Assembly: GCA_020847075.1 (NCBI GenBank)
Contig: JADLCS010000062.1
Span: forward strand, 16,450 to 80,449
Direction: 5' to 3'
Origin: Gammaproteobacteria bacterium
GTDB taxonomy: Bacteria > Pseudomonadota > Gammaproteobacteria > SZUA-140
Length of the DNA stretch: 64,000 nt
The notes below the pieces were generated by a model that saw only the letters and a list, made by a program, of their open reading frames with translations, searched no databases and was not told the DNA's origin. The position numbers and the translations under genes were made by a program. This document shows positions 1 through 64,000 of the stretch, one piece after another; within the stretch, counting starts at the first letter, position 1; each line of letters opens with the position of its first letter.

Positions 1-2
1 CC

Positions 3-278
3 GCGCTCAAGCAGGCCTTTTCCGCCCACTTCTACTACCCCATGCTCGCCCGCCGCCAGGGCTGGGAAGGCGACGTCACGCTGGCCCTGCGGGTGGAGAT
101 CGACGGCCGCCTGACCGGCATCCACGTGGTCGGCAGTTCCGGCCATCGGGCGCTCGACAATGCCGCAGTCGACAGCCTGACGCGCGCGCGCGCGTTGCCG
201 CTGCCGGGCGGCGCGCTGGACGGGGGCCTGGACATGGTGCTGCCGGTACGTTACCGCCTGCTCGACACGCGCGTCTGA
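3..278 (+). CDS. TonB-family C-terminal domain protein (5' truncated by window edge)
   Basis: Open frame from window start; ALKQAFSAHFYYPMLARRQGWEGDVTLALRVEIDGRLTGIHVVGSSGHRALDNAAVDSL is a typical TonB C-terminal fold. Confidence 0.8.
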   Translation, partial: ALKQAFSAHFYYPMLARRQGWEGDVTLALRVEIDGRLTGIHVVGSSGHRALDNAAVDSLTRARALPLPGGALDGGLDMVLPVRYRLLDTRV

Positions 279-354
279 GGCCGGGCGTCCCGGCATATCG
301 GAGCGACGCGGCGAACGGTTACAATAGCGATCCGTTCACGAAAGGCAGCGCTCC

Positions 355-918
355 ATGGGACACCGTCTCTCCAGGATCTTCACCCGCAAGGGCGACAAGG
401 GCACCACCGGCCTCGGCGACGGCACCCAGGTCGGCAAGGACCACCCCCGCATCGAGGCCATCGGCGATATCGACGAGCTGAACAGCATGATGGGGTTGCT
501 GCTCAACAGTCAGGAGCTGCCCAAGGACCTGCATCACAGCCTGACCGAGATCCAGCAGACCCTGTTCGACATCGGCGCCGAGCTGAGCCTTCCGGGGACC
601 AGCACCTTCAAGGCCAAACCGGTCACCGGGCTGGAGAAACAGCTCGAGATGTACAACGCGACCCTGACCCCGCTGCGCGAGTTCATCCTGCCGGGCGGCA
701 ACGAGACCTCGGCGCGCTGCCATCTCGCGCGCGCCGTATGCCGCCGGGCGGAGCGGCACGTCTACGCGCTCAGCCGCATCCAGCCGGTGAATGAACACAT
801 CCTGGCCTACCTGAACCGGCTGTCCGACCTGCTGTTCGTCATCTCGCGCGTGCTGACGCGACTGGGCAACGGGCGCGAGACCTACTGGCGCTCGCCGCGC
901 ATCAAATCGGATTCCTGA
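355..918 (+). CDS. pduO: PduO-type cob(I)alamin adenosyltransferase
   Basis: FTRKGDKGTTGLGDGTQVGKDHPRIEAIGDIDELNS motif. Confidence 0.9.
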   Translation: MGHRLSRIFTRKGDKGTTGLGDGTQVGKDHPRIEAIGDIDELNSMMGLLLNSQELPKDLHHSLTEIQQTLFDIGAELSLPGTSTFKAKPVTGLEKQLEMYNATLTPLREFILPGGNETSARCHLARAVCRRAERHVYALSRIQPVNEHILAYLNRLSDLLFVISRVLTRLGNGRETYWRSPRIKSDS

Positions 919-924
919 TGAGCA

Positions 925-948
925 GGGGACAGATTTAAATCCGTCCCC
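925..948. repeat. Palindrome GGGGACAGATTTAAATCCGTCCCC
   Basis: Direct reading; between convergent pduO and btuF. Confidence 0.88.
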
Positions 949-966
949 AGCCTTACCGCACGCCAC

Positions 967-1851
967 TCACGGACGCGCGCCCGCGCCGAGGCGGGTGCGG
1001 GCGGTGTTGAGGATGTCGCACAACTGCTCCATGCCGTCGAGCAGGCGCGAGGTCGGGCGCGAGATCAGGTCGTCGTGGATGGTGAAGATATTGCCGAGGC
1101 GCGCCGCGGTGACGGTCGGCCAGCGGCGCCAGTTGTCCGGATCGCCGGCGGAGGCGTTGATCAGGATCGCCTGCGGGTCGCTGGCGATGACGGCCTCGAT
1201 GTCCACGGTGGGCGCGAGCAGCGGTAGCGAGGCAAAGACATTCTCGCCGCCGCACTGGCGCAGCACGTCGCTGATGAAGTGCGCGCCGTTGATGGTCATC
1301 AGCGGTCGCTCCCAGATCTGGTAGAACACCCGCACGGGCGTGCGCCCGGCGTATCGCCGCTGCAGATCGGCGTATTTCACGCGAAAGGCGTCGGCGGCGG
1401 CGTCCGCGGCCTCCTCCGTCCCGGTCAGCCGGCCGAGGTCCTCGATGATATTCGGGATGCGCGCGATCCGCTCCGGCTCGAGGACATAGACCTTGAGCCC
1501 CAGCCGCTCCAGCTTCTCGTAGTCCTCGCGGTTATTGCCCGTCTTCCACGCGACGACCAGATCGGGCTTCAGCGCCAGGATCTGCTCGATGTTCAGGCGC
1601 GAGGCCTCGCCGATGCGCGGTACGCGCTGCGCCGCATCCGGAAAATCGCTGTAGGCCACCGCGCCGATGAGCCGGTCGCCCGCGCCCGCCTCGAACAGCA
1701 GCTCGGTCAGGTTCGGCGCGAGGCTGACGATGCGCGCGGCAGGCCGTTCCAGGGTCAGCTCGCGGCCACGATCGTCCGGCACGGTCACGGCCTGGGCCAC
1801 GCCACAGGCCAGCGCCAGCATCAGGGCCGGAATCAGGGAAAGTCTTCTCAT
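967..1851 (-). CDS. btuF: Cobalamin-binding periplasmic protein (BtuF-like)
   Basis: Signal peptide plus RIVSLAPNLTELLFEAGAGDRLIGAVAYSDFP; ATG at 1851 overlaps the stop of the next gene. Confidence 0.8.
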   Translation of the reverse strand: MRRLSLIPALMLALACGVAQAVTVPDDRGRELTLERPAARIVSLAPNLTELLFEAGAGDRLIGAVAYSDFPDAAQRVPRIGEASRLNIEQILALKPDLVVAWKTGNNREDYEKLERLGLKVYVLEPERIARIPNIIEDLGRLTGTEEAADAAADAFRVKYADLQRRYAGRTPVRVFYQIWERPLMTINGAHFISDVLRQCGGENVFASLPLLAPTVDIEAVIASDPQAILINASAGDPDNWRRWPTVTAARLGNIFTIHDDLISRPTSRLLDGMEQLCDILNTARTRLGAGARP

Positions 1852-2435
1852 CAGGAAACTCCTTCGATGACCAGCGTGGGCGGGCGATCGCCCTCGCTGC
1901 GGATGCGGATCCGCGCCGCGTAACCGACGCTGATCCGGAACATGTTCGGCAGCGGCATGCCGAGGACATGGCCGAGCACGGCGCGCAGAGTGCCGGCATG
2001 GGCGATGAGCAGCGCCCGCTCGCCGGCGCTCCGCCGCAGGATATCGCCCCACCCCGCGAGTACGCGGCGCTGGAAATCCGCGAGCGGCTCGGCGCCGGCG
2101 GGCGGATGCGCGAGCGGGTCGTTGAAGAAGCGCGCCAACTGGCCCGGATCCCGCAGGTGGATCTCCTCCGGCGTCAGCCCTTCCCACACGCCGTAACCGA
2201 GTTCCTGCAGGCGCGCGTCCTCGTGCACCGGCACGCCCAGGCGCTCGCCGAGCGCCTGGGCGAAGGCCGCGCAGCGCCGCAGCGGCGAGGTATGGATGCG
2301 CTGCCAGGACGGCCCGCCCGCGACCGCGGCCTCCATCTGGCGCCAGCCCTCCGCGGTCAGCGGGTCGTCAGTCGCACCGCGATAGCGCCGCCCGCCTTCC
2401 GGTTCGCCGTGCCGGATCAGGTCGATGATCGCCAT
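1851..2435 (-). CDS. cobC: Histidine phosphatase family, alpha-ribazole phosphatase-like (CobC)
   Basis: LIRHGEPEGGRRYRGATDDPLTAEG phosphohistidine motif; B12 gene context. Confidence 0.75.
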   Translation of the reverse strand: MAIIDLIRHGEPEGGRRYRGATDDPLTAEGWRQMEAAVAGGPSWQRIHTSPLRRCAAFAQALGERLGVPVHEDARLQELGYGVWEGLTPEEIHLRDPGQLARFFNDPLAHPPAGAEPLADFQRRVLAGWGDILRRSAGERALLIAHAGTLRAVLGHVLGMPLPNMFRISVGYAARIRIRSEGDRPPTLVIEGVS

Positions 2436-2442
2436 CGCCGCC

Positions 2443-3342
2443 TCAACTCAACCAGCCGGCGATGGTGAGCAGGGCGAAGGCGGTCAGCCAGACGATGACC
2501 GTGCGGTTGACCAACGCCTCCGCCTCGGTGACGTCATCGCGCAAGGCGTCGTTCCCGCGCCCGGTTTCGAGATTGAACAGGCGCAGCGCGCCCAGTCCGC
2601 TGTCGGTCAGCACCCGCCGGTTGCCGGTATAGAGGTCGCCGCCCCGGTCGCGCGCGCCAGCGCGCCACTGCTGCATCGCCTCGACGAAACTGCCGATGAC
2701 GGCGTAACAAATGGCGGTGATGCGCGCGGGGATCCAGTCGAGCAGGGCGTGGATCCGCAGCACGGCGTTCAGAAAGCCCGAGCTCATGACATTCGCGCTC
2801 TGCCGCGCGCCCTTGAGCTGGCAGATCGAGCGGTAGAGGACGGCGCCGACCGGCCCGATCAGCGCGAACCAGAACAGGATCGCGAGCAGGCGCTCGTTGT
2901 TGCGGATCAGCATGACCTCGATCAGCTTGCGGTTCATCTCGTCGGAGTTCGCCGGCGGACCCTCGCGCAGCAGCTCGCGCACGTACATATAGGCCGCCTC
3001 GGGGTCGTCGCGTTCGAGCGCGCGCCGGTAATCCTCCAGCTCCGGCGCCAGCCCGCGCACGCCGATGCTGGCGATCAGCACCGCCACCGCGAAGACCAGC
3101 TTGATCAGCCAGACGATGAATCCCTCGCCGCTCGCCAGGACGAGCTGGATCAGGCCGACGACCAGCACGCCGGGGGCGAGTGCGAGCGCCACGCCGTATG
3201 GGCCGCCGAACCAGGGTTCCTTGCCCGTGCGCTGCCACAGCCAGGCGGTGTAGTCGATCAGCCACTGATACGGCAGCACGGCGCGGAACGACTTCCACAG
3301 GCCCTCCGTACCCAGGGTGATGAGCATGGCAATCAGATTCAT
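2443..3342 (-). CDS. ampE: AmpE-like regulatory membrane protein
   Basis: Multi-TM protein next to ampD; AmpE-like sequence. Confidence 0.7.
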   Translation of the reverse strand: MNLIAMLITLGTEGLWKSFRAVLPYQWLIDYTAWLWQRTGKEPWFGGPYGVALALAPGVLVVGLIQLVLASGEGFIVWLIKLVFAVAVLIASIGVRGLAPELEDYRRALERDDPEAAYMYVRELLREGPPANSDEMNRKLIEVMLIRNNERLLAILFWFALIGPVGAVLYRSICQLKGARQSANVMSSGFLNAVLRIHALLDWIPARITAICYAVIGSFVEAMQQWRAGARDRGGDLYTGNRRVLTDSGLGALRLFNLETGRGNDALRDDVTEAEALVNRTVIVWLTAFALLTIAGWLS

Positions 3343-3351
3343 GACGACTCT

Positions 3352-3924
3352 CTAGACAAGTCTCCGGTCCGCGCGATCGAGCAAAGTATACAACCGATTC
3401 CAGTCGAAATGGGGTCCGGGGTCGGTCTTGCGGCCGGGTGCGATGTCGCAATGGCCGACGATATGTCCACGCACGATCCCCGGATAATGCTGCATCAATA
3501 CGCGCGCGATATCGGCAAGCTGCTCATACTGGACCGCTTCGTAGGGATCGTCGTCCGATCCCTCGAGTTCGATGCCGATGGAAAAATCGTTGCATGCCTC
3601 CCGGCCGTGGAAGGACGATCGGCCCGCATGCCAGGCGCGCCGGTCGAACGGCACGTACTGCGTCACGAAGCCGTCGCGCCCGATCAGTACGTGGGCCGAC
3701 ACGCGCTGGTCATGGATCGTCCCGAAATACGGGTGCGCCCGCGGATCCAGCGTATTGGTGAACAGGGCATCGATCCAGCGGCCGTCGCCGTATTCGCGCG
3801 GCGGAAGGCTGATGCCATGCACGACCAGCAGATCGATCAGACCGCCGGCCGGCCGGTCGTCCCGGTTGGGAGACGGGACGCGCCGCACGGGGACCAGCCA
3901 GCCATCGCTCAGGGAATACTCCAT
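3352..3924 (-). CDS. ampD: 1,6-anhydro-N-acetylmuramyl-L-alanine amidase
   Basis: VVHGISLPPREYGDG...SAHVLIGRDGFVTQYVPFDRRAWHAGRSSF...GHCDIAPGRKTDPGPHFDW. Confidence 0.93.
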   Translation of the reverse strand: MEYSLSDGWLVPVRRVPSPNRDDRPAGGLIDLLVVHGISLPPREYGDGRWIDALFTNTLDPRAHPYFGTIHDQRVSAHVLIGRDGFVTQYVPFDRRAWHAGRSSFHGREACNDFSIGIELEGSDDDPYEAVQYEQLADIARVLMQHYPGIVRGHIVGHCDIAPGRKTDPGPHFDWNRLYTLLDRADRRLV

Positions 3925-4015
3925 TCAGCACCCGCCATTCATTCCGCATGCCGCCCATCAAGATACCGTAAATTCATGGGGAAATCGTGACGGCCGCGCG
4001 GCCGTCGGCGCCGGA

Positions 4016-4939
4016 TCAGGCCAGCGTGGCGGGATGCTGCAGCAGGGTGGCCTTGAGATCGAAGGCGTCGATCAGCTCGAAATCGCGCACCTGGCCGTCC
4101 CGGATCTTGCCGTTCAGCGCGATGACGAAATGACCGGTATCGCGGCGCAGCACCTTGCCGGTCAGCACGAAGCGGCGCGACTGCGCCGGCAGGTCCAGGC
4201 TGACGATCATGTTGCGCCGCTCGATCAGCGGCACCGCGCCGGATTCGCCCGACTCGTCCAGACGTACGCGCAGCGCGGTCTCGGTGAAATCGACCAGGGT
4301 ACAGGGATAGTGCGGCGAATCCTCGGAGAACTGCATGCTCGCGGGGATGGAGGTCTTCACCCGCCGCTGCTGACGCTGATCGATATGATTCAGGGTATCG
4401 AGCAGCACCTCGAGCTGGATCACGGCATGATTGGCGTAATATCCCTCGCGCATCAGGATGCGCTTGCGCACCGTGGTATTGACGTGAGGGATCCCCTTCT
4501 CGCTGAAAATCGACATCAGCGTCAAAATATCGCCGCGGCGGAAGCGCCCACCCCGCGGAGTATCCGACTGGCGGCGGTAATCCCGCGCGTCGCCGACGGA
4601 GACGTCCGGAATCAACAGGCTGAAGTGGCATATCTGGCCGATCGGCCGGTCGTTCCGCCCGTCCTCCAGCACAAAGACCGGCGCGCCGCGCCCGGTGTCG
4701 ACACGGACATCGCGTTGCGTATACACGAGATGGCTGTTGATGCCATAGGCGATGATGATGGATTCGAAGGTGATTTCCTTGTGATATTCCGGGTAATAGC
4801 GGAACTTGCTGCCAATGGGAAAACAGCGCATCAGTTCCACCAGACGCTCCGGATCGAGCGCGGGCTCCGACTCGGCGGATCTCCGCGCCGCGCGGCCCTG
4901 CCCCAGCATATTGGACATGAATCTCATCATGGCGGACAT
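4016..4939 (-). CDS. PilZ-domain (c-di-GMP-binding-like) protein
   Basis: QRRVKTSIPASMQF...CTLVDFTETALRVRLDE pattern; ATG at 4939 chosen over the longer track ORF. Confidence 0.65.
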   Translation of the reverse strand: MSAMMRFMSNMLGQGRAARRSAESEPALDPERLVELMRCFPIGSKFRYYPEYHKEITFESIIIAYGINSHLVYTQRDVRVDTGRGAPVFVLEDGRNDRPIGQICHFSLLIPDVSVGDARDYRRQSDTPRGGRFRRGDILTLMSIFSEKGIPHVNTTVRKRILMREGYYANHAVIQLEVLLDTLNHIDQRQQRRVKTSIPASMQFSEDSPHYPCTLVDFTETALRVRLDESGESGAVPLIERRNMIVSLDLPAQSRRFVLTGKVLRRDTGHFVIALNGKIRDGQVRDFELIDAFDLKATLLQHPATLA

Positions 4940-5068
4940 TGCATTGCAAAATCGGTGCCCGTTTTCGGATGGGGCACGCGGCGGACCCGCGGCGCGGCCG
5001 CGGTCGCGCCCGGTTGCATCGCGGGGGAAATCTTGCACAATAGCGAAACACCCCGGGAGAGGCCCACC

Positions 5069-5347
5069 ATGAAAAAAACCCGACAAGCCGTTTCCTCCAC
5101 CGCCATGTCCACCGGCATGGCCCTCGCGCTGGCCGTTGCCCTCGGCCTCATCGGCGGCTGCGCGGGTTCCGCCGGACAGAAACGGGACGCCGCGGCCCAG
5201 TCGGGCGAAGACTCCACCGCCAGCGCCCAGTTGCCCGGGTGCCGGACGGCGATCGACGACGTCACGCGCTACTGCGCGGGCGACGACGCCAGCACCGGCA
5301 AGTGCAACGACGCCAAGGCGCGGACGCGGAAAAGCTGCATCAACTGA
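5069..5347 (+). CDS. Small putative lipoprotein, function unknown
   Basis: MKKTRQ...LALAVALGLIGGCAGS lipobox-like; four further Cys in mature part. Confidence 0.5.
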   Translation: MKKTRQAVSSTAMSTGMALALAVALGLIGGCAGSAGQKRDAAAQSGEDSTASAQLPGCRTAIDDVTRYCAGDDASTGKCNDAKARTRKSCIN

Positions 5348-5507
5348 CGATACCGATGCCGGCCGCCCTTCGCGGCCGCGGGTCTCATGCCGGCCTCCGT
5401 GCCGCTTCTGATTCCCCTTGATTTCACAATGCCATCCGCCCGCAGCCCGGGACACCGGACTATGCGACAATGGCGCATCGCAATCACCGCGCCGACATGG
5501 ACCTCGC

Positions 5508-6716
5508 ATGACTTACCAGACCATCCTCGCCGCCTCGATCTTTCTCCTGTTCGCCTTCGCCATCGAGCAGATCTGCCGCCATCGCGGGATCCCGTCCGTC
5601 ATCGTGCTCGTACTGAGCGGCCTGATCGCCAAGCCGGTGCTCAATTACTACGGATTCGAACTGAACGGGGTCGACACCCTGGTCCCGATCATCGGCGCCG
5701 TCGGGCTGGTACTCATCGTGCTGGAGGGGGCGCTCGACATCGATCTCCGCAAGGACCATGCCCGCGTGCTCACGGCCACGGGCTCCATGGCGCTGGTGAG
5801 CATCGTGCTGTGCATCCTGTGCCTCTATCCCCTCGCCACCGCTCTGCTCTCGCTGAGCCCCGTGCAGGCGCTGCTGCTCGCCACGCCGTTCGCGGTCATC
5901 AGCAGCGCGGTGGCCATCTCGGGCAGTTCCATCCTGAACAAGGACGACCAGGAATTCGTGGTCTATGAAAGCTCGCTCTCGGATATCCTCGGCGTACTGT
6001 TTTTCTTCGCGCTGCTCGGATCGAACGGCACGCTGAGCGGGATCCTGTTCAATCTCGTCGGCGGCGGGCTGATATCCATCCTGCTTTCCATCGTCAGCGC
6101 CATCGTACTGGTACTGCTGCTGTTGCGCACCGACAGCCACATCCGCTTCATCCCGCTGCTCGCCGGGTTGTTCGCCCTATACGCGCTGGGCGAGCTGCTG
6201 CACTTCTCGCCGCTGATCATGGTGCTCATGCTCGGCCTGCTGCTCAACAAACCCACGGTCATCACGCGCTTCAAGCCGTTCAGCCGCTGGGTGCCCGCCG
6301 ATTACGGCCTGATCCTGTCCGAATTCCGCACCCTCGTCCTCGAGCTGACCTTCGTCGTACGCGGATTCTTCTTCTTTCTGCTCGGCTACTGGACGGACCC
6401 GCGCGATTTTCTGTCCCTCAAGGCCTGGCTCGCGGCGATCATCGCCCTCGCGATCATCTACACGGTGCGCATCGTATTGTTGCGCCTGATCGTCGGGCGC
6501 GAGCGTGTGAAGGTCCTGCTGTGGTTCGCCCCGCGCGGCCTCATCACGGTGCTGCTGTTCATCTACGCCAAGGAGGCCTTCACCCTGCCGCAATACCTGA
6601 CCGGATCGGCGATGCTGATCGTGCTGATCAGCGCGTTCCTGATGATGTTGTCGAAGCGGTTCGCCCACGGGGAACCCGAGGAACAGAAGACCGAACTCCA
6701 GGCCCGGGAATCCTGA
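5508..6716 (+). CDS. Cation:proton antiporter (CPA family)
   Basis: Multi-TM; MTYQTILAASIFLLFAFAIEQICRHRGIPSVIVLVLSGLI. Confidence 0.8.
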   Translation: MTYQTILAASIFLLFAFAIEQICRHRGIPSVIVLVLSGLIAKPVLNYYGFELNGVDTLVPIIGAVGLVLIVLEGALDIDLRKDHARVLTATGSMALVSIVLCILCLYPLATALLSLSPVQALLLATPFAVISSAVAISGSSILNKDDQEFVVYESSLSDILGVLFFFALLGSNGTLSGILFNLVGGGLISILLSIVSAIVLVLLLLRTDSHIRFIPLLAGLFALYALGELLHFSPLIMVLMLGLLLNKPTVITRFKPFSRWVPADYGLILSEFRTLVLELTFVVRGFFFFLLGYWTDPRDFLSLKAWLAAIIALAIIYTVRIVLLRLIVGRERVKVLLWFAPRGLITVLLFIYAKEAFTLPQYLTGSAMLIVLISAFLMMLSKRFAHGEPEEQKTELQARES

Positions 6717-6767
6717 ATCCGCGGAAAAACCCGGGACCGGATGCGACGTCGGGTCCGGCGGCCTCCG

Positions 6768-6843
<76 letters not shown>

Positions 6844-6960
6844 ATGGGTGGGACTGGTCGTGCGGGAAAGACAAAACCATTTTTGGGCGGGGGCAGTATA
6901 AAAGATCGACCCGCGAGCGACAAGCGACGCGCGTGAACCGCAACGGCGGCCGACCTCCGG

Positions 6961-7380
6961 TCAGTGCGACGGCCGCACCCGGATCACGACGTCCACGCCG
7001 TCGATATGCGTCCCCGTCGGCGGGGTGGGCAACCCCTCGATGCTGAGCTCGTCGGCGTCGAGATCCATCAGCATCCCGGTATCCACGTTGTAGATATGGT
7101 AGTGGGGATGGGTGGTCGAATCGTAGAATACCTTCGTCGAGTTGATGATCACCTCGCGAATCAGTCCCTTGCGGGTAAACAGGCCGAGGGTGTTGTACAC
7201 CGTGGCCTTGGACACATAGGCGCCGTTGGTCTTATTCACCTGATCCAGTACCTGATCGGCGGACAGGTGCTGCGGCCTGGCGAACAGCACGGCCGCGATC
7301 TGCATGCGCTGCTGGGTGGGCTTGATATCGTGCTCCTGGAGCATCTGGATCAGTTCGGCATTCGTTTGCGGATAGCTCAT
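6961..7380 (-). CDS. Fur/PerR-family transcriptional regulator
   Basis: IKPTQQRMQIAAVLFARPQHLSADQVLDQVNKTNGAYVSKATVYNTLGLFTRKGLI. Confidence 0.88.
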   Translation of the reverse strand: MSYPQTNAELIQMLQEHDIKPTQQRMQIAAVLFARPQHLSADQVLDQVNKTNGAYVSKATVYNTLGLFTRKGLIREVIINSTKVFYDSTTHPHYHIYNVDTGMLMDLDADELSIEGLPTPPTGTHIDGVDVVIRVRPSH

Positions 7381-7657
7381 TCTCTCACCACTGCCTGAAT
7401 ATCGTCGTCCGGCATCCTGCCGCCACACCCACTATATATAGAGTCACACCTTATAGCGTCCTGCCCGGTAATTTTATGAAATCGACCGTCAGGTTTCATC
7501 TATTTTATCCGCGACCCCTGCCCTGTCAACGATTAAGATTCTGATATACCTGAAAAAAACAGGGTCATCCGGCGAGGCGCGCCGACGCCCCGCCACCGGC
7601 CCCCCTCCCGACCTAAGGTTTCCCCGCCCGCGCGCCGTTAACCCGCACAGAGAAGAG

Positions 7658-7673
7658 TGTGACGGGCGTCACA
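7658..7673. promoter_or_regulatory. CRP/FNR-like perfect palindrome TGTGACGGGCGTCACA
   Basis: Matches TGTGA-N6-TCACA exactly; 26 bp before the ATG at 7700. Confidence 0.45.
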
Positions 7674-7699
7674 ACTCCGAGCGCAGGGAGGAAGCAGGC

Positions 7700-7927
7700 A
7701 TGGAAACGAGTCTGGTCGGCGCCGAGGCGGCGGGTGGAGGCAGGGCATTCTTCCGCAGCAAGCGCATCTTTTATCACAACACCCTGGATACCGCATCCAG
7801 CGGCTGGTGCTTCACGGTACGGGGCGGCCTGGTCTACGGTCCCTTCGAAACCCAGAACTTCGCGGAGCGGATGCTGGCGGGGCTGATCGAGAAGTTCAAG
7901 CGCGCCGGCGACACCGGCGGGCGCTGA
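7700..7927 (+). CDS. Small protein with GYF_2/DUF6316-like domain
   Basis: WCFTVRGGLVYGPFETQNFAERMLAGLIEKFKRAGDTGGR; SD GGGAGG upstream. Confidence 0.65.
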   Translation: METSLVGAEAAGGGRAFFRSKRIFYHNTLDTASSGWCFTVRGGLVYGPFETQNFAERMLAGLIEKFKRAGDTGGR

Positions 7928-8052
7928 CCCGTCCCCGGCCGGTCAACTTTCCCCATGCCCGGCCGTTAACCATGTGAGTTTCAATGAGATAGGTCCCGGC
8001 CCCGGATCGGGGCCGATGCCGTTTCAGCCTCATCGCAACATCGATACAGGGG

Positions 8053-9192
8053 ATGAACAACTTGCTGCCCTCACTCACTGTCCTGCTGGTCGGAACGATC
8101 ATTCTCCTGCTGAGCGCCCTCGGCCTCGTGGCCGGCCTCCATCTGCGCCGGAGCCGTCTGCACCAGAACGACCTCCAGGCGGTCATGGACATCGCGCGCC
8201 ACGTCGGGCAGTCACCCGCCGCCCGACCGGGACATGCGCCCGGCCTTCCGCCCGAGCCCATCCATGGAGAATTCGTCGAGCGCACCAACCGGACCATCGG
8301 CGAGATCCACGAGGCCATCGCGCGGCTGGATGTGAAGCTCGGCCAGACCCATCGCGAAGACGTCATGCGCGACGAAGAGCTCGATCGCAGAATCGGGAAG
8401 GAAGACCACCGGATCCTCGCGCTGCAACAGGAATTGCAGGACCTCAGGACACGGCACACGGACCTCGAGCAGCAACTGCAACAACTGCGCGCCGGGATCG
8501 AAGACCGCGCCCGCCGCGAGGCCTCCGCCGAAGCGAAGACCGCCGAGACATCGATATCGACAACGGCAGCGGCGCCGGCCGGCGGCACGGCATCGATGGA
8601 CGACTTCGCCCTGCCCGAATCCGTGCTCAACGAACTGAAGGAAGTGGTCCAATCCGCCACGCGCCAGCCGCGCCCCGCGCCCGCGATGAAACCGCAGGTC
8701 GCCCGAATGCCGACCGATATGCCCCGCCCGGCGGCTTCCGCGCACAAGACCGCCGCACCGCCGACGCCGGCACACCCGGCCACCGCACGCTCGGCCGGCG
8801 CCGTGGCGCATGCGGTCGCGCACAAGGAAAAGGTATCGGTCGAAGAACCCCAGTTCGCCTTCGATCCCGCGCGGATCGACGATCTGTTCAACGCGCCATC
8901 CTTCATCCCGGGCGCCGCGAATGCGGGCATCAATGTGGAGGAGCTCGACCTCGAGGACCTGAACCCGGACCCTCCCGATGCAGGCGCGGAGAACCCGGAG
9001 GAACCCCCGCACTACGACGCGGAACGCGTGTTCTATCAGGCCTCGCCGCAGACCGGGATCAAGGCGGGCTGGTATTTCACCGTACGCGGCGGCAAGACAC
9101 ACGGCCCGTTCGGCACCAAGGAGGCCGGCGAGCGCGTGCTCCAGGAAATGATCGAGCAGTTCAAACGCACCGGCGACAGCGGCGGCCGCTGA
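8053..9192 (+). CDS. Membrane-anchored coiled-coil protein with the same C-terminal domain as the gene at 7700
   Basis: N-terminal TM helix, coiled coil, C-terminal GWYFTVRGGKTHGPFGTKEAGERVLQEMIEQFKRTGDSGGR. Confidence 0.75.
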   Translation: MNNLLPSLTVLLVGTIILLLSALGLVAGLHLRRSRLHQNDLQAVMDIARHVGQSPAARPGHAPGLPPEPIHGEFVERTNRTIGEIHEAIARLDVKLGQTHREDVMRDEELDRRIGKEDHRILALQQELQDLRTRHTDLEQQLQQLRAGIEDRARREASAEAKTAETSISTTAAAPAGGTASMDDFALPESVLNELKEVVQSATRQPRPAPAMKPQVARMPTDMPRPAASAHKTAAPPTPAHPATARSAGAVAHAVAHKEKVSVEEPQFAFDPARIDDLFNAPSFIPGAANAGINVEELDLEDLNPDPPDAGAENPEEPPHYDAERVFYQASPQTGIKAGWYFTVRGGKTHGPFGTKEAGERVLQEMIEQFKRTGDSGGR

Positions 9193-9222
9193 CCACCGGC
9201 GCGCCGCCTTCTCTCCGCGCCT

Positions 9223-9507
9223 CTAGCGGGAATCCGGAGACAGATATTCGTCCCGGCAGGCGTCGCGCAGCATCTCCGCTGCGGCGTCGCTGCCGATCCG
9301 CGGCAGAACGCTGAACAGACAGCCGCGGTAATTACGCTCCCGCTCCGCCTGCGACACGACGCCCTCGACCGGAGCGGTGCGCAGGATCCGTATGCGCTCA
9401 TCGAACGCACCGTCCGCGGCCACGCCTTCGCGCCCGAACCACAACGCCCCGGACAACATCACCGCGAACACCCCCACCCCACACAATACGACCCGTCTCC
9501 CGTTCAT
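9223..9507 (-). CDS. Small exported hypothetical protein
   Basis: Hydrophobic N-terminal segment then a short Cys-containing mature region. Confidence 0.5.
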   Translation of the reverse strand: MNGRRVVLCGVGVFAVMLSGALWFGREGVAADGAFDERIRILRTAPVEGVVSQAERERNYRGCLFSVLPRIGSDAAAEMLRDACRDEYLSPDSR

Positions 9508-9782
9508 CGCCCTTCCCCCTTCAAGCCTGGCTCATCCGAATTCATCGCTTCCGCGCGCGCAGCCGCGCCGGCGGCGGGTCCGCGCGGCATCAGGATGACA
9601 AAGAATGCGACGAAAAAGTACCCCGACGACACTTGGAGGAGGGGGGATCGAGCCGCCGAGGCATAAAGGACCAGAGAGGATCGGTCGAGGCAGGCGAGCA
9701 CGCCTGCGCCACCCTGCACAGTAAAACGGATCGCGCTTAACCCCGGCTTAACGGCATCAGCCCGCGCGCGCCCGGAACCGCC

Positions 9783-9817
9783 AAAAAAATAGCCCCCGGT
9801 GGAGGAACGCGGGGGCC
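9783..9817 (-). terminator. Rho-independent-type hairpin, reverse strand
   Basis: GCCCCCG...CGGGGGC with A7 on the + strand 5' side (T-tract on reverse strand). Confidence 0.55.
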
Positions 9818-9917
9818 AAGGATCAGGTAGGAGACAAACTGTTACAAATTCAGACCGGCGGCCCCGGAAAAGGTTCCATGAAAATCCAGAAATCCTTTAT
9901 GTGTATGAAATTCATTC

Positions 9918-9945
9918 AAAAAAAGCCCCGCAGGGGGTGCGGGGC
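9918..9945 (-). terminator. Rho-independent terminator, reverse strand
   Basis: GCCCCGCA-CCCCC-TGCGGGGC followed by TTTTTTT on the reverse strand. Confidence 0.75.
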
Positions 9946-10021
9946 GAATGAGGGGATGTTGCCAGGAGAGAAACTTGAAGCCCCATCCGTGGGCATAGGA
10001 CTCCTTACCTCGGAATTTCTG

Positions 10022-10195
10022 TCAGGCCCTCGATTTCAGGCATCCCTGAAACTCGCGATCGCCCAGCGGCCGCATGTACATGGCCGGGACGACCACTTTG
10101 GGCGATGCCGCGGACCGCGGGTGGCCGGCCTCCCGCCCGCCGGTAAGCGTTTCCCGCAGAGAGCCGGATTTGTTGATCTTTACGTGGCGTACCAT
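10022..10195 (-). CDS. Small ORF, 57 aa: MVRHVKINKSGSLRETLTGGREAGHPRSAASPKVVVPAMYMRPLGDREFQGCLKSRA
   Basis: Translated by hand from the reverse strand; SD AGGAGG upstream of ATG; terminator downstream; absent from the ORF track. Confidence 0.55.
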   Translation of the reverse strand: MVRHVKINKSGSLRETLTGGREAGHPRSAASPKVVVPAMYMRPLGDREFQGCLKSRA

Positions 10196-10250
10196 GTTCA
10201 ATCCTCCTGAATTTCCTGTTCGTTGCCCGTATGCGGACTCACCCTATGTT

Positions 10251-10268
10251 TTGCATCAGGCGTGCCAA
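10251..10268 (-). promoter_or_regulatory. Sigma54-type -24/-12 promoter candidate (TTGGCACGCCTGATGCAA)
   Basis: GG-N10-GC spacing; one mismatch to TGGCAYRN4TTGCW; about 60 bp upstream of the small ORF. Confidence 0.5.
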
Positions 10269-10498
10269 TTGCCGGGATCACGAGACATAATCAATAAAAA
10301 CAATATATTGAATATTTTCACGGAGACCCGGGCGCACTGAAGACGCGCCAGACAATGGTGCAAACCGCCGCTATGGGGCCAATTAAACCAGCCCTTACGG
10401 TGCAAAAAACTGACCTGGGGCAAGAATCGGAAAAAAACCCGCGCGGGGATCCATAGTGGCAAAAGAGACCCCGTCTCCGCGCGAACACGAAGCCGCGT

Positions 10499-11671
10499 CT
10501 ACTGGTGAGGGGGGTGATCGAGGGCTTCGTTCTGTTCCAGCAGGGGCTCGTAGCGGCGGTCGGTCAGCGTCTTCAGAAACGCCACCAGTGCGTTGATGCG
10601 CCGACTGTCGAGGGCCGGCCCGGTCTCCAGTTCCTTCAGGGAAATATTCTCGGGCACCTCGGGTGCCCCCCATTCCTTCCCGGTTTCCGGATCGATCTGC
10701 CGCCTGGGGTTGTGGCTGTTGTACTTATTGTAAAACAGGACCACGGTGCGCAGATCCCTGAACACCCCGTTGTGCATATACGGCCCGGTGACGGCGACGT
10801 TGCGCAGCGTGGGCACCTTGAACTTCCCTGCTGCATCCGCCTCATGCACCTCGGGATTCTCCTGCAACCCACGATCGACGAACCCCCCGCCCTTGCCGTT
10901 GAGCGCCCTCAGCTCCGTGTTGGCCGGCACGCCGATGTTGTGATACTCGTAGCTGCTGAAGGTTTCCTTTTCATCCACCTGGCTCTGCCGCAACCGGTGG
11001 CACAGATTGCAGTTGGTGAACTGGCGGGAGAAGAACAGGGTCATGCCCAGATTTTCCTGCGGGGTCATCTCGTATTCACCGCGCAGATAGCGATCGTATT
11101 TGGAATCGAACGGCGCGAAGAAATCCGTCTCCTCGAAGGCCGCGATGCTCTTCCTCATCGCGGCATAGGCCGCCTCGGTATCCGCCCAGATACCATCACC
11201 GTAGAACTGCCTGAACGCGCCGACATAGACCGGGTTCTCTTTCAACCGCTCGATCACCGCGGCCTGGCTAGGCATCGCCATCTCGATCGGGTTCAGCAGC
11301 GGATCCCCCGCCTGGCCCGCGAGGTCCGGCCGACGCCCGTCCCAGAACTGCCCGCCCACGTATTTTCCGTCCACGCCCCTGTGAAAACGGGGACTGAACT
11401 TCGCATAGGCGGCGGTGGGCGCGTTGCGGTCCCCCACCGAATGCCCGTCATCGCCCAGCGAGGCCGCGGCCAGGGCACCGCGGCCTCGCGTGTCGACGAA
11501 CCCCGCCTCCGGCGCATGGCAGGTGGCGCAGGCCTGGGTACGGTTCCGGGACAGATTCACATCGAAATAGAGCATCTGCCCCAGGGCCGCCGCATCCGGC
11601 ACGAGAGGCGCATCGGCGCAGACGGGCGCCACGCCGATCAGGGCCAGCAGGATGGGCAGATATTTGTTCAC
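10499..11671 (-). CDS. Di-haem cytochrome c peroxidase / MauG family protein
   Basis: Signal peptide, CATCH and CNLCH haem motifs, TPQENLGMTLFFSRQF, KVPTLRNVAVTGPYMHNGVFRDL. Confidence 0.85.
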   Translation of the reverse strand: MNKYLPILLALIGVAPVCADAPLVPDAAALGQMLYFDVNLSRNRTQACATCHAPEAGFVDTRGRGALAAASLGDDGHSVGDRNAPTAAYAKFSPRFHRGVDGKYVGGQFWDGRRPDLAGQAGDPLLNPIEMAMPSQAAVIERLKENPVYVGAFRQFYGDGIWADTEAAYAAMRKSIAAFEETDFFAPFDSKYDRYLRGEYEMTPQENLGMTLFFSRQFTNCNLCHRLRQSQVDEKETFSSYEYHNIGVPANTELRALNGKGGGFVDRGLQENPEVHEADAAGKFKVPTLRNVAVTGPYMHNGVFRDLRTVVLFYNKYNSHNPRRQIDPETGKEWGAPEVPENISLKELETGPALDSRRINALVAFLKTLTDRRYEPLLEQNEALDHPPHQ

Positions 11672-11970
11672 GCGGATACCTAATCGAAGGGCACTGAAAG
11701 AGGGATGACGATGATATTCACCCTCCCGCCGCACACCGGTATAGACACCAGATCATGATAATCGTTCTCGATTGAGAGCGCTATGACTAGGGCTACTGCG
11801 AAGCTCCACAAGTCTGGCTTATTGTATTCAATGTCCGGTAAACGATGGGAAACATTGAACAGTGCCTGGCATTTACCATCGGCGGGAAAAATTACGAGAT
11901 TTTATTTAACTATACCCGAGAGCAAGGATTGGCTTCTCAGCAGAGACTAATCTGTACTTAACTAGATTAA

Positions 11971-12327
11971 TTACAGAAAATTGAAAATATCCTTAATAAG
12001 GGTACCTACGCACAAAACCGTCAAACTTATTGCATATAGATAACCAAAGAATAAAAAAAATCTACCACGTGGCTTGTGGTTAGGAATCCATGAATTCCCG
12101 CGCAAGCCAAATAACGCCTTACTCATCTCTTCAGGACGTGCCACAAGATAAATTGGCGCCCACCCGCATAGCATTGATCCTACTGCAAGAGCAGGATAAG
12201 GATAGCGCCCAGATGACTCATTAAAAACGTTCGCGGATACATATAGAATTACCCAGAAAAGCAGAACATTAACAATGCCCAGAATTACAATTGGATGCCG
12301 AAATGGGAGACCGAAAGTTAGAAACAT
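11971..12327 (-). CDS. Small multi-TM hypothetical protein, candidate RHS immunity protein
   Basis: AT-rich; start overlaps the RHS stop by 10 nt; hydrophobic helices. Confidence 0.5.
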   Translation of the reverse strand: MFLTFGLPFRHPIVILGIVNVLLFWVILYVSANVFNESSGRYPYPALAVGSMLCGWAPIYLVARPEEMSKALFGLRGNSWIPNHKPRGRFFLFFGYLYAISLTVLCVGTLIKDIFNFL

Positions 12328-15300
12328 GAATACTGGGCCTCTAAGCCGAATTCATCAGCCATTGCATCCGATATGCTCCAGCTTATCAAGCCAGACTGAA
12401 TAGCCAGATCAAATAGCGTACCAGAAAGTATCTTTATCAATGCTGGGACGCCTGATGCCGTAAGCGCCAATGAAGCGCCACCTAATGCGCCGCTAACAAC
12501 TGCCTTACCTACATCTTTACTAAAGATGCTACCAGTTTGCGCCGCCTTTGTTAGGCCACCCACAATACCACCGACTATCGATCCACCAATTGTAGCCGGA
12601 ATTGCTTGTATCACCTTACCATCTGGATCAAACCGATTGATTGGATCATCCAGTACATACCCATATAGATTCGTATCCCCGCCCTGAAATCTTATCGGAT
12701 CCTTCGCTGTCCATCTTCCCGTTTCGGGATCGTAATCTCTCGCCCCAAACCTGACCAGACCGGTATGTTGATCATGGATTCCACCCGCGAAGCCGAAGGG
12801 CTGGAAGCCCGGGTTGGTGTCGTTGATGACCCTGCCCCAGGCGTCATAGTCGATACGCTGGGCGATCGACCCGTCATCCGCATTGACCACCAGTCGCGGG
12901 CTCCCCAGGTGATCGGAAAGGATGCGATAGGTCACGCCGTTCTTGATCATGTAGCTGGGGATATTGGGTTTCTCGCCGTAGACGAAACGGGAAACCACGC
13001 GGCCCGAGCCGTCGAGCTCGGCGACCGGATTCAACTGATCCTGGTACAGAAAGCCCTGCACCAGGACGCCGCCCGCTTTCTTTCCGATCCTGCGGTTTCT
13101 TCCATCGATGACGTAATCGATATCGATATCTCCCGGCAGACCGACATGGCGCAGATTTCCCAACGCATCATAGCCATAGACGGTCGTCACCCCCGCCTCC
13201 GTCTTGCTGGCGAGTTCGCCATTTCCGGTATAGGAGTAACTTGCGGCGCCGAAAGACGAAAGCCTGTCCTGCTCATCATAGACCGCGATCAGAACGCCGT
13301 TCCGGTGAGTGCGGTTGCCATTGGCGTCATAGCCCCAGGCAGTGGAAATCCCGTTGCGGGTCACGCTTATGAGATGACCGGCCTGGCTGTAAGCGTAGCT
13401 TTCGGAGAGGCTCACGCCATTCAGGGTTTCCACCTTACTCGTGATCCGGCCCAGGGCATCGCGCTCATACTCATACCCGGCGATTGGGTCACCACCGACA
13501 CTCGCCGTATGCCCCACCGATTCGGCAAAGGTATTGTATGTCTCCGTGGTCGTCAGGTTCGCCAGAGAGGTCCCGCTCAACAGCCCGTTGGATGCCTCAC
13601 GGGCGATGGCGAGATCTCCGGCGTGGATCATCAGGCCATCATCGTCATAGCCGTAAGCGATCATGTCGTTATTGACCCCAATCCCTGTCCACCAGAAATT
13701 ATTGTCATAGGCATAGCTCACGATGCCGCTTACTTCGCCACTCATCGTCTCCGACAGCGGCAGAAAACCATCCCAGGTGTAGCTCAGATCGACGCCCGGG
13801 GCGGCGATCCGGGTCAACTGTCCGGTCGCCTGCCCGTAGGTATAGAGATACCGTCCCTGGGAGAAATCCAGCGCGCTTAATCGCCCGCCCGGATCATATC
13901 CGTATGCCACCGATTGACCATCCGGACGCTCGACCAAGGTCGGTTGTTTATCGAGATTGTAATGATACTGGGTCACCGTCGTGACGCCCGAGAGATCCGG
14001 CGGAGAATAGCGCGCATCCAGATTGACCGCCGTGTACTCGAACAGATGCGCCTCCCGCCCCGGCGGAAGAATCGAAACGAGATTTCCATTCGGGTCATAG
14101 GCGTAGCGGATCGTGCGGTCACCGGGCAGAACCTGACGGGTAATACGCCCCGCCGGATCATGATCGAGGGCCGTGACACGGCCCAGGGCGTCGGTAACGG
14201 TATCCAGGAAACCGTCGGCATCGTAAGACAGGGCGATCGATCGCGCCCCCGCGCCCACGCCCTGAGCGATCGTCATGAGACGCCCACGCGGGTCATACGC
14301 ATATAAAATCGGGTCGAGTCCGGTGACAATCCTTTTCAGGATGCGTCCCTGGTCATCGACCTCCACGACGCCGATCCGGGATTCGGGCGTGGTGGTGGTA
14401 TGGGTATTCGCCGCGACATCGTAGATCAACGATGTGACGCGACCATTGACATCGAGGGCATCACGCATGACGAGATCCGCCGCGGGGATTATGGTACGCC
14501 CGGCATTTACACTCGAACTCAATCCCGATGGGGTGGTCGTCGTCATCTGCGTCATGATCGGCGCCAGCATACCGAGTCTCGGGTCAGGGCCCGATCGGGT
14601 CGAAATCACGGTTCCATCGGCATCGACCGAGACAGTCCGACCGTCATCATAGGATGTCCGCCGCGTCTGCGCGCCATCCGGATGGATTATTCTCCTGATC
14701 TCGCCCCCGACGGCAGAAACATCCAAGGGATTGAAGACGATTTCTTCCGTCTGATAGACCGTGGTCCTGTTCAGCGCCGACGTCATATTCACCTGATGCC
14801 CGCGGGGAAGGGGAACCCTGGACAGGTCCCAGTATCCTCCAAGACCGTCCTCGTCGCGCACCAGCTTCCCGAAGGCATCGTACTGCATCAGAGAACGGTT
14901 ATTGCGCGGATCCATCATACCCTGTAACAGTCCACCAGACAGATAGGTGAATTCATGGGTCTCTCCCATCGGATCGGTGACGCTTGCCAGATAGCCCTCT
15001 CCGGTGAGGGAAACCGTCGTGCGAAGATTATCCGGGCTGTCGATCGCGACGACACCATGGTCGGTCGGATTACGCTCGATCGATGTCCTGTTCCCGTCAC
15101 CGTCTTCTATTTCCGTCAGATAATTCGCATCATCATAGCCGAACCGATAGAGAACAGATCCCGTATAGGCGTTTATCGTGTCCAGGTGACGCCCGTACGG
15201 ATCGAAGCGGTAGATCTCGTTACCATCACTCGAAGGGATGGAGATGTTCTCCCCGCTGAATCGGGGATACAGCGCCGCGACGACATAGACACGGCTGTCC

Positions 15301-18300
15301 CCCGGCTGCGGGATATATATATTTCCATCCGGCCCCGTCGCGATGCGCTCCACGTATATCGCGGTATTCATCGGCAGGCTGTGGTCGGACACGGAACCTC
15401 CGAGACCGTTTCCGACGATAGTATTGATAACGCCATCGGGACCTATTTTCCGGATCCTCTGATTGGTGGCGTCCGCGACGAGCAAGTTGCCATCCGCGTT
15501 CATGGCGAGGCCGCTTGGATTCCGGAGCGTGGCCGAGGTCGCCGGACCACCGTCCCCGGAAAACCCGAAGACCCCGGTTCCGGCATAGGTGTGTATGATT
15601 CCGGCAGGGTCGATGCGACGGACACGCTGATTATTCGGTTCCGAGAAAATCAAACTGCCGTCAGGCGAAACGATCATGTCGTCTATCGTCGTCAATCGCG
15701 CCTCCAAGGCCGGAATCCCGTCACCGTTATAGCCGTTCTGCCCGGTCCCCGCGAAATACCTGACGACGCCGGCGGGCGTAATCTCGAATATTCTGTTACG
15801 CCCCGCGACATACATCCGCCCGTCTGCCCCGAACGCCATGTCGCTGGAAAAGGACAACATGAAGTCCGTAGCGAGACAGCCGTCTTCGGTACTGATCCGG
15901 GAAGGGCGTCCGGTCTCCGGATCCAGCTCACCCGGACAGCCGGACACTATGACACCCTCACCCGGAAGCGATTCCCCCGATCCAACGACCGTGGTCACGA
16001 TGCCATCGGCGCCGACCCTACGTATTCTTCGATTTCCCGTATCGCTGATATAAAGCGCCCCATCCGTTCCGATCGAGACACGCGAAGGCTCATCGAACCG
16101 CGCCGATATTGCCGGCCCCCCATCTCCGCTGAAACCCGAGATACCGGTGCCGGCATAGGTGCTGATCACCCCGTCCGGCGCGATACGCCGGATACGGTGG
16201 TCGAGCGGATCGGCAATATACACACTGCCGTCACCCCCGACCGCAACGTCCATCGGGCTCTCCAGCCGGGCCTCCAACGCGGAGCCTCCATCACCGCCAT
16301 GCCCCGAAGAGCCATCGCCGGCGACCGGCACGATGACCCGATTCAGTTCGAGATAACGATTATCGGCGCTGCGTCTTTCACCGTCGCCTTTCTGCAGTAT
16401 CTGCCCGTTCGGATCATAGAAATGATGCGCGGAAAGCGTCCATCCGCCCATCCCCTGCCCCCTGGCATCCCAGGTATCTGCTGGCGCCAGCTTCAGGGAG
16501 TGACCATACGTCATACGGACATCCCCACGCTGCCGGCTCGCGGCCTCGTTCAGACCGGCGATGCTGATGCGGGAAAAGGCCTCTTCCATGGAGGGCGGGT
16601 AGTACACGAGGGGGTAGACATACTCGACCTCGATATAGGCATTCTGAAGCCCCTGCATGCGACGGCCATAGGCATCTTCACCATCCCAGGTGAACGTCAC
16701 CGTCTGATTCGTCGCGGGCGGATAGGTCTGCTGGAATCGACGACCGCCCACGCGGACGCGCATGACGATCGATCTCAGCGACGCGGGCAGGGTATCGCCG
16801 CTGATTCTGACCTGGAGAGTATTCGCCGTTTTTCGGCCCGGGACACGGTCGCTGCGATAATTCAGTGAAAAAGGAGTGCCCGCGATCGCTATCCTTTCTC
16901 CCAGGATCTGATTCTGGCACTCGATGATCGAACCACCCCGGCATTCGGGGTTATCCAGTTTCTCGGATCCTTCGGCCAGGATGTCGACCCTCGGCACATC
17001 CGCGTCCACGGGGGGACCAAAGGGCCAGTTGTAATCCCAGGGGGAAAAGTGATCGACGGGGACACGCCATAGACTCTTCCCCGCGGCGTACAGGGATGCC
17101 AGCCGCTGCCGTTCCTCATCGGTGATGCCCAGTCCTTCCAGCGAAGACGCGCTGGCCGGCGTGCCGCTGCCGTCTATATCCAGGCTCGCCAGGCCGTTAC
17201 CGGCGTCGAGGATCCGGATGATCAACCCATTCCGGGAGGCCACCCAGGCCGCCTTGCTTCGATCGTAGTACCCCGAGGGGACGATCCAGCCCACGGGGAA
17301 ATCGAGGAAATTATCCACATAAGTGATGACCGATTGATTGAACCGCACGCTCTCGGCGCCGGCGGCGCGCGCCTCGTCCACACTGAAATCGACGGCATAG
17401 GTGTATCCGCTCGCCGGCGGCAATTCCGCGGGCATTGCCTGGGTCCCGCTCGCGCCCACCGTATATTCCGTTGCCCGCACGCTCAAGGCCTCAAGCCCCC
17501 GGACCGAGCCGTCCGGCATCCTCATCTCGGCCCTCGTCCCGCGCGGGAACAGGAGGGTCGCCCGCCTGACGCCATCGGCATCGTTCATCACACTGCCACG
17601 CGCGACCTGCATGCCGGGGGCATTCATATCGATCGTCGTGACGGAAGGATCGACCGGGATCACCACCACATCCGGAAGAATCCTGTAATCCTGCCACGGC
17701 ATCTCCACGGCACGCTGCACGGGAAGATATCCCTGGCGTTCGTAATTCATGGTCAGATATCCGCCGCCATTGACGACCAGATCGAACATGCCGTCTGAAC
17801 GCGTCAGGGTCCGTCCATACTCGGGATGCCCGTGGACCGTCACGGAAACACCGGATACCGGACGATCGGCCCGATCGAGCACCCGCCCGCGCGCGACGGC
17901 GACCCGACGGGGGTCGATCGTCTCCGGCGACATGCCCGTCTGAATCGGAGTGCTCCCGGTATAAAGAAAGCGGATGGATTCGGAAAGGTTCGTCGCCACG
18001 GTCGGGTCGAGCGGAGGGGCGATGGAAATCGGATCCGGCGGCAATACCCCTCCCGGGACATCTGCCCGCCGTTTCGGGTCGCTCCCGGCCCCTATCTCGG
18101 CGCCATCATCGAAACCATCCCCATCGGTATCCGCATTGAGAGGATCCGTGAGAAACCGCCCGACCTCCACCCCATCGGACAGGCCGTCTCCATCCGAGTC
18201 CGGATTGAGCGGATCGGTATGATGCAGATTGACCTCATCGCCGTCACTGAGGCCATCTCCGTCGGAATCGGCCGATCCCGGGTCCGTCCCGAGTACCCGC

Positions 18301-19625
18301 TCCTCCTCATCAGGGACGCCATCGCCATCGGTGTCCGGAACGGCGCCGGGCCCAGCATCGATCTGAACGGTATCCGGCTCACTGTCCAGGAGGCCGTCGC
18401 CGACGATGAGCTGAACCACATAAATACCCTCGACATCCGCCACCAGAACGGGTGTTTCCGTGTCCCCGTCCCGAAGGACCGCGCCGCTGCCCGCAGGAAC
18501 GCTCACGAGCGACCACCGGTAACTCAAGAGATCCAAGTCCGCATCGCTGGATCCTCCTCCATCCAGGGTTATCGGGTCACCGATGAAGGCATGGATATCC
18601 TCCCCGGCCTCCGCGACCGGGCGCGAATTCCGGGTGGCGATCACGACGCGATCCGGCGGGCTGGACTGATGCCCATCGTCCACGATGAGATCCAGCTCAT
18701 ATGTCCCGGGCTGATCGACATAGAACGCGGGTCGATCTATAAAGGGATTATCCAGAACGGCCATACTCCGCTCCGGGCGCGCGACGAGAATCCACTGATA
18801 TCCCAATGGATCACCGTCGGCGTCCGTCGATCCGCTCCCATCGAGCAGAACGGTATCCCCCACGGATACGGTCCGATCCGGGCCGGCATGAGCGACCGGG
18901 GTCGAATTCAGCGTGGATATCCTCACCGTATCCGGAACGCTGTCCACATGACCGTCATTGACGACCAGCCCCGCGACATAATCGCCAAAGGCATCCACCG
19001 TGAAACTCGATCTCGGTCCATTGTTCCCCGAGACCACGGCGGAACTCCCCGAGGGAACGGAATCGAGGCTCCAGCGATAGCTCAGGATATCCCCATCCAG
19101 ATCCGTCGACCCGGAACCGTCCAGCGTGACGGTATCGCCGATATAGGCCGTGATATCCGGCCCCGCCTCGGCCACGGGGGGCGTATTGCCTGGACCGGAG
19201 ACCGGGCGATAGACCCTGGAAAAAAACCTCAATGCGGCATTACGCTGCGGTTTTCTGAAAATGACGACACGGGCATGCCTCTCTCCTGGGGAGAGCACGG
19301 CATCGAGGATAGGATGGAACGGAATCCCCTCCGAGCTGGACGTACCCGGCCAGATCACCGAGGCAGAAGCAGGAGAGATATTCTCCACGGCGAGATAAAG
19401 AGGTCCCCGGATCGGCTTTCTCCCCGTGTTGGAGAAAGTCACCACATACGTCTCATAATTATTGAACGGATTGAAATCGGTCTTTCTGGAATCCACGACG
19501 ACGTCGCGCGCCGGCTGCATTCCGGCCAATGAAACCGCCGTGTGCGCGTGCACATTCGAAACCGGAGCCCCCAGCCACAGGGCAATCCCCAAGCCCACGA
19601 CGGAAATACGACCATACGCTTTCAT
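12318..19625 (-). CDS. Giant RHS/YD-repeat protein: signal peptide, 3 PKD-like domains, TSP3-like Ca repeats, carboxypeptidase-regulatory-like domain, NHL repeats, YD repeats, RHS core end, short C-terminal tip
   Basis: PVAEAGPDITAYIGDTVTLDGSGSTDLDGD x3; DSDGDGLSDGDE repeats; GDGGPA...VYIADPLDHRIRRI repeats; YDPxG repeats; RFGARDYDPETGRWTAKDPIRFQGGDTNLYGYVLDDPINRFDPDGK. Confidence 0.93.
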   Translation of the reverse strand: MKAYGRISVVGLGIALWLGAPVSNVHAHTAVSLAGMQPARDVVVDSRKTDFNPFNNYETYVVTFSNTGRKPIRGPLYLAVENISPASASVIWPGTSSSEGIPFHPILDAVLSPGERHARVVIFRKPQRNAALRFFSRVYRPVSGPGNTPPVAEAGPDITAYIGDTVTLDGSGSTDLDGDILSYRWSLDSVPSGSSAVVSGNNGPRSSFTVDAFGDYVAGLVVNDGHVDSVPDTVRISTLNSTPVAHAGPDRTVSVGDTVLLDGSGSTDADGDPLGYQWILVARPERSMAVLDNPFIDRPAFYVDQPGTYELDLIVDDGHQSSPPDRVVIATRNSRPVAEAGEDIHAFIGDPITLDGGGSSDADLDLLSYRWSLVSVPAGSGAVLRDGDTETPVLVADVEGIYVVQLIVGDGLLDSEPDTVQIDAGPGAVPDTDGDGVPDEEERVLGTDPGSADSDGDGLSDGDEVNLHHTDPLNPDSDGDGLSDGVEVGRFLTDPLNADTDGDGFDDGAEIGAGSDPKRRADVPGGVLPPDPISIAPPLDPTVATNLSESIRFLYTGSTPIQTGMSPETIDPRRVAVARGRVLDRADRPVSGVSVTVHGHPEYGRTLTRSDGMFDLVVNGGGYLTMNYERQGYLPVQRAVEMPWQDYRILPDVVVIPVDPSVTTIDMNAPGMQVARGSVMNDADGVRRATLLFPRGTRAEMRMPDGSVRGLEALSVRATEYTVGASGTQAMPAELPPASGYTYAVDFSVDEARAAGAESVRFNQSVITYVDNFLDFPVGWIVPSGYYDRSKAAWVASRNGLIIRILDAGNGLASLDIDGSGTPASASSLEGLGITDEERQRLASLYAAGKSLWRVPVDHFSPWDYNWPFGPPVDADVPRVDILAEGSEKLDNPECRGGSIIECQNQILGERIAIAGTPFSLNYRSDRVPGRKTANTLQVRISGDTLPASLRSIVMRVRVGGRRFQQTYPPATNQTVTFTWDGEDAYGRRMQGLQNAYIEVEYVYPLVYYPPSMEEAFSRISIAGLNEAASRQRGDVRMTYGHSLKLAPADTWDARGQGMGGWTLSAHHFYDPNGQILQKGDGERRSADNRYLELNRVIVPVAGDGSSGHGGDGGSALEARLESPMDVAVGGDGSVYIADPLDHRIRRIAPDGVISTYAGTGISGFSGDGGPAISARFDEPSRVSIGTDGALYISDTGNRRIRRVGADGIVTTVVGSGESLPGEGVIVSGCPGELDPETGRPSRISTEDGCLATDFMLSFSSDMAFGADGRMYVAGRNRIFEITPAGVVRYFAGTGQNGYNGDGIPALEARLTTIDDMIVSPDGSLIFSEPNNQRVRRIDPAGIIHTYAGTGVFGFSGDGGPATSATLRNPSGLAMNADGNLLVADATNQRIRKIGPDGVINTIVGNGLGGSVSDHSLPMNTAIYVERIATGPDGNIYIPQPGDSRVYVVAALYPRFSGENISIPSSDGNEIYRFDPYGRHLDTINAYTGSVLYRFGYDDANYLTEIEDGDGNRTSIERNPTDHGVVAIDSPDNLRTTVSLTGEGYLASVTDPMGETHEFTYLSGGLLQGMMDPRNNRSLMQYDAFGKLVRDEDGLGGYWDLSRVPLPRGHQVNMTSALNRTTVYQTEEIVFNPLDVSAVGGEIRRIIHPDGAQTRRTSYDDGRTVSVDADGTVISTRSGPDPRLGMLAPIMTQMTTTTPSGLSSSVNAGRTIIPAADLVMRDALDVNGRVTSLIYDVAANTHTTTTPESRIGVVEVDDQGRILKRIVTGLDPILYAYDPRGRLMTIAQGVGAGARSIALSYDADGFLDTVTDALGRVTALDHDPAGRITRQVLPGDRTIRYAYDPNGNLVSILPPGREAHLFEYTAVNLDARYSPPDLSGVTTVTQYHYNLDKQPTLVERPDGQSVAYGYDPGGRLSALDFSQGRYLYTYGQATGQLTRIAAPGVDLSYTWDGFLPLSETMSGEVSGIVSYAYDNNFWWTGIGVNNDMIAYGYDDDGLMIHAGDLAIAREASNGLLSGTSLANLTTTETYNTFAESVGHTASVGGDPIAGYEYERDALGRITSKVETLNGVSLSESYAYSQAGHLISVTRNGISTAWGYDANGNRTHRNGVLIAVYDEQDRLSSFGAASYSYTGNGELASKTEAGVTTVYGYDALGNLRHVGLPGDIDIDYVIDGRNRRIGKKAGGVLVQGFLYQDQLNPVAELDGSGRVVSRFVYGEKPNIPSYMIKNGVTYRILSDHLGSPRLVVNADDGSIAQRIDYDAWGRVINDTNPGFQPFGFAGGIHDQHTGLVRFGARDYDPETGRWTAKDPIRFQGGDTNLYGYVLDDPINRFDPDGKVIQAIPATIGGSIVGGIVGGLTKAAQTGSIFSKDVGKAVVSGALGGASLALTASGVPALIKILSGTLFDLAIQSGLISWSISDAMADEFGLEAQYSCF

Positions 19626-20060
19626 CCCCTCTCCCTCCGATCAGATTCCCTGGCGATTGCCTGGCCCCCCTCCCGCCTCATCAGGCCTGCATGAAGCGAA
19701 GGGGAAATGTCGGACAGAGGGCGGCGATCTCGGGCATCCGTCGGATACCCTTCATTTCAGCGCGCGCGACGCGGGCCCGGCCCATTGACCGGACCCATGC
19801 GAACAGGAGTCGAAGAACTCCAGAAGCCGAAGTGAACCATCGGACGACACTCCCTGTCGTACTTGTCCTCCTTCCTGGAGGGCGGGGCCCTGGCCGGCGC
19901 GGCCGGACCCATGGGCTCATTTATGACGCAACTCCGGGCGCGGATCCATTACCCATGAGTTCTAAGCCTGATGGTCTAGAGCCGACCCTGTAAGTCTAGC
20001 GCCCGCCATCGAGAAAACGGGGATGGGGGCGGCGACATTAACTCATTGAAAGGCAGAAAC

Positions 20061-20208
20061 CCTGGATCCCCACCTGCGCGGGGATGACGGGTTGATGCCT
20101 CTGTGCGAAAAGCAGCCTGGTCTGTTCGAAACAAGTGACAAGAGCCCATCTCAATATCAGTCACGAATAAAGAAACAGGCGTCATCCCCGCGCAGGCGGG
20201 GATCCGGT
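20061..20208. repeat. MITE-like inverted repeat element
   Basis: Arms CCTGGATCCCCACCTGCGCGGGGATGACGG (20061-20090) and GGCGTCATCCCCGCGCAGGCGGGGATCCGG (about 20179-20208) are near-perfect inverted copies. Confidence 0.7.
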
Positions 20209-20313
20209 GACTTTTGACGGGAAAATCCTGATCGTGCCGGAAGACGGTCCGACACCTTCCACGATCACGCGGGGCACCGGGAAACCAACCCCGGTGGCAG
20301 GGAACTGTGGATA

Positions 20314-21393
20314 TCAACGAATGACGGAATAATCCCTCGGGTCCAGCTCGCTGTCGCGCCCCAGCACCATATCCGCCATGAGCCGCGCGCTCGCCGGTGC
20401 GAGCAGCAGGCCGTTGCGGAAGTGTCCGGCGTTGAGGAACAGACCCTGCACCCCGGGAACGTGGCCTATATAAGGTATCTCGTCCGCGGAGCCGGGGCGC
20501 AGGCCGGACCAGTGCCGCTCGATCCCGCAATCGGCAAGGAGCGGGGCCAGGGATTCGGCCGCCCGCCGCAACTCCTCGCGCGCCTCCGGCGTGGTCTCCT
20601 TCTCGAAGCCCGCCTCCTCGACCGTGCTGCCGAAGAGGACGAGGCCATCGCGGCGCGGGATCGCGTAACGCCCCGCGGCGAGCAGGATGCGGCGGATCGC
20701 GCCGGGTACGGCGCGGTAGAGCAGCATCTGTCCGCGCACCGGCCCCACGTCGATGCGGATATCGAGTTCTTCCAGCACGCGGCCGCTCCAGGCGCCGGCA
20801 GCGACGATGACGACGTCGGCGCGCAGGATCTCCCGTCCCGCGTGCACCCCTTCGATGCGATCCCCGTGTCGCAGCAGGGAAGTCACCGCGGTCTGTTCAT
20901 ACAGCCGCACGCCGCGGCGCTCGAGATCGGCGCGCAGCGCGCGGATCAGGCGCGGATTGCGGATCTGCGCCACCTCGGGGAGCCACAACGCGCGCCCGGC
21001 GGGCCGGCAGGCGGGCTCGAGCGCGGCGATCCGGACCGGGTCTCCGATCGATTCGAGCGCGATGCGATGCCGCGCCGCCCATTCCATCGCCGGACCGGAC
21101 TCGTCGGTATCCAGCACGAGCAGGCCGCTGCGCTCCCATTCCGGATCGATGCCGGTCTCCGCGGCCAGCTCCCGCGCCAACTCCGGGTAATGGCGCTGCC
21201 CCCAGGCGGCCAGGGCCGTGACCGGTTCGGGCAGGCGCCAGGGGTAGAGCGGCGAGAGGATGCCGCCCCCCGCCCAGGAGGCTTCACCGCCGAGGGCGCC
21301 GCGCTCGACGAGGTGCACCCGGCAACCCGCCCGCGCCAGTTCGCGCGCGCTCAACAGGCCGATGACGCCGCCCCCCACAATGATGCATTCCAT
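20314..21393 (-). CDS. thiO: Glycine oxidase ThiO / FAD-dependent oxidoreductase
   Basis: MECIIVGGGVIGLLSARELARAGCRVHLVERG; HWSGLRPGSADEIPYIG. Confidence 0.85.
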   Translation of the reverse strand: MECIIVGGGVIGLLSARELARAGCRVHLVERGALGGEASWAGGGILSPLYPWRLPEPVTALAAWGQRHYPELARELAAETGIDPEWERSGLLVLDTDESGPAMEWAARHRIALESIGDPVRIAALEPACRPAGRALWLPEVAQIRNPRLIRALRADLERRGVRLYEQTAVTSLLRHGDRIEGVHAGREILRADVVIVAAGAWSGRVLEELDIRIDVGPVRGQMLLYRAVPGAIRRILLAAGRYAIPRRDGLVLFGSTVEEAGFEKETTPEAREELRRAAESLAPLLADCGIERHWSGLRPGSADEIPYIGHVPGVQGLFLNAGHFRNGLLLAPASARLMADMVLGRDSELDPRDYSVIR

Positions 21394-21600
21394 CGAGATC
21401 TCCGCCCCCGCTCCCCCGGCGCGGGCGCCGCGCCGGAACATGAAATATTTCACAAAAGCGGCCGATATGAAAGGGACGAAAGATCTCGGCCGGAGAAGAT
21501 TTCATTGATTATTCAAGCAATAAAACCGTTCATCCGGCGGCCGCGACCGCCCGTCCGAATTCAAATGACCCGCCGCGGCGCGGGTGGTATCACTGTAGCC

Positions 21601-22086
21601 ATGTGAAAAGCGCATACAGGCGTCACCCTGATCGAGCTGCTGATCACCCTGGTCATCGCCGGACTGTTGCTGGGCATGGCAGTGCCGTCGTTCACGGCGA
21701 CGATACGGAACAACCGCCTGACCGCCGAGGCCAACAACCTGGTGACCGCGTTCAATATCGCGCGCTCCGAGGCCGTCAAGCGCCGCGGCACGATCACCGT
21801 CTGCCCCAGCACGGACCAGGAGAGTTGCAACGGGGATAGCTGGGACGACGGCTGGATCGTACTGGACGACGGCGCGAACGAGGTCATCCAGGTCTTCTCC
21901 GCGATGAAGGGCAGCCCGACCATCGACAGCACGGCGGACAGCGTGCAGTACACGGCGGCCGGTTTTCTGAGCGGCGGCGCCGCCGTATCCATCGGGATCT
22001 GCATGGAGGGCAGCGACGAGGGTCGACAGATCAACATCACCGCCACCGGACGGCCGAACAACGTGACGCCGTATCCCGAGTGTTGA
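21601..22086 (+). CDS. fimT: GspH/FimT-family minor prepilin with anomalous 5' end (ATG immediately followed by TGA)
   Basis: In-frame (K)AHTGVTLIELLITLVIAGLLLGMAVPSF prepilin motif; rest of the frame is open. Confidence 0.7.
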
Positions 22087-22100
22087 GGAGGAACCCGAGG

Positions 22101-22577
22101 ATGCTCTCACTACGACATCAAAAACCCGCCGCCGGCACGGAGCGCGGCTTCACGCTGATCGAGGTCCTGGTCACCGTGATCATCCTGGCGATCGGCCTGC
22201 TGGGCCTCGCCGGGCTCCAACTCGGCGGCCTGCGCTACAGCTTCAGCGCCTACCAGCGCTCCCAGGCCACGATCATGGCGAACGACATCGTCGATCGCAT
22301 GCGCGCCAACCGCACCGTCGCGGAGGCGGGCGCCTACGACATCGACATCGGCGATGACCCCAGTAACGTGAATTGCACCGGCGCTGGCAAGAACTGCTCC
22401 GCGAGCTCGATGGCCGATGCCGACCTGTACGAATGGAAACAGGCGCTCGCCGCTGTCCTCCCCACGGGAGACGGCTCCGTGGGACGGAATGGCGGTCTCT
22501 TCGTCATCACGATCCAGTGGGACGACACCCGCGGCGAAGAGGAACCCAAATCCCTGGCGGTGGAGACGGCGCTATGA
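22101..22577 (+). CDS. pilV: Type IV pilus modification protein PilV
   Basis: ERGFTLIEVLVTVIILAIGLLGLAGLQLGGL. Confidence 0.9.
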   Translation: MLSLRHQKPAAGTERGFTLIEVLVTVIILAIGLLGLAGLQLGGLRYSFSAYQRSQATIMANDIVDRMRANRTVAEAGAYDIDIGDDPSNVNCTGAGKNCSASSMADADLYEWKQALAAVLPTGDGSVGRNGGLFVITIQWDDTRGEEEPKSLAVETAL

Positions 22578-23614
22578 ACCCGATACGACTCGATCACCCA
22601 TCGTCCCGCCGCCAGCATGGCCTGAGTCTCGTCGAACTGATGGTGGCGATCGCCATCAGCCTGATCCTGCTCGCCGGCGTGCTGCAGATCTTCCTCAGCA
22701 GCAAGACCTCCTATCGCCTGCTCGAGGCCACCTCGCGCGTGCAGGAGAACGGCCGCTTTGCCATCGACTTTCTGAGCAAGGATATCCGCATGGCGGGGTT
22801 CATGGGGTGCTACCGCGGAGATGTCGCGAGCATCGAGACGATACTCAATGACCCGACCGACTTCGAGTGGGACTACACCACGGCCATTCAAGGTTATGAA
22901 TGGACTGGGGCCGGCTGGGATCAGGCATTGCCAGCATCGATCACGGGCCAGGTACGCAATGGAACCGACGTCATCGTCACGCGTGGCCTGGCCGGGGATG
23001 GAGTCAGTCTCGTCTCCCCGTTTACCGATGCCACTCAGATCTCCGTCGGGGCGGATGGAGGCAATCTCCTCTCTGGCGATATCGTGGTAGTCAGCAATTG
23101 CAATCAAGTCTCGATCGGCCAGATCACGACGGCCACGAACAGCGGTTCCGGTTTCGATCTGATTCATTCCGCGGGTGGATCCAGCCCAGGGAACAGCACA
23201 TCGGATTTCACCAATATCTTCGGATCCGGCTCCGAAATCGCGCGCTTCCAGACCGTTGTTTACTACATCGGTACCGGTGCCAGTGGGTCCCCCGCCCTGT
23301 TCCGTCAATCCCTTGCCACGGGCGGGTCGATGCAGGACCAGGAACTGATCGACGACGTGGAAAACATGCAGGTGTATTACGGTGAGGATCTCGATAGCGA
23401 CGGGATCGCTAACCGTTACGTCGGGGCCGACGACGTTGGGAACATGGGCGATGTCGTCAGCGTACGCATCAGCCTACTGCTGCGTTCCATGGACAATATC
23501 GCCTCCGATCATCAGACCTACGCCTATGACGACACGGACACCACGGCGGAAGATCGCCGGATTCGCCGCATATTTAACACTACGATCAAGATCCGCAACA
23601 GAGGCCTGCTCTGA
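22574..23614 (+). CDS. pilW: PilW family protein
   Basis: QHGLSLVELMVAIAISLILLAGVLQIFLSSKTSYRLLEATSRVQENGRFAIDFL. Confidence 0.9.
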   Translation: MNPIRLDHPSSRRQHGLSLVELMVAIAISLILLAGVLQIFLSSKTSYRLLEATSRVQENGRFAIDFLSKDIRMAGFMGCYRGDVASIETILNDPTDFEWDYTTAIQGYEWTGAGWDQALPASITGQVRNGTDVIVTRGLAGDGVSLVSPFTDATQISVGADGGNLLSGDIVVVSNCNQVSIGQITTATNSGSGFDLIHSAGGSSPGNSTSDFTNIFGSGSEIARFQTVVYYIGTGASGSPALFRQSLATGGSMQDQELIDDVENMQVYYGEDLDSDGIANRYVGADDVGNMGDVVSVRISLLLRSMDNIASDHQTYAYDDTDTTAEDRRIRRIFNTTIKIRNRGLL

Positions 23615-23638
23615 ATTCAGGGCATGGAATACCCCCCT

Positions 23639-24157
23639 ATGAACGGAAAATTTCCCAGACAACGCGGATCCACGCTGGTCATCAGCCTGATGATCCTGAT
23701 CGTGATGACGCTGATCGGGCTCACCGGAATTACCTCCTCCACCATGGAGGAAAAGATGGCCGGCAACACGCGCGATCAGGCCCTCGCCTTTCAGGCCGCC
23801 GAGGCCGCATTGCGCGATGGCGAGGCCTATTACCGGGATGTCATCGACACCGAAACCGCGTTCAACGATGCCGACGGCCTGTACAAGGACGCGGATCATG
23901 ACCCGTTCTCGAGTGCGACCTGGTCGGATGCCATGACGTATTCCGGAACGATTTCCGATGTCGCCAGCCAGCCGCGCTACATCATCGAACGGGTCGGGCC
24001 CGTGACTATCGGAGAATCCAATGAAGGCCTTGAAATCAAAAGTTACGGCGAAGGCGTAGGCCGGCCGACCGCCGCGCGCATTACCGCTCAGGCCACGGGC
24101 GGCACCACCAATACCCAAGTGATTCTGCAGTCATATTACTCAAAGCGTCTGGATTAA
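23639..24157 (+). CDS. pilX: PilX-type minor pilin
   Basis: QRGSTLVISLMILIVMTLIGLTGITSSTMEEKMAGNTRDQALAFQAAEAALRDGE. Confidence 0.88.
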   Translation: MNGKFPRQRGSTLVISLMILIVMTLIGLTGITSSTMEEKMAGNTRDQALAFQAAEAALRDGEAYYRDVIDTETAFNDADGLYKDADHDPFSSATWSDAMTYSGTISDVASQPRYIIERVGPVTIGESNEGLEIKSYGEGVGRPTAARITAQATGGTTNTQVILQSYYSKRLD

Positions 24158-24205
24158 ATTACCCAGGATTCAGGGCCACGCACAAGGTTTCTCGGGAGTC
24201 CCATC

Positions 24206-27200
24206 ATGAAAAACACCTTCCACCCCTTTCTCCGCAAGTTTTCGGCGACCGGCCTAGTCATGCTGGCCTTCCTTCCGGGGATATCCGAAACCCTGGCCGC
24301 CCCCGGGACATTATCGAATGTGCCGCTGTACGTCGGTCCCAACGTCGAGCCGAACGTAGTCTTTCTGAACGACGACTCGGGCAGCATGGAGTTCTCCGTC
24401 ATGACGCCGGAAGACGGCGGCTACATGTGGCTGGGACCCAACGGCGACGAGGAGGAATATCTGTACACGCATCCGGTGCGGATCGAAGGCTCCACCAGCA
24501 ATGCCGATTGGCGCGGACAGAGCTACAGTTACGGCGGCAGCGGCAGCCTATCGACCTTCAGTGGACAGGCCCGCGTGCTGCCTCCGCTGCAAGCCATAGA
24601 ATACTGTTTCAACACCTTGACCACACAGGAGAAAGGTGCATGGCGCGCCTGGAATCATAACTACAACAAGCTGTACTACAACCCCGAGATCACTTATACA
24701 CCTTGGGTCGGCGTCAATAAGAATGGCGCCCCCTACGGAAACGCCACGCCAAGCGCCGCCCTGGTTAACCCGTACAACCCAGACGTAGGCACGGAGAATT
24801 TGACGGCAAACCGGGAATACACGACCCGTTACCCGAGAAACAGAAGCAGCGGAAAATCGACGTCGGACTGCGCCAAGGATGCGCACAATAACTGGAAAAT
24901 AGTGACCAGCGGCACCAACTATGCGCCCTTCTATCCGGCCCACTACTACGTCTGGACGGACACCGACGGCGATGGTCAGGTGGATCCGGACGACGGCAAG
25001 GCTCGCATCGAAATCAAGTCTGGTCAGACTTATACCGGCAGCACTAAGCGTACTGACTGTGCCACGGCACCGACCTGCACCTACGCAGAAGAGATCCAGA
25101 ACTTCGCCAACTGGTTCAGCTATTACCGCAACCGCGACCTGACGGCGAAGAACGGAGCCACCGCCGCGATCGAAGGCATCACTGGCATACGCGTCGGCTA
25201 CGCCACGATCAATGACAATACCACCGCGCGTTCCCGGGTTGCCTCGATGAACCTCGACCCCGCCAGTGGTAACAAGCGCACGCTGTTCAGCAAGATCTTC
25301 GGCGCCCTGCCCGGGGCCGGCGTTGGCACCCCGCTGCGCACCGCCCTGCACCAGACTGGCCTCTATTACGAGTGCAAATCGGGCAACATCATGAATGCCA
25401 GCGGCTCAAACTGCCCTATCCTGTCGGCCGCGCAGGGTGGCATGTGTCAGAAGAACTACACCATCCTGATGACGGACGGCTTCTGGAATGACGCCAGCAA
25501 TCCAGGCATCAGCTCCGCCAACGCTGATGGCAATAACAATACCGACTGGGATGGCCCGCCCTATGGAGATACTTACTCTTATACGTTGGCCGACGTCGCG
25601 ATGCACTACTACGAGCGCGATCTGTCGACCAGCCTCACCAATGAGATAAAATCCCCTACTGGAGCCAAGGACAATGCTCCGCACCAGCACATGACGACCT
25701 ATACCGTCGCTTTCGGCGTGGCCGGCACGCTGGACCCCTCGGTCGACGACCCGGCGTCATCAGGATTCAGTTGGCCCAACCCAATCTCAGGCGACAATGA
25801 CCCTCGGAAGATCGACGACCTGTGGCACGCCGCCTACAACGGCCGCGGCGAATTCTTCAACGCCCAGGACCCGGCCGCCCTCGCGGAGGGCCTGAAAGCG
25901 GCCTTCGAGAGCGTTACCCGAGGGAGAAGCGCCTCCTCCTCCGTGGCGTTCAACACCAGCCGTATCACCACCAATGGGATACTCTACCAGGCCACCTTCA
26001 ATCCCTCCGATAACTGGGCGGGCGAACTGACGGCGCTTCACCTGACCTCGAAAGGCGAGATCCAATCCGAAGTATGGAACGCCTCGTCCCTGCTCAATCA
26101 GATCGATCCGGATGATCGCCTGATCCTGACCTACAACGACGACAGCAAGACTGGCCTACCGTTCAAGACACTGGACGATCTCTCCACCCGCCAGAAAAAC
26201 GACCTCAACATGGGTCCATCTGGGACGGCGGATGGTTTCGGTCAGGATCGGATCAATTACCTGCGCGGCGACCGCAGCAATGAAGGGCCGGAAAACGGCC
26301 GTGAATTCCGGGAGCGCAGCGCCCTGCTGGGCGACATCACCTATTCAACGCCAGTCTACGTGGGGAAACCCGAGCTGGGATACATCGATGACCCCTCATT
26401 CGGTGACGGAGAATACTCGTCCTTCCGCTCCGGCAACGTGAGTCGCCAGCCCGTAGTCTACGTGGGATCGAATGACGGCATGCTGCACGGATTCCTGGCG
26501 AATACCGGCCAGGAAGTCTTTGCCTACATGCCCAATAAGCTGTTCTCGAATCAGGCCAACGAGGGCATGCATTACCTGACCGACCCGACCTACGCGCATC
26601 GTTATTATGTCGATCTGGCGCCCACGGTCTCCGACGCTTATATCAGTTCGGGTTGGCGTACCGTCCTGATCGGCGGCTATCGTGCCGGCGGCCGCGGCCT
26701 GTTTGCCCTGGACGTCACCAATCCGTCGGCGTTCTCCGAGGAAAACGCCGACGATATCGTGCTCTGGGAATTCAGCAGCGACGATGACACAGACCTCGGT
26801 CATACCTTCAGCAAACCGACCATGGCACTGATGGAGAATGGCAAATGGGCAGCCATCTTCGGCAATGGCTATAACGACCTGGGTTCCGGCGCGGCCAAGC
26901 TGTACATCCTGTTCCTGGACCAGGGTATGGATGGCACATGGAGCCTGGGCAGCGATTACCTGAAGATCTCGACCGGCGTCGGTACGACCAGCAACCGCAA
27001 CGGCCTGTCCACGCCCGTTCTGGTCTACAGCAACGGCAATGGCAAGGTCGATCGAGTCTACGCCGGCGACCTGATGGGAAATCTGTGGGCCTTCGATGTA
27101 TCGAGCGACAATCAGAGCGGCTGGGGCGTGGCCTATAAGGATGGTGCTACGCCGAAGGCGCTGTTCAACGCCAGTATCAGCGGCGTCGCCCAGCCGATCA

Positions 27201-27880
27201 CTGCCAAACCGGTGGTGGCCCGCAACCCTCAGGTTACTACCTCTCCCGGCAATAAACCCAACATCCTGGTGTTCTTCGGTACCGGTCAGTACATGGTCAG
27301 TGGCGACAAGAGCAGTTCCGCTACGCAGAGCTTCTACGGGATATGGGACAACGGCGGATCGGCAAGCGCGCTACCGCGCACGAGGGCAAACCTTGTCGCG
27401 CAGACCCTCGATACGGACAACTCGACCAGCGACCTGCGCGTCACCAGCGACAATCCCGTCAATTTCGGTACCCAGTACGGCTGGCGCTTCGATCTCCCGA
27501 CGTCCCGGGAACGAGTGGTAACCGATCCCAAGGTACGCGGTGAGTATGTTTTCTTCACAACCCTGATCCCGGATACGGGCGTCTGCGACGCCAAGGGCGA
27601 GGGCTGGATTATGGCGCTCAAGCTCGCCAACGGCGGTGGCCCGAACAAACCCGTGTTCGATAAAGACAACAATGGCGAGGTGAATAGCGCGGACCTGATC
27701 GATGGCACCTATTCCCCCAGCGGCAAGCGCAAGGAAGGAGAGCTGTCCGCCATATCCTTCGTCGAAACCGAAGACGGGACCATGGCCTTCACTCAAAACA
27801 ATGACGCCGAACTCTCCGGCGAGGCTGTCGATCCGGGCACCGGATCGAGTGGCAGACTCTCATGGCGGGAAATACGTTAG
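24206..27880 (+). CDS. pilY1: PilY1 pilus assembly/adhesin protein
   Basis: PNVVFLNDDSGSMEF N-terminal motif, C-terminal beta-propeller with VYVGSNDGMLHGFLANTGQEVFAYMP. Confidence 0.92.
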   Translation: MKNTFHPFLRKFSATGLVMLAFLPGISETLAAPGTLSNVPLYVGPNVEPNVVFLNDDSGSMEFSVMTPEDGGYMWLGPNGDEEEYLYTHPVRIEGSTSNADWRGQSYSYGGSGSLSTFSGQARVLPPLQAIEYCFNTLTTQEKGAWRAWNHNYNKLYYNPEITYTPWVGVNKNGAPYGNATPSAALVNPYNPDVGTENLTANREYTTRYPRNRSSGKSTSDCAKDAHNNWKIVTSGTNYAPFYPAHYYVWTDTDGDGQVDPDDGKARIEIKSGQTYTGSTKRTDCATAPTCTYAEEIQNFANWFSYYRNRDLTAKNGATAAIEGITGIRVGYATINDNTTARSRVASMNLDPASGNKRTLFSKIFGALPGAGVGTPLRTALHQTGLYYECKSGNIMNASGSNCPILSAAQGGMCQKNYTILMTDGFWNDASNPGISSANADGNNNTDWDGPPYGDTYSYTLADVAMHYYERDLSTSLTNEIKSPTGAKDNAPHQHMTTYTVAFGVAGTLDPSVDDPASSGFSWPNPISGDNDPRKIDDLWHAAYNGRGEFFNAQDPAALAEGLKAAFESVTRGRSASSSVAFNTSRITTNGILYQATFNPSDNWAGELTALHLTSKGEIQSEVWNASSLLNQIDPDDRLILTYNDDSKTGLPFKTLDDLSTRQKNDLNMGPSGTADGFGQDRINYLRGDRSNEGPENGREFRERSALLGDITYSTPVYVGKPELGYIDDPSFGDGEYSSFRSGNVSRQPVVYVGSNDGMLHGFLANTGQEVFAYMPNKLFSNQANEGMHYLTDPTYAHRYYVDLAPTVSDAYISSGWRTVLIGGYRAGGRGLFALDVTNPSAFSEENADDIVLWEFSSDDDTDLGHTFSKPTMALMENGKWAAIFGNGYNDLGSGAAKLYILFLDQGMDGTWSLGSDYLKISTGVGTTSNRNGLSTPVLVYSNGNGKVDRVYAGDLMGNLWAFDVSSDNQSGWGVAYKDGATPKALFNASISGVAQPITAKPVVARNPQVTTSPGNKPNILVFFGTGQYMVSGDKSSSATQSFYGIWDNGGSASALPRTRANLVAQTLDTDNSTSDLRVTSDNPVNFGTQYGWRFDLPTSRERVVTDPKVRGEYVFFTTLIPDTGVCDAKGEGWIMALKLANGGGPNKPVFDKDNNGEVNSADLIDGTYSPSGKRKEGELSAISFVETEDGTMAFTQNNDAELSGEAVDPGTGSSGRLSWREIR

Positions 27881-27928
27881 CAATGACGGCCCTGTTTCCT
27901 TAGGCCTTCAACGACAAGGGGTAGACGC

Positions 27929-28258
27929 ATGAACAGATTCTTCCTGACAACGATCCTGGCGTTGGTGCTTGGAACCGGATATGCCGTGGCCGCCCCAGGG
28001 TTACCGGAGTATTACCCCGAGGACTTCGCGCAAGTGGGCAACCTGGTTGGGGTCAATACCCAGGACAATTTCATCGTCGTGGACGACGTCAGCACCCTGC
28101 TTGCGTCCGACCTCAAAGTCCATACGCCGGCGACCCAGTTCGGAACCCTGCGTTCCCTGCGCCCGGGCATGAAAGTCGGCATCACGCTCAGGGAAGGTGC
28201 GTCGAGGCGAACCGTCTCTGACGTCTGGGTATTACCGGCTGGTTACAAGCCTGAATAA
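27929..28258 (+). CDS. PilY2-like small exported protein
   Basis: Signal peptide; position between pilY1 and pilE. Confidence 0.6.
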   Translation: MNRFFLTTILALVLGTGYAVAAPGLPEYYPEDFAQVGNLVGVNTQDNFIVVDDVSTLLASDLKVHTPATQFGTLRSLRPGMKVGITLREGASRRTVSDVWVLPAGYKPE

Positions 28259-28289
28259 ATCAACGGGAAGCATCACGGGGGAGAAAGAC

Positions 28290-28679
28290 ATGAACAGATC
28301 CACATCTTCAGGCTTCACATTGATCGAGCTCGTCCTTGTCATCACCATCGTCGGCATCCTGGTGGCGATCGCGATCCCGGCCTACAACAGCAGCACCACG
28401 AAGGCGCGCCGTGCCGATGGCCAGACGGCATTGATGGATACGATGGTGCGGCAGGAGCGGTTCTTCACGGAGAACAACACCTACACCACGGATCTGTCCG
28501 ACCTGCCGGCGGCGACCACCTCACCCGAAGGCTATTACACGATCACGGCGGCCGCCTGCGCCAGCTCGACCATCAACAGTTGCGTGATCCTGACCGCGGC
28601 GCCCGGAACGGCCCAGGCCGGAGACGGCGATCTGACGCTGAATTCGCGCGGACAGAAACTGCCGGCGGATAAGTGGTGA
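28290..28679 (+). CDS. pilE: PilE-type minor pilin
   Basis: SSGFTLIELVLVITIVGILVAIAIPAYNSSTTKARRADGQTALM. Confidence 0.9.
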   Translation: MNRSTSSGFTLIELVLVITIVGILVAIAIPAYNSSTTKARRADGQTALMDTMVRQERFFTENNTYTTDLSDLPAATTSPEGYYTITAAACASSTINSCVILTAAPGTAQAGDGDLTLNSRGQKLPADKW

Positions 28680-28690
28680 ATCAAAACACT

Positions 28691-28902
28691 GGAGTGAGGA
28701 CTTAGGGCTAAGGGCTGAGTAAAAGTCAAAACACCCATTATCCGGGTCACATGCTGGGTAAAAACTAGGCATGATAGTCACGTAGAGCGGGTACGAAAAA
28801 CATCCCTATCCCACGCTTAAAAAATCAGAGACAAGTTTCAGGTCTGCCCCCATTTTAATTTGTTTTCACTCAGTCCTTAGTCCTAAGTCCTCAGCCCTGT
28901 CT
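28691..28902. repeat. Inverted pair of degenerate heptamer repeat arms at the pilE/ispH convergent junction
   Basis: GTGAGGACTTAGGGCTAAGGGCTGAGT ... CACTCAGTCCTTAGTCCTAAGTCCTCAGCCCTG. Confidence 0.65.
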
Positions 28903-29839
28903 TTATTATTTGCAACTCCCGCGGCAGCGCGAAGATGACGTGCTCGGGGCTGCCGTCGATGTTCTCGACCGAGGTGGCGCCCCATTCGCGCAGTTGCGCG
29001 ATCACTTCGCTGACCAGCACTTCCGGCACGGAAGCGCCGGCGGTCACGCCGATCGCCTTCCGTCCCGTCAGCCATTCGCGCCGGATCTCCCCGGCGGCGT
29101 CGATCAGATAGGCGGGGACGCCGCTCTTCTCGGCGATCTCGCGCAGCCGGTTCGAGTTCGAGCTGTTGCGCGAGCCGACCACCAGCACCAGATCGCACTG
29201 TCCGGCGAGCAGCTTGACCGCGTCCTGGCGGTTCTGGGTGGCGTAGCAGATATCGTCCTTGCGCGGGCCATGAATGGCGGGGAAACGCGCGCGCAGGATG
29301 GAGATGATTTCGGCCGTGTCGTCCATGGACAGCGTCGTCTGGGTCACGAAGGCGAGATCTTCCGGATTCGATACCTGCAGGCGCCGGGCGTCCTGCGCCG
29401 ATTCGACCAGATACATACGGGCCTGCTGACTGCCGGCGTATTGCCCGAGCGTACCCTCGACCTCCGGGTGGCCGGCATGGCCGATCAGGATGCACTCGCG
29501 CCCCGCCTGTGCGTGACGCACCACCTCGAGATGCACCTTCGTCACCAGCGGGCAGGTGGCGTCGAACACCTTGAGACCGCGCCGTTCGGCCTCGTCGCGC
29601 ACCGCGCGCGAGACGCCGTGGGCCGAGAAGATCACAGTGGCGCCATCGGGCACTTCGTGCAGCTCCTCGACGAAGACCGCGCCCTTGTCACGCAGGTCCT
29701 GTACGACAAAGCGGTTATGCACCACCTCGTGGCGCACGTAGATCGGCGCGGCGAAGATCTCCAGCGCACGCTCGACGATCTCGATGGCGCGCTCGACGCC
29801 GGCGCAGAAACCGCGCGGATTGGCCAGAATGACCTGCAT
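28883..29839 (-). CDS. ispH: 4-hydroxy-3-methylbut-2-enyl diphosphate reductase
   Basis: [41 protein letters not shown]. Confidence 0.95.
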
Positions 29840-29884
29840 GAAGACAATGACCTCAAAAGTAAGAAAAGGGGTCAGACCCCGTTA

Positions 29885-30391
29885 TCATAACCCGCCCCTT
29901 TTCCTCGTCGCCAGCGCGTCGAGGATCAGCAGAGCGGCGCCGACGCTGATGGCGGAATCGGCCACGTTGAATGCCGGCCAGTGCCAGCTTCCGTAATAAA
30001 CATCGATGAAATCCACGACATAGCCGAACCGAAGGCGATCCCACAGATTGCCCAGCGCCCCGCCCAGCACCAGGGCGAGCCCGGCGGCCAGACGCCGCTG
30101 CCCCCCCGGCATCCGTCGCAGCCAGAGCAGAATCGCCACACTGACGGCCAGCGCGAGCGCGGTGAAGAACCAGCGCTGCCAGCCCGCCGCCGAACTGAGA
30201 AAGCTGAAGGCGGCGCCGCGGTTATGCACCCGGATGATGTCCAGGGAGGGTAACAGGGGAATGCGCTCGTAGAGACTCAGGCTCGCGGCGATCCAGGCCT
30301 TGGTGGCCTGATCGAGCACCAGCACGGCGCCCGTCAGCCAGAGCCAGCGGAGACCGCCCGCCTGAGCAAAGGGGTCAGTACCCTTTTTCAT
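29885..30391 (-). CDS. lspA: Prolipoprotein signal peptidase
   Basis: LDQATKAWI; NRGAAFSFL; GGALGNLWDRLRFGYVVDFIDVY; FNVADSAISVG. Confidence 0.95.
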   Translation of the reverse strand: MKKGTDPFAQAGGLRWLWLTGAVLVLDQATKAWIAASLSLYERIPLLPSLDIIRVHNRGAAFSFLSSAAGWQRWFFTALALAVSVAILLWLRRMPGGQRRLAAGLALVLGGALGNLWDRLRFGYVVDFIDVYYGSWHWPAFNVADSAISVGAALLILDALATRKRGGL

Positions 30392-30455
30392 CGGGACGTT
30401 CCATCAGACAGACCGGCCCCGAAAAGGGTACCGACCCCTTTGCCCCCGGATCCGC

Positions 30456-33290
30456 TCATGCGTAGCGGCGCTCCTCGCCCGGCCCGGCCACGTTCTCGAC
30501 GCAGCGGCCGCACAGCTCGGGGTGTGCCGCGTCATTCCCGACGTCCGCGCGGTGGTGCCAGCAGCGCACGCATTTGGGGTGGGTCGATGCCCGCGCCTGG
30601 ATCCAGAACCGATCGCCCGCGATCTCCGCCGCGACGGCGTCGGCGGGGCGATCCCCCTCGGCGTGCACCCGCGCATAAGAGGTGATCAGCACGAAGCGCA
30701 GCTCGTCGCCCAGGCCGGCGAGCCGGCGCCGGAGCTTCTCCCCGCAATACAGATCCACCTCGGCATCGAGCGAGGAACCGATCGCGCCGCCGACGCGCAG
30801 CTTCTCCAGTTCCTTGCTGACCGCCATGCGTACCTCGATGACGGGATCCCACAGCGTGGCGAGTTCATCGTCCCCGGCCGCGCCGCCTTCCGGCAGGGCG
30901 CCGTACCATTCCTCCAGGAACACCGATTCACCGCGCGCGCCCGGGATATGGCGCCAGATGTCCTCCGCGGTGAAACTCAGGATCGGCGCGATCCAGCGCG
31001 TCAGCGCCTCGACCAGGTGATACAGCGCGGTCTGCGCCGAACGGCGCGCGTGACTGTCGGCGCGCGTGGTGTACTGGCGGTCCTTGATGACGTCGAGATA
31101 GAAGGCGCCGAGATCGACCGAACAGAAATTGTGCACCTTCTGATAGATATGGTGGAACTCGTAGTCCCGGTAGGCCTGGCGGACCTCCTCCTGCAGACGG
31201 CCGGCGCGCTGCAGGATCCAGCGATCGAGGCTCAGCAGCCGCTCCCGCGGCAGACCGTGCGCCACCGGATCGAAACCATTGAGATTGGCGAGCAGGAAGC
31301 GCGCGGTGTTGCGGATGCGCCGGTAGGCGTCGGCCGTGCGCTTGAGGATCTCGTCGGAGACGTTCATCTCGCCGCGGTAGTCCGTCGCCGCGACCCACAG
31401 GCGCAGGATGTCGGCGCCGAGACTGTTCACCACCTTCTGCGGCGCGACCACGTTGCCGAGCGATTTCGACATCTTGCGTCCCTGCGCGTCGACCGTGAAG
31501 CCGTGGGTCAGCACCGACCTGTATGGGGCATGCCCGTGCATCGCGACCGAGGTCAGCAACGAGGACTGGAACCATCCGCGGTGCTGGTCCGAACCTTCGA
31601 GATAGAGATCGGCCGGGAACGGCAGCTCGCCGCCCAGCACGCAGAAGTGCGTCACGCCGGAGTCGAACCAGACGTCGAGGATATCGGAAACCTTGTCGTA
31701 GTCGCGCGCCTCGGCGCCGAGCAGTTCCGCGGGGTCGAGGTCGAACCAGGCGTCGATGCCGCCCTGCTCGACGCGCCGCGCGACCTGTTCGATCAGCTCC
31801 ACCGTGCGCGGGTGCGGCTCGCCGCTCTGCCGGTGCGCGAACACCGCGATGGGCACACCCCAGGTGCGCTGGCGCGAGATGCACCAGTCGGGGCGCTTCT
31901 CGATCATGCCCTCGATGCGCGCCTGCCCCCAGCCGGGGATCCATTCGACGCCGTCGCGGATCGCCCGCAGCGCCTGCGCGCGCAGGTCGCGCTGATCCAT
32001 ACTGATGAACCACTGCGGCGTGGCGCGGAAGATGATCGGGGTTTTGTGGCGCCAGCAGTGCGGGTAGCTGTGGCGGATGGCCTCGGCGTGCATGAGCGCG
32101 CCGCGCGCCTTGAGCTCATCGATGACGCGGTCGTTGGCCTCGAACACGTGCAGACCGGCGAAGATCGGTGTGTCCGGCAGAAAGCGGCCGCGGCCGTCCA
32201 CCGGGTTGTCGACGCGCAGGCCGTAGCGCTGCCCGACCACATAGTCCTCCTGGCCGTGGCCGGGCGCGGTGTGCACCGCGCCGGTGCCGGTCTCGGCGGT
32301 GACGTGATCGCCCAGGATCACGGGCACCTCGCGTTCGTAGAACGGGTGCTTCAGTTTTATGCCTTCGAGATCCGCGCCCTTGCAATAGGCGATGACGCGA
32401 TAATCCTGGATACCGTAGCGGACCATGGCGTCCTTGAGCAGCCGGTCCGCCAGCAATAGCCGCTCGCTGCCGCGCGCCGTCTCGCACTGGACCAGCACAT
32501 AGTCGAAGTCGGGGTTCAGTGCGACGGCCTGGTTGGCGGGCAGCGTCCACGGCGTGGTGGTCCAGATCAGGATCGAGACCGGGCCGTGCCCTTCGTGCTC
32601 CGGCACGTGACGGCAGCGCCCCAGCAGCGACTCCTCGTCGAGTACCCCGAAGCGGACATCGATCGCCGGCGAGGTGCGCTCCTCATATTCCACCTCGGCC
32701 TCAGCCAGCGCCGAGCCACAATCGCTGCACCAGTGCACCGGCTTGAAGCCCTGATGTACGTGCCCCCGCTCGATAATGCGCCCCAGCGCGCGGACGATGC
32801 CGGCCTCGAAGCCATACGCCATCGTCAGATAGGGGTGCTCCCAATCGCCCAGCACGCCCAGCCGGCGGAAATCGGTGCGTTGCTGCTCCACCTGTTTGCC
32901 GGCGTAATCGCGGCAGGCCTGACGAAAGGCGCGCGCGTCCACCTTCTGCCCCGCCTTGCCGACCTTCTTTTCTACGTTGAGCTCGATCGGCAGGCCATGG
33001 CAATCCCAGCCGGGCACGTAGGGGGCGTCGAAACCCTCCAGCGTCTTCGACTTGACGATGATGTCCTTCAGCACCTTGTTGACGGCGTGACCGATGTGGA
33101 TCTCGCCGTTGGCGTAGGGTGGCCCGTCGTGCAGGACGAACCGTTGCCGCCCCTTGCGCGCCTCGCGCAGGCGGGCGTAGAGATCCATGCCTTCCCACCC
33201 GGCGAGAAACTCCGGCTCGCGCGCGGCGAGATTCGCCTTCATCGCGAATCCGGTCTGGGGAAGATTGAGCGTGTCCTTATAATCCGACAT
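30456..33290 (-). CDS. ileS: Isoleucyl-tRNA synthetase
   Basis: [28 protein letters not shown]-terminal zinc-finger Cys pattern. Confidence 0.97.
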
Positions 33291-33334
33291 GCGGTAACCG
33301 CCGTTATCTCAATGTTTCAAGTTGGGAAACAAAA

Positions 33335-33490
33335 AATGGGGACAGATTTATTTTCTGGCGAGGGAAATGGGGACAGATTTGTTTTCTGGAAAAAATACCC
33401 GGTCTTTCAAAGAGAAAACTTGCCAGAACATAAATCTGTCCCCATGTCCCGCCATTTTTTAAATAAATAAATCTGTCCCCATTTTTTTGT
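33335..33490. repeat. Nested inverted repeat built from GGGGACAGATTT half-sites
   Basis: tggggacagattta (33337), ggggacagattt (33369), aaatctgtcccc (33432) and aaatctgtcccc (about 33469). Confidence 0.7.
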
Positions 33491-33512
33491 CCCCCTTTTT
33501 TTGTTCATTTCT

Positions 33513-34487
33513 TCATATCGGACCGGCGAGGCGGCGCTGTTCGATCATGCGCCGCTCGAAAAATTCGCGCGCGCGGTCTTCATCGCGCCGGATCTGCTGC
33601 TTGAGCGCCTCCAGCGACTCGAAGCGCGCCTCGTCGCGCAGCCGGGTCAGAAACTCCACCTGCAGGTGACGCCCGTAGAGGTCGCCCGTGAAATCCAGCA
33701 GGTGGACCTCGAGGCGGCACTGACTCCCGCTGACAGTGGGACGCATCCCGACGTTGGCGATTCCGGGCAGTGGCTCGCGTTCGAGCCCGAACACCTGCAC
33801 CGCGAACACCCCGGCCACCGGGGCGCGGCGCGAGCCGCACTGGGCGCGCACGCGTCGGCTCAGATGGATGTTCGCCGTCGGATACCCGAGCTGGCGCCCG
33901 CGCCGGTCGCCCGCCACCACCCGGCCGGAGAGCCGGTAGTTCCGCCCGAGCAATTTCTCCGCCGCCGCGAGATCGCCCTGCCGCAGGGCCGCGCGGATGC
34001 GCGTGCTGCTCACCCGCTCGTCGCCGATCTCGAAGGCGCGCATCACCAGCACCTGAAAACCGGCCTGCTGCAGCATGGCCACGTCGCCGCGCCGGTCCCG
34101 GCCGAAGCGGAAGTCGGCTCCGATGACCAGGCAACGCACGCCGAGCGATTCGATCAGCACCGTGCGGATGAACTCCTGCGCCGTCATGTCCGCGAGCGCC
34201 CGGTCGAAACGCAGGCACAGCACGTGATCGACCGCGTAACGGCGCAGCGTCTGCATCTTCTCGCGGAATCCGGTCAGACGCATCGGGGCGTCGTCCGGCC
34301 GAAAGAACTCCTGGGGGTGCGGCTCGAAGGTGATCACCACCGAAGGCAGACCGAGCTCCGACGCCTTCTCCGCCACCTGCCCCAGCACCGCCTGATGGCC
34401 GAGATGGATGCCGTCGAAATTACCGATCGTGGCGACGCATCCGCCGTGGCGGAAATGACGTTGCCGGAAACCCCGCATCAATCGCAT
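33513..34487 (-). CDS. ribF: Bifunctional riboflavin kinase/FAD synthetase
   Basis: VATIGNFDGIHLGHQAVL; YPTANIHL; GVFAVQV. Confidence 0.93.
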   Translation of the reverse strand: MRLMRGFRQRHFRHGGCVATIGNFDGIHLGHQAVLGQVAEKASELGLPSVVITFEPHPQEFFRPDDAPMRLTGFREKMQTLRRYAVDHVLCLRFDRALADMTAQEFIRTVLIESLGVRCLVIGADFRFGRDRRGDVAMLQQAGFQVLVMRAFEIGDERVSSTRIRAALRQGDLAAAEKLLGRNYRLSGRVVAGDRRGRQLGYPTANIHLSRRVRAQCGSRRAPVAGVFAVQVFGLEREPLPGIANVGMRPTVSGSQCRLEVHLLDFTGDLYGRHLQVEFLTRLRDEARFESLEALKQQIRRDEDRAREFFERRMIEQRRLAGPI

Positions 34488-34570
34488 GACTGTAGGCGTC
34501 GCTCGAACCGTGACCCGATCCTCGGAAAGGGTCCATTATAAACAAGGCGATGCGGTTTCACACGGCGGCC

Positions 34571-36139
34571 TTACGCTGCGCCCGGCGGCCGCGCGACATG
34601 GCGCCAGCATAGACCCAGCGCCCGCAGGACGAGGAAGTACATGCCCGCCCCGGCCGAGACGCACAGGGCCAACCGCAGCACGCGCGCCTGCCAGTCCGGC
34701 CCCGCCCAGGCCGCGGAATCCCCGCCAATCAGCGCGAGCACGAGCGTCATCGCCGCCGCCGCGACCCCCACCTGCAGGAACAGCCGGCGCCAGCCGGGCG
34801 CGGGGCGGTACCACCCTCGCCGATACAACCGCGCGAAGAGCAGGCCCGCGTTGAGAAACGCCGCCAGCGTGGTCGCCAGCGCCAGCCCCGCGTGGGGCGC
34901 GGGAATCTCCCAGACCACCATCGGCACCACGAAGGCAACGTTCATGACGATGTTCGCCAGCATCGCGACGACCCCGATCCGTACCGGCGTCGCCGCGTCC
35001 TGCCGCGCGAAGAAGGCCGGCGCCAGCACCTTGACCAGGATGAAACCCAGCAGGCCAAGGGCATAGGCGCGCAGGCTCAGGGCGGCCATATCGACGTCAC
35101 GGGGCCCGAATTCCCCGTACTGAAACATAACGGCGAGCAGCGGGCCGGCGAGCATGAACAGACCGGCCGCCGCCGGCGTCCCGATCACGATCACCAGGCG
35201 CAGGGCCCAGTCCAGCGTGCGCGCGTACTCGTCGGCCGCCTCCGCGGCGTGCTGACCCGACAGGCGCGGCAATAGGACGGTCGCGAGCGCGATGCCGAAC
35301 ACGCCGAGCGGAAACTCCATCAGACGGTCGGAATAATACAGCCAGCTCACGCTGCCGGTGACAAGGAACGACGCGACCAGCGTATCGATCAGGAGATTGA
35401 TCTGGACCACCGACGACCCGAAGATGCCCGGCAGCATCAGCCCGAGGATGCGCCGCACGCCCGGATGGTCGCGCCGCCAGCGCGGGCGGGGACGCATGCG
35501 GAGCCGGCGCAGAAAGGGCAGTTGGAACAGCAGTTGCGCCACGCCGGCGACGAGCACGCCCCAGGCGAGCGCGGTCACCGGTTCCTGTAGATGCGGCGCC
35601 AGCCACAGCGTGGCGCCGATCAGGCACAGATTGAGCAGCGCAGGCGTGAAGGCCGGCACGGCGAAGCGCCCGAAGCTGTGCAGGATCCCTCCGGCCAGTG
35701 CGGTCAATGAAATGAACAGTATATAAGGAAAGGTCAGGCGCACCATCTGCACGGTGAGCTCGTACTTCGCCGCATCGGCGAGAAACCCCGGCGCGAAGAC
35801 CAGCACGAGCAGCGGCGCTGCCAGAATACCCAGCACGGTGATCACGAGCAGCAGGCCGCCGAGCACGCCGGCCGCGGCCGCGGCGAGTTCGCGCGTCTCC
35901 TCCGCCGTGTTCCGGGCGCGATATCCCGCCAGCACCGGGACGAAGGCCTGGGAAAACGAGCCCTCCGCGAACAGGCGGCGCAGGAAATTCGGGATCTTGA
36001 AGGCGACGAAGAAGGCGTCCGCGCCGCTGCCCGCGCCGAAGACGCGCGCGATGACGATGTCCCGGACCAGCCCGAGGATGCGTGACAGCAGGGTCATCCC
36101 GCCCACGACCGCGGTCGATCTCAGCAGGCCGCGGCTCAT
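34571..36139 (-). CDS. murJ: Lipid II flippase MurJ
   Basis: RSTAVVGGMTLLSRILGLVRDIVIARVFGAG; multi-TM. Confidence 0.95.
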   Translation of the reverse strand: MSRGLLRSTAVVGGMTLLSRILGLVRDIVIARVFGAGSGADAFFVAFKIPNFLRRLFAEGSFSQAFVPVLAGYRARNTAEETRELAAAAAGVLGGLLLVITVLGILAAPLLVLVFAPGFLADAAKYELTVQMVRLTFPYILFISLTALAGGILHSFGRFAVPAFTPALLNLCLIGATLWLAPHLQEPVTALAWGVLVAGVAQLLFQLPFLRRLRMRPRPRWRRDHPGVRRILGLMLPGIFGSSVVQINLLIDTLVASFLVTGSVSWLYYSDRLMEFPLGVFGIALATVLLPRLSGQHAAEAADEYARTLDWALRLVIVIGTPAAAGLFMLAGPLLAVMFQYGEFGPRDVDMAALSLRAYALGLLGFILVKVLAPAFFARQDAATPVRIGVVAMLANIVMNVAFVVPMVVWEIPAPHAGLALATTLAAFLNAGLLFARLYRRGWYRPAPGWRRLFLQVGVAAAAMTLVLALIGGDSAAWAGPDWQARVLRLALCVSAGAGMYFLVLRALGLCWRHVARPPGAA

Positions 36140-36359
36140 CGAAAACGCCCCTCCCCCGCCCCGGGCGACGGGGCGCCGGGGTTCCGTGTCGAGCTCATTT
36201 CTTATTAATTATCAAATGCTTGTTATTTTTCTTCTCGGCCCTGGCCGCCTCGAAACCGCATCCCGCGCGGCGGGTCCGACCGTCTTTCCGGATTGACAAG
36301 GCGGACAAAAATCCGCATAGTAGTCCGCCTTTCGGACAGTTAATCACAGGAGTCGATCG

Positions 36360-36626
36360 TTGGCTAACACAGCACAGGCCAGAAAGCGGGCACGCCAGGC
36401 CGAGAAGCACCGTACCCACAACGCCTCGCTGCGCTCGGCGCTGCGCACGGCGTGCAAGAGCGTCGCCAAGGCGCTGGGCACCAAGGACAAGGATCAGGCC
36501 GTCGCCGCCTATCAAAAGGCTGTGCCGGTGATCGACAAGATGGCGCGCAAGGGTTTCATCGACAAGAACAAGGCCGCCCGCCAGAAGAGCCGCCTCAACG
36601 CCCAGCTCAAGACCCTGCAGGGCTGA
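36360..36626 (+). CDS. rpsT: 30S ribosomal protein S20 (TTG start)
   Basis: [36 protein letters not shown] at 36360. Confidence 0.95.
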
Positions 36627-36660
36627 CGCCACACCGGATTTATCACTGCTGCTGCTTTGC

Positions 36661-36690
36661 AAGCCGGCCCCCGCGCCGGCTTTATTTTTG
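36661..36690 (+). terminator. Rho-independent terminator of rpsT
   Basis: AAGCCGGC-CCCCGC-GCCGGCTT followed by TATTTTTG. Confidence 0.8.
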
Positions 36691-36707
36691 TCCGCGCGAG
36701 GCGCCGA

Positions 36708-37835
36708 TCAGATCAGCACCAGATTGTCCCGGTGCACCAGCTCGGGCTCATCCTCGTAACCGAGCAGTTCCTTGATCCGGTCGCTGGGCTGGCGCATGAT
36801 CCGGCGCGCCTCGTCCGCGCCGTAATTGACCAGTCCGCGCGCGACCTCGCGGCCCTGCTGATCGACGCAGGCCACGAGCTCGCCGCGCTCGAAATCACCG
36901 CGCACGTCGACCACCCCGACCGGCAGCAGGCTGCGGCCGGATTCGCGCAGGACGCGCGCCGCACCATCGTCGACGATCAATTGGCCGCTCACCTGCAACT
37001 GCCCGGCCAGCCATTGCTTGCGCGCGAGCAAGGGCTCCTGCGCCGGACGGATCAGGGTCCCGACCTCCTCGCCGCGCCGGACGCCGGCCAGTATCGCCGG
37101 CGCGCGTCCCCAGGCGATGAGCGTGGCCGCACCCGAACGCGCGGCGCGGGTCGCCGCGCGCACCTTGGTCACCATTCCGCCCCGTCCCCAGCTACCGATG
37201 CCGCCGCCCGAGGCCATGCGCTCGAGTTCGGGATCGCCGGCGCGGCCCTCGCCGATCAGACGGGCCTCGGGGTGCTTGCGGGGATCCAGGTCGTACATCC
37301 CGGGCTGATCGGTGAGCAGCACGAGCAGCTCGGCCTCGACCAGATTCGCCACCAGCGCGGCGAGGGTGTCGTTGTCGCCGAAGCGGATCTCCTCCACCGC
37401 GACCGTATCGTTTTCGTTGACGATGGGCACCACGCCCAGGCCGAGCAGGGTACGCAGCGTGCTGCGCGCATTGAGATAGCGCCGGCGATCGGCCAGATCG
37501 TCGTGCGTCAGCAAGACCTGGGCCGTGCGCAGGCCGAAACGCTGGAAGCAGTTTTCATAGGCCTCGATCAGCCCCATCTGTCCCACCGCCGCCGCCGCCT
37601 GCAATTCGTGCAGAGCCTGCGGACGGCGCTCCCAGCCCAGCCGTTTCACACCCTCGGAAACGGCCCCGGACGACACCAGGACGACCTCCACGCCTTCGCC
37701 GCGCAGCGCCGCGATCTGCTCCACCCACTGCGCCATCAGCGCGCGATCCAGACCGCGGCCTTCGTTCGTCAGCAGCGAGCTGCCGACCTTCACCACCCAA
37801 CGCCGGGATCGACCGAGTTGTTCGCGGGTCTTCAT
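36708..37835 (-). CDS. proB: Glutamate 5-kinase
   Basis: [19 protein letters not shown]-terminal PUA-like region. Confidence 0.94.
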
Positions 37836-38237
37836 CGCGCGGGAACCGCCGGAGAGGAGAGGGAAAAGGCACGGAAATAAAGGGCTGGCGCGCGCCTCCG
37901 GCGCACCTCCGGCGAATATCGATTACCCCTCCGACGCGTCATCTTTCCCTTCGTTCTGTATTCTACGACCACCCGGGGCAGGCTCAAGTCCGCCCCATCC
38001 GCCGGCTTCGTCGCGGCGCAGGCCGGGCCAGGCAACGCGAAGCCCGACGGATCCGCGACGCACAGTTGGGCTTCATTCCATTCAGCCCAACCTACGGCGA
38101 CCCGGAGACGGGTTCAAGTCCGTCCACTCCCGTTCCGCGCAGCGCCGGAATCCGGGGGATTATACCAATTCGTCCCCGGATCCCGCTGCGCGTCCTCCGG
38201 GCGACCGCCGCGGATTCATCGTAGAGTTTTGCGCCCC

Positions 38238-38261
38238 GGGGACGGACTTAAGTCTGTCCCC
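38238..38261. repeat. Palindrome GGGGACGGACTTAAGTCTGTCCCC
   Basis: Direct reading; member of the GGGGAC palindrome family. Confidence 0.85.
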
Positions 38262-38276
38262 TCTCCACGGCCGGCC

Positions 38277-39503
<1,227 letters not shown>

Positions 39504-39761
39504 TCACGCCGGCACGACGTTCACGTAACGGCGCTTGTGCGGACCCTTGACCTCGAACTGGACGACGCCGTCCGCGATCGCGAACAGGGTATGGTCGCGG
39601 CCCATGGCCACGTGCCGGCCCGCATGGAAACGCGTGCCGCGTTGCCGGATGATGATGTTGCCCGCCTCCACGCTCTCACCGCCGAAGCGCTTCACGCCCA
39701 GGCGTTTCGACTCTGAATCGCGTCCGTTGCGGCTACTGCCGCCTGCCTTTTTATGTGCCAT
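39504..39761 (-). CDS. rpmA: 50S ribosomal protein L27
   Basis: [28 protein letters not shown]. Confidence 0.97.
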
Positions 39762-39782
39762 GGTGCCCTGCCTCTAAAATCT

Positions 39783-40097
39783 TCAGCTTGCGGAAATACC
39801 GGTGATCTGCAGCTCGGTATAGTGCTGCCGGTGACCCATCTCGCGATGATAATGCTTGCGACGGCGGTGCTTGACGATGCGGATCTTCTCGCCGCGGCCG
39901 TGCGCCTTGACGGTGGCGCTGACCTTGCCGCCGGCGACATAGGGGGTACCGATCCGCACCGAATCCCCGTCCGAGACCATCAGCACTTTCTCGATGGCGA
40001 TCGCCGCGCCCTCGCCCGCATCCAGCTTCTCGACCCGGATGACATCGCCTTCCTGGGCCCGGTACTGCTTACCGCCTGTCTCGAAAACCGCGTACAT
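39783..40097 (-). CDS. rplU: 50S ribosomal protein L21
   Basis: [25 protein letters not shown]. Confidence 0.97.
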
Positions 40098-40325
40098 ATC
40101 CAGCTCCAGCCGTGAAAAAAATCGCCAAAAACCAATGAGGGAATGCAAAAGGAGGGCATTTTAACCAATCGCCCCGGAGAGGTCAACGCCGTTCCCGCCC
40201 CCACTTGCCACACCGGCGGACACCCTCTACACTGACTTCCTTCTCCTTGAATATCAACCCGCAATCCCTTGCAAACGGGGTCATGGCCTCAGGTGAACTC
40301 GCCGCTGAAAATCGCTCCGACCTCG

Positions 40326-41294
40326 ATGGACCTCGACGAGATCCAGTCCTGTGTCGCGTCCGACCTCCAGGCGGTCAACGCACTGATCCACGCACGCCTG
40401 CAGACCGAGGTCGCGCTAATAAATCAGCTGAGTTTTTATATAGTTAACAGTGGAGGCAAGCGCCTGCGCCCGATCCTGGTGCTGCTCAGCGCGCGCGCCC
40501 TCGGCTACCCGGGGGCAAGTCACATCGACCTCGCCGCCATCATCGAATTCATCCATACCGCGACCCTGCTGCACGACGACGTCGTGGACGCATCGGAACT
40601 GCGCCGCGGCAAGGAGACCGCCAATGCGGTATGGGGTAACGAGGCCAGCGTCCTGGTCGGGGATTTCCTCTATTCACGCGCCTTCGAGATGATGGTGACC
40701 GTGAAAAGCATGCGCGTGATGGAAATCATGGCCCGCGCTACCAATGTCATTGCCGAAGGCGAGGTCATGCAGCTGCTGAGCAGCAACGACGCCGACACCA
40801 CGGAGGAGCGCTACCTGGAGGTGATCCGCTGCAAGACCGCCAAACTGTTCGAGGCGGCGGCCCAGGTCGGCGCCATCGTCAGCGGTGCATCGGCCGCGGA
40901 GGAGGAGGCCATGGCCGCGTACGGCCGGCACCTTGGCACCGCCTTCCAATTGATCGATGACGTGCTGGATTATTCGGGCAGCTCCCAGCACATCGGCAAG
41001 AACGTCGGCGACGACCTCGCCGCCGGCAAACCCACGCTACCCCTGATCCACGCCCTGCGCCGGGGCAACCCTCAGGAGGCTGCGATCATCCGCAACGCCA
41101 TCGTGCACGGCGGCCGGGAAAAGATCGCCGAGGTGCTGAAAGCCATTGAATCCACGGAGGCGTTGGCTTACACTGCGCGCTCGGCCCGGGACGAAGCCGC
41201 CAAGGCGGCCGCGGCCCTCGCGGTTCTTCCGGCGTCCCCCTATCGGGAGGCTATGTACGCCCTGGCCGAATTTTCCGTCAATCGATCATATTGA
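40326..41294 (+). CDS. ispB: Octaprenyl diphosphate synthase family
   Basis: GGKRLRPILVLLSARALGY; LLHDDVVDASELRRG; LIDDVLDYSG. Confidence 0.94.
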   Translation: MDLDEIQSCVASDLQAVNALIHARLQTEVALINQLSFYIVNSGGKRLRPILVLLSARALGYPGASHIDLAAIIEFIHTATLLHDDVVDASELRRGKETANAVWGNEASVLVGDFLYSRAFEMMVTVKSMRVMEIMARATNVIAEGEVMQLLSSNDADTTEERYLEVIRCKTAKLFEAAAQVGAIVSGASAAEEEAMAAYGRHLGTAFQLIDDVLDYSGSSQHIGKNVGDDLAAGKPTLPLIHALRRGNPQEAAIIRNAIVHGGREKIAEVLKAIESTEALAYTARSARDEAAKAAAALAVLPASPYREAMYALAEFSVNRSY

Positions 41295-41306
41295 CCGATC
41301 CCGTCG

Positions 41307-41383
41307 CGGGGTGTAGCTCAGCCTGGTAGAGCACTGCCTTCGGGAGGCAGGTGTCGCACGTTCGAATCGTGTCACCCCGACCA
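41307..41383 (+). tRNA. tRNA-Pro (anticodon CGG)
   Basis: CGGGGTGTAGCTCAGCCTGGTAGAGCACTGCCTTCGGGAGGCAGGTGTCGCACGTTCGAATCGTGTCACCCCGACCA. Confidence 0.96.
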
Positions 41384-41442
41384 ATAGAATCACTTAGAAC
41401 CTCTCCGGGGCGCTGAAGCGGTGAATACCGGGTGGAGAATAC

Positions 41443-42774
41443 CTAGGCTGCGGTGTCGCCGGCCAGAGGCAGCGTGACGACGGCGGCGAAGCCGCCCAGG
41501 CACTCCGAGCGCTCCAGCACGAGCTGGCCGCGGTAGGCCGTGACGATGTCCTGCACGATCGCCAGCCCCAGGCCATGGCCGTCGGCGGTCTCGTCCAGCC
41601 GGACGCCGCGCCGCGTCAGTTCGGCATAGTCGACCGGCTCGGCGCCGGGGCCGTCGTCCTCCACCGCGAAGCGCCAGTCGCCATTGTCGTGGCTGATCGT
41701 CAATGTCACCGCGCCGGCCGCCCACTTGCAGGCGTTGTCGAGCAGGTTGCCGAGCATTTCCAGCAGGTCCTCGCGCTCCATCGCGCAGCGCGTCTCCGCC
41801 GGCAGTTGTACCCGGATGTCGAGCGCCTTGTCGCGGTAGATCGCCCGCAGCGTCGCGACCAGATCGTCGACGTCGCGCGGCAGCTCGGCGAGCGCGCGCG
41901 TGCCGGCGGCGCCGGCGATGCGCGCCCGCTTCAGTTCGCGCGCGACCAGCCCGCGGACCTGCTCCACCGGCCGGCGCAGGCCGTCGCGCAGGTCCGGAAA
42001 CGCCTCCAGTTCCGGGCGCTGCGCCTGCTGGGCAATAACGGTGAGCGGCGCCTTGACGGCGTGGGCGAGGTTGCCCACGGCGTTGCGCGAGCGCCGCAGG
42101 CGCTCGGTCAGCGCCGCGAGCAGGCGGTTGATCTCGCGCACCAGCGGCACGACCTCGCCGGGCACGTCCTCGCTCAGGGCGGCGCGCCCACCTTGTTCCA
42201 GCTCGCACACCTCGGCGCGCAGGTGCTGCAGCGGCGCCAGGTTGCGCCGCAGCAGCACCACCTGCAGGGCGAGCAGGACGGTGAAAAAGACGAGCGACAT
42301 GGCGGCATAAACGTATTGCAGCCGGCGGATCTCCCGGCTCAGCGGCGTCATGTCCTCGGCGACCACGATGCGCACGGGACGGCCGCCTTTCTGATAAGCG
42401 CGGTCCAGCACCAGCAATTGCTGGCCGCGCGGACCCTGTGTTTCATTCATGCCGCCGGCCGGCAGCGACAACTCCTCGTCCCATAGCGAGCGGGAGCGCG
42501 CGACCGCACCGTCGATCTCGACGCGGTAATAGTGGCCGGAGAACGGCTGGTGGTAGATCGGACTCACGGTATCGAAGGGAAACCGCGGGGCGCCCGCGGG
42601 CGGGACCTCCAGCAGGGCCAGCAGCGTCTCGGCATCGTGCTGCAGGCGCGTCTGTATCTGCCCATGGACGACGTAGCGGATGGCGGCGCTGACAGCCAGC
42701 CATTGCACGACGAAGATCGCCGCCAGGCTGAGGGCGAGGCCGAGGCCGAGACGGGACTGCAGCGAGCGCGTCAT
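41443..42774 (-). CDS. Sensor histidine kinase (PhoQ-like)
   Basis: TM + HAMP-like region, VGNLAHAVKAPLTVI, NLLDNACKWA, GHGLGLAIVQDI. Confidence 0.9.
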   Translation of the reverse strand: MTRSLQSRLGLGLALSLAAIFVVQWLAVSAAIRYVVHGQIQTRLQHDAETLLALLEVPPAGAPRFPFDTVSPIYHQPFSGHYYRVEIDGAVARSRSLWDEELSLPAGGMNETQGPRGQQLLVLDRAYQKGGRPVRIVVAEDMTPLSREIRRLQYVYAAMSLVFFTVLLALQVVLLRRNLAPLQHLRAEVCELEQGGRAALSEDVPGEVVPLVREINRLLAALTERLRRSRNAVGNLAHAVKAPLTVIAQQAQRPELEAFPDLRDGLRRPVEQVRGLVARELKRARIAGAAGTRALAELPRDVDDLVATLRAIYRDKALDIRVQLPAETRCAMEREDLLEMLGNLLDNACKWAAGAVTLTISHDNGDWRFAVEDDGPGAEPVDYAELTRRGVRLDETADGHGLGLAIVQDIVTAYRGQLVLERSECLGGFAAVVTLPLAGDTAA

Positions 42775-43436
42775 TCCGGCGGCGCGAAGACGTAGCCCTG
42801 GCCGCGCCGGGTCACGATGATCCGCGGCCCGAGTTTCTGCCGCAGGCGATTGACGTATACTTCGAGCACGTTGCTGTCCTTCTCGCCGTCATAGTCGTAG
42901 ACGTGCTCGCCCAGCGTCGATTTGGACAGGATGCGGTTGGGATGCAGCATGAAATAGCGCAACAGGCGGAATTCCGTGCCGGTGAGCGCGACCGGTTCCC
43001 CATCGCCGCGGATCGCGCACTGCCGTTCCTCGTCCAGCGCGAGACTTCCGGACCGCAACCGTCCGCCGCCCTGGCCCTTGCTGCGCTTGATCAGGGCGGC
43101 AAGGCGCGCGAGCAGCTCCTCGACGTGGAACGGCTTGCCGAGATAATCGTCGGCGCCGGCCTTGAAGCCCTCCACCCGCTCGTGCCAAGCATCGCGCGCG
43201 GTGAGCACGATCACCGGCGTGCGGTTGCCGCGGCCGCGCCAGTTGGCCAGTACCTGCAGGCCGGGGCGGCGGGGCAGCCCGAGATCCAGCACGATCACGT
43301 CGTAGGGCTCGGTGTCACCGAGAAACTCGCCCCGTTCGCCGTCGCCCGCCACGTCCACGGCGTAGCCGGCGCGCCCCAGGTCGCTCCTGAGCTGCGCACT
43401 CAGCCGGTCATCGTCCTCCACCAGCAGCAGACGCAC
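42771..43436 (-). CDS. OmpR/PhoP-family response regulator (GTG start)
   Basis: VRLLLVEDDDRLSAQLRSDLGRAGYAVDVAGDG; winged-helix C-terminus. Confidence 0.92.
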   Translation of the reverse strand: MRLLLVEDDDRLSAQLRSDLGRAGYAVDVAGDGERGEFLGDTEPYDVIVLDLGLPRRPGLQVLANWRGRGNRTPVIVLTARDAWHERVEGFKAGADDYLGKPFHVEELLARLAALIKRSKGQGGGRLRSGSLALDEERQCAIRGDGEPVALTGTEFRLLRYFMLHPNRILSKSTLGEHVYDYDGEKDSNVLEVYVNRLRQKLGPRIIVTRRGQGYVFAPPE

Positions 43437-43441
43437 AGCGT

Positions 43442-43741
43442 TCAGTCCCTCTTGTGCTTCAGCACCGCGCCGTCCCGCGCATCGAGCTCCAGTTCCCACA
43501 CCACGCCGTCGGCGTCGAGCACCTCGATCTCGTAGACGTGGATGCCGTGCTCGCGGTCGAGATCAACCTCGATCACCTTGCCCGGTTGCACGCGGCGCAC
43601 CTGTTCCAGGATAGCTTCCAGCGGCTGGATCTCGCCAGCCTCGCGCAGTCGGCGCGCCTTCTCATGGTCGTCGTCGCGCGCAAACAAGGCCGGCGGCGCC
43701 AGGCTGATCAGCAGCAGGGACAGCAGGACGAGATGGCGCAT
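43442..43741 (-). CDS. PepSY-domain protein
   Basis: ILEQVRRVQPGKVIEVDLDREHGIHVYEIEVLDADGVVWELELDARDG. Confidence 0.85.
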   Translation of the reverse strand: MRHLVLLSLLLISLAPPALFARDDDHEKARRLREAGEIQPLEAILEQVRRVQPGKVIEVDLDREHGIHVYEIEVLDADGVVWELELDARDGAVLKHKRD

Positions 43742-43744
43742 GGC

Positions 43745-44287
43745 TCAATCCTCCCAACGGCCGTAGCCGGGAATGTCGATCTCGTGCTCGCGGAACGAGC
43801 CTTGTTCGGCCCGCCTGTGACAGGCGTTGCAGCGGCTGAAACTGCCGACCTCGGGGTTGTCGCGCACCATCGCGGGCGTCAGTTCATCGTGCTCACTGCG
43901 GAAGAACGGCAACTCGCTGATACGCAGCAGCGTATCGCCCGCGGTGAGCTGGCGCGCGATCTTGCGTGAGCGCGGGTAGTCGGCATGATCGGCGCTGTTC
44001 CGCGTCAGGTAGTCCAGCAGCTGGCCTTGCGTGGTGGCGTCCAGTGCGGCGTTATCACCGAAATGATCCTCGAGGCCGTTCATTATTGCCTGCCAGGATC
44101 GCGCCGGCAACAAGCCCGGCGGGTAGGCCAGATGACAGTCGCCGCATTCGCGAAGATAAACGGGATCGGTCACCGGGGCGACCTCCGAGCCGCGGCGCCA
44201 CGGGCGATGGTCGTCATCCGCCGCCGCGAGCCCGATGAAGGTTGACAGCGTCGCGACGATCATGAACAAGGCTATGGTTTTCCTCAT
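43745..44287 (-). CDS. Di-haem cytochrome c (DHC-like)
   Basis: Signal peptide; CGDCH and CNACH motifs. Confidence 0.8.
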   Translation of the reverse strand: MRKTIALFMIVATLSTFIGLAAADDDHRPWRRGSEVAPVTDPVYLRECGDCHLAYPPGLLPARSWQAIMNGLEDHFGDNAALDATTQGQLLDYLTRNSADHADYPRSRKIARQLTAGDTLLRISELPFFRSEHDELTPAMVRDNPEVGSFSRCNACHRRAEQGSFREHEIDIPGYGRWED

Positions 44288-44310
44288 GGCGGTATCCTCC
44301 TGTCGTGGCA

Positions 44311-44712
44311 TCACAGTTGTCTCAGATAAGTCAGCACGTCGCCCTTCTCCTGCGGTGTGCATTCGCGCCCCAGCGTCCAGTCGCAGTTGCGTTTGAACCA
44401 CTTCTCGATCTCCTTCCCATCGGTCAGACGCCGCGGCGCAACCGATGGGGCAAGCGGGTCGATGGGCTTATTGGTTTTTACGTGTCGGCCGGGTTGAGTC
44501 GGATCGTTGCCGTGGCAGGTGACGCATGAGCGCGGCGCACCGGCCTCGCCGGTAAATTCCCGTGCCCACAGCGCGCGACCGCGGTCGGCGGAAAACCCGC
44601 CGGCACCGGCCGCACGATATTCTCCCAGCAGCTCGTCCACCACGGTGGCGCCCGCGGTCGCGCTCAGCATCAGGCCGAGCAGCAGGAGTGGAACCAGGGT
44701 CTGTCGTTTCAT
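44311..44712 (-). CDS. DUF1924/SHP-like monohaem cytochrome c
   Basis: Signal peptide; CVTCHGNDPTQPGRHVKTNKPIDPLAPS. Confidence 0.82.
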   Translation of the reverse strand: MKRQTLVPLLLLGLMLSATAGATVVDELLGEYRAAGAGGFSADRGRALWAREFTGEAGAPRSCVTCHGNDPTQPGRHVKTNKPIDPLAPSVAPRRLTDGKEIEKWFKRNCDWTLGRECTPQEKGDVLTYLRQL

Positions 44713-44734
44713 CTCGCTTTCCTCCGCGGTTTCT

Positions 44735-45304
44735 TCAATCGAGGCGCTTCTCACCCGTCCACATCGCCTTGACCAGGTTCTCCCGGTGCAGGAGGCTCTC
44801 CATCAGGACGCCGGCGACGTGGACGAACACCAGCAGCAGTACGCCGTTCGCCAGGAATTCGTGGACTTCCTCGAACGACTTGCCGGTGGAACGGGACCAG
44901 TGCGCGACGTACGTCGCCAGCGGGCCGGCGTGTTCCTCGACGCCGTACACCACCAGCCCGGTCACTCCGGTCAGGGTCAGGCCGATCAGCAGCGCGATGA
45001 TCATCAGGCCGCCGGCCGGGTTGTGGCCGAGGTGGCGCGGCGCGCGGCCGGTGAAGAGGCTACCGAGATAACGCAGCGCCCGCCACGGCGAGGCGACGAA
45101 ATCGCTGAAACGCGCATGGCGCGGCCCAACGAATCCCCATGCGATACGAAAGGCCAGCAGAGACAGCACCAGATAGCCGGCCCAGGCGTGCAGCGTCATG
45201 AAATCGTCTTCGCTGAAATAGGCGGTGAAGAAGCCGGCGACCAGCAGCCAGTGGAAGACCCGGACCAGCGGATCCCATACGGATACAGTGAATGAGTTGC
45301 GCAT
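44735..45304 (-). CDS. Cytochrome b561-family protein
   Basis: VWDPLVRVFHWLLVAGFFTAYFSEDDFMTLHAWAGY; four TM helices. Confidence 0.88.
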   Translation of the reverse strand: MRNSFTVSVWDPLVRVFHWLLVAGFFTAYFSEDDFMTLHAWAGYLVLSLLAFRIAWGFVGPRHARFSDFVASPWRALRYLGSLFTGRAPRHLGHNPAGGLMIIALLIGLTLTGVTGLVVYGVEEHAGPLATYVAHWSRSTGKSFEEVHEFLANGVLLLVFVHVAGVLMESLLHRENLVKAMWTGEKRLD

Positions 45305-45471
45305 CGGACGCCCTTCTGTAGACCTGTTCGATGCGCCCACCTTAGCGCGGCAGGCTGAAACGAAGCTGAACGGATCCCGGAGTCGTGGCACAGGGGGTGT
45401 AAGGTAGATGGGCGTACTTGCGTCCCGTGTCCCGGATGTTACCCATCGGTCGTGATGCAAGAAACATCACC

Positions 45472-45924
45472 ATGAAACCATACGGCGCGGAGTTTTTCGG
45501 TACCTTCTGGCTGATGCCGGGCGACTGCGGCAGCGCGGTGCTGGCGATGGCATTCCCAAAGGCCGGCATCGGCCACATCTCCGGTTGCCATCTCGACCCC
45601 GCGGTATCGATCGGCCTATGGGCGGGCGGCCGCTTCCCGGCGGCGCAACTGGCGCCATACATCGCGGCCCAGGTGCTGGGCGGGTTGGTGGCGGTCGGGG
45701 TGTTGTATATCATCGCGAGCGGCCAGGCCGGTTTCGGCGCGTCGACCGGCTTCGCCTACGGCTACGGCGAACATCCCCCCGGCGGCTACTCGCCGTTTTC
45801 CGCGCTGGTGCGCGAGGTGGTGATAACCGCGATGTTCCTGCTGATCATCCTCGGCTCGACCTCCAAGCGTGTGCCCCATGACCTGCGCGATCGCATCGTC
45901 GAGGCCATAGACACAGCAGGATGA
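45472..45924 (+). pseudogene. aqpZ: Degenerate aquaporin Z
   Basis: AqpZ-like [20 protein letters not shown]...[22 protein letters not shown]...[17 protein letters not shown] but TM2 region missing, NPA replaced by DPA, second NPA half absent. Confidence 0.75.
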
Positions 45925-45992
45925 TCAATTGAGAGGCGGGATGACGTACGTCGAGTGAAGCGACGTTCACACGACCAGGGCGGACCCCCCGG

Positions 45993-46021
45993 AAAAAACA
46001 AGGGCCCCGTGAAGGGGCCCT
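45993..46021 (-). terminator. Rho-independent terminator, reverse strand
   Basis: AGGGCCCC-TTCAC-GGGGCCCT then TGTTTTTTCC on reverse strand. Confidence 0.8.
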
Positions 46022-46043
46022 CAGCAGAAGTTTCAAACCTGCC

Positions 46044-46310
46044 TTACTTGTATTTTTTGAACCCGCCACGATTCTGGGGCTTGCCAGGCTTACCCCATTT
46101 GTCATCGTTATCCAGATAGTGCTTGCCGTTCTTTTCAATGCCCGGCGGCAAGCAATCGGGGCCATTGCCGACTCCGTTGTTGCACTTCTTCTTGTGGTAG
46201 GAGCCCTTGCCCGCCAGCGCCGGAGTGGCGCTCAACGTCAGAACCACCGGCACCACATACGTCGTCTTCTTGAGGAAATCACGTCTGGAGGTGTCTTTCA
46301 GCCCGTTCAT
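46044..46310 (-). CDS. Small Tat-signal protein with CNNGVGNGPDC motif
   Basis: TSRRDFLKKTTYVVPVVLTLSATPALA twin-arginine signal; followed by a terminator. Confidence 0.75.
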   Translation of the reverse strand: MNGLKDTSRRDFLKKTTYVVPVVLTLSATPALAGKGSYHKKKCNNGVGNGPDCLPPGIEKNGKHYLDNDDKWGKPGKPQNRGGFKKYK

Positions 46311-46728
46311 GTCTAATACCCCTAAGCCTCTTCCCACATCCTGTGGCATTAGATAATTGACCCGTTGCGAATACAGGCAACGCACATAGAATTCTATCCC
46401 TCCGTCAATATCCCGGCAAGACCGGCCTGCGCCAAGACTCCCAGGACACGGCTGCACGCCAACCAAGGCAACACCAGAAAAATATGTAACTCTATGTAAA
46501 TATTAAATAAAATAAATGACGGTGCATATCGAAGTCCGGCGATCCGTCACGAATACCCCATCGCCTGCCAATCAACAGAAGTCCACAGACAGCCGGAATT
46601 TTGACCATCAAGCCGACCGCCTGGATCACGCGCGATGTCATAAGCGGCCAATCCCTAAACTTCCCCCCTGCGCCGACCGAATACCTGTCGGACATCACTA
46701 CGACCACACATCGCACAATGCCCCCCAT

Positions 46729-48384
46729 ATGAATGCCTCCGTCGACAATCCGGCGCGATATAAGGGTCGCCCCGCGCGCTCTGGTGAAGCTGCGCTCCCG
46801 CACCACGCCGGTGATATGGAGTGGAAGCAGCTCCTCTATCTCAATTATTTCCGCGTGTGTCTGGCGAGCGTATTCGTATTGTTGAGCTTGGTCGACCGCC
46901 CGCGGCTGCCGACGGGCGAATACGGCAGCACGCTGTTTTCAACGACCAGCATGGCCTACGCGCTGCTCGCCGTCTGCGCGCTCTTCACCATCAAGTGGCG
47001 GCGCCCCGGATTCAATGCCCAGGCCTATCTGCAGGTCATGGCGGACATCCTGGCGATCACGCTGCTGATGCACGCCAGCGGCGGGGTGCGCAGCGGCCTC
47101 GGCATGCTGCTGATCATCTCCATCGCGGGCGGCAGCCTGATCATGGCGGGGCGCACCTCGCGCCTGTTCGCCGCCATCGCGAGTCTCGCGGTACTGATCG
47201 AACAGGCGTACTCCTGGCTGGAAGGTACCGCGCTGTCCCCCAACTACACCCACGCCGGACTGCTCGGTGCCAGCTTTTTCGCCACGGCGATCCTCGCCCA
47301 CGTGCTCGCGCGCCGGCTGCGCGAGAGCCAGGCGCTGGCGGAACGCCGCGGGGTGGATCTTGCGAACATGGCGCAACTCACCGAGTATGTCATCCAGCGC
47401 ATGCAAACCGGGATACTGGTGGTCGACGACAATTTTTCCATCCGCCTGATCAACGCTTCGGCCACGCGCCTGCTCGAACTTACGACCAGGGCCGAAGGCA
47501 GACCGATCAAGCAGGCCTCGGCCGAACTCGACCGTCAGTTACGCGAATGGTGGAACAACGACATCTACGAGCCGCAGAGCTTCCGTCTGTCGGAATCCGC
47601 GCCGGAGGTGCTGCCGAAATTCGCCCGTCTCGGCACCGACCCTTCCGCCGGCACACTGATCTTTCTCGAGGACATGGCGGCGCTGACCCAGCAGGCGCAA
47701 CAGCTCAAGCTCGCCTCACTCGGGCGTCTCACCGCGAGTATCGCGCACGAGGTGCGGAACCCGCTCGGTGCGATCAGCCACGCCAGCCAGCTGCTGGCGG
47801 AATCCCCGCAACTGGATCCCGGCGACACCCGCCTGACGGAAATCATCCAGGAGCATTCCGCGCGGGTGAACGCGATCATCGAAAACATCATGCAGCTCAG
47901 CCGCCGCGGACGGACCCAACCAGAAGAGCTGATGCTCAAGCCCTGGCTGAACCAGTTCATCAATGAATTCACCGCCGGTGAGGGGCTGGCTCCGGGTCGA
48001 ATCCGGCTGGAAGTGACACCCGGCGACACCCGCGTGCAGATGGATCCCGGACAACTGCACCAGGTGCTGTGGAACCTGTGCCAGAATGGCATCAAGCATG
48101 GGTCCGCCGATGGCAGGCTGATACTGCGCGCCGGCATCGTCGCGGACTCGAATCATCCCTATCTGGATGTGATCGATAGCGGCCCGGGCGTGGACCCGAA
48201 GCTTCAACAGCAGATTTTCGAACCCTTCTTCACCACCGCGAGCGACGGCACCGGCATGGGCCTCTACATCGCGCGCGAGCTCTGCGCCAGCAACCAGGCG
48301 CGCCTGAATTATCTGGCCAACCCGCTCGGCGGCGGCCGCTTCCGCATCACCTTCGCCGATCCCCGGCGCAGACAGGTGGCCTGA
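46729..48384 (+). CDS. pilS: Two-component sensor kinase PilS
   Basis: LGRLTASIAHEVRNPLGAISHASQLLAES; TM N-terminus; upstream of pilR. Confidence 0.92.
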   Translation: MNASVDNPARYKGRPARSGEAALPHHAGDMEWKQLLYLNYFRVCLASVFVLLSLVDRPRLPTGEYGSTLFSTTSMAYALLAVCALFTIKWRRPGFNAQAYLQVMADILAITLLMHASGGVRSGLGMLLIISIAGGSLIMAGRTSRLFAAIASLAVLIEQAYSWLEGTALSPNYTHAGLLGASFFATAILAHVLARRLRESQALAERRGVDLANMAQLTEYVIQRMQTGILVVDDNFSIRLINASATRLLELTTRAEGRPIKQASAELDRQLREWWNNDIYEPQSFRLSESAPEVLPKFARLGTDPSAGTLIFLEDMAALTQQAQQLKLASLGRLTASIAHEVRNPLGAISHASQLLAESPQLDPGDTRLTEIIQEHSARVNAIIENIMQLSRRGRTQPEELMLKPWLNQFINEFTAGEGLAPGRIRLEVTPGDTRVQMDPGQLHQVLWNLCQNGIKHGSADGRLILRAGIVADSNHPYLDVIDSGPGVDPKLQQQIFEPFFTTASDGTGMGLYIARELCASNQARLNYLANPLGGGRFRITFADPRRRQVA

Positions 48385-48386
48385 CC

Positions 48387-49718
48387 ATGTCGCGCGCGCT
48401 GGCACTGATCGTCGACGACGAACCCGACATCCGGGAACTGCTCATACTGACACTGGGACGGATGGAGATCGATTGCCGCGGCGCCGCGGATGTCGCCCAG
48501 GCCAAGGCGCTGCTGGGCCGCGAACGCTTCGATCTGTGCCTGACCGACATGCGCCTGCCCGATGGCAATGGCATCGATCTGGTGGAATATATCCAGGACG
48601 CCTATGCCGACATTCCCACCGCGGTCATCACCGCCCATGGCAACGTCGAATCCGCGGTGCAGGCCCTCAAGGCAGGCGCCTTCGATTTCGTCTCCAAGCC
48701 GGTGGATCTGCAGGCCCTGCGCGCACTGGTCAATACCGCCCTCAAGCTCAAGCATCGACACAAGGCGGAACGCTCCGCGCTCGCGCTGCTGGGTGATTCA
48801 CCCGCGATGAGGAACACGCGCGCCACCATCGCGAAACTGGCACGCAGCCAGGCGCCGGTGTACATCAGCGGCGAATCCGGCACCGGCAAGGAACTCGCCG
48901 CGCGCCTGATTCACGAGCAGGGGCCGCGCTCGGACAAGCCTTTCGTCCCGGTCAACTGCGGCGCGATCCCCGAGGCGCTGATGGAGAGCGAATTCTTCGG
49001 CCACAAAAAGGGCAGCTTCACCGGCGCGACCGGCAACAAGGAAGGCCTGTTCCAGGCCGCGCATGGCGGCACGCTGTTCCTCGACGAGGTCGCCGATCTG
49101 CCGCTGCACATGCAGGTCAAGCTGCTGCGCGCGATCCAGGAAAAGGCGATCCGCCCGGTTGGCGAGCAGAAGGAAGCCCCGATCGATGTGCGCATCCTGA
49201 GCGCCACCCACAAGGATCTCGCCGCGCTGGTGCGGGACAATGCCTTCCGCCAGGACCTGTTCTACCGCATCAATGTGATCGAGCTCCCGATGCCGGCGCT
49301 GCGCGAGCGCGCGGATGACATCCCGCAGCTCGTCGAGCACGTCCTGCGCGGACTCTCCACCCATGGCGGGGAGGAGCCGCCGCAATTGAGCAATACCGCG
49401 CTGACGGCGCTGATGCGTTACGCCTTTCCCGGCAACGTGCGGGAGCTGGAGAATATCCTCGAACGCGCGATGACGCTGTGCGAACAGGGCGTCATCCGGG
49501 AAGAGGACCTGCAACTCGCCGCGCCCCGGGGGCACGCGGACAACGCCGCGCCGGCCGCCGGAGAACTCCCGCTCGAGCCCTATCTGGGGAACATCGAAAA
49601 GGAAACCATCCTGCGCGCCCTGGAACAGGCGCGGCACAACAAGACCGCCGCCGCCCGCCTGCTCGGCATCTCCTTCGGCGCCCTGCGTTACCGGCTGAAG
49701 AAGCTGGGGCTGGAATAG
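48387..49718 (+). CDS. pilR: NtrC-family sigma54-dependent response regulator PilR
   Basis: GESGTGKELAARLIHEQG; GAFTGA-equivalent GSFTGATGNKEG; HTH C-terminus. Confidence 0.95.
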   Translation: MSRALALIVDDEPDIRELLILTLGRMEIDCRGAADVAQAKALLGRERFDLCLTDMRLPDGNGIDLVEYIQDAYADIPTAVITAHGNVESAVQALKAGAFDFVSKPVDLQALRALVNTALKLKHRHKAERSALALLGDSPAMRNTRATIAKLARSQAPVYISGESGTGKELAARLIHEQGPRSDKPFVPVNCGAIPEALMESEFFGHKKGSFTGATGNKEGLFQAAHGGTLFLDEVADLPLHMQVKLLRAIQEKAIRPVGEQKEAPIDVRILSATHKDLAALVRDNAFRQDLFYRINVIELPMPALRERADDIPQLVEHVLRGLSTHGGEEPPQLSNTALTALMRYAFPGNVRELENILERAMTLCEQGVIREEDLQLAAPRGHADNAAPAAGELPLEPYLGNIEKETILRALEQARHNKTAAARLLGISFGALRYRLKKLGLE

Positions 49719-49744
49719 CGGAATCTGGAAATCGCAGCGAAGTC

Positions 49745-49769
49745 GGGGACAGATTTCAAATCTGTCCCC
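49745..49769. repeat. Palindrome GGGGACAGATTTCAAATCTGTCCCC
   Basis: Direct reading. Confidence 0.9.
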
Positions 49770-49903
49770 GAATCTCACACTCCATATGCAGGGTGGGCAC
49801 GAACTCCATGCCTACCCTACAAGCTTATTTGTTGCAGTCATTGCGTATAAATCCCATCTCGGCTTTTTACGCAACTTTAATTGCATAAGATTGCATAAAC
49901 CCA

Positions 49904-49927
49904 CTCTCTGCCCCTAGGGGCAGAGAG
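49904..49927. repeat. Perfect 24-bp palindrome CTCTCTGCCCCTAGGGGCAGAGAG
   Basis: Direct reading. Confidence 0.9.
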
Positions 49928-49946
49928 AAGTCCGTAGAGCGAAATC

Positions 49947-49970
49947 GGGGACGGACTTAAGTCCGTCCCC
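49947..49970. repeat. Perfect palindrome GGGGACGGACTTAAGTCCGTCCCC
   Basis: Direct reading. Confidence 0.9.
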
Positions 49971-50003
49971 TTCTCCCCAAATCCACCCCCTTGACGATCC
50001 TTA

Positions 50004-50028
50004 GGGGACAGATTTGAAATCTGTCCCC
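50004..50028. repeat. Palindrome GGGGACAGATTTGAAATCTGTCCCC
   Basis: Direct reading. Confidence 0.9.
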
Positions 50029-50295
50029 GGGCTGCGGGGCTGCGGGTCCATGCCCCCCTAGCACTAAATCCTTAGCCCATACTCCGTATTCCCTTTCCGC
50101 GCGGGATGTGTTGAAAATCCGCACTACCTGCTCAAGACCCGCAGGTCGTCGGCCGTAATCCAGGGAGGGAGCGCGGCCGCTCACGGGTTTTCCCATGCGT
50201 GGGCGCATGGCGGCGGACGATATTCGTGACCTTCATCACGTTTCCGGCCCGGCGGCCCCGGTCTCCCTCCCGATTTTGCATCCGGCCTCTCACTT

Positions 50296-50313
50296 GGCAT
50301 GCTTCGTGCAAAC
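50296..50313 (+). promoter_or_regulatory. Sigma54 promoter of pilA (TTGGCATGCTTCGTGCAA)
   Basis: GG-N10-GC spacing; downstream of pilSR and upstream of pilA. Confidence 0.75.
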
Positions 50314-50419
50314 TTTTGCGCAAGGCATGCATATAGCACCGAGCCTGGACCAAAGAGCAAAGTCATAAATAGTTTTCAGTGACATGAGACACCGACCTCA
50401 ATCCTTAGGAGAGACCTCA

Positions 50420-50872
50420 ATGAAGAAGATGCAAAAAGGCTTTACCCTGATCGAACTCATGATCGTCGTCGCGATCATCGGCATCCTGGCCGCCGTCGCG
50501 ATCCCGGCGTATCAGGACTACACCGTGCGCGCGAAGGTGACGGAAGGTCTGAATCTGGCGGCCGCCGCCAAGGCAACTGTCGCCGAGAATGCCGCGAATG
50601 GCGCGGCTCTGGATGCAGGCTGGACCCCCCCTGCGGCTACTGGCAATGTTGCTTCGGTTGTCGTAGATACTGGTACCGGTGAAATCGTGATCACTTATGA
50701 TTCGGCCATCGACAGTGGTGCAACGCTCGTTCTGGTTCCGGTAGACGACACAGGCGCTCAGCTGGCTTCGGGCACAATTCCTGAGGGCCGTATCTCTTGG
50801 AGCTGTGACGACTCGATCGGCACCGCAGGCACTCTGCAATCCAAGTACCGCCCGAGCAACTGCCGCTCGTAA
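50420..50872 (+). CDS. pilA: Major type IV pilin PilA
   Basis: [45 protein letters not shown]-terminal Cys pair. Confidence 0.95.
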
Positions 50873-50900
50873 TAACAAATACATTTTTAAACCTGAATAA

Positions 50901-50929
50901 CGAGGCACCCTGTGGGTGCCTCGTTTTTT
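50901..50929 (+). terminator. Rho-independent terminator of pilA
   Basis: CGAGGCACCC-TGT-GGGTGCCTCG-TTTTTT. Confidence 0.9.
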
Positions 50930-51052
50930 ATCTATATAGAGGTCCCACCTGTCATGTGACAGGTGTCACGATATGAAACCACAACTAAATTCCCTCAGCA
51001 CAAGGCCGATACCTAAGCTGTTAGGAAAAAGACTAATAGGGACACATACGTA

Positions 51053-52774
51053 ATGAGCATGCCGGCCAGCCACGTCTCCCTCCAGTTCAATGGCCTCGCG
51101 CGCCGGCTGGTCGAGGAAAACCTGTTGTCCGCCGACAAGGCGGCTTCGGCGCTCGAGGAGTCCGCCAGTCAGAAGGTGCCACTGGTTCGCCACCTGGTGG
51201 ACCAGAATATCCTGGACAGCCGCGCCATCGCCTCCACCGCCTCGCGCGAGTTCGGCCTCCCGCTGTTCGACCTGGACGCGATGGACCTCGAGGTCTGCGC
51301 CTTCAAACTGGTCAGCGAGAAGCTCATCACCAAACACCATGTCCTGCCGCTGTTCAAGCGTGGCAGCCGGTTGTTCGTCGGCATGTCCGACCCGACCAAT
51401 CTGCAGGCGCTGGACGAGATCAAGTTCCACGCCGGCGCCACCACCGAGCCGATCCTGGTCGAGGACAAAAAGCTGGCCCAGACCATCGCCCGGCTGATCG
51501 AGGCCCATGACACGACGATGGAGGGCCTGCAGGACGCCGACCTGGACGCCCTCGACATTTCCTCCGGCGAAGAGGAAAACACCGACGTCGGCGCGGGCGA
51601 GTTCGAGGTCGACGACACCCCGATCGTGCGCTTCGTCAACAAGGTGCTGCTGGACGCCATCAACAAGGGCGCCTCGGACCTGCACTTCGAACCCTACGAG
51701 AAGACCTATCGCGTGCGCTTCCGCATGGACGGCATCCTGAAGGAGGTCACCGCGCCGCCGCAGGCCCTGGCCACCAAGATCGCGGCCCGCCTCAAGGTCA
51801 TGTCCCAGCTCGACATCTCCGAGCGCCGCGTGCCCCAGGACGGGCGCATGAAGATGAAGCTGTCCAAGAACCGCGCCATCGACTTCCGCGTCAGCACCTG
51901 CCCCACGCTGTTCGGCGAGAAGATCGTGATGCGTATCCTCGACCCCAGCAGCGCGAAGCTCGGCATCGATGCGCTGGGCTATGAGCCGGACCAGAAACAG
52001 CTCTATATGGACGCGCTGGCCAAGCCCTACGGCATGATCCTGGTCACCGGTCCCACCGGCAGCGGCAAGACGGTATCTCTGTATACCGGCCTCAATATCC
52101 TGAACACGGAAGACCGCAACATCTCGACCGCGGAGGACCCGGCGGAGATCAATCTGCCCGGCATCAACCAGGTCAACGTCAATCCCAAGGCGGGCCTGAC
52201 CTTCTCCAGCGCCCTGAAGGCCTTTCTGCGCCAGGACCCCGACGTCATCATGGTCGGTGAGATCCGCGACAAGGAGACCGGCGATATCGCCATCAAGGCG
52301 GCGCAGACCGGTCACCTGGTGCTGTCCACACTGCACACCAACGATGCGCCCAAGACCCTGACGCGCATGGTCAACATGGGCATCGCGCCGTTCAACATCG
52401 CCTCCGCCGTGTCGCTGATCATCGCCCAGCGCCTGGGCCGGCGCCTGTGCCCGCATTGTAAGCAGCCGGTGCATCTGCCCAGACAGGCCCTGCTCGACGA
52501 GGGTTTCACGGAAGGGGACATCGGTAGCTTCGAGGTCTACAAGGCGGTCGGCTGCGAGCAGTGCAACGACGGGTATAAGGGACGGGTCGGCATCTACCAG
52601 GTCATGCCGATCTCGCTCGAGATGGGCCGGATCATCATGGCCGGCGGGAATTCCATCGACCTGGCGGAACAGGCTCAAAAGGAAGGCGTCTGCGACCTGC
52701 ACCAGTCGGGGCTGAAGAAGGTCAAGGCCGGCATCCTGAGCCTCGAGGAACTGAACCGGGTCATCACGGAGTAA
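51053..52774 (+). CDS. pilB: Type IV pilus extension ATPase PilB
   Basis: GPTGSGKTVSLYTGLNILN; HTNDAPKTLTRMVNMG; tetra-Cys CPHC/CEQC. Confidence 0.96.
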   Translation: MSMPASHVSLQFNGLARRLVEENLLSADKAASALEESASQKVPLVRHLVDQNILDSRAIASTASREFGLPLFDLDAMDLEVCAFKLVSEKLITKHHVLPLFKRGSRLFVGMSDPTNLQALDEIKFHAGATTEPILVEDKKLAQTIARLIEAHDTTMEGLQDADLDALDISSGEEENTDVGAGEFEVDDTPIVRFVNKVLLDAINKGASDLHFEPYEKTYRVRFRMDGILKEVTAPPQALATKIAARLKVMSQLDISERRVPQDGRMKMKLSKNRAIDFRVSTCPTLFGEKIVMRILDPSSAKLGIDALGYEPDQKQLYMDALAKPYGMILVTGPTGSGKTVSLYTGLNILNTEDRNISTAEDPAEINLPGINQVNVNPKAGLTFSSALKAFLRQDPDVIMVGEIRDKETGDIAIKAAQTGHLVLSTLHTNDAPKTLTRMVNMGIAPFNIASAVSLIIAQRLGRRLCPHCKQPVHLPRQALLDEGFTEGDIGSFEVYKAVGCEQCNDGYKGRVGIYQVMPISLEMGRIIMAGGNSIDLAEQAQKEGVCDLHQSGLKKVKAGILSLEELNRVITE

Positions 52775-52779
52775 GACAC

Positions 52780-54003
52780 ATGACAGCAAAGGCACAGAAA
52801 CTCATGCTCTTCGCCTGGGAAGGCACCAACAAGTCTGGCAACAGGGTGCGCGGCGAGACCCGCAGCGCGAACATGTCCCTGGCCAAGGCCGAGCTGCGGC
52901 GCCAGGGCATCAATCCGACACGGGTGAAGAAAAAGGCCGAATCGCTGTTCGGCGGCCGGCGCAAGAAGAAGATCACCCAGGGCGACATCGCGATCTTCAG
53001 CCGCCAGATGGCGACCATGATGTCCTCCGGCGTGCCGCTGGTGCAGTCCTTCGAGATCATCGGCCGCGGTCACGAGAACCCGGCCATGGCGGAGCTGATC
53101 CTGGGAGTCAAGGCCGACGTGGAGGCGGGCAATCCGCTGGCCGAGGCCCTGGGCAAGCGCCCGCTCCAGTTCGATGACCTCTATTGCAATCTGGTCAACG
53201 CGGGCGAACAGGCGGGTATCCTGGAAGGGCTGCTCGACAAAATCGCCACCTACAAGGAAAAGACCGAGGCGATGAAGAGCAAGATCAAGAAGGCGATGTT
53301 CTATCCCGTCGCCGTGATCGTGGTGGCCTTCATCGTCACGACCATCCTGCTGCTGTTCGTGATCCCGCAGTTCCAGGAGATGTTCTCCAACTTCGGCGCC
53401 GACCTGCCGGCCATGACCATGTTCGTGGTCAATCTCTCCAAACTGTTCCAGAACTGGTGGTGGGCGATCTTCGGTGGCATCGGCGGCGCGATCTACGCCT
53501 TCATCGAGACCAAGAAGCGCTCGCGCAAGTTCCGCCACATGCTGGACCGCCTCGTCCTCAAGCTGCCGATCTTCGGAAGCCTGCTGACCAAGGCGGCCAT
53601 CGCCCGCTTCGCCCGCACGCTCTCGACCATGTTCGCCGCCGGCGTGCCGCTGGTGGAGGCGATGGGGACCGTGGCCGGGGCCTCGGGCAACATCGTCTAC
53701 AGCGAGGGCATATTGCGCATCCGCGACGAGATCGCCACCGGCTCGCCGCTGAACCAGAGCATGAAACAGACCGAGCTGTTCCCCAATATGGTGGTGCAGA
53801 TGGTCGCGATCGGCGAGGAGGCGGGCTCGATCGACTCCATGCTCGGCAAGGTCGCCGACTTCTACGAACAGGAGGTCGACGACGCCGTCGACGGGCTGAG
53901 CAGCCTGCTCGAACCGATGATCATGGCCTTCCTCGGCGTCGTGATCGGCGGTCTGGTCGTGGCCATGTATCTGCCGATCTTCAAGATGGGCCAGGTGGTG
54001 TAA
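52780..54003 (+). CDS. pilC: Type IV pilus inner membrane platform PilC
   Basis: FAWEGTNKSGNRVRGETRS; two GspF domains. Confidence 0.95.
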   Translation: MTAKAQKLMLFAWEGTNKSGNRVRGETRSANMSLAKAELRRQGINPTRVKKKAESLFGGRRKKKITQGDIAIFSRQMATMMSSGVPLVQSFEIIGRGHENPAMAELILGVKADVEAGNPLAEALGKRPLQFDDLYCNLVNAGEQAGILEGLLDKIATYKEKTEAMKSKIKKAMFYPVAVIVVAFIVTTILLLFVIPQFQEMFSNFGADLPAMTMFVVNLSKLFQNWWWAIFGGIGGAIYAFIETKKRSRKFRHMLDRLVLKLPIFGSLLTKAAIARFARTLSTMFAAGVPLVEAMGTVAGASGNIVYSEGILRIRDEIATGSPLNQSMKQTELFPNMVVQMVAIGEEAGSIDSMLGKVADFYEQEVDDAVDGLSSLLEPMIMAFLGVVIGGLVVAMYLPIFKMGQVV

Positions 54004-54021
54004 CTAGGGGACATGTAACCA

Positions 54022-54045
54022 GGGGACAGATTTAAATCTGTCCCC
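54022..54045. repeat. Perfect palindrome GGGGACAGATTTAAATCTGTCCCC
   Basis: Direct reading. Confidence 0.9.
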
Positions 54046-54101
54046 TTATTCCCGCGTGCCCACCCTACAATGATGTAACTCTTTCTCTATATACTCGGGC
54101 A

Positions 54102-54989
54102 ATGGAAATCGTCCACCTCCTCCAGGGAAACCCCGTCGCCTTCGTCCTGATCGTCGGGCTGTTCAGCCTGATGATCGGCAGCTTCCTCAACGTGGTCATC
54201 CTGCGCCTGCCGGTGATGATGGAGCGCCAGTGGCGCGCGCAGTGCGCGGAGTCTCTCGAGGAGACACGGACACCCACGGAGGCGCCGGGCGAGCCCGGGC
54301 GTTTCAATCTCGCGACGCCCCGCTCCCGCTGTCCGCACTGCGGCCACGCCATCACGGCGCTGGAAAACGTCCCGATCCTGAGTTACCTGATGCTGCGCGG
54401 ACGCTGCTCGGGCTGCGGCGCACACATCTCCGCGCGTTACCCCCTGATCGAGGCCGCCACGGCGGTGCTCTCCATGGTCGTCGCCTGGAAATTCGGGGTT
54501 TCATGGGAGACCGCCGGCGCACTGGCCCTGACCTGGGCGCTGATCGCCCTCAGCGTGATCGATTTCGACCGCCAGCTTCTGCCCGACGCCATCACGCTGC
54601 CGTTCCTGTGGCTGGGGCTGGGCCTGAGCCTGTTCGGGCTGTTCGCCGATAGCCGCGCCGCGATCGTCGGCGCGCTCGCCGGTTATCTGAGCCTGTGGGC
54701 CGTCTACTGGCTGTTCAAGCTGCTCACCGGCAAGGAGGGCATGGGCTATGGCGACTTCAAGCTGCTCGCCATGCTCGGGGCCTGGCTGGGCTGGACCTAT
54801 CTGCTGCCGATCGTCCTGCTCTCCTCGCTGGTCGGCGCCGTCGTCGGTATCACGCTGGTGCTGGTGCGCGGACGCGACCGCAACATCCCCATCCCCTTCG
54901 GCCCCTACCTCGCCACCGCCGGCTGGATCGCCCTGCTGTGGGGGCGGGAGATCATCGACGCCTACTGGGGGTGGATGGGGGTCGGCTAA
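54102..54989 (+). CDS. pilD: Prepilin peptidase PilD
   Basis: SFLNVVILRLP; CPHCGH...CSGCG zinc site; GYGDFKLLAMLGAWLGW. Confidence 0.95.
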   Translation: MEIVHLLQGNPVAFVLIVGLFSLMIGSFLNVVILRLPVMMERQWRAQCAESLEETRTPTEAPGEPGRFNLATPRSRCPHCGHAITALENVPILSYLMLRGRCSGCGAHISARYPLIEAATAVLSMVVAWKFGVSWETAGALALTWALIALSVIDFDRQLLPDAITLPFLWLGLGLSLFGLFADSRAAIVGALAGYLSLWAVYWLFKLLTGKEGMGYGDFKLLAMLGAWLGWTYLLPIVLLSSLVGAVVGITLVLVRGRDRNIPIPFGPYLATAGWIALLWGREIIDAYWGWMGVG

Positions 54990-54992
54990 AAA

Positions 54993-55187
54993 CCCAGGAC
55001 TAAGGACTAAGTGCTAAGGACTGAGTAAAACAATGTGATTGTAGCCCGGATGTGGGCGCATGGCGCTGGAGTCCGGGGAGGCATATCGATTCACTCCCGG
55101 ATTCCGCTACGCTTCATCCGGGCTACATGATCGGTCTTGATGTTTTGGGTTTTGACTCAGTCCTTAGCACTTAGTCCTTAGTCCTGA
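54993..55187. repeat. Nested inverted-repeat element: heptamer arms enclosing a GTAGCCCGGATG...CATCCGGGCTAC palindrome
   Basis: Outer arms AGGACTAAGGACTAAGTGCTAAGGACTGAGT / ACTCAGTCCTTAGCACTTAGTCCTTAGTCCT; inner arms tagcccggatg / catccgggcta. Confidence 0.85.
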
Positions 55188-55246
55188 TCTTCCCCCCCCA
55201 CCGCGCCCGTCGTATCATCCCCCTCCATGACCATGGTACCCCCCTC

Positions 55247-55864
55247 ATGCTCGTCGTCGGTCTGACCGGCGGTATCGGCAGCGGCAAGACGACCGTCGCC
55301 GACGAGTTCGCGGCGCTGGGTGTGCCGCTGATCGACGCGGACGAGATCGGGCGCGGTCTGGTCGAGCCCGGCGGGGAGGCGTTGAAGGAAATCGTCGCCT
55401 GTTTCGGGCCCGATATGCTCGACGGTCACGGCCGGCTCGACCGCGACCGGCTGCGCCATCGCGTCTTTACCGACGCCGGGGAGCGGCATCGGCTCGAGGC
55501 GATCCTGCACCCCCGGATCCGTGCGGAGATCCAGGCGCGGATCCGGCGGCTGGACGCCCCCTGCTGCATCGTTTCCATCCCGCTCATGATCGAGACCGGG
55601 CAGACCGACCTGGTCGATCGCGTGCTAGTCGTCGACAGCCCGCCCGAGCTCCAGCGCGAACGCATCGCGCGGCGGGATGGCTGGTCCGAGGCGGAGATCG
55701 ATGGCGTCCTGCGGGCACAGGCGTCGCGCGAACAGCGCCTGCGGGCGGCCGACGACATCATCGTCAACGACGGCGACCTGGATTCATTGCGTCGCTCGAT
55801 AGCGACACTCCATCGCAGGTATCTCGAAGCGTCGGACGCCGCGCCGCGGAAACCCGGTGAATAG
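55247..55864 (+). CDS. coaE: Dephospho-CoA kinase
   Basis: VVGLTGGIGSGKTTVADEFAALGVPLIDADEIGR. Confidence 0.95.
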   Translation: MLVVGLTGGIGSGKTTVADEFAALGVPLIDADEIGRGLVEPGGEALKEIVACFGPDMLDGHGRLDRDRLRHRVFTDAGERHRLEAILHPRIRAEIQARIRRLDAPCCIVSIPLMIETGQTDLVDRVLVVDSPPELQRERIARRDGWSEAEIDGVLRAQASREQRLRAADDIIVNDGDLDSLRRSIATLHRRYLEASDAAPRKPGE

Positions 55865-55972
55865 TGATGGGTGATGGGTAAAGGGTGATGAAAACACGCG
55901 CCCCCCGGATCGAGGCGGCGTTGACCCATCACCCATCACCGCTTACCCTTCACCCATCATCACCGATTTGCC
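55865..55972. repeat. Inverted degenerate heptamer repeats (GTGATGG / ACCCATC)
   Basis: gtgatgggtgatgggtaaagggtgatg ... acccatcacccatcaccgcttacccttcacccatcatcacc. Confidence 0.8.
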
Positions 55973-56072
55973 ATCCACCCCGCCGTTATGGACAATGTGC
56001 CGGACCACGTCCGCGAACCCGGCGCCCTGCCCGGACGTCCCCGTCACGAGGCAGCGCCCGACACCGGCAGCG

Positions 56073-56837
56073 ATGAACATCATTACCTACGAACAACCCC
56101 TGAACGAGAGAATCCGGACCTTTCTGCGTCTCGAATTCCTGTTCCAGCAGGCGGATCACGGTCTGCAGCATCGCTCGTCCTGGGATACGCGCGCCAGCCT
56201 GAACAACCTGATCGAAATCCTCAACGTCTTCGGCCGCACCGATCTCAAGACCGAGGTCATCAAGGAACTGGAACGGCTGACCGCCACCCTCGCGCGCCTG
56301 GAGGCAAACCCCGACGTCGACGGCACGAAGCTCGGCACGATCCTGGACCGGATCGACCTGCTGGTGGACCGGCTGCACAGTTACCAGGGGCAGGTCGGAC
56401 AGGAATTGAAGGACAACGAATTCCTCACCGCGATCAAGCAGCGCAGCAGCATCCCCGGCGGGACCTGCGACTTCGATCTGCCGGTCTATCACTACTGGCT
56501 CAAACATGAGGCCGAGGAACGCGATGCGCAGTTGCGGCGCTGGCTGTCGGCCTTCGACACCTTCCGCTCCTCGATCGACCTGATACTGAAGCTCGTGCGC
56601 GAGAGCGCCCCCGCCTCTCCCGAGACGGCGACCGCCGGCTTCTATCAGCAATCTCTGGACACCGGGACGCCGTATCAGCTCATCCGCGTGAGCCTGCCCG
56701 CCGATGCCGACTGTTTCGCCGAGATCAGCGGGGGCAAGCACCGTTTCACCGTCCGTTTCATGGAAATGGACGGCTTCGAACGCCCGACCCAGATCCAACG
56801 CGACATCGCCTTCCGGCTGAACTGCTGCGCGATATGA
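56073..56837 (+). CDS. zapD: Cell division protein ZapD
   Basis: [23 protein letters not shown]; between coaE and yacG. Confidence 0.93.
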
Positions 56838-57031
56838 ATACGGTGCGCTGCCCGTGCTGCCGGCGGGAGATCGAATGGTCGGCGCACTGGCCGCAACGCC
56901 CCTTCTGCAGCGAACGCTGCCGCATGATCGATCTCGGCGCCTGGGCGAGCGAGGAATACCGCGTCGCCGGCAGACAGATCCCTTCACCCGGCGCAGCGGA
57001 TGAAGACCCGGAATCGGAACCCTTCAATTAA
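56834..57031 (+). CDS. yacG: DNA gyrase inhibitor YacG
   Basis: [13 protein letters not shown]...[23 protein letters not shown]. Confidence 0.94.
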
Positions 57032-57329
57032 AAGGCGGGGGCAGGGATCCCGTCCGTAGGGCGGGCACGTTTTTTCATATCCACCGAATCACACCGCGTA
57101 TTTCCGCGCGGGCACCGACACCGTGCCCACCCTACATGAGACGGATTCCACCGCACCCAACGTTTCCCCCTCCGTCCCCGGGTCGGAGAGGGTCAGGGTG
57201 AGGCGGGGAAACAACCGCGCCAGACCCTCCCGACACCATCAACCCCATCACCCATTACTCATTACGCCTCACGCCTCACGCCTCACCCAAGATCGTACCC
57301 CAGATGCAGGCCTGCCCAGGCGCGACACG

Positions 57330-58322
57330 CTATTCATCCCGCAGCCATCCCGCCGGGTCCGGCGCCTCCCACAGGGAGCGGATCGCGGCCACTCCCTGGG
57401 CACCCGCCTCCCAGGCCGGCCCCAGATCGGCCGACCCGAGACCGCCCAGTGCATAGGCCGGAACGACCGCCGGCTCCAGCAAGCCATGCAGGCCGGCCCA
57501 ACCGAGCGGATGCGCGCCGGGGTGGCTGCGGGTCTCCCGTACCGGCGACACCACGATGAAATCGGTGCCGATGCGCCCGGCCCGCTCGATCTGGCGAGGG
57601 TCGTGGCAGGACGCCGCGACCCACTGGCCGGACGGCAGGGGACGGGCCGACAGCGAGGCCAGACGCGCGGCGCTCAGATGCACGCCGTCCGCGCCCAGCT
57701 CGAGGCTGAGCCCGGGGTCCGCATTGAGCAGTATCCGCGCGCCGCGCGCCCGGCACGAGGCGATGGCCTCGCGGGCGAGACTCCGGAACGCCTCCGCGCC
57801 CAGGGATTTCGCGCGCAGTTGCACCAGCGAGATACCGGCGTCGAGCAGGGCCTCCAGCCGGGAGAGAAAACCGTCGTAGGGCGGCGCGGGCTCCGGCGTG
57901 ATCAGATACAGGGGCGGCAATCGCGCCGCGGTGATGATGGGGGGATTGGCAGCGGGGAAATCCGCCGGATCCAGCGCCCGCAGCGCGCGCCAGTCCAGGC
58001 GCTGACCCTCTCGTCCGTGCGCCTGCCCGCGCCAGGCGGTCACCCGCCAGACGTCGAGCAGCACGGACCGGGCGGGATAATCGTGCCGCAGACGGATCAA
58101 CGGGCGCGCGGCGTCGACCCGGAGCCCTACTTCTTCCTCGATCTCGCGCGCCAGCGCCCGCCGCGCGTCCTCTCCGGGCTCGACCTTGCCGCCGGGAAAC
58201 TCCCATCGTCCGCCCTGATCCACATGATTCGGCCGCAGACTCACGAGCACCTCGCCCGCGGCATTCGTGATCACGCCCACGGCGACATGGAGCACGGCGC
58301 GCGATTCCGTGGATTCGATCAT
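57330..58322 (-). CDS. Nudix hydrolase (MutT-like) fused to thiamine phosphate synthase-like domain
   Basis: GRWEFPGGKVEPGEDARRALAREIEEEVG Nudix box; C-terminal SLVQLRAKSLGAEAFRSLAREAIASCRARGARILLNADPGLSLELGADGVHL. Confidence 0.9.
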   Translation of the reverse strand: MIESTESRAVLHVAVGVITNAAGEVLVSLRPNHVDQGGRWEFPGGKVEPGEDARRALAREIEEEVGLRVDAARPLIRLRHDYPARSVLLDVWRVTAWRGQAHGREGQRLDWRALRALDPADFPAANPPIITAARLPPLYLITPEPAPPYDGFLSRLEALLDAGISLVQLRAKSLGAEAFRSLAREAIASCRARGARILLNADPGLSLELGADGVHLSAARLASLSARPLPSGQWVAASCHDPRQIERAGRIGTDFIVVSPVRETRSHPGAHPLGWAGLHGLLEPAVVPAYALGGLGSADLGPAWEAGAQGVAAIRSLWEAPDPAGWLRDE

Positions 58323-58367
58323 GCAGGAGGCGCCGCGGCGGCGGGGAAAACGGAAGGACGGCGGCCT

Positions 58368-58712
58368 TCAGACGTAAAGATCGAGCGCGACGCGGGCAGC
58401 GGCGCGCGACCCGTCCATGAAGGCGGTATCGAGATAGCGGCCGATGGCCGCACTCGCACGCGAAGCGTACAGATCGCCGCCTTCGGGCACCGCGTCGCCG
58501 GGGCGGCCGGCGGCGAACGGCCAGAGGTGGGCGACCGGGGTGGCGACCGCCGCGGAACGTCTGTTGTTGAGCAACTCGCCTTCGATCACCCGTTCCACGG
58601 GCATCCCTCCGAAAGACTGTGCCTCACGATATAAGCGGACGCCGCCGGTCAACCCGCCGGCCGCCACCGCCGGCAGCGCACCCGAGGATCCCGGCGAATC
58701 GATGCGCATCAC
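58368..58712 (-). CDS. Hypothetical protein
   Basis: Open frame between two confident reverse genes; no recognised domain. Confidence 0.4.
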   Translation of the reverse strand: MMRIDSPGSSGALPAVAAGGLTGGVRLYREAQSFGGMPVERVIEGELLNNRRSAAVATPVAHLWPFAAGRPGDAVPEGGDLYASRASAAIGRYLDTAFMDGSRAAARVALDLYV

Positions 58713-58750
58713 TGCCCCATCCGTCGCAGAACTACGAATTCACGCCCGGC

Positions 58751-59353
58751 TCAGAACTGGAGCTGAAAACCGAGATGTCCGCCGCTCTCCAGCGTCGCGT
58801 CGTCGCCCTCTTCGAGTCCGGCGCGCATCTTGCGATACCCCAGGTAGGCCATCGCCTGGGGGAGCACGCGAAATTCCAGCGCGGCGCTGAGATAGGAGAA
58901 CTTGTCCGCATCGCCGAAGGTGACCACGTCCGGGGAGAAAAAGCCCTGCAGCGAAACCCCGATGCGCGGCCACGGCGGCGGGACGAAATGGACCTGTACG
59001 CCGAGGGTCAGGGCGAACAGGCTGATGTCGTCGTTCAGTTCGTCGAGGTCGGCCCTCGCGCCGAACAGCTTGAGCCCCAGGCCCGCGTCCAGACCCGGCG
59101 ACCGGCTGCCCGCCTCCGCCACGAGCTGCGCCCCGAACATCCCCACGAGGACATCGTCGGTGGTGTACACGAAACCCAGATCGACCTGCTTGTTACCGAG
59201 CCCGCTGCTGTCGGAGTCCTGGACGATATAGCGGAACAGCGCACTGTCGTTGCTGAGGTTGAGATCGAGTGTCTGCGCCGGGGCGACCGCGGCGCCGGTC
59301 AACAGCGCCGCCGCAACCGCCGCGCGCGCCAGAGATGAAACGTTTCCAGTCAT
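58751..59353 (-). CDS. YfaZ-like outer membrane protein
   Basis: Signal peptide; alternating beta-barrel pattern ending in aromatic residue (FQLQF). Confidence 0.7.
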   Translation of the reverse strand: MTGNVSSLARAAVAAALLTGAAVAPAQTLDLNLSNDSALFRYIVQDSDSSGLGNKQVDLGFVYTTDDVLVGMFGAQLVAEAGSRSPGLDAGLGLKLFGARADLDELNDDISLFALTLGVQVHFVPPPWPRIGVSLQGFFSPDVVTFGDADKFSYLSAALEFRVLPQAMAYLGYRKMRAGLEEGDDATLESGGHLGFQLQF

Positions 59354-59482
59354 ACGATCGACCCGCGGTTGTTTGGAATCCGGGGATGGGCACGCCCTCG
59401 CCGGGCCGGATGCATTCCGGGCAAGGGCGCAATTTAACACAAGCCGCGGGCATTCCCAAACACCTCCGCGGCACGCACGGGA

Positions 59483-60190
59483 TCAGCCGCCGCGCACGGA
59501 CGCCGCGCGCGCGCAGACCCAGACCGCCACGCGGCGCGCGCCCGCGCGCCTCACGGCCAGCGCCAGCGATTCCAGCGTGCTGCCGGTGGTCATCACATCG
59601 TCGAGCAGCACCACGTCCGCGTCCGTCAGGGAGACCGTCGCGCTGAACGCGCGCCTCAGATTCCGGCGCCGCGCCGCCGCGTCCAGGCCGGTCTGTTCCG
59701 CCGTCGCGCGCGTGCGCCGGCAGGCGCGGCGGTCGAGCGGGATCCCGAAACGCGCCGCCAGCGGGCGCGCGATCTCGATCGCCTGATTGAAGCCGCGCGC
59801 GGCCAGGCGGCCGGGATGCAGGGGCACCGGCAGGATCACGCGCGGGAGGGAAATGCCGCGGCGCTCGATTTCGATCGCCATGATTTCCCCCAGGATACGC
59901 GCGTACACCAGGCGACCGTCAAATTTCAGGCGCTGAATCATGGCATCGGCCGGCTCGGCGTAATCGAAGACTGCGACCGCCTCGTCGAACGGCGGCGGCG
60001 CGATCAGGCAGTCGCCGCACAGCCGCCCGCCCGCCGCCGGCGCCAGCGGCGTCGCGCAGCGCCGACAGGCCGGCCCCTGATACGGAAGATCGGCCAGACA
60101 CCCGGGACACAGCCCGGATCCGCCGCAACGCTGCCCGCACAGCAGGCAGCCGTCGGAAGCGCCGCCGAACCCCCTCCTCCCGTAAACCAT
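59483..60190 (-). CDS. comF: ComF-family phosphoribosyltransferase
   Basis: Zinc-finger Cys pattern; PVPLHPGRLAARGFNQAIEIAR; DVVLLDDVMTTGSTL PRPP motif. Confidence 0.9.
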   Translation of the reverse strand: MVYGRRGFGGASDGCLLCGQRCGGSGLCPGCLADLPYQGPACRRCATPLAPAAGGRLCGDCLIAPPPFDEAVAVFDYAEPADAMIQRLKFDGRLVYARILGEIMAIEIERRGISLPRVILPVPLHPGRLAARGFNQAIEIARPLAARFGIPLDRRACRRTRATAEQTGLDAAARRRNLRRAFSATVSLTDADVVLLDDVMTTGSTLESLALAVRRAGARRVAVWVCARAASVRGG

Positions 60191-60302
60191 GCAACTCCTC
60201 CCTGAGTTGACAGCCGGAGAATCTCCTCGCATATTCGCACTGCCCCGGGGGAGATGCAATCGGTCCCCTTCAGGATCGCCAGGGGGCGGATTCCGGTCGT
60301 AA

Positions 60303-60326
60303 GGGGACAGATTTAAATCTGTCCCC
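60303..60326. repeat. Perfect palindrome GGGGACAGATTTAAATCTGTCCCC in the bioB 5' region
   Basis: Direct reading. Confidence 0.9.
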
Positions 60327-60370
60327 TTAAAAATGATATGTCGAGGATTTATCTAAGGAGAACGAGGACC

Positions 60371-61408
60371 ATGAACGACGCCACCTATCAGCGCATCGAC
60401 GAGCTCACGCGGCATGTCCTCGACGGCGGCGAAGTCGGCGCGGACGACGGCCGCTGGCTGATCCGGCTCGAAGACGACTATCTCTCCTGGCTGATGGCCG
60501 GGGCCGACCGTATCCGCCGCAGGTTCCGCGGCGAGGCCGTCGAGATCTGCGCGATCTCGAATGTGCGCTCGGGCAACTGCTCCGAAAACTGCAGCTTCTG
60601 CGCCCAGAGCGGCCATTATCGCACCAGCGCGCCGAAATACGACTACATCACCAGCGAACAGTTGACCGCCCAGGCGCAGCGCGCCCGCGCGTGGGGGGCG
60701 AGCGACTTCGGCGTGGTCTCCAAGGGCTGGGGCGTGCGCTCCGCGCGGGAGCGCGGACAACTGGCGGAATATTTCTCCACCCTGCGCGAGACCAGCGACA
60801 TCGGCCGCTGCGCCAGTCTCGGCGTGCTGGACGAGCAGACCGCGCGCGAGCTCAAGGCGATGGGCATGGAGAATTATCATCACAATCTGGAGACCGCCGA
60901 GAGCCATTTTCATCGCGTCTGCACCACCCACACTTACCAGGAAAACATCGACACGGTGCGCCATGCGGTGAACGCCGGGCTGCGGGTATGCTCCGGCGGC
61001 ATCCTCGGCATGGGCGAGAGCCTCGATCAACGCATCGAGCTCGCGCTGAGCCTGCGCGAGCTCGGCGTGGAATCGGTGCCGCTCAACTTCCTGTCGCCGC
61101 AGGAAGGGACTCCGTTCGGCCAGCTCGAACCGCTGTCGCCGCTGGAGATCCTCAACAGCATCGCCGTGTTCCGCTATCTGCTGCCGCGGGCGGAGATCCG
61201 CATCGCGGGCGGGCGCCAGTTCCTGCGCGACCTGCAGGCCATGATCTTCATGGCTGGCGCCTCCGGCATCATGATCGGCGACTACCTGACCACCCAGGGC
61301 CGCCGGGTGGAGGACGACCTGCAGATGCTGCGCGACCTGCGCCTCTCGCCGCGGGAGGACACCCAGCAGCGCCGCCAGACCGTCGCGCCCGACGCCATGA
61401 CCGCCTGA
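60371..61408 (+). CDS. bioB: Biotin synthase
   Basis: [24 protein letters not shown] radical-SAM motif. Confidence 0.97.
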
Positions 61409-61415
61409 TCGACCC

Positions 61416-62582
61416 ATGATCGACCTCGAGGGCCGTTTGCGGCAGCGACGGCTCGACCGGCTGTATCGCAGCCGCCCGGTCCTCGACGGACCGCAGGCGG
61501 CCGAGATCGTCGTCGATGGACAGCGCTGCGTCGCCTTCTGCAGCAACGACTATCTCGGCCTGGCCAATCATCCGGCGGTCGTCGCCGCGCTCGCGCGCGG
61601 CGCGGAACGCTACGGCGCCGGCAGCGGCGCCTCGCATCTGATCTGCGGCCACAGCCGCGCCCACCACGAACTGGAGGAACGGCTCGCGGCCTTCACCGGG
61701 CGCCCGCGCGCACTGCTGTTCTCGACCGGCTACATGGCCAACCTCGGGGCGCTGGGCGCGCTGGCGCAGCGCGGCGACCGCGTCTACGCCGACCGTCTCA
61801 GCCACGCCTCGCTGCTCGACGCGGCGCGGCTCGCCGGCGCGCGCCTGCACCGCTATCCGCACAACGACGCGGCGCAACTGCACTCCCGGCTGCGGGACGG
61901 CGACGCGGACGGACAGCGCTTCATCGTCACCGACGGCGTGTTCAGCATGGACGGCGATCTCGCCCCGCTCGACCGCCTCGTTGCGCTGGCGCGGGAACAG
62001 CGGGCCTGGCTCATGGTCGACGACGCCCACGGCCTCGGCGTGATCGGGCCGGGCGGCACCGGTACACTCGGACACTACGGTCTCGGCGTCGACGACGTAC
62101 CCATCCTGGTCGGCACGCTCGGCAAGGCCTTCGGCGGCGCCGGCGCCTTCGTCGCCGGCAGCGAGGCGCTGATCGAGACGCTGATCCAGTTCGCGCGCCC
62201 CTATATCTACACTACCGCGCTGCCGCCCGCGGTCGCCTGCGCGGTCTCCGCCGCGCTCGAGCTGGCGCGGACAGAGGGCTGGCGCCGCGAGAAGCTCGCC
62301 GCACTGGTCGAACGCTTCCAGCGCGGCGCGCGCCAGCTCGGGCTCGCCGTCCCGGCGCCGGAGACGGCCCCCGCCGTTCCGATCGTCCCGCTGATCGTCG
62401 GCGGATCGGACGCGGCGCTCGCCGCGGCGGACGCACTGCGCAAACGCGGCATCCTCATCGGCGCGATCCGGCCGCCGACCGTCCCGCCCGGCAGCGCGCG
62501 CCTGCGCATCACCTTCAGCGCCGGTCACACGGAGGAACAGGTCGATCGCCTGCTCGAGGCGCTGGCGGAGATCCTGTGCTGA
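61416..62582 (+). CDS. bioF: 8-amino-7-oxononanoate synthase
   Basis: [42 protein letters not shown]. Confidence 0.96.
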
Positions 62583-63349
62583 TCCATGCCGAGACCGTCG
62601 GCGCGGGACCGGCCTGCGTCCTTCTGCACGGCTGGGGCCTGCACGGCGGCGTGTGGGAGGATGTAGCGCGGGATCTGGCCACGGATCATCGGGTCACCCG
62701 GGTCGACCTGCCAGGGCACGGCCGCAGCGCGCCGCCCGTGGACGGCGCTACGCTGGAGGACTTCGCGGCCGCCGTGGCCGGGGCGCTGCCGCCGCGCTGC
62801 GACCTCATCGGCTGGTCCTTGGGCGGCATGGTGGCCCTGCGGCTCGCCGCCGATCACCCCGATCGCGTCGGACGGCTGATCCTCGTCGCGGCGACGCCGC
62901 AGTTCGTCGTCCGGCCGGGATGGAAACACGCACTGGCACCGGAGGTGCTGGACGGCTTCGCCGCCCGCCTGCGCGCCGACCCGGCCGGCACCGTGCGACA
63001 GTTTCTGGCCCTGCAGGTGCTGGGCAGCGAACAGGAACGCCCTGCGCTGGCCCGGTTGCGCGCCCTGCTGTCCGCGGCGCCGGCGCCGCATCCGGCCGCG
63101 CTCGACGCCGGGCTCGCCATCCTGCGCGGGACCTCGCTGCTGCCGCTGCTCGACCGGATCGTCCCACCCGTCACACTGATCCACGGCCGGCGCGACACCC
63201 TGATCCCGTGGACCGCGGCCCGGGCCATGCAGGAACGCCTGCCCCAGGCCCGGCTGCATTTGCTGCCGGGCGCGGCGCACGCGCCGTTCCTGTCGCACGC
63301 GGAGGAATTCCTGCGCCTGACCCGGGAGGCGCTCCATGGCCACGGATGA
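62576..63349 (+). CDS. bioH: Pimeloyl-ACP methyl ester esterase BioH (GTG start)
   Basis: [27 protein letters not shown]; overlaps bioF stop. Confidence 0.92.
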
Positions 63350-63472
63350 CGGGTCGACTTCGTCATTCCTGGCGAAGCGCCGCGAAAACGCGGAATCCCG
63401 CGGTTTCGATTCAGCGGATCTCCGGATTCCCGCCCGCGCCTTCGCGGGGCACGCTCTGATTCCGCGGAAATG
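63345..63472. repeat. MITE-like inverted repeat (CGTCATTCC ... GGAAATGACGA)
   Basis: ttcgtcattcctggcg...gattccgcggaaatgacgac. Confidence 0.5.
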
Positions 63473-63635
63473 ACGACATACTTCACCGACCCGACGGCCA
63501 TGTTGGGCTTCGCGTCGCTCAGCCCAACCTACAGCGCCACGAGTTTTGGTGTTTTTGGTTTTTTTACTCAGTCCTCAGTCCTTAGTCCTCAGCCCTGTCT
63601 TCACCCGTATCCAAGCGTCCCCGCGAGTAGATCCC

Positions 63636-64000
63636 ATGAATTCCGATATTGACGGCTTCCACGTCGACAAGGCGCGGGTGCGCGCCGCCTTCGATCGCTC
63701 GGCGCCGGAGTACGACGAGGTCGCCGTGCTGCAACACGAGGTCGGACGGCGCCTGCTCGATCGCCTGGCGCTGACACGGCTGGCGCCGTCCGTCGCGTTC
63801 GACGTCGGCGCCGGCACCGGACGACTCAGTGCGGCCCTCGGCCGCCGCTACGGCGCGGCGCGCGTGATCTCGTTCGATCTCTCCCCGCGCATGCTGCAAC
63901 GGGCGCGCGGCCGCGCCGGACCGCTCAGGCGCCTGCGCCGCCGCTGCGGCTTCGTATGCGCAGACGCGGAACACCTGCCCTGCGCCGACGCGAGCGCGGA
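63636..64000 (+). CDS. bioC: Malonyl-ACP O-methyltransferase BioC (3' truncated by window)
   Basis: DKARVRAAFDRSAPEYDEVAVLQHEVGRRLL; FDVGAGTGRLS. Confidence 0.93.
   Translation, partial: MNSDIDGFHVDKARVRAAFDRSAPEYDEVAVLQHEVGRRLLDRLALTRLAPSVAFDVGAGTGRLSAALGRRYGAARVISFDLSPRMLQRARGRAGPLRRLRRRCGFVCADAEHLPCADASA

Follow-up and report, generated by a model that had tools for sequence, protein, structure and literature searches.

A conserved 57-amino acid gene with a probable sigma54-type promoter and its own terminator in a relative of sulfur bacteria

Introduction

The consensus site of NtrC is 17 bp long. The PEP-CTERM genes under PrsK/PrsR are monocistronic and have long upstream regions, and the PrsR-type layout consists of an activator motif (sometimes repeated), a spacer of ~63 nt, a -24/-12 element, and ~71 nt to the start codon (Haft 2006, PMC1569441). 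In Rhodobacter, the mRNA of CcaF1 (DUF1127) is accompanied by the CcsR RNAs, which are derived from its 3' UTR (PMC8625941). A further system for comparison is pilA under PilR/RpoN.

The small gene described here is located on the minus strand of the window, that is, the whole stretch of 64,000 nucleotides that was analysed; its host, with a genome of 2.5 Mb, is a sulfur-bacterium relative, and the gene is unannotated. Upstream spacing and monocistronic layout are similar to those of the PEP-CTERM/PrsR genes; their motif 1 ends in TTTACA, whereas the boxes found here read TTTGCACC (compared by that ending, the full motif being given as a logo), and the product here has neither a signal peptide nor a PEP-CTERM tail. 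The -24/-12 element has the same shape as that of pilA under PilR/RpoN, but the motifs in the activator region differ. The half-site TGCACC and the dyad-like GCACCA...TGGCGC resemble those of NtrC-bound sigma54 promoters, with a dyad centre spacing two bases longer than in the 17-bp consensus; the NtrC site TGCACCA-N3-TGGTGCA was not found upstream of the small gene (best fit, 4 mismatches in 14 positions). Like CcaF1, the product is a very small basic protein encoded ahead of a CU-rich 3' UTR; unlike CcaF1, it has no DUF1127 match in Pfam and its promoter is of another class.

Reading frame and protein family

10022-10195, minus strand: ORF of 57 amino acids, ATG at 10195 and end at 10022; basic, pI 10.9; C-terminal motif YMRPLGDREFQGCLKSRA.
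10203-10208, minus strand: Shine-Dalgarno sequence AGGAGG; identity to the ortholog L028 is 100% over the leader block 10220-10201.

The original prediction of a 57-amino acid reverse-strand ORF with AGGAGG and ATG agrees with what is present; an alternative version of 59 amino acids, starting at an upstream TTG, is given in the ORF list. A scan of public genomes yielded a single ortholog of the locus itself (n = 1), L028 in Thiogranum sp. mag.26, with ~65% amino acid identity; promoter, leader, reading frame, 3' UTR block, and terminator are retained in L028, its gene order is as in the window, and the same di-haem cytochrome gene adjoins. DNA identity between window and L028 is ~75% across the region and 55-65% in flanking and neighbouring non-coding DNA.

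Conservation of the frame in near relatives and dN/dS on orthologs had been suggested as checks. L028 keeps the frame, and codon comparison with it (dN 0.26, dS 0.88, dN/dS 0.29) indicates purifying selection; changes are in excess at third codon positions (27/51 vs L028, p=0.003; 50/99 when pooled with the paralog pair, p=0.0003). The antisense ORFs 9878-10210 and 10074-10340 (plus strand) were rejected, their frames being interrupted in L028, as was a second small ORF, MPTDGASSFSPGNIPSFAPHPLRGFF (9996-9916, minus strand), which overlaps the terminator and whose start codon is lost in L028. Given this dN/dS in the ortholog, the broken antisense frames, and the kept signals, the small gene is almost certainly a translated gene under purifying selection. 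A secreted or modified peptide, a regulator, or an RNA had been proposed as its product: with the frame under selection, the gene is not only an RNA; it may encode a secreted or modified peptide or a regulator, and in view of the conserved element in the 3' UTR it may act as both protein and RNA.

Searching the genome that contains the window, and the bacterial family to which it belongs, revealed a paralog (L002, contig 61), a relative from the same genus (L006, genome G002), and one from another genus (L005, on the same contig as L029). The members are stand-alone ORFs of 54-59 amino acids, basic (pI 9.4-11.0) and hydrophilic (5/5 members), with the C-terminal motif Y-x-T/R-P-x-G/H-D-R-x-x-x-G-C-L/M-K, in which Y, P, D, R, G, C, and K are invariant near the C-terminus. 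L002 and L006 are flanked by a DnaJ-like gene and a gene for a flippase-like membrane protein; no partner gene is common to the family loci. Neither 369 genomes sampled from the class nor 398 from the phylum yielded a credible further member in profile searches, though rare distant members could escape such samples; the distant matches L021, L025, L031, and L069 from these searches were rejected for want of a gene-like context or because they lie out of frame inside other genes. Viral contigs and plasmids held no family member.

That no family had been recognised initially is in line with the lack of any Pfam match up to E=10, or any NCBIfam match, for all five members; no known small-protein or RiPP precursor family was matched in NCBIfam or Pfam, and no relative of the family was found in the PDB. 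AlphaFold gave no confident fold (mean pLDDT 57, only three sequences). Judged by sequence comparison, the small gene is a member of a new, lineage-restricted family not yet listed in databases, which seems limited to a single small bacterial family.

Upstream region

10252-10268, minus strand: sigma54-type -24/-12 promoter TTGGCACGCCTGATGCA with GG-N10-GC spacing; sole exact match in the genome; kept in L028.
10281-10320, minus strand: AT-rich spacer with the IHF-like ATTCAATATATTG (10313-10301), one mismatch to WATCAANNNNTTR.
10357-10364, minus strand: upstream box 2, TTTGCACC, conserved in L028; part of the imperfect dyad GCACCA-N5-TGGCGC.
10399-10406, minus strand: upstream box 1, TTTGCACC (within TTTTTTGCACCGTAAGGGCTGGTTTAATT), identical in L028; candidate activator half-site.

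The -24/-12 element with GG-N10-GC spacing proposed earlier was recovered as described. It combines a TGGCAC-type hexamer with GG-N10-GC, the -12 element being ATGC, not TTGC; no other place in the 2.5-Mb genome, which also encodes RpoN (PF04552, 238 bits), matches TTGGCACGNNNNNTGCA without a mismatch. One-mismatch matches to TTGGCACGNNNNNTGCA are present at six other genome places, pilA included; reversing the pattern as a control yields 4. In L028, the promoter TTGGCACGGCTAATGCA is found at the equivalent place (distance to the start codon -70 vs -71). The element is very probably the sigma54 promoter of the small gene; transcription would start near 10241, as predicted from the promoter position, and such tight control suggests a product needed only under one condition. 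The upstream regions of L002 and L006 are AT-rich and contain no -24/-12 element, whereas upstream of L029 a weak GG-N10-GC (at -75) accompanies a good sigma70-like promoter; sigma54 control is thus not common to the family.

The two TTTGCACC boxes are 42 bp apart and ~90 bp upstream; the block 10420-10381 around box 1 is 95% identical in L028, and the tandem TTTGCACC-N28-40-TTTGCACC has one occurrence in the genome. From its sequence, the pair is a plausible activator site, and an activator quite probably acts at these boxes. The spacer in L028 is likewise AT-rich, its sequence being only 55-60% identical. The IHF-like element is indeed one mismatch from the consensus, as had been noted, but ATTCAATATATTG is not conserved in L028 and such matches are common in the window (17 with one mismatch observed vs 9.8 expected); a functional IHF site was rejected on these grounds.

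Control by PilR had also been considered. The -24/-12 element of pilA is shared among nine genomes of the family; no TTTGCACC was found within 500 bp before pilA in these nine genomes, and the upstream k-mers shared by pilA (around TGAAAATCAGCA) were not found upstream of the small gene. As activator-region motifs are shared in neither direction, PilR is not favoured as the activator.

In the pilA promoters themselves (50294-50440, plus strand, in the window; nine family genomes), an TGAAAATCAGCA-like upstream motif is a possible PilR site; TGTGA/TCACA is present in the pilA upstream regions of several of the nine genomes, and a Shine-Dalgarno sequence AGGAGAG in most.

Downstream region

9946-9976, minus strand: 3' UTR block AGTTTCTCTCCTGGCAACATCCCCTCATTC with a CUCUCCU element; 90-95% identical in L028.
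9918-9945, minus strand: intrinsic terminator GCCCCGC-ACCCCCT-GCGGGGC-T7; stem 9945-9925, then seven T.

The T7 terminator at 9945-9918, part of the original prediction, is present, and equivalent terminators are located downstream of L028, L002, and L006. The pattern TCTCTCCT-N8-30-CCCCGC is found at exactly two genome places, both directly after family genes (the small gene and L002). The CUCUCCU element is altered in L006 (G002: TCCCTCCC) and missing after L029.

Between the small gene and a 94-amino acid gene lies another conserved non-coding element, which carries a terminator of its own (GTTTGTCTCCTACCTGATCCTTGGCCCCCG...CGGGGGCTATTTTTTT; 9850-9783, minus strand); it is 85-90% identical in L028, was not found in other family genomes, and is a possible small RNA.

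Proposed mode of action

On balance, the locus is probably a sigma54-class single-gene unit for a small protein of regulatory or adaptor type, with an NtrC-family activator at the boxes. Such an activator (probably not PilR) would bind the TTTGCACC boxes ~90 bp upstream, loop across the AT-rich spacer to the -24/-12 element, and open RpoN-polymerase there, the point from which transcription would proceed; production would be limited to the inducing condition. The product would be a small, basic, largely unstructured, and presumably cytoplasmic protein, whose C-terminal tail YxxPxGDRxxxGCLK would dock on a partner, either protein or RNA, whose activity it would adjust. A short binding tail would be the likeliest mode of action because conservation is found in the C-terminal tail; by analogy, the product may well be a regulatory or adaptor small protein. 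The monocistronic arrangement with its own terminator and the tandem boxes, conserved at a normal activator distance, support this explanation.

A small gene easily missed by standard annotation is real; the family gains a recognisable C-terminal motif, and an exact prediction of promoter and activator site is supplied. Finding the activator would point to function. The broader significance is modest, as the family seems limited to one small bacterial family.

Alternative explanations and gene neighbourhood

The -24/-12 element could be a chance sigma54-like sequence, the small gene really being transcribed from another promoter: one-mismatch sites are about as frequent as the control pattern (7 vs 4), and the paralogs use other promoters. 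We regard this as highly improbable, given that the exact match is unique in the genome and is conserved in L028 equally far from the start codon, that it sits below conserved upstream boxes, and that a sigma70-like site was not found on the minus strand at the small gene. Also unlikely, though less remote, is a dual-function transcript, in which the small protein would be accompanied by a 3' UTR RNA (released or acting in place) whose CUCUCCU pairs with the Shine-Dalgarno regions of target mRNAs and controls their translation. Conservation is higher in the 3' UTR block than in the middle part of the ORF, the CUCUCCU element and terminator are common to both paralogs in a pattern present nowhere else in the genome, and Rhodobacter CcaF1/CcsR is a precedent for a small protein whose mRNA also yields sRNAs from its 3' UTR (PMC8625941); the element is, however, altered in G002 (L006) and absent after L029, and no Rfam match was obtained. 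Masking of the gene's own Shine-Dalgarno sequence by the 3' UTR was rejected: the folded window transcript shows strong pairing, yet in none of four members does it exceed that of shuffled 3' UTRs. pilA was rejected as a CUCUCCU target despite an 8-nt match to its Shine-Dalgarno sequence, since AGGAGAG is kept in relatives with or without the small gene alike; it does not co-vary with the altered element in G002.

A different role for the protein is suggested by the di-haem gene (10499-11734, minus strand; cytochrome c peroxidase, CCP_MauG family), which adjoins the small gene here and in L028, where the row is oxidoreductase, di-haem gene, small gene, and 94-amino acid gene. In four genomes of other genera within the family, the 94-amino acid gene (9223-9507) lies near an FAD-oxidoreductase-like gene (20314-21453), and between those flanks the di-haem gene and the small gene are both lacking; from their joint presence in L028 and absence in these four genomes, both genes were apparently gained, or kept, together. 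Mainly because of this co-inheritance, the small protein is still to be considered as the precursor of a ribosomally made, enzyme-modified peptide, whose core would be the C-terminal tail, including the invariant Cys and Tyr, and which the neighbouring enzyme, nearest to the MbnH/MauG models (TIGR04039, 149 bits, below cut-off), could modify. This reading is very unlikely: L002, L006, and L029 have no adjoining di-haem enzyme; the di-haem gene ends in a terminator-like sequence of its own, and its scores are far under the MbnH and MauG cut-offs; the peptide contains no Trp; and known precursor families gave no match. The regulatory or adaptor protein is preferred.

Between the oxidoreductase-like and di-haem genes, the window also contains a gene for a protein of 2435 amino acids with Ig-like, NHL-type, and YD/RHS repeats (12318-19625, minus strand) and, downstream of it, a small membrane-protein-like ORF (11971-12327, minus strand); both are absent from this position in L028.
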